From: a virus
Virus record (IMG/VR): IMGVR_UViG_3300028557_000201
Location: 1-22,977 of that record
Strand: one strand, 5' to 3'
DNA length: 22,977 nucleotides
The notes beneath the pieces are model-generated. The model did no database searches, was not told the origin of the DNA, and was given only the letters and a program-made list of their open reading frames with translations. Both the position numbers and the translations under genes were made by a program. This document shows positions 1-22,977 of the stretch, one piece after another. Position 1 is the first letter of the stretch; each line of letters starts with the position of its first letter.

Positions 1-41
1 TCTAAGACATTTTCGTATAATACATCAAATTTTGTTTCCAT
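1..41 (-). CDS. 5' end of a divergent gene, unidentified (partial)
   Basis: On the minus strand an ATG at 41-39 opens a frame that stays open to the window edge and encodes METKFDVLYENVL. Only 13 complete codons are visible, so no function can be given. The call rests on an intact start, an uninterrupted frame and a TAAATA element (ATAAATAATAT on the minus strand) located 14 nt upstream of the ATG. That element resembles those preceding the plus-strand genes. The short amphipathic N-terminus with a 'LYE' motif is loosely like that of the acidic protein at the right edge (PLSEIYESKVL), which may be chance. The alternative is that this is non-coding sequence left of the gp25-like gene. Confidence 0.45.
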   Translation of the reverse strand, partial: METKFDVLYENVL

Positions 42-51
42 AGTTATTCTG

Positions 52-62
52 ATATTATTTAT
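52..62 (-). promoter_or_regulatory. T4-late-type promoter candidate for the divergent gene
   Basis: The minus strand reads ATAAATAATAT here, a match to the core of the T4 late promoter (TATAAATA followed by nTA). It lies 14 nt before the minus-strand ATG at 41. Together with the plus-strand element at 75-84 it forms a back-to-back promoter pair in a 49-nt intergenic gap. Function is inferred from sequence only. Confidence 0.45.
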
Positions 63-74
63 GCAACTCTTGTA

Positions 75-84
75 CTAAATAATA
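75..84 (+). promoter_or_regulatory. T4-late-type promoter candidate before the gp25-like gene
   Basis: The sequence CTAAATAATA places TAAATA at 76-81, 9 nt before the ATG at 91. No Shine-Dalgarno sequence lies between them. It is the first of eight similarly placed plus-strand elements and would drive the three-gene unit 91-6490, whose second and third genes follow after 3 nt and 1 nt and have no such element. Confidence 0.55.
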
Positions 85-90
85 GTGTAA

Positions 91-591
91 ATGGCCATAA
101 AGATTAAAAGTTTAGAAAAGATTGCAAATACTTATACTGAACAGCGATTCATCTACAAAGATTTATCTCTTGATTTAGCTCAAACAAAAATACAAGCCCC
201 TGGCTTTAACATACCCGTACCTGGAGCTGATATTAAAGCGTCCTTTGATCAAGCAGCAATAACAAATTCTTTGCAAAACCTTTTTGGCACCACACCAGGT
301 CAAAGATTTTTATTTCCTGATTACGGATTAGACTTAAAAGCTTTCTTATTCTCACCAATTACAGAGGCTAACGGTAATGCACTCGGTAATAGAATCTTTG
401 GTGGTATCAGTACCTGGGAAAATAGAGTAAGTGTTAAAAAGGTGCAGGTTAACCTAGACCCCGATAATAATCAATACATTATAAATATTATATTAGAAAT
501 ACCCGCTCTTAATGTTACAACAAACATCAACACCATTTTAGATATTAAGAAACAAACCTTTCAAGTACTACCAACATCAAGAACTGTATAA
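91..591 (+). CDS. 25: gp25-like baseplate wedge protein
   Basis: This 166-aa protein belongs to the GPW/gp25 family of baseplate wedge subunits found in contractile phage tails and related injection systems. In T4, gp25 sits in the inner wedge with gp6 and gp53, next to the hub and sheath start. The family signature is visible at residues 67-80: TTPGQR followed by FPDYG, then a leucine-rich stretch. A later segment (about 108-150) has the family's WENRV motif and a beta-hairpin ending in a conserved-looking 'ILDI'. It is somewhat longer than T4 gp25 (132 aa), with an N-terminal extension of about 30 residues. The ATG at 91 is preceded by a TAAATA element and no Shine-Dalgarno. The gene lies 3 nt upstream of the gp6-like gene, which supports the assignment. 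Confidence 0.93.
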   Translation: MAIKIKSLEKIANTYTEQRFIYKDLSLDLAQTKIQAPGFNIPVPGADIKASFDQAAITNSLQNLFGTTPGQRFLFPDYGLDLKAFLFSPITEANGNALGNRIFGGISTWENRVSVKKVQVNLDPDNNQYIINIILEIPALNVTTNINTILDIKKQTFQVLPTSRTV

Positions 592-594
592 TTT

Positions 595-2424
595 ATGGCT
601 ACCAACAATATTCAAGAATTCCCTATACAAAAAGATAATTATGTAGCTTTTGATGCTATGTCATTACGTCAGCTTATAGTTGATCGTATAAATGAACAAA
701 AAGTATTTACAGATCAAAACTTTTTAGGGTCTAACTTAGCATCAATTATTGATATTGTAGCTTATTCCTATAATACCCTAATTTATTATCTTAACAAAAC
801 CTCTTCCGAGTCTATGTTTTCAGAGGCCCAGCTTTATGAAAACATTAACCGAATTGTAAAACTTATAGACTATTCTCCTATCGGGTTTCAAACCTCAACA
901 CTTTCATTTAATTGTTCTGCATCAGTTTTACCTCAAGGTCTTTATACAATTCCAAGATATGCATATATTGTTTCAAACAATACCCCTTTCTCTTTTAATG
1001 AAGATATCACCTTTATTAAAACTCAAAGTACAATAACTGAAAGTTTAAATGAACTTGCACAACAAAAACTTTTGTATCAAGGAGAGTACCAAGAGTATCC
1101 AATATATACAGCTACTGGAGAGGATTACGAAACTGTTATAGTTAATACAGGTATCGATTTAGTAGATCATTTTAATATTGATGTATATGTTAAGTCTAGA
1201 TTAACTGGCAAATGGGAGTTTTATCAAAAAACACCAAACCTGCTTTTAGAGGATAGTTCTGCAAAAAAATATGAAATTCGTTTAAACTCAAATAAACGAT
1301 ACGAAATTAAATTTGGTAACAATATTAATGGAGCAAAGCTTCAACCAGGAGATATTGTAGGAGTCTATTATTTAGCTTCTTCTGGCGATAACGGAATCGT
1401 AGGTCCAGGTATACTAAACCGTCAACAAACAAGACTAGTAAACTTTAATACTGTCCAATACAATCAAATTGTTACAGATATTCTACAAGACCAGTACAGA
1501 CTATTAACAAATAGTGAAATGTCCTATTTGACATTTTATAATTCTACTAATTCTACTCTTCCAAAACAAGCAGAAACTGTTGAAGATATTCGTAGAACTG
1601 CTCCCTCTAATTACCGTTCACAGTACCGTCTTGTTACTACAAGAGATTATGAAACATATGTTAAGACCAACTTTACTAACCTTTTAGCTGGTGTTAAATG
1701 TATCAATAACTGGGAGTATGTATCTGGGTATTTGAAATATTTTTATGATATTGGTTTAACAGATCCTTCTAAGACTGAAAGAGCTTTATTAAATCAAGTT
1801 TATTATGCTGATTCTTGTAACTTTAATAACCTATATCTATTAGTTGTACCTAGATCAGGATCTCAAAATTTAGACTACTTACTACCTGCTCAAAAAGAAC
1901 TAATAAGCTCTTCTTTGCTTGGTGTCAAAATGGCAACAACCGAAACTGTTTTTATGGATCCGGTCTATAAAGCTATAAGCTTAGGTATATCTTCATCTCT
2001 AACTACTGCTAACCCTACAATTGACGAAGATATATGCCAGCTTGAAGTTATAAAAAGACCTTCTTCAAGAAGAGGTAGTAGATCTATTACAAACGATATT
2101 GTTGATATCTTCACAAATTATTTTAGTAGAGATGAACTCAAACTTGGACAAGTAATTGACACTAGAGTTTTAACCCAAAGTATATTAAATGTTGATGGTG
2201 TTGAAACCTTTTACACTACCCGAACTGATGACCCAACAATCAAAACTGAAGGCCTATCTCTTTTCTTTTGGAATCCGTTATATCCTGAAAGGGATATTAC
2301 TGTAACTACAAACAATATATCATTAAAGTATTTTGAGTATCCATTTTTTAACAACCTTGCAACTCTTGCAAATAAGATTAAGGTAACAGCCATTTCAACA
2401 GTTTTCGAAACAATAGAATATTAA
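595..2424 (+). CDS. 6: gp6-like baseplate wedge protein (baseplate-J type)
   Basis: The 609-aa product looks like T4 gp6 (660 aa), the dimeric wedge protein that forms the ring holding the inner baseplate together and shares a core with phage P2/Mu gpJ-type proteins. The N-terminal part (about 20-110) is helical, with the family pattern of a 'LRQLIVDRIN' segment, an 'IIDIVAYSYNTLIYYLN' helix and an 'ENINRIVKLIDYSP' motif. A middle beta-rich part includes 'YEIKFGNNINGAKLQPGD' (about 235-255), typical of the baseplate-J fold. Residues about 345-365 carry 'YRLVTTRDYETYVKTNF', a hallmark of gp6-like proteins. The C-terminal third is a second alpha/beta segment ending in beta strands. It follows the gp25-like gene by 3 nt and has neither its own TAAATA element nor a Shine-Dalgarno, so it is probably read from the upstream transcript. 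Confidence 0.92.
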   Translation: MATNNIQEFPIQKDNYVAFDAMSLRQLIVDRINEQKVFTDQNFLGSNLASIIDIVAYSYNTLIYYLNKTSSESMFSEAQLYENINRIVKLIDYSPIGFQTSTLSFNCSASVLPQGLYTIPRYAYIVSNNTPFSFNEDITFIKTQSTITESLNELAQQKLLYQGEYQEYPIYTATGEDYETVIVNTGIDLVDHFNIDVYVKSRLTGKWEFYQKTPNLLLEDSSAKKYEIRLNSNKRYEIKFGNNINGAKLQPGDIVGVYYLASSGDNGIVGPGILNRQQTRLVNFNTVQYNQIVTDILQDQYRLLTNSEMSYLTFYNSTNSTLPKQAETVEDIRRTAPSNYRSQYRLVTTRDYETYVKTNFTNLLAGVKCINNWEYVSGYLKYFYDIGLTDPSKTERALLNQVYYADSCNFNNLYLLVVPRSGSQNLDYLLPAQKELISSSLLGVKMATTETVFMDPVYKAISLGISSSLTTANPTIDEDICQLEVIKRPSSRRGSRSITNDIVDIFTNYFSRDELKLGQVIDTRVLTQSILNVDGVETFYTTRTDDPTIKTEGLSLFFWNPLYPERDITVTTNNISLKYFEYPFFNNLATLANKIKVTAISTVFETIEY

Positions 2425-2425
2425 A

Positions 2426-5400
2426 ATGCTTGACACTAAGTTTACAGTTACCCCTCAGACTGGTTTTGTTTTAGGTACTGAGTTTACCGTAACAAACTTA
2501 ACCTCAGGAGCTACTATTGAACAACACACCTGGGACTTTGGCACTGGAGAACTTCAATATAATGTAACTAACCCCACCTTTATTTACAAGTACCCTAAAA
2601 GCTATACAATAACTCTCACAGCTATTGATATAGACGGAAATACCAGTACCTTTTCTCAAGACATAACAGCAGATATTCTTTATAGGGATTATATTAAGTT
2701 TTTACAAATACCTGAAAAGTTTTCAGATCCCGGTAAAGAAACCGAGGAGTTGTTTAAAATAGAAGTGCTAACTTCTAATATTAGTAATAGTTTAATAGTT
2801 GATCTTTTCGCTGCAAATTCTAACTCTACCCCTTATCAGTTTATTCCCGAAAAATGGAATTTTTTAACCCCTACGTGGAAATTTTTAGATAAAGATAGAA
2901 ATTTTATTACCTCTCTTTCAGTAGTACCTACACCTATTTATCAAAACAATCGGGTTGTTGCCTTATCAGGGACTGCCGAGTTTTATTATATAGATTCTTC
3001 AAGTTCGGGAGACCCTACTATAAACTGCCCTATCCTGATTACTGCAACATTACAAACATCAGGTTTTACTAACCCAGAAGATTCAAATATATACCCTTAC
3101 TCTTCTTATGCAAACAACGAAACTGTACGAGCAGGTGTTATATGGCAAGTTAATAATCTATTCCCTAATCTCTTAAAAGTAACCGGTAATTATATAGACA
3201 ATATATACTCAAAGCAATGGCAGGGGGTAAAGATACCTGTTATGGTTACTGCTCACTCAAATCGAGCTCTAATACTTCCCGAGGGAGAAGATTCAGTTAG
3301 TGAGGTTTTATTTTCCTATCCCTCTACAAATACTTTAGGTAATATAACCCCTTTAACACTTAATCTATTAAATGTGCCTGCTACTGGTTACACTATAGAT
3401 GAATCTCCTCTCTATTTTCAAACAACCGATAAAGATAACTTTAAATCAGGGGGTTATGTCTTTACAACTATAACATGTAATACCGCAGTAAACATTACTT
3501 CAATTGTATCTTCATCTGTTGCTAATTCTAGTCTTGTACCAGCTAGAAACGGGTTTATTGACCCCAGTCCCTATTCTCCGAACACATCGGTCTGGGTATC
3601 TAACCCTGAGAAAAACACCCTTAATAAAATAACCCTTGTACCTGATCCTGGTAATTGTAACACTATTCAATATTTTAAGGATAGGGGTATTCTTACTGAT
3701 GGTATTGTTAAAGAGGTGTCAGTACCTTCTCTAAGCACTAATTCTACGTTTAACTATACAATGTCAGGATTTTCGGGCATTTATGGTATGGCTGTTGACC
3801 CTCGCAATTATGATCTTATAGCGTGTGATACCGAATTAGACCGACTATACCGTATTTCAAATACCGGTGAAATTTTAAACACATTTGAACTAACTAGCTT
3901 AAATGATTTTAACCCTAAACAGAAATTTTTAGAAAACTGGCAGTGGACAACACCCTCCCCTCTATTATCTGCTACTACTTACGTCTTATATAAACCTACA
4001 CCCCTCTCAGATAATCCAAAAAATTATATAGTTTTAGTAGGTGGTGTTATTCAACCTACTGATATTATTCAAATTGATGATGCATATCGCACTTTACGTT
4101 TAAATATATCTCCAAGTTATCCCCCGGAAGACGTAGAAGTTAATGTAATGCAGATTTTTAATCCGGCTTTACCAAACAAATATATAACCTCCCCTTACAC
4201 TTTTACGGCTACTCCCTCAGTACCTACAACAACATTTACTTTAACAGGTGCTCCTTCTCTGTCTTCAAATCCAAACTACTATCTTGTCTCAGTAGATGGA
4301 ATATTACAGCATCCCTCTACATACACAATTAATAATACTAATAAAACAATAAAACTAGGAGGACCTGTACCAGCCAATACTACACTTTTTGTTCATTATC
4401 TTCCTTTAATATTACCTCCAGCTGAATGGACATACTCTCTAACAACTCAAACAAGCTCTTTACAATTAGATAACACAACTGCTAATTATCGCAATGATCC
4501 AAACTCTGGGTTTATAATAAGTATTGGCGGAGTATTGCAAAACTCTCAAAACTACACATACAATTATACAACCAATACTCTTAATTTTAATTCTACACTT
4601 CCACAAGGTATTCCAATATCAGTTAGGCAGTTATCGGTACCAGAAAATATTGAAACTCATGCTGCTTATACCCCTGCAAGCATTTCTTTAGATAAAAGTT
4701 ACAATATTTGGGTTTCTTTGTTTAATAGTGTTTCAGTGCTAAAATTTGACAAAGATTTTAATTTACTTTTTACAACTGTTCCTTCTGGTGTTAACTGGGT
4801 TTATAGACCTGAAACCGTTTTTCCAATAGGTATTGATTATCAGTCTTCTCAGTTTGATGAAACCCCAATTCATGTAACCCCATACGATTTTAAATATGAT
4901 TCGTTTTATAATGAATTCTTCTTAAAGCCGACAGTAGTTGAAACAGACCGAAATAATAACTGCTGGGCTACGTATTCAAACCCTTTGTGTTGTTTACTTG
5001 TACAGTATAACAGTCAGGGATCAGCTATTAAACAAATACCACTTCCACCTTATACTATGCCAATTAATATGGCAATTAACGCTCAAAATAATCTCTGGGT
5101 ATCTAATTTTCACGGTTCAACTTACAGTAATGTAGCTCTATCAGGTAGTATACAATTATATAATACCAGAAATTCAACTCTTCTTACTACAATAACAGGT
5201 ATTGCCCGTCCGGGTCATATAGCTGTAGACAGAAATAACAACCTTTGGTTCTCTCACAGTGTAAGAAAAATAGGATATTATAATACTAGTACATCTCGGC
5301 TATCTACATGGGCTCTCGAATTAACAGGTGGGTTTACTCAATACACCTTAACCTCTGCTGAACTTTTATCAGGTATGGAGGGTTTTGAACAACAAGAGAA

Positions 5401-6490
5401 TGAAGAGAATGATGAAATTGGAGGACTAGCTGTTGATGTATATAACCGAGTCTGGATTTTGGATAACTTGCGTAACTTTGCTTGGGTAATTACAGCTTCT
5501 CCTAATTTCGAAACAGCTCCTTGGAGATATTTTAAAATACAACCAAACGCCACAATTGGTTATCATTTAGATTTAGATAACTCTTTTACGTATACTGTTT
5601 CAAGTGATTACTATTATTTTAAATCTGCTCAAGCTACTGGAGATTGGACAGGTAATAAATGGTATCAGAAATATGCAAATATTCAAGAGTTAGCTGCTAC
5701 AGCAATATCAGGCACTTCAACACCTTTTAGTGTTACGGAGTTTGTAAATAATAATCAAATTCGTCGATTAAATGAATCCTTTAATACTTCTGAATATTAT
5801 AAATCTTTAGCTTTACCAGAAATATTAAATTCGAATACAGTACTTTTTGATCAATTTTTCGCAGCTGCAGTTGGCACTGGCTACTTGAGTGCTAATGAAG
5901 ATATCGGTCAGGTATCTTACGAAAAAATTGCTAACTTTGTCTTAAACCACGCTGACATTGATACCTGTAATATTGATCAGTTATTATCTTTAGCTGAAGA
6001 AACCGGTGTAGCTGCCTCTGACTATAGCGCTGTGTACCCAACTGATATACGCAATATGATAGATATTGCATCTGTATCAAGATCAAAACTTTGGGGAACG
6101 TTAGATAATACCCCTATACCTCTGCAGAGTGTTGGAGAACAGTATAACACTCTTACTGACTATGTTACAGCAGGAACTAAGATATATCTACGAAATAAAT
6201 ACGACAACTCTTTAAGCTTAATACCAGTACCCCAAGAAGGCCCTCAACTTGTTTACCCGCTGTCCTCTCTATCAGCTTATGGTTTTGCACCACCTATTTT
6301 AACTAATTACCTATTTTACAAGTACGAACCTGTATATTCTGGAGATTATATAGAAAATGTAATTGACTGGGAGTCTCCTCATACTACTCAATCTCCTTAT
6401 CTTTCATCGGTTCAGGATTGGTACGGAGATGAAGGAGCTATAGAAACAACCTTCAGATACTTGTTAACTAAGAATCTTTTTCTTAAATAA
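2426..6490 (+). CDS. Giant modular baseplate/tail protein: PKD, split NHL-like propeller, three fibre modules
   Basis: The 1354-aa protein starts 1 nt after the gp6-like stop codon, in the slot of T4 gene 7, but I see no recognisable gp7 similarity. Residues about 4-82 are a PKD domain (WDFG at 36-39, then the YTITLTAID strand). Residues about 90-440 are beta-rich and unassigned. An NHL-like blade lies near 455 (MAVDPRNYDLIACD, then a YRIS strand). Residues 506-740 hold three tandem copies of a tail-fibre module with a central 'V.GvlQ' turn. Five more propeller blades follow, with 'IWVS', 'CWAT', 'LWVS', 'LWFS' and 'VWIL' strands near 753, 837, 882, 932 and 1000. Residues about 1090-1354 form a helical then mixed C-terminal cap rich in Trp and Tyr. 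No signal peptide or membrane segment is seen. A virion role is inferred from context and modules; an adhesin-like or structural spoke of the baseplate is likely. Confidence 0.75.
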   Translation: MLDTKFTVTPQTGFVLGTEFTVTNLTSGATIEQHTWDFGTGELQYNVTNPTFIYKYPKSYTITLTAIDIDGNTSTFSQDITADILYRDYIKFLQIPEKFSDPGKETEELFKIEVLTSNISNSLIVDLFAANSNSTPYQFIPEKWNFLTPTWKFLDKDRNFITSLSVVPTPIYQNNRVVALSGTAEFYYIDSSSSGDPTINCPILITATLQTSGFTNPEDSNIYPYSSYANNETVRAGVIWQVNNLFPNLLKVTGNYIDNIYSKQWQGVKIPVMVTAHSNRALILPEGEDSVSEVLFSYPSTNTLGNITPLTLNLLNVPATGYTIDESPLYFQTTDKDNFKSGGYVFTTITCNTAVNITSIVSSSVANSSLVPARNGFIDPSPYSPNTSVWVSNPEKNTLNKITLVPDPGNCNTIQYFKDRGILTDGIVKEVSVPSLSTNSTFNYTMSGFSGIYGMAVDPRNYDLIACDTELDRLYRISNTGEILNTFELTSLNDFNPKQKFLENWQWTTPSPLLSATTYVLYKPTPLSDNPKNYIVLVGGVIQPTDIIQIDDAYRTLRLNISPSYPPEDVEVNVMQIFNPALPNKYITSPYTFTATPSVPTTTFTLTGAPSLSSNPNYYLVSVDGILQHPSTYTINNTNKTIKLGGPVPANTTLFVHYLPLILPPAEWTYSLTTQTSSLQLDNTTANYRNDPNSGFIISIGGVLQNSQNYTYNYTTNTLNFNSTLPQGIPISVRQLSVPENIETHAAYTPASISLDKSYNIWVSLFNSVSVLKFDKDFNLLFTTVPSGVNWVYRPETVFPIGIDYQSSQFDETPIHVTPYDFKYDSFYNEFFLKPTVVETDRNNNCWATYSNPLCCLLVQYNSQGSAIKQIPLPPYTMPINMAINAQNNLWVSNFHGSTYSNVALSGSIQLYNTRNSTLLTTITGIARPGHIAVDRNNNLWFSHSVRKIGYYNTSTSRLSTWALELTGGFTQYTLTSAELLSGMEGFEQQENEENDEIGGLAVDVYNRVWILDNLRNFAWVITASPNFETAPWRYFKIQPNATIGYHLDLDNSFTYTVSSDYYYFKSAQATGDWTGNKWYQKYANIQELAATAISGTSTPFSVTEFVNNNQIRRLNESFNTSEYYKSLALPEILNSNTVLFDQFFAAAVGTGYLSANEDIGQVSYEKIANFVLNHADIDTCNIDQLLSLAEETGVAASDYSAVYPTDIRNMIDIASVSRSKLWGTLDNTPIPLQSVGEQYNTLTDYVTAGTKIYLRNKYDNSLSLIPVPQEGPQLVYPLSSLSAYGFAPPILTNYLFYKYEPVYSGDYIENVIDWESPHTTQSPYLSSVQDWYGDEGAIETTFRYLLTKNLFLK
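3941..4640 (+). repeat. Three tandem tail-fibre modules within the 1354-aa protein
   Basis: Protein-level repeat units at residues about 506-578, 591-660 and 667-740 share a start with an aromatic (QW, Y, EW), a beta strand, an N-P-(N/K)-x-(Y/G) turn, then V/I-x-V/I-x-G-(V/I)-(L/I)-Q, a Y/I-x-(I/Y)-(N/D) strand, a 'tl.l' strand and a 'P...v.V' end. The copies are divergent (no long identical DNA), so the duplication is old. A fourth copy occurs in the tail fibre gene at 13113-14057. Such modules are common in phage tail fibres. Confidence 0.7.
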
Positions 6491-6495
6491 TCTAA
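6484..6495 (+). promoter_or_regulatory. T4-late-type promoter candidate before the GTG start at 6496
   Basis: TAAATA at 6484-6489 lies 6 nt before the GTG at 6496. The element overlaps the last codons and TAA stop of the preceding gene. The ten bases TTAAATAATC are identical to those before the gene at 14097. Its spacing supports the unusual GTG as the true start. Confidence 0.5.
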
Positions 6496-9400
6496 GTGAG
6501 TATAGGTAACCGTCAACAAACTTTACAATACGCCCGTCCTACATTAATCACTACTTCTTTGAGTGATGTAGACGCTCCCTTTTCTTATCAGGACTGGTAT
6601 AGATCCCATAGTGGTATAATACCAGGACAGGAATATAAACAATACAACGAATACCTTGTAGAATGGTATAAAGATAAAAGTAGACAAGTTACGGATCAAA
6701 AATTACAAATAAAACTTAACTATCTTACTCTTTTAAAACAATTACAAATATTTTTTTCAAACGAAGAGATTGAAAACTGGTATAATAATGTAAATGTAGA
6801 AGATGAAAAAGAGCTTCTTTTAGCTATTCCTTATTTTGCAAGAAAATTAAAAGAGATTTCTCTTTATTATTTTAAATTAAGAGAGTCAGTTAAACAGTCT
6901 AAATTAAAATATAACTTGGCTGGTTCCAACTTTGGTATTACTCAAGAGCTTCAAAAGTTCATTTTACTCAATTATACTCAAAAGCCTAGCGACGCTATTT
7001 CTCTTCCTGCTTCGATTTGGAAAAACGTGCCTGAATTAAGCTCTATTAAGGATACTATAGGTATTCAAATTGAAGAACTTTATGATTCGCAAAACTACTT
7101 AGATCACTCTTCTACTGTCCCAGTTTCAGCATACTATGATCTTACAAATACCGATTTAGCTAACTTTTTAAGTACTAAGAATCTCAATCTAACATCTACT
7201 GATTGGGTTTATAAGTTAGGTATTTACCCACTATCTGCAGACTATCTATATTTGTCTGGCGGAGATTTAACTGAGTTAAGTTTAGATCTTTCAGAAAAAT
7301 ATCTCGGCGGAGACATTTATACTTCTTTTAGCTCTCAGCCAAGCACCCAGGCCGATTTTTATACTTTAGATATTGAACAAGGTAGTAATTCGTTTTTCTG
7401 GCCTTACGGTGTTTATAATACCTATGCAAAAACGTTACCTATCTATGAGCCTGTAGCTCTAAGTAGCTTAGATTTTTCAACCTTTGGTACAGCAGGCTCA
7501 AGTTTAGAAAATGCCGATACAATTTTTGTAAAAACAACCAGAGGCACACAAGGAGCCTGGTTAAGAAGACCCGAGATAAATTATCAAGATGTAAATATGC
7601 TTGCTGAACTTCAGGCATCTAGCAAAACCGCATTTATTTTCCCATATCCGGGTTATGGGCTGTCTGCAGAAGATATTGAATGGACTGGTTATGAACTAGT
7701 TTCAGACCCTAGATACTCATTTTTAGAGACAAGGTTACAGCAAGCAATACAAGAAGCATACTGGTCAAATCAGACTGAACTTACTGCAACAAAAATAACA
7801 AAAATTAATGATACAACTTTAACAGATAATAAGGCTTATCCAAATAGTAATTTTAGTCAAGCTGATAAAATACGTATTTGGTCAGTACCACCCAACTATA
7901 CTGACGGTAGTTTTTCCGGTGAACAAAAAGAAGCGTGGCTTTATCGTTTTAATAAGACTGATATATCTGTAAAAGCTAATAGTGATAGTACAATTGTTTG
8001 GCCGTACGAAAAAATAGACCCGACTCAAGACTATCCAAATTATTATCCGGAAAATATATCTAATATCTGTACCCCTCTATTAGTCTCAGATATTGATTTT
8101 ATTCATGCAACTGCCGGAGATGCTTTATCAAGTGCTGATGTTATTTACAAATTAACAAATTATAAAGATACAATTGAAGATGCCACCGAGTGCTGTTGGT
8201 TATCAGGTAAACCTCTACTGATACCAGGAAGTAATATTATAGCCACTCAACAACCCAGTTTTCAAGGTCTTTTTAAATCTGGTACTTATAACCGCTTTAT
8301 TTGGAACGGACCAAATAATACAGATGCTAATACAGTATTTCGCTCAATAAACCACCAGCCTGATTGTAAATTTGCATCTACACCAAATACCTCTTATACA
8401 GACTTTAACTTATGTACTTGTAACTCGGTGTTGTTCACCCCTCTTGGTCACCCAGGTAATACATATACTGATAATCAGTCATTTACTGATTTTATTATAC
8501 AAGATGACAGCACAGCTTCTAATATAGATTTAACCTCTTGGACCGATCAAACAGGTACAACATATCTAACAAGTTCTGATTTTGCTTGGTTTAAAACTAA
8601 TACTAAAATTGGTTGGGGGGACGGTAAATGGTATTCAGGCAGTAATAAGTTTGGTAATAACCTATTATTACAAAACGGAAAACAATATATATATTTTAGA
8701 ACAAGTATTCGTACAAAAGATAAAGAAGAGGTTATATTGCCTGATTTAATTGCTCGGTATAGTATTCAGCCATCAACTAATAGTAACTTTAGTTGGATAA
8801 AAGCAACAAAGTCAGTTGGAGATACCACTACTACATGGGTTAACTCTAACGAACCTTCTAATATGGTTTTAACCCCTGGAGATATTTTAATATACTCTCG
8901 AAAAGAAACATCTTCATACTCTTTAACTAGCGCAGAGCTACAACCTATAGATGTTTCAGAAAATAGAGGGTCTATCTGGACAAGCTTTGATTATATTTCG
9001 ATTGGCCCAGATAAAAATTTTGTACTCAGTTATCCTTATGAAACATATACTGATCCTGCTGCTTTAAATGCTGCTAACCCAGCTTATCCACAATACCCTG
9101 CTTTAAATTTAAATAGTAATATAGTATCCATTTTACAATGGTCCTTATCTGCCCCCGGGCAACCTTTACAGTATTTTAAAGATCAGCCTAGTATTTTAAT
9201 AACCCCGACTCTTTCTGGTCTTTACACTTTTGCGGTTACAGCATTATCAGCTAGGATTGAAATATCAGGTGGAACCTTTTATTATGCAAATACCGGTTAC
9301 TACACATTCACCAACATACCACCTGTAACTGCTATACCTAATGTAGGGTTAGTTCAATCATTAACTGGCTATAATACACCGGTACCCGGATTTGTTCTTA

Positions 9401-11631
9401 ATACCCCTTTAAAGGGGTGGGACTACAACCGAGGTGTTGCCACTCAATATACTAATCCCCGTTTTGCCGGAGCTAGACCTTTTTGGGCTAAGACTTATCT
9501 AGATAAAGATCTAGCTACAGAATATAAAGGTATTGAATCCTGGGGAACACCTTTACGTTTAGTAGACGATCATAACGTTGTTTCTCAGCCTGAAATATCT
9601 GATATAGAGCTTGAGACCGGTACCCGTGTTGAATATACCCGAAATTATCCAACCCGAGTGTATTGGAATCAACCCATACAGCTTCAAGCTATTGATCAAT
9701 CTAGTAAATGGTGCACCCTTAACTTTAATACCACAAGTACTGCCAACATAGCGTCTCTTTTAAACAATAGTAATGTTGAATTAGTAGTAACCCCTACAAC
9801 CGCTACCAGTAATTTAGTATTAGAAAACCTAGTAGACAATCAACCAGTAGAAGTTAGTTATAATGCTTTAAACTCCTTTACCTGGAATATTACTGCAGTA
9901 CCACAAATAACAACAACCTCTTACAGAGATATATCGGCTAATTTAGCTATACAAGCATCAGCACCTTGGGCTAATTTAACCAATCAAAACTTTCCAACTG
10001 TAGCAGCATTCCCATACGTTGGAGACAATCTTTACAGTGTTCAAGATTCAGGCGGTTACTCAACTCCAAATAATTTAGGTGCTACCGTTTATGTAGATAA
10101 AGACTACACAACATCTCTAAACCTTACCTCAGAAACACTTCTTCAATACTTTCAAGATAAAAATAAACGGGTAGATGGTAGAGGTTTAGCTAAACAAGAT
10201 ATACCAACACCGTATACAGAAATATTAGAAAATAATATTTGGTTAAAAGAACCTATTGTAGCTGGACCAATAGCGGGGATTATTAAAAAGAGTGTATTTA
10301 AAAAATATCAAAAATTTTTACCGTACCAGTCCGGCATTGAAACAAATAGTAGATTAAAGATCGGACTTTTAACCCCTGTATCCCGTCAATCTCCATGGAC
10401 TGGTAAAGAGGACTCAACTTGGGGAGATATTGCTAACAAGCCAACTACATTTACAGGGGAAGTAGATGTTGAAAAATGGGCACAGTCTCAAGTATTAAAA
10501 CAAAATAATCTCCAGGTTGATAATTGGGTAACTGACGTTTATGGCAACCAGTACGGCCTTTATAAAGATATAAGAAATATTCCGTCTGTAAACCGTAAAG
10601 AGGTTTTAGGAGAAGTCTGGGTAAGAGACAACGCTCAGCATGTAAGACCAGCTTATATATCTCTATCAGCAGTATTTGATACCTATACTAATACAAACCT
10701 AATAAATGAATTAACCGGTATTAACGGTATTAAAAAAATAGATGTCTTCTTTGATACTCTTTTTGTTCAGACAACCGGTTCTGCTATTTTTGAAAAATTA
10801 AGTTATAATTATGATACTGATAATATCTTTAGTATTTCTGATAATGCTAGATATATTTCCCTGGCAATGCCAGTTTCTACATCCTTTATTCGAGAATTTG
10901 CTAACACTAACTTTTCAGGTTATACATTTGCGAAGGCTGGGGAAACTTGGTTTTTCCCTCAAGAAAAAATAGTTGTTATTTCAGTATGTGGTTATAAGGA
11001 TAATACACTAACACCAGAGCTTTATAGTTATGACCTCAATAGCTTAACACTTAAAAAGATTTTTCCTGTAACATCGGGAGATATAAACACCTTACAGAGT
11101 CTGTCAAGTGTAAGTTTATCTTCTATTAACGAACCTCTACTTTCCCATAATACATTTAAAAGAGAATATCTTTTTGTAATTTCCGGAAAAGGTAATAATA
11201 GCGAAGATATTTTAATAGAAATTAATATTAAAGATTTACCACAGCTTGAACTTGATATAATAAGTATATACTCATCTCTATCAAGTAGTACTATTTTTGA
11301 GCCACCAGCCATACTTCACGATCTCAGTGTGACCCTTGAAGGGGTAGAACAGACTGAAGTTCTTACTATTAGTGGTAACAACCCACTAGTAACTATCGCA
11401 GGAGAAGAAATAGTAGCAATTGTAACTCTCGATACACTTAATTTTCAATGCACAGCAACCAGCGCACCAGTTACATACACCCCCGTGTCTCTACCTTCTT
11501 GGGTAACCTTATCAGAAACAGGGCTCTTTGAAGGTACCCCTCCATTACTCGCAAGTACTTATTTAGCAACATTTACTGTAAATAACGCTATAGGCCCTAC
11601 CTATTACTCTTTAAATATTACCGTTCGATGA
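6496..11631 (+). CDS. Very large baseplate/tail structural protein with helical N-terminus and C-terminal Ig-like domain
   Basis: At 1711 aa this is the largest protein in the window. Translation appears to start at GTG (MSIGNRQQ), 5 nt after the previous stop and 6 nt after a TAAATA element. Residues about 30-170 are charged and helical (for example EWYKDKSRQVTDQ, then paired helices 'IPYFARKLKEISLYYFKLRE'), unlike the beta-rich remainder. This is the most conserved-looking part and is probably the anchor. Residues 170-1600 are Ser/Thr/Asn/Tyr-rich beta structure with no domain that I can name. The last about 65 residues (LPSWVTLSETGLFEGTPP, then TYLATFTVNN and a final strand) match the putative Ig-like He_PIG pattern. 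The stop codon overlaps the next ATG by 4 nt. Its position after gp25, gp6 and the 1354-aa protein suggests a peripheral baseplate wedge or gp7/gp10-like role, but that is positional inference only. Confidence 0.7.
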   Translation: MSIGNRQQTLQYARPTLITTSLSDVDAPFSYQDWYRSHSGIIPGQEYKQYNEYLVEWYKDKSRQVTDQKLQIKLNYLTLLKQLQIFFSNEEIENWYNNVNVEDEKELLLAIPYFARKLKEISLYYFKLRESVKQSKLKYNLAGSNFGITQELQKFILLNYTQKPSDAISLPASIWKNVPELSSIKDTIGIQIEELYDSQNYLDHSSTVPVSAYYDLTNTDLANFLSTKNLNLTSTDWVYKLGIYPLSADYLYLSGGDLTELSLDLSEKYLGGDIYTSFSSQPSTQADFYTLDIEQGSNSFFWPYGVYNTYAKTLPIYEPVALSSLDFSTFGTAGSSLENADTIFVKTTRGTQGAWLRRPEINYQDVNMLAELQASSKTAFIFPYPGYGLSAEDIEWTGYELVSDPRYSFLETRLQQAIQEAYWSNQTELTATKITKINDTTLTDNKAYPNSNFSQADKIRIWSVPPNYTDGSFSGEQKEAWLYRFNKTDISVKANSDSTIVWPYEKIDPTQDYPNYYPENISNICTPLLVSDIDFIHATAGDALSSADVIYKLTNYKDTIEDATECCWLSGKPLLIPGSNIIATQQPSFQGLFKSGTYNRFIWNGPNNTDANTVFRSINHQPDCKFASTPNTSYTDFNLCTCNSVLFTPLGHPGNTYTDNQSFTDFIIQDDSTASNIDLTSWTDQTGTTYLTSSDFAWFKTNTKIGWGDGKWYSGSNKFGNNLLLQNGKQYIYFRTSIRTKDKEEVILPDLIARYSIQPSTNSNFSWIKATKSVGDTTTTWVNSNEPSNMVLTPGDILIYSRKETSSYSLTSAELQPIDVSENRGSIWTSFDYISIGPDKNFVLSYPYETYTDPAALNAANPAYPQYPALNLNSNIVSILQWSLSAPGQPLQYFKDQPSILITPTLSGLYTFAVTALSARIEISGGTFYYANTGYYTFTNIPPVTAIPNVGLVQSLTGYNTPVPGFVLNTPLKGWDYNRGVATQYTNPRFAGARPFWAKTYLDKDLATEYKGIESWGTPLRLVDDHNVVSQPEISDIELETGTRVEYTRNYPTRVYWNQPIQLQAIDQSSKWCTLNFNTTSTANIASLLNNSNVELVVTPTTATSNLVLENLVDNQPVEVSYNALNSFTWNITAVPQITTTSYRDISANLAIQASAPWANLTNQNFPTVAAFPYVGDNLYSVQDSGGYSTPNNLGATVYVDKDYTTSLNLTSETLLQYFQDKNKRVDGRGLAKQDIPTPYTEILENNIWLKEPIVAGPIAGIIKKSVFKKYQKFLPYQSGIETNSRLKIGLLTPVSRQSPWTGKEDSTWGDIANKPTTFTGEVDVEKWAQSQVLKQNNLQVDNWVTDVYGNQYGLYKDIRNIPSVNRKEVLGEVWVRDNAQHVRPAYISLSAVFDTYTNTNLINELTGINGIKKIDVFFDTLFVQTTGSAIFEKLSYNYDTDNIFSISDNARYISLAMPVSTSFIREFANTNFSGYTFAKAGETWFFPQEKIVVISVCGYKDNTLTPELYSYDLNSLTLKKIFPVTSGDINTLQSLSSVSLSSINEPLLSHNTFKREYLFVISGKGNNSEDILIEINIKDLPQLELDIISIYSSLSSSTIFEPPAILHDLSVTLEGVEQTEVLTISGNNPLVTIAGEEIVAIVTLDTLNFQCTATSAPVTYTPVSLPSWVTLSETGLFEGTPPLLASTYLATFTVNNAIGPTYYSLNITVR
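11612..11627 (+). promoter_or_regulatory. T4-late-type promoter candidate inside the end of the 1711-aa gene
   Basis: TAAATATTAC begins at 11612, placing TAAATA at 11612-11617, 10 nt before the ATG at 11628. The same ten bases occur before the gene at 17511. Because it lies inside coding sequence (the Leu-Asn-Ile-Thr codons) chance is harder to exclude, and the 4-nt gene overlap would also allow translational coupling. Confidence 0.35.
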
Positions 11632-13103
11632 ATACAAATTTTGTAATTTATAATGCTGAAACAGTACCAAGTAATTATTCTTGGGATAACGGTTTGCCCT
11701 TTGAGGGTATTAATACTGCTAATGCTTATGCAACAACAGGCTACACCTCTGGCTATGCACCAGGCCTCAAGGTGTTATTTTATAATAGAGAGTCTCAATC
11801 TGATTTTGGGTTTGATGAAATTAGTTATAACTGGGATTTCGGAGATTACTATAATGATACGAATAATAATATTTCTTTGTCTTGTATATCCTTAGTAGAA
11901 CATACTTATATAATGCCAGGTATTTACACCGTATCTTTAAGACATATACAGTCAAGAAGGAGAACAAACTTAGACCCAAGCGTAGAGGCAAGACTTTGTT
12001 TAGGTAAATATGATGTTAATTGGTATTGGAGTAATTTAGAGTGTGGTAAGTTACAGCAAGCAACTTGGGATCAAACAATGTGTGTACCTCCATCATCTGT
12101 TACTTCCCCAAGACCTAAATGGTGGGATAGTGAAACACAGTGCTTTCAAAGGTATTGTAAGTTTTGGTCCTGGTATGATCTAGCAAATTACTCTGATAGC
12201 GCAAACCCGATACGCTGGAGTGAAACTATTACCGATGCAGATTTTGAAAAACTTTGGATGTTTGAAAATAATGAAACAAATTGTACAGCTATTAGGGCAC
12301 AATTTTTAGATACAGTTGAGGTAAAGGAGCAAAATGCAATATTACCACTATGTGTAGAGGTAATAGAGTTACCCCCTGTTGCAGAAATATCGTGTACTAC
12401 AACACCTGTCGGTACTACCCCCCATACAGTAACTCTTTCCCCAACAGGGTGCCAACCCGGCTCTTTTCCTATAGATCGTATTGATTGGGATCTCGGTGAC
12501 GGAACACCTGTATTTACTCATACTAGGTATACACCTCCCTCCGGTAACAATATACATTACAATGGTAAATACCCTTCAGATATAAACGATGTTCGTAACT
12601 ATGATATTATTCATACCTATGTAAGAGATGCTAAAAGCTACCCTGTGTTTTATCCCTCTCTTACCTGTTATAGCGCCAATACAAATACTAAGGATTCATG
12701 CTCTACAACTGTTGGACCTATTTCTCTACCTAACTTATCAAATATAGTTCTAGTTAAAGCTCGCAATACAGTAAGAGGTAATCTTTATGCTTTTGATATT
12801 AATAACAGTTTAGCATTTACAACTACTACTCCTACGACTGGAGAGTCATTAATACCTTTAATACCTAAAGATCGCTTATTAACAACCTCAACTACAACTA
12901 ACCCATATTTCGGTAACCCTAACAATAATCTATATCCACCAATCTACACCCCTAGCTGTCAGTTACTATCATCTGACTTTTTACCAACTACAGATATTAT
13001 AACAACTGAAGACAACAATCCAAACGACAAGGATGGGCAAATCAACCCCGGAGAAGACGGTATACCAATTATAACAGACTTAAATTTTTATATTGAACCA
13101 TAA
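11628..13103 (+). CDS. PKD-domain virion protein with Cys/Trp-rich module
   Basis: The 491-aa protein overlaps the preceding stop by ATGA. A first PKD domain lies at about 45-105 (NWDFGDYY at 68-75, EHTY at 91-94, then the YTVSL strand). Residues 124-245 form a Cys/Trp-rich module, with CFQRYCKFWSW at 172-182 and several WxW and WW pairs. A matching module is found in the 907-aa protein. A second, longer PKD domain spans about 250-362 (DWDLGDGTP at 286-294, HTY at 329-331) and has extra Cys. The C-terminal tail includes NDKDGQINPGED (466-477), similar to a dockerin or EF-type calcium loop but lacking the first ligand. PKD domains usually mediate protein or carbohydrate contacts at surfaces. 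A role as a baseplate-attached adhesin or spacer is inferred; the exact function is unknown. Confidence 0.75.
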   Translation: MNTNFVIYNAETVPSNYSWDNGLPFEGINTANAYATTGYTSGYAPGLKVLFYNRESQSDFGFDEISYNWDFGDYYNDTNNNISLSCISLVEHTYIMPGIYTVSLRHIQSRRRTNLDPSVEARLCLGKYDVNWYWSNLECGKLQQATWDQTMCVPPSSVTSPRPKWWDSETQCFQRYCKFWSWYDLANYSDSANPIRWSETITDADFEKLWMFENNETNCTAIRAQFLDTVEVKEQNAILPLCVEVIELPPVAEISCTTTPVGTTPHTVTLSPTGCQPGSFPIDRIDWDLGDGTPVFTHTRYTPPSGNNIHYNGKYPSDINDVRNYDIIHTYVRDAKSYPVFYPSLTCYSANTNTKDSCSTTVGPISLPNLSNIVLVKARNTVRGNLYAFDINNSLAFTTTTPTTGESLIPLIPKDRLLTTSTTTNPYFGNPNNNLYPPIYTPSCQLLSSDFLPTTDIITTEDNNPNDKDGQINPGEDGIPIITDLNFYIEP

Positions 13104-13112
13104 ATAATATAA
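13101..13112 (+). promoter_or_regulatory. T4-late-type promoter candidate before the tail fibre gene
   Basis: ATAAATAATAT, with TAAATA at 13101-13106, is 6 nt before the ATG at 13113. Its first three bases are the TAA stop of the previous gene. The 9-nt gap carries no Shine-Dalgarno. The sequence matches the divergent element at 52-62 over 11 bases. Confidence 0.55.
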
Positions 13113-14057
13113 ATGGCTAGTATTAAAATATCCCAGTTACCAGTAGGTGGCTCTATTGTTTCTATCGATGAACTACCTGTTTCTAGAGGAGGTCAAGAGA
13201 CTTATAGAATACTAGCAAACCAAATAGTAACTACAGGTGGTAATGTCGGTGGAGCAGCTGGGGTGTATAGAGGTTCAGATACAACTATAGGCAGCACTAC
13301 TTTAAGATTTCGTTCTTTATCTGGTGTTGGTGAGGGCATACAGATAATTCCAGCTGATAATACAATTAATATTTCTATTTCTGGTCAAAACCCTTCCAAA
13401 GATGTGTTTACAGGAACAGGCTCACAGACTATATTTGCTTTATCAAATTCAAGTTCCCGCAATGCTAATAACTACCGAGTAGATATAGACGGTGTTCTTC
13501 AAGAGCCGGGACAGACGGCTGATTATTTTCTTAACGGCACTAATTTAACCTTTACATCTGCCCCTCCTCTTAGTAGCAAGATTGTAGTAGTATCTAATAA
13601 TTTACTTCCTTTAGTTGAAGCAGTTCCTGCAGATAATTCTATAACAAATGCAATGTTCACTGATGGGTGTATTAATACAGCTGAATTGTCTTCAGGAGCA
13701 GTTACTACAGATAAAATAGCTTTAAGTGCTGTTACGGCTGATAGAATAAGTCTAGTAACAAGTTTAAGCACAAACGGCTATCAAATAATGCCTGGCGGGC
13801 TTATTATGCAGTGGGGCAATATCGGTCCGTTCACAACACAGGCTTCACCTTCTGCTATTTTCCCTGTACCTTTCCCAAATAATTGTATACACGCACAAGT
13901 AACGGTCCGTATTATTACTGCCGGGGGTTCAGCTCTCTTTGATACTTTCGGTCAAATTGTTCGTTTTGATACAAACAGATTACAAATGCAGGTTCAAAAC
14001 GCTAATATAGACCCGCATAGTAGTGTGGATCTTTTCTGGCTAGCTCTCGGTTATTAA
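13113..14057 (+). CDS. Tail fibre protein
   Basis: The 314-aa product has the layout of a phage tail fibre. The N-terminus, MASIKISQLPVGGSI then IDELPVSRGGQETYRI, is the kind of anchor found at the start of many marine phage fibre and short-tail-fibre proteins. Residues about 97-163 are one copy of the 'vDGVLQ' fibre module that is tandemly repeated in the 1354-aa protein. Residues about 170-215 are a heptad-like stretch (SITNAMFTDGCINTAELSSG, then DKIALSAVTADRISL), likely a trimeric stalk. The C-terminal 95 residues start with NGYQIMPGGLIMQWG and contain PFPNNC, matching the gp53-like tail-fibre C-terminal domain pattern that usually forms the receptor-binding tip. It appears to be transcribed as a single-gene unit. 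Confidence 0.85.
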   Translation: MASIKISQLPVGGSIVSIDELPVSRGGQETYRILANQIVTTGGNVGGAAGVYRGSDTTIGSTTLRFRSLSGVGEGIQIIPADNTINISISGQNPSKDVFTGTGSQTIFALSNSSSRNANNYRVDIDGVLQEPGQTADYFLNGTNLTFTSAPPLSSKIVVVSNNLLPLVEAVPADNSITNAMFTDGCINTAELSSGAVTTDKIALSAVTADRISLVTSLSTNGYQIMPGGLIMQWGNIGPFTTQASPSAIFPVPFPNNCIHAQVTVRIITAGGSALFDTFGQIVRFDTNRLQMQVQNANIDPHSSVDLFWLALGY

Positions 14058-14083
14058 CCACTAGTTAAACATAAAACAACCAT

Positions 14084-14096
14084 TAAATAATCAATA
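14084..14096 (+). promoter_or_regulatory. T4-late-type promoter candidate before the 310-aa gene
   Basis: TTAAATAATC, with TAAATA at 14084-14089, lies 7 nt before the ATG at 14097, in a 39-nt AT-rich intergenic gap. No Shine-Dalgarno or terminator hairpin is visible in the gap. It would serve the two-gene unit ending at 17490. Confidence 0.55.
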
Positions 14097-15029
14097 ATGG
14101 CTGAAATTGTCTACAAGTCCCTTTCTAGTCTATCTCCTGTAGCACTGAAGTATCAGTACTATAGAGATGAAGAACTAAAGGTATCTTATAAAGCATATAG
14201 AGAGGGGTACACCTTTTATGAAACTGATAGCTTTAATAACTATCAAGATATAGCTATTAACAAAAATACTTGTCTAGTATTAACCTCTTCTATTAGTCTG
14301 AGTACTGTCTTTACCCCAGCAAAAACAATAACTATTGGTGAGCTACCTGCTTCCATCTTATTACAACCAAGAGGTTCCTCTATATATTATGCCAAGTTTG
14401 AACCTACTACAAACTCAATAATTCAAGAACTATCATCTGAGAGCCCTTCAGTGTTTTATATAGCACCTATTAAATCTGAAAATGAGGTAGAAATATTTGT
14501 TAATAATAGATATCTTCAAGTAAGAGGGTCTTACCCATACGCAGTATACACAGCTGAGCGCTCACTAGATATTGAAGAAATATACAGACAAAGATTTCAG
14601 GTAGTATATCAAGGCGGGCTTATAACCTTTAAAACAAAAACAAACGCAGGGTACAGATATTTATGTTTTACAAATGACAATATAATGAGAGCTACCGGGG
14701 TTGTGTTAAATGACACCCCTATAAATGATTATGTATTTAAATGTTTACCTGTAACTACAACAACCTTACAAAAAGGTTTTATACCATCAAATAATTGGGT
14801 TACTTATTATTTTGATATTGAATCTGAAGCTGAAAACAAAACCGTTAGTGTAAATAAAGATATACTAGACACTTCTACAAACTTTTTAATAGATTTTCCT
14901 ATTGAAAGAGCTTTTGAAGAAACTGAAGTAAATGTTAATGTAGCTAATTTAAAAACCGGTCTTACCCCTGCTGGAGGACCAGCCCCGGTTGATAATTCAT
15001 ACGATAAAAACGTTATAACAACAAACTAA
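14097..15029 (+). CDS. Virion structural protein of unknown family
   Basis: I do not recognise this 310-aa protein. It is rich in Tyr, Ser, Thr and beta-strand-like segments and has no signal peptide, membrane segment or catalytic motif. A middle segment (about 135-185, with VEIFVNNRYLQVRGSYPYAVYTAERSLDI broken by turns) looks like a small beta-sandwich. The last 40 residues are low-complexity, with a Pro/Gly-rich GLTPAGGPAPV stretch. It sits between a tail fibre and the 819-aa LamG-like protein, and the latter starts 1 nt after its stop, so the two are probably co-transcribed and may assemble together. A baseplate or fibre-connector role is positional inference only. Confidence 0.6.
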   Translation: MAEIVYKSLSSLSPVALKYQYYRDEELKVSYKAYREGYTFYETDSFNNYQDIAINKNTCLVLTSSISLSTVFTPAKTITIGELPASILLQPRGSSIYYAKFEPTTNSIIQELSSESPSVFYIAPIKSENEVEIFVNNRYLQVRGSYPYAVYTAERSLDIEEIYRQRFQVVYQGGLITFKTKTNAGYRYLCFTNDNIMRATGVVLNDTPINDYVFKCLPVTTTTLQKGFIPSNNWVTYYFDIESEAENKTVSVNKDILDTSTNFLIDFPIERAFEETEVNVNVANLKTGLTPAGGPAPVDNSYDKNVITTN

Positions 15030-15030
15030 T

Positions 15031-17490
15031 ATGTCAGACATTAAACAAAGAGAGTATTATAAAATTTTCACCGGTACCAATCAGGAGGGTGGTTACGATA
15101 AGATCCATTTAGGGTATGAGGCTGAAACTACAGAAATTAATTTTAATCGAGATCAAACAACTTTCTTTCATATGCCCTTCTTTGCTAGCTCTCAACCTAT
15201 TGCAGAATCTACTTTAATAGCTGACGGGGCAGTACCTGGACCTATACCCGCTCTAGCAGACAGAGTATTTAAAAAGCTAGGTAATTACGGTAATACAACT
15301 CCATGGGGCACGGCTTCAGAGAGATCTGACGGTACCTGGTTATGTTCTTGGCTATACGCTCTATCTTCTGAACCTCCCGTCTGGAAAGATAGGTATTATA
15401 ACCCTGGTAGACTTGCTTATTGGGAAGCTTTAGCCGGAGAAGCTAATTTTACTGATTATATAAAAAATGAAGAGCTTTATTACGATATTGATTCAACATT
15501 AACCTTTGAACCCGGAGTTTTATATCAATATTTCCATCAAGGCGAAAGTACTGCTTTGGATATTGTTAAAACTTTTGCAGGTGAAGATAAAACAAGGTTA
15601 AAATTAGATATTGAAGACTGGTCTTGTGCTTGTCCGGATGATCCGGAACCTGTAGACAAATCTATATACGATAATAAAGTAATTGTATCTAACTTTAAAA
15701 ATGATTGGGTAGTTAGTTTATTTGATCCAGGCTTTTTAGATAGAAGTTCTTTATCTTTTGATAATACAGATTTTATAGACGCAAAAGTAATCTTTAATCA
15801 ATCTTATAATTTAGAAGATGAATTTACATTATCATTTTGGGTATATAGCCCTGATTGGACCCAGGCAACATCAACCCAGCTTGTAGGTAATTTACGCAAA
15901 GGTGGGTACGGTATATTCTATAACAACTTATATTATAATCCTTATTTTGTTATCCCGGAAAATACTTACGGTCATTTATTTTATTGCAATCAAGAATCAG
16001 TAGTATACACAGATAAAAATACTCAAAGCATTTTAGGTGTACCTTCGAGCCCCGTAAGTAATAATATAAATTCAAATGCTGAAGTTATAAGTGTTGATGC
16101 TCTAAGTGGCCGGGTTATAAAATATAATCATATTGGGGATGTTTTAACTTTTTCGAAAGATTTATCAGGCAATGGCTTAAACGTTAACGGTATACCTAAA
16201 CTATCTATTCTAGATGGATACGACAATTTAACAGTTATAACTACCCTCAGTACATACACTTTTAATAAAGATTTGCTCCTAACTTCATTTAATAACACCT
16301 CATATGGTTATAAGGAACAGGTTGCTTATGATCAGTCTGGAGTATTGATAAGAGAGCTTTCATGTTTAGATGTTAAGTTTGATAACTATAATCAAAAATG
16401 GGTCATTAAAGATGACGGAAACCTTTATTGCAATAATGTTCTATTAACATCAGTGCCCACTAACGGCACCGGATCTAATATTGCTGTAGACCCGAATAAT
16501 GATATATGGTTTTTAGCAAACTATAATAAGATTTATAAAATTAATACTATTGATAAAAATCTAAAAGATACGTATGAGGTAGGAGTTTTAACTGATCAGC
16601 CAGATGAAAAAAATATAAGCTTTATTAAAGCATATAGTAGAAGTTCGAACTCCTTTACTTGGTATTCTGTTTTATATCATGACTTTGAAAAAACTTTATA
16701 TTTTGTAACCCTTGACGGGAAAGTCTTTAATGATATATTTTTACCTCAAAATCTTAACACTCTCGACCCTGCTACTCAAAACCAAAATGTAGATGCCCTC
16801 TCCTTTACAGGCAAAGGAGACTTTACCGGTTATGAACAAAAAAGAATTTTTAATAAAATTTTATATAATAACAACCCACAGCTTCAGCTAAAGGTAGCGG
16901 TTAAATCCCCTAACCGTAGTCTACCAAACTCTACCTACACCCTTTCAGTACCCGCTCAGTACTTAGCTGATAAGGCATGGCATCTTGTAACCGGTACATT
17001 TAAAAACCATACATTAAAATTATTTGTTGATAACTACTTGCGAGATTCTATAAAGCTTTCAGGTAACCTAGATTTAAACTACGAGTTTAAAAATGACCTG
17101 TTTATCGGATCACCTTGTGGCAAGGCTGATAATTTAAATAAAGAAATCAATTCAACATCAGTTATTTGGAACGGGTATATAGACACTGTCCGAATTTATG
17201 ATTATGCAATAGAAGCTAAATTTATGCTATTTTTTGTTAGAGAAAAAATACTTGCTACTGATATAACTTGGAATATACCTACAGCTGCTCTACAGTATGT
17301 TGAAGTTATTGAAAGATTTTTTAAACATAAAATGCCTGGTTCAAAGAGTGTATTCTTCAAAATAAAACTATCTGGAACCAATATTACTGATGTTGCTCTT
17401 CGGAAACGTATTGAAGAAGATATTAAGGTAGCGGTGTTACAGCTTAAACCTGCATACGCTGAGTTACTTAGAGTAGAATGGATGGAATAA
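15031..17490 (+). CDS. Baseplate/tail protein with LamG-like domain interrupted by a propeller-like insert
   Basis: The 819-aa protein begins with about 200 residues that are Trp/Tyr-rich and unassigned. Residues 238-310 look like the first half of a LamG/concanavalin-A-like lectin domain (SLSFDNTDF, then FTLSFWVYSPDW, then GGYGIFYNN). Residues about 311-600 are a different unit with repeated 'D....' and aromatic strands, one clear NHL-like blade being NIAVDPNNDIWFLANYNKIYKIN (483-505). Residues 615-725 look like the second half of the lectin domain (DKAWHLVTGTFKNHTLKLFVDN, DLFIGSPCG, NGYIDTVRIYDYAI). The remaining 75 residues (YVEVIERFFKHKMPGSKSVFFKIKL onward) form a helix-strand cap, perhaps the baseplate anchor. 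LamG-type domains bind glycans or proteins, which fits host adhesion. The function is inferred. It lies 1 nt behind the 310-aa gene. Confidence 0.72.
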   Translation: MSDIKQREYYKIFTGTNQEGGYDKIHLGYEAETTEINFNRDQTTFFHMPFFASSQPIAESTLIADGAVPGPIPALADRVFKKLGNYGNTTPWGTASERSDGTWLCSWLYALSSEPPVWKDRYYNPGRLAYWEALAGEANFTDYIKNEELYYDIDSTLTFEPGVLYQYFHQGESTALDIVKTFAGEDKTRLKLDIEDWSCACPDDPEPVDKSIYDNKVIVSNFKNDWVVSLFDPGFLDRSSLSFDNTDFIDAKVIFNQSYNLEDEFTLSFWVYSPDWTQATSTQLVGNLRKGGYGIFYNNLYYNPYFVIPENTYGHLFYCNQESVVYTDKNTQSILGVPSSPVSNNINSNAEVISVDALSGRVIKYNHIGDVLTFSKDLSGNGLNVNGIPKLSILDGYDNLTVITTLSTYTFNKDLLLTSFNNTSYGYKEQVAYDQSGVLIRELSCLDVKFDNYNQKWVIKDDGNLYCNNVLLTSVPTNGTGSNIAVDPNNDIWFLANYNKIYKINTIDKNLKDTYEVGVLTDQPDEKNISFIKAYSRSSNSFTWYSVLYHDFEKTLYFVTLDGKVFNDIFLPQNLNTLDPATQNQNVDALSFTGKGDFTGYEQKRIFNKILYNNNPQLQLKVAVKSPNRSLPNSTYTLSVPAQYLADKAWHLVTGTFKNHTLKLFVDNYLRDSIKLSGNLDLNYEFKNDLFIGSPCGKADNLNKEINSTSVIWNGYIDTVRIYDYAIEAKFMLFFVREKILATDITWNIPTAALQYVEVIERFFKHKMPGSKSVFFKIKLSGTNITDVALRKRIEEDIKVAVLQLKPAYAELLRVEWME

Positions 17491-17495
17491 ACCTC

Positions 17496-17510
17496 TAAAT
17501 ATTACTACAA
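17496..17510 (+). promoter_or_regulatory. T4-late-type promoter candidate before the 907-aa gene
   Basis: TAAATATTAC starts at 17496, putting TAAATA (17496-17501) 9 nt before the ATG at 17511. It lies in a 20-nt intergenic gap without a Shine-Dalgarno. The same ten bases are seen at 11612. Confidence 0.55.
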
Positions 17511-20234
17511 ATGTCCTTATCTGCTATTCCTAACAATTTTAATCCGGGGGCTACACCTACAGTATTTTTGCCAGTAGACGGTAGAGAGGCCTTATTTGTT
17601 GCTTCTATTCAAGCCGGACTTTCCGGTTCTTTACCTATTGAGAGATGTTTTGATAAATATGGTATTTTGTGGAAGTGGTCTACTTTTGAGTTGTCAGCTA
17701 TAGCTCCCGGACTATCAGCTATACCTCTTAGTTCAACTAGAACTCCTTACCCTTCTTCATGGGCTACGGTTGGTTGTTTAGGGCTATCCGGAAATCCAGG
17801 ATCAGGGTCAAGCTATATAAATTCAACACCGGGAGGTTTTCCTAAAAAATGGAGAAACGAAGGCGCTCTATCTGCTGAATTTTTTAGCCCTGTAACCGCT
17901 TCGTGTGCAGCAGATAAAATAACCTGGACTCTTTCAGCCACTAACTGGTCTCAAATACATACAGAAGTAAATTATATTTCAGCAACAACAGATTTTATCT
18001 ATAGTTTAAAATTTGAAGACTACGGAACTGAATATAATAAGATTAATATTTATCAAGATACTCTTGTAACTGTTAGAGCTCAAGTAACAGGTACGTGTTG
18101 TGATTTACAGTCCGATCCCATAAGCTGTGTGCCGGCTTTTATCGACGAATCATACACCTTTAAAGTAATTGCACCACCTCTTGTAAAACTTTATACACCA
18201 AATAGGTACAATCTTACAGGTGTTAATATTAATTTTGAAAATCTTATTACTAATACAGCTTATATTACTGCTTTAAGAATTGATTTAGATGATAGTAAAG
18301 AAATATTTTTAACTGGTAGTAATATTACAAATTCCATTAGTGTTAGTTATGATATTTTAGGTTTTAAAACATTAAGGGTAACTTCTTATTTAAATTATAC
18401 AGATATTCCTTACACAGTAACTCTGCCGGACATTATAGAGATAGTTAAAGAATATGATACGGTTTCTTCAAGAGAATATCGCTCTGTTTTAACTCCAATT
18501 GTATTGCCTTGGCCTGATCAACCAAAAGTAGGTATTAATGATTGGGCAGTTGAGGACAACATTAATAACTGTTTTGAAAAATTCTCTGAAAATCTTGAAT
18601 ATCTTGAATCCCGAGGACGGGCATACACAGGCACTTTTTCAGATTATTTTGGCTACCTCGGTGCTCAGCCTAATATTTTGGTTACCGGGGTAACTGGTTG
18701 CCCGGTTTGGACTTGGGCTGATTTAGATTGCTTTAATACAACTCTTCCTTACTCAGTAACTTGGAGAGACGTTTATATTCCCCCAACATCAGCTACTGAT
18801 CCAGGTTCAATAGGTGAGTGGGTTGATTGTGGTACTTGGATTGACTTAGATTGCCGTAATGCATTCTTTAACCCTAATTGTAGACAAAAATATTGTGTTG
18901 ATTGGAACTGGAAGGCTAGAAAAAGAGCTAATTCAACAAGTACGTTCGAGACAACTTGGCAATCTTCAGTATCAGGAGGACTGTATCAAAAACGCTGGTA
19001 TTACGAACCTTGTGAGGAATCTCGAGTTGTTGTTTGTGATGAAGGGGTCTGGAACGTCAATTTACCAAATTTAGACACCTTTTATGACCCGATACCCTCC
19101 CCGGCTATACAACAACGATGCACATTTACTGGGGTAGTTTCAAAGCAAAATAAACTTTATACATCTCTAAAGACAATTATTAAACTTCTTGACTCAGACT
19201 ATACCGCTACTTATTATAGTAATAGAGACTCTTTTGATGGGGTGTTAGCGTTTTCTAATATTAAAAACATATGCATGGATTCTTCTGATAAAATCTATGT
19301 AATTGATAATATTTTATCTCAAGTAGCAGTTTACACTTACGAGCCAGATACTTCTGGAGATGACTGGGTATTATTTACAAGCTGGGGAGGATTTGGAACT
19401 ACAGCTTCAACTAATAAGTTTTCAAACCCTAATGACATACATATAGATCAGTTTGATGATGTATGGGTAACCGATACCGGGAACGGCTGCATTAAGCATT
19501 ATTCAAACACTGGAACATGGCTTAACACTATAACCGATGATGAACTTAAAATAACTACCCCTCTCTCGGTCGCTGTAGATAGTCAAAAGATGGTTCATGT
19601 ACTAACAAATAAAGAGATTCGAGTCTATAGTTACGAAGGCGTTTATAAGCAAAGTTATTCATACACTGAGTTTACAACTTCAAATGCACCAGTTAAAATT
19701 AATACTTCATATAATAGAGAAATAATTTACCTAGCGCTTGAAACTCAAGTTCTTAAATTCTTTAGAAACGGGGTGTTTGCCGGTTATATAATTCAAGAAA
19801 AAGAAAACTTACCAACTATTACAAGCTTGTATCAGGATGAGTATAGAAATTTATTAATAACAGCTGGAGATAAAATTTTAAAATACCCTGACTTAATGAC
19901 ACAAAAGCTTCTTAAAGGCTCTCTACCTTCTAATTACTGGTCATTACAGGATATCCTTATCAACAAAGATGAATATGTACAGAACTGGGTTTATACAAAA
20001 GCATTTCAAAGAATGTGGGATAATATAGAAACCTTTCGAAACACTTTACTATTTGACGAAGCTTATCCTTGCAAGTCATATAAACCACCTTTACACGGAA
20101 AAGAGAAGATGATTATTGGTCAAAACGAAATTGTAACCTCAACAGTTATTAACCGGGTTGTAAGATACCTTTGGGAAAACTTTGAAACTCTTATTGATTA
20201 CTTCGATCCGAGTTGTGAATCAACAACTCTCTAA
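17511..20234 (+). CDS. Large virion protein with Cys/Trp-rich module and NHL-like propeller
   Basis: The 907-aa product has a Gly/Ser/Pro-rich beta N-terminal half. Residues about 45-215 contain many Cys and Trp (CCDLQ at 196-200), and residues 220-310 resemble an Ig/PKD-type beta-sandwich. A Cys/Trp-rich module at 397-501 (CPVWTWADLDC, later CRQKYCVDWNW at 457-467) matches that of the 491-aa protein. Residues about 540-795 form an NHL-like propeller, with blades marked by IYVIDN (595-600), VWVTDTGNGCIKHY (651-664) and VHVLTNKEIRVYSYEG (695-710). The C-terminal about 100 residues are helical (NWVYTKAFQRMWDNIETFRN, then GQNEIVTSTVINRVVRYLWENFETLIDYF), a likely anchor into the baseplate or a partner. 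No signal peptide is seen. It is a single-gene unit downstream of the LamG-like gene and upstream of the small fibres. Function is inferred as peripheral baseplate or adhesion. Confidence 0.72.
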   Translation: MSLSAIPNNFNPGATPTVFLPVDGREALFVASIQAGLSGSLPIERCFDKYGILWKWSTFELSAIAPGLSAIPLSSTRTPYPSSWATVGCLGLSGNPGSGSSYINSTPGGFPKKWRNEGALSAEFFSPVTASCAADKITWTLSATNWSQIHTEVNYISATTDFIYSLKFEDYGTEYNKINIYQDTLVTVRAQVTGTCCDLQSDPISCVPAFIDESYTFKVIAPPLVKLYTPNRYNLTGVNINFENLITNTAYITALRIDLDDSKEIFLTGSNITNSISVSYDILGFKTLRVTSYLNYTDIPYTVTLPDIIEIVKEYDTVSSREYRSVLTPIVLPWPDQPKVGINDWAVEDNINNCFEKFSENLEYLESRGRAYTGTFSDYFGYLGAQPNILVTGVTGCPVWTWADLDCFNTTLPYSVTWRDVYIPPTSATDPGSIGEWVDCGTWIDLDCRNAFFNPNCRQKYCVDWNWKARKRANSTSTFETTWQSSVSGGLYQKRWYYEPCEESRVVVCDEGVWNVNLPNLDTFYDPIPSPAIQQRCTFTGVVSKQNKLYTSLKTIIKLLDSDYTATYYSNRDSFDGVLAFSNIKNICMDSSDKIYVIDNILSQVAVYTYEPDTSGDDWVLFTSWGGFGTTASTNKFSNPNDIHIDQFDDVWVTDTGNGCIKHYSNTGTWLNTITDDELKITTPLSVAVDSQKMVHVLTNKEIRVYSYEGVYKQSYSYTEFTTSNAPVKINTSYNREIIYLALETQVLKFFRNGVFAGYIIQEKENLPTITSLYQDEYRNLLITAGDKILKYPDLMTQKLLKGSLPSNYWSLQDILINKDEYVQNWVYTKAFQRMWDNIETFRNTLLFDEAYPCKSYKPPLHGKEKMIIGQNEIVTSTVINRVVRYLWENFETLIDYFDPSCESTTL

Positions 20235-20235
20235 T

Positions 20236-20250
20236 TAAATATATATTACA
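20236..20250 (+). promoter_or_regulatory. T4-late-type promoter candidate before the small fibre genes
   Basis: TAAATATAT starts at 20236, so TAAATA (20236-20241) is 9 nt before the ATG at 20251. The 16-nt gap has no Shine-Dalgarno. It would drive the three small fibre genes ending at 22350, the last two of which each start 3 nt after the previous stop. Confidence 0.5.
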
Positions 20251-20778
20251 ATGTCTTGTCTAGGTGTTTCAATAATCCAATCAAACGAATGTATCGGTAA
20301 TTCTCTCTTTACAATAAGAGACAACTTTACAAAATTAGAAGGAGGTATCTGTGATAATATTAATACAATTACAGAAATAGAAGGTAATATTACAAATCTT
20401 ACAAACCAGCTTAATGCTCTATCCGGTCTAGTAACACCTGGTGCTGCTAAGGCTTGGGTAGTTTTTGATGCTACTAGAGAAGCAAATACAGGTACTGTAA
20501 ACCCTCTCGGTAATAGGTTAATTCGTAACAGTTATAATGTTTCTTCAGTTTTAAAGTATTCCACTGATCCCGGGTTATTTGAAGTAACCTTCACAACATC
20601 GCTTGCAAACACTAATTACGGGGTTATAGCAACGTGCAGTGAAAAGGCAGCCAGTAGTGGCAATTTTGTTTGGGCTCAACCTAGTCTAAGAGACCCAAGT
20701 TCCGTCCGACTTTATATAAGATCTATTACAGCTTCAGAAGTAGCAGACCCCGAATATGTTTCTGTTATAGTAATATAA
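20251..20778 (+). CDS. Small tail fibre protein with shared N-terminal Cys anchor
   Basis: This 175-aa protein starts with a motif shared with the next two genes: NECIGNSLFTIRDNFTKLE at residues 12-30. A short heptad-like stretch follows (about 31-60: ICDNINTITEIEGNITNLTNQLNALSG), consistent with a trimeric coiled coil. Residues about 68-175 form a beta-rich head that begins KAWVVFD, continues with SYNVSSV and a 'G.FEVTFTTSLANTNY' strand, ends in PEYVSVIVI, and resembles receptor-binding tips of phage fibres. The next gene repeats this layout, suggesting duplication. The assignment as a fibre is from layout and family resemblance; receptor and attachment site are unknown. Confidence 0.78.
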   Translation: MSCLGVSIIQSNECIGNSLFTIRDNFTKLEGGICDNINTITEIEGNITNLTNQLNALSGLVTPGAAKAWVVFDATREANTGTVNPLGNRLIRNSYNVSSVLKYSTDPGLFEVTFTTSLANTNYGVIATCSEKAASSGNFVWAQPSLRDPSSVRLYIRSITASEVADPEYVSVIVI

Positions 20779-20781
20779 GTT

Positions 20782-21276
20782 ATGAGTATCTGTGATCTGC
20801 CAAATGCTATAACCACCATTGATTTAGATGAATGTGTCGGAACATCTTTGGCTACTATCAATACAAATTTCTTAAAATTGCAGCAACAAGCCTGTGAAGA
20901 TAGTGCAGAGCTGTCTCGGCTAACTCAAGATTTATTAGCTCTTAGTTCGAGCTATTTAGAATTGTCAGCAAAAGCAGCTGGTATACCAAAAGCATGGATT
21001 GTCTTTAATGGTGTAACCCCGACAGTATCTGCTTCTTATAATATGTCTGTTTCGAGTTTAGGTATAGGACAATATGCTGTAACTTTTGGAACCGCTTTCC
21101 CGAGTCTCTGTTATGCACTAGTAGGCAGTTCAAGCTCTACAGCAGCAAGCCCTTTTTATACCTGGTTACAGCCTACAACAGCCTTTACTCCTGCGTCTGC
21201 TACTATAAATATACATGATCTATCTGGAACATTTGTAAACCCAGAATATATATCATTAGCAGTATATTACAAATAA
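20782..21276 (+). CDS. Small tail fibre protein, paralogue of the preceding gene
   Basis: The 164-aa protein repeats the layout of the gene before it. Its N-terminus has DECVGTSLATINTNFLKLQ (about 16-34), then a helical stretch (about 35-65, DSAELSRLTQDLLALSSSYLEL). A head starts with KAWIVFN, then SYNMSVSSL, 'GQYAVTFGTAF', an F-x-W-x-QP strand and NPEYISLAVYYK at the end. The shared order KAW-VF, SYN-SV, Y-VTF, W-QP and PEY-S shows common origin with the 175-aa protein, although the sequences have diverged well. It is 3 nt behind the preceding gene and has no promoter-like element or Shine-Dalgarno. A second receptor-binding fibre or hetero-partner is inferred. Confidence 0.78.
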   Translation: MSICDLPNAITTIDLDECVGTSLATINTNFLKLQQQACEDSAELSRLTQDLLALSSSYLELSAKAAGIPKAWIVFNGVTPTVSASYNMSVSSLGIGQYAVTFGTAFPSLCYALVGSSSSTAASPFYTWLQPTTAFTPASATINIHDLSGTFVNPEYISLAVYYK

Positions 21277-21279
21277 ATT

Positions 21280-22350
21280 ATGGCACGAGTACATACAACA
21301 GCATTTAATGAAACAGACTGTATTGGGGACTGTTATGAACCTATTAATAACAGTTTAGATAATCTTGATACAGCTGTTCAGAATATATCAGGCAATGTTA
21401 CCGAGCTATTAGGAGGTATTCATAATATTATGAATATTCGTATGTCATTAAGTAACACAACAGCAATTACTACAACGGATATTAAAAGCGCCACTAATTT
21501 ATATATTCATCCATACAACGGTGCTGTAGTTTCGTTATGGAATACAACAATAAACAGATGGGAACTTAAACAATTTTCTTCTATTATAACAGTAAGTTTA
21601 TCTTCTTTAGCAGCTAATATGAATTATGATATTTATTTACATTTTAGTTCTGGTAGTTTTCAAGTTGAATTTGTAGCTTGGGCAAGTCAAGTTGCAGGTG
21701 CAACGCCTCCAACTACCGGTTCTCAAAATGGTATATTAGTTAAATCGGGGGAACCAAATAAAAGACTTATTGGTTGTTTAAGAACTACTAATAATCCCGG
21801 ACAAACTGAAGTAAGTTTCGGAAGAGTAGCTGCCGTCGGAGGAAGTCATCCAAAATTATTTGTTTGGAATCTTTATAACCAGCATCCTGCATCATTTTCA
21901 ATTTTAGAAACTGGAACAGTTAATGGGTGGGGTACTAGTATTAACGGTTGGACATCAACAGCTGCCGGCGCAACTGCAGCTACAAACGGACCGTTTGAAA
22001 AATTTGGAGGAGTTAATAATAAAATTAGTTTTATTTCCCGAACCCCACAAGTAGTTAATTTAAATACAACCAATTTTGTTAAAAATGCTATACCGTTTTA
22101 TTTTGCCTACTCATTAAATCAGGAAACACCAACTGTATCCCAGTATTTTTCTCAAACACCAGGTATACCTATTTTTGAAGCAGGCACAGGAGGATTAGCT
22201 GTTGTACCAGCTTATACAAATACAATAGCTCCAGGGTATCATTATTTACAATTAGTATCAATGACATACACCGGACAGACTCAAGTTTACATACCCTGGA
22301 CAGGGGATAGACACTCCTATGGAACTACCGGTACTTTAATTACATATTAA
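21280..22350 (+). CDS. Tail fibre / receptor-binding protein with shared N-terminal anchor
   Basis: The 356-aa protein shares the N-terminal motif of the previous two genes (TDCIGDCYEPINNSLDNLD, residues about 12-30), followed by a short helical linker. The rest differs. Residues about 55-130 are beta-rich. Residues about 148-200 contain NGILVKSGEPNKRLIGCLRTT then GQTEVSFG and FVWNLYNQ, a motif set I know from fibre and tailspike proteins of other phages (an LGT-RTT segment followed by a VWNxYN segment). The C-terminal about 100 residues end in a Gly/Tyr/Trp-rich strand (YIPWTGDRHSYGTTG). It is 3 nt behind the previous gene and closes the unit. A different receptor-binding head on the same anchor is the simplest reading. 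Confidence 0.8.
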   Translation: MARVHTTAFNETDCIGDCYEPINNSLDNLDTAVQNISGNVTELLGGIHNIMNIRMSLSNTTAITTTDIKSATNLYIHPYNGAVVSLWNTTINRWELKQFSSIITVSLSSLAANMNYDIYLHFSSGSFQVEFVAWASQVAGATPPTTGSQNGILVKSGEPNKRLIGCLRTTNNPGQTEVSFGRVAAVGGSHPKLFVWNLYNQHPASFSILETGTVNGWGTSINGWTSTAAGATAATNGPFEKFGGVNNKISFISRTPQVVNLNTTNFVKNAIPFYFAYSLNQETPTVSQYFSQTPGIPIFEAGTGGLAVVPAYTNTIAPGYHYLQLVSMTYTGQTQVYIPWTGDRHSYGTTGTLITY

Positions 22351-22375
22351 CAATAGAAAATCCCCCCTTTTAGAA

Positions 22376-22395
22376 TAAATATAAATATAAACCAT
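22376..22395 (+). promoter_or_regulatory. Doubled T4-late-type promoter candidate before the acidic protein
   Basis: Two overlapping TAAATA copies lie at 22376-22381 and 22382-22387; the second is 8 nt before the ATG at 22396. They sit in the 45-nt gap after the last fibre gene, which also has a run of six C at 22362-22367. No Shine-Dalgarno or clear terminator hairpin is present in the gap. Confidence 0.55.
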
Positions 22396-22977
22396 ATGAA
22401 GCAAAACCCTCTTTCCGAAATTTATGAATCAAAGGTATTAACCTCTGAAGCAGTCCCCTCTAACAAAGTTAAAGGAGACAAAGAACTCGACGATATGATG
22501 AATGCTAAAAAGGCTCGTCCGGTTTCAGGTCAAGGGCCAGAAGCTTGCAAAAAAGATTTACATGCACCAAAAGAGATGCACGGCACTGAAGTGCACGACC
22601 CTAAAGTTTTAAAAGATTCTATGGAAAAACCAACAAAATCATTTGAAGGCTCATTTGAAAAGCTCTTCAAAGCAACAATTAATGAGCAGTTCCCTGGTGA
22701 AGAAGAAATGGGTATGGAAATGGAAGTTGAAGTGCCTACTTCAGACGACGAAATGATGGATGAGCTCGAAGGTGAAAAAGACGAAGTAACAGATCTCGTT
22801 TCTGATCTTAAATCAGTAATGGACCATCTTCAAAATATCCTTGATAAAATTTCTGAAGAGACTGGCAGTAAAGAAGAAGAGTCAGAAGAAGAAGCAGAAT
22901 TCGGAGATGAAGAAGCTAACGACGTTGAAGATCTCGAAATGGAAGAAGAGCCAGTTAAAGAAGCAACAGAACTAAAA
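22396..22977 (+). CDS. Highly acidic protein, possible prohead core or virion-associated (partial, 3' end beyond window)
   Basis: An open frame of 194 codons runs from ATG at 22396 to the window edge without a stop. The N-terminal half is mixed (PLSEIYESKVLTSEA, then a Lys-rich stretch with His and Met, then KSFEGSFEKLFKATINEQF). The second half is strongly acidic and Met-rich (EEEMGMEMEVEV, then DDEMMDELEGEKDEV), followed by a heptad-like helix (VTDLVSDLKSVMDHLQNILDKI) and another Glu-rich tail. Its composition is unlike the beta-rich fibres upstream. Acidic, helical, low-complexity proteins in T4-like phages are often prohead core or scaffold proteins (gp67, gp68, gp22 type), and the I-N-E at 22678-22686 fits the (I/L)-x-E cleavage pattern of the gp21 prohead protease. 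Both points are suggestive only. It has its own promoter-like element. Confidence 0.7.
   Translation, partial: MKQNPLSEIYESKVLTSEAVPSNKVKGDKELDDMMNAKKARPVSGQGPEACKKDLHAPKEMHGTEVHDPKVLKDSMEKPTKSFEGSFEKLFKATINEQFPGEEEMGMEMEVEVPTSDDEMMDELEGEKDEVTDLVSDLKSVMDHLQNILDKISEETGSKEEESEEEAEFGDEEANDVEDLEMEEEPVKEATELK

Follow-up and report, generated by a model that had tools for sequence, protein, structure and literature searches.

A tryptophan/cysteine repeat of ~42 residues, present in two tail proteins from an uncultured lineage of T4-like phages, appears to be undescribed

Two tail proteins encoded in the window (the 22,977-nt stretch of viral DNA analyzed here, positions 1 to 22,977 of IMG/VR record IMGVR_UViG_3300028557_000201) have in common a Trp/Cys repeat of ~42 residues that appears to constitute an undescribed family. 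These are protein A (491 aa, nt 11628-13103) and protein B (907 aa, nt 17511-20234); their features are given below in window coordinates and lie on the + strand. The best overall explanation, adopted tentatively and at somewhat less than an even chance of being right, is that the repeat is inserted in tail scaffolds and displayed as accessory adhesion domains with optional disulfides. The surrounding gene cluster holds gp25-like and gp6-like baseplate wedge genes, a Gp53-like fiber C-terminus and a Laminin_G_3 protein, and gp23 is present on related contigs; the phage is therefore taken to be T4-like and contractile. A photosystem gene, which might have hinted at the host, is absent from 12 longer contigs.

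The unit signature is C-x2-K-[YH]-x3-W-x-W-x2-L ... TW-x2-T ... K-x-W-x2-E, and the consensus of the aligned A and B relatives, gathered from viral contigs, is CLGKYCIEWKWDNLKCNSSTNNPVTWDQTKCSGTYPKKWDYE. There are two classes of unit, designated KYx and KYC. Among 149 distinct copies, W11 and W26 are present in every one, W9 in 145 (three of the remaining four are gaps) and W39 in all that are long enough to include position 39; these four Trp are near-invariant, and K4 and K37 are frequent. C1 is found wherever copies cover position 1, and is near-universal; copies 2 and 3 in contigs L078-L081 lack it. The initial annotation had proposed to look for a cluster of Cys and had listed PP-x-S among the shared motifs. 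A Cys cluster is not supported as the defining trait: the near-invariant residues are the four Trp, and the Cys other than C1 come and go. PP-x-S is missing from most homologues.

Searching the window's proteins with the unit HMM locates two units in A: unit 1, of KYx type (residues 124-169, nt 11997-12134, CLGKYDVNWYWSNLECGKLQQATWDQTMCVPPSSVTSPRPKWWDSE, iE = 2.7e-16), and unit 2, of KYC type (residues 172-213, nt 12141-12266, CFQRYCKFWSWYDLANYSDSANPIRWSETITDADFEKLWMFE, iE = 8.1e-16). In B there are an N-terminal unit of KYx type (residues 46-117, nt 17646-17861, iE = 5.2e-13), a half unit that matches HMM positions 6-30 (residues 397-422, nt 18699-18776, CPVWTWADLDCFNTTLPYSVTWRDVY, iE = 2e-7) and a unit of KYC type (residues 457-499, nt 18879-19007, CRQKYCVDWNWKARKRANSTSTFETTWQSSVSGGLYQKRWYYE, iE = 7.9e-13). 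No other protein of the window contains a credible unit in this search. What had been annotated as a single module, spanning A 124-219 (nt 11997-12284) and B 397-501 (nt 18699-19013), does link A to B, with its motifs where they had been placed (the stated start, nt 11999, falls on the last base of codon 124, within 2 nt). It is really made of tandem copies of the smaller unit, as the cross-recognition of held-out profiles described below indicates, and a further copy in B, at 46-117, had been overlooked.

Several results establish that the A and B modules are homologous. In BLASTP, A 132-213 pairs with B 400-499 at 27% identity (E = 8e-6). The local score, 103, lies above all 5000 values obtained by shuffling the B module (mean 36.5, sd 7.1, maximum 80) and above those of 1000 shuffles of the whole of B (maximum 79); the resemblance originally noted therefore stands, and scores better than shuffled Cys/Trp-rich sequence. 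Individual units behave likewise: A unit 1 against B 46-117 scores 65 and A unit 2 against B 457-499 scores 67, neither equaled in 2000 shuffles. A unit 1 against A unit 2 scores 31, a value reached by 202 of 2000 shuffles and not significant. Finally, when four held-out profile classes (A first, A second, B KYx and B KYC) are compared, hhalign assigns every pair a probability of 97.8-99.4%, and each profile finds essentially all members of the other three classes, far above shuffled decoys. It is solely from these sequence profiles that the two units of A appear as kin. Units are kept at the corresponding place across some 30 diverged contigs.

In A, the repeat is an insertion in a PKD domain. 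Residues 42-105 match PKD_4 (E = 5.6e-10, 39.6 bits, cut-off 27) and PKD (E = 4.9e-8, 33.3 bits, cut-off 23.5), so that the scaffold, residues 42-112 together with 229-250, passes the curated Pfam cut-off. AlphaFold2 builds residues 1-112 and 229-250 with high confidence as a PKD β-sandwich (confident strands at pLDDT 80-96) and 113-228 with low confidence; the best Foldseek matches are the PKD domains 2y72, 4aqo and 1wgo (probability 0.97-0.99, at an E of only 0.02-0.03). Strand F (residues 98-112, nt 11919-11963, pLDDT ~90 to residue 110) is the last scaffold strand ahead of the insert and aligns ungapped with unit-less homologues; the scaffold resumes in strand G (residues 229-246, nt 12312-12365, CVEVIELPPVA, pLDDT 91-94 from residue 231). 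The units of A are thus an insertion in the F-G hairpin, outside the PKD fold, and a second domain follows. The 1711-aa protein encoded just upstream (nt 6496-11631, GTG start, its gene overlapping that of A by 4 nt) has no match in Pfam, PHROGs or NCBIfam.

Protein B is organized differently: its N-terminal unit is followed by a beta-rich region, the 1.5-unit middle module, an NHL-like propeller (residues 637-664 match NHL at E = 0.0045, below the Pfam cut-off) and a C-terminus that is conserved in the family alignment, the middle module lying ahead of the propeller. In contig L183 (2-1798 and 1779-3686, +), B is seemingly split into two ORFs with units in both halves; it seems likewise split in contigs G015 and G018, into overlapping or adjacent ORFs, again with units in both. 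Downstream of B in the window (nt 20251-22350), three consecutive small proteins of 175, 164 and 356 aa begin with similar leader sequences that contain a Cys (NECIGNSL, DECVGTSL and DCIGDCYEPINNSL), perhaps a common attachment peptide.

A unit-profile search of 58 whole contigs places nearly all copies in A or B. The two exceptions are instructive. Contig L335, of 217 kb, encodes a 251-aa stand-alone protein with three tandem units (7306-8061, +; BLASTP E = 5e-9 to A and 2e-6 to B), located 38 kb away from A and B in a cluster of small fiber-type ORFs, with the gp23 capsid gene nearby. It is followed by small ORFs that resemble the 175- and 164-aa proteins of the window and have similar leaders. 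In contig L336 (162-4565, -), one low-scoring unit (residues 687-738, 22.6 bits) lies between propeller segments of a protein homologous to the 1354-aa PKD/propeller protein of the window, within a ~350-aa stretch that is missing between residues 893 and 907 of the window protein. The stand-alone array and the L336 copy make it most likely that the unit is a domain in its own right.

Nature also supplies the empty sites. In L075 and L076, the A homologue keeps this PKD domain but has a short hairpin and zero units (YTVSLNLNQTKQTT...NQIVELKEVPPVA; also given as HLYTMPGVYTVSLNLNQTKQTT...NQIVELKEVPPVA). An A tree built without the module columns places both among lineages that have two units. In the B proteins of an outgroup (L089 and L092-L094), the B profile skips from ~393-399 to 515-518, which leaves out the middle module, and matches start only past the N-terminal unit. 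The number of units ranges from 0 to 3 in A and from 0 to 5 in B, and the A tree requires at least eight copy-number changes. Units have been gained, duplicated and lost without disturbing the scaffolds. In L076 (13434-17960, +), three consecutive stretches at the N-terminus match the B profile, which suggests duplication of a unit-bearing block: the unit plus ~290 aa is apparently repeated ~3 times. In this phage, the units of A have been lost. Module and scaffolds diverge at about equal rates (mean pairwise identity 0.40 vs 0.43 and 0.50; correlation 0.77 and 0.61), and this parallel divergence leaves frequent swapping of modules between phages unsupported.

Accessory domains on baseplate and fiber parts often bind host glycans. 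The preferred adhesion reading supposes that each unit is a small autonomous domain with the Trp set as its core, and that units sit on exposed loops in the baseplate/fiber apparatus, where they would contact the host envelope. Glycans would be the likeliest target, bound through exposed aromatic side chains, and the units would add avidity to the true receptor-binding fibers. That a domain which is inserted, repeated, dispensable and Trp-rich should bind host glycans is inferred, by analogy. Against adhesion, the module, diverging as it does at about the scaffold rate, is unlike a hypervariable receptor-binding tip, and its tempo fits a structural role as well; the invariant Trp could, moreover, all be buried.

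The main alternative, which is rather unlikely, is a structural one: the units would staple A, B and neighboring baseplate/fiber subunits together through Trp stacking and disulfides. Besides the evolution of the module in step with its scaffold, what speaks for such ties is that loci holding both proteins have units in A and B jointly or in neither, save L075, L076 and L085, which have them in B alone (none has them in A alone). A disulfide network in a contractile tail also has a precedent (PMC10811340). Against this, the A proteins of L075 and L076 are unit-less while their B proteins keep 3-5; the entire outgroup lacks units in A and B; and the stand-alone three-unit protein sits 38 kb from both. 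A required joint is unlikely, given that units are lost so freely, and their joint absence is weak as co-occurrence because it falls largely in one clade.

It is less likely still that the unit belongs, as a highly diverged member, to a known family of small carbohydrate-binding or Ig-like domains and has escaped recognition because the structural model is poor. In the models, pLDDT is 43-61 per ten-residue block in the A module (mostly 45-60) and 28-45 in the B units, so fold comparison of the module is uninformative. Foldseek searches of the PDB and BFVD found PKD-type domains only, because the AlphaFold2 models provided scaffolds and not units. Trp-rich short domains do occur in chitin- and cellulose-binding modules. 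However, the weak elements that AlphaFold2 assigns to A unit 2 (strands at 171-173 and 178-180, helices at 182-186 and 197-200) do not suggest an all-beta sandwich, and sequence searches for a known family come back empty. Pfam yields no convincing match for the unit, only weak single-member matches to unrelated families; PHROGs yields none either (best E 0.05, with no consistent family); the PDB has no match to profiles A1 and A6 at E ≤ 10; and NCBIfam and PADLOC have none over the module. By sequence, the unit belongs to no known carbohydrate-binding module family in Pfam or the PDB. This bears out the judgment in the initial annotation that the module is not a known family. Against 50,697 phage records, the unit consensus gives only chance-level E values of 5-7, A and B are without a match at 0.01, and an outgroup B has none either. 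The DNA pattern for C-x2-KYC-x2-W-x-W was scanned over cellular genomes and viral contigs; among the matches listed, which cover 2.0 Mb of viral and genome stretches, there is no convincing unit outside homologues of A and B. Full-text searches of the literature found nothing on Trp/Cys-rich repeats of phage tails, and precedents solely for PKD or Ig-like domains on them.

Metal binding or late disulfides had both been raised for the cysteines at the outset; the pattern of loss favors a probable pairwise bond over a Zn/Fe site. C6 and C31 are mutually exclusive: 4 of the 115 full units carry both (Fisher p = 8e-12, relatedness ignored). Units with C6 are followed by a post-unit Cys within ten residues in 54 of 56 cases and slightly beyond in the other two. 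The KYC-position units without C6 (A of L060; B of L023, L025 and L038; B of L055) are also without a nearby post-unit Cys, while the unit and its C1 are retained, and the pair has been lost jointly in at least three lineages. Such co-loss suggests an optional bonded pair rather than a four-Cys metal site. In the window, the proposed partners, identified by co-presence and co-absence, are Cys177 (unit position 6) and Cys219 (nt 12282-12284) in A and, by a similar pattern of co-loss, Cys462 and Cys501 (nt 19011-19013) in B. Under the adhesion reading, the optional pairs would be C6 and a Cys 2-12 residues past the unit in KYC copies and perhaps C1 and C31 in KYx copies, oxidizing to disulfides after the virion exits the reducing cytoplasm. 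Pairing inside the A module is incomplete in some homologues, where the number of its Cys is odd (e.g., L038, L047 and L051). That the conserved Cys hold zinc or an iron-sulfur cluster is improbable. C124, C172, C177 and C219 are invariant in the A-family alignment and a Cys-rich protein made in a reducing cytoplasm is a natural candidate for metal; but many units have just one or two Cys, C31, C16 and C6 are each missing from at least half of the copies, C6 and the post-unit Cys vanish as a pair while the unit and C1 stay, and copies 2 and 3 in L078-L081 dispense with C1. As C6, C16, C31 and the post-unit Cys all vary, the family has no fixed set of about four Cys/His ligands, and the metal site was dropped as the leading reading. 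Chance resemblance between two Cys/Trp-rich stretches, suggested by their biased composition and by the non-significant alignment of A's two units with each other, is ruled out for practical purposes by the composition-preserving shuffles, the held-out profiles and the ~30 diverged contigs.

A bolder version of the adhesion reading is possible, though doubtful: a phage-restricted four-Trp mini-domain would serve as a cassette moving between non-homologous virion proteins of one T4-like lineage (the PKD protein, the NHL-propeller protein and the stand-alone array), would constitute an unrecognized class of host-surface adhesin, and would form its disulfides only after release. Whatever its function, an unannotated viral stretch now defines a repeat family, with a signature, ~149 distinct copies, a stand-alone version and sites that are naturally empty, and its units illustrate the way in which small domains are acquired by virion scaffolds at exposed hairpins. 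If binding to the host surface is true, the unit offers a new and compact means of approaching attachment in those T4-like phages that are without a cultured member in the records searched.

Small domains that decorate tail proteins are of a known kind. In Bacillus myophages, carbohydrate-binding modules on the baseplate are found in one phage and missing from the homologue, and binding to cells was shown for one wedge protein (PMC11406892). Modules of the Vp4 Gp119 type resemble the present units in being accessory baseplate domains, present or absent between homologues, beside PKD-bearing and wedge proteins; they were recognized by fold similarity to carbohydrate-binding module structures (PMC11406892), whereas the unit of the window is ~42 aa long and Trp/Cys-based, matches no such module in Pfam or the PDB, and is a putative binder. 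The BACON repeats of crAss-like phages, thought to aid host binding, are likewise tandem, variable in number and borne by tail-associated proteins (PMC6949934); BACON is a known domain that occurs in bacteria too, whereas the virion proteins of a single uncultured T4-like lineage are the only place where the unit was found. With PKD and Ig-like virion domains the relation is one of host and guest: the scaffold of A is itself PKD, and the Cys/Trp units are an insert in its F-G hairpin that some homologues lack. The contractile tail of phage Milano contains a disulfide network (PMC10811340) and is a precedent for such bonds in a tail of this type that is put together in the cytoplasm; other proteins are involved, and the disulfides of the window are suggested by Cys co-loss only. 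The kind of decoration is thus familiar; the domain family that provides it here appears to be new to description.
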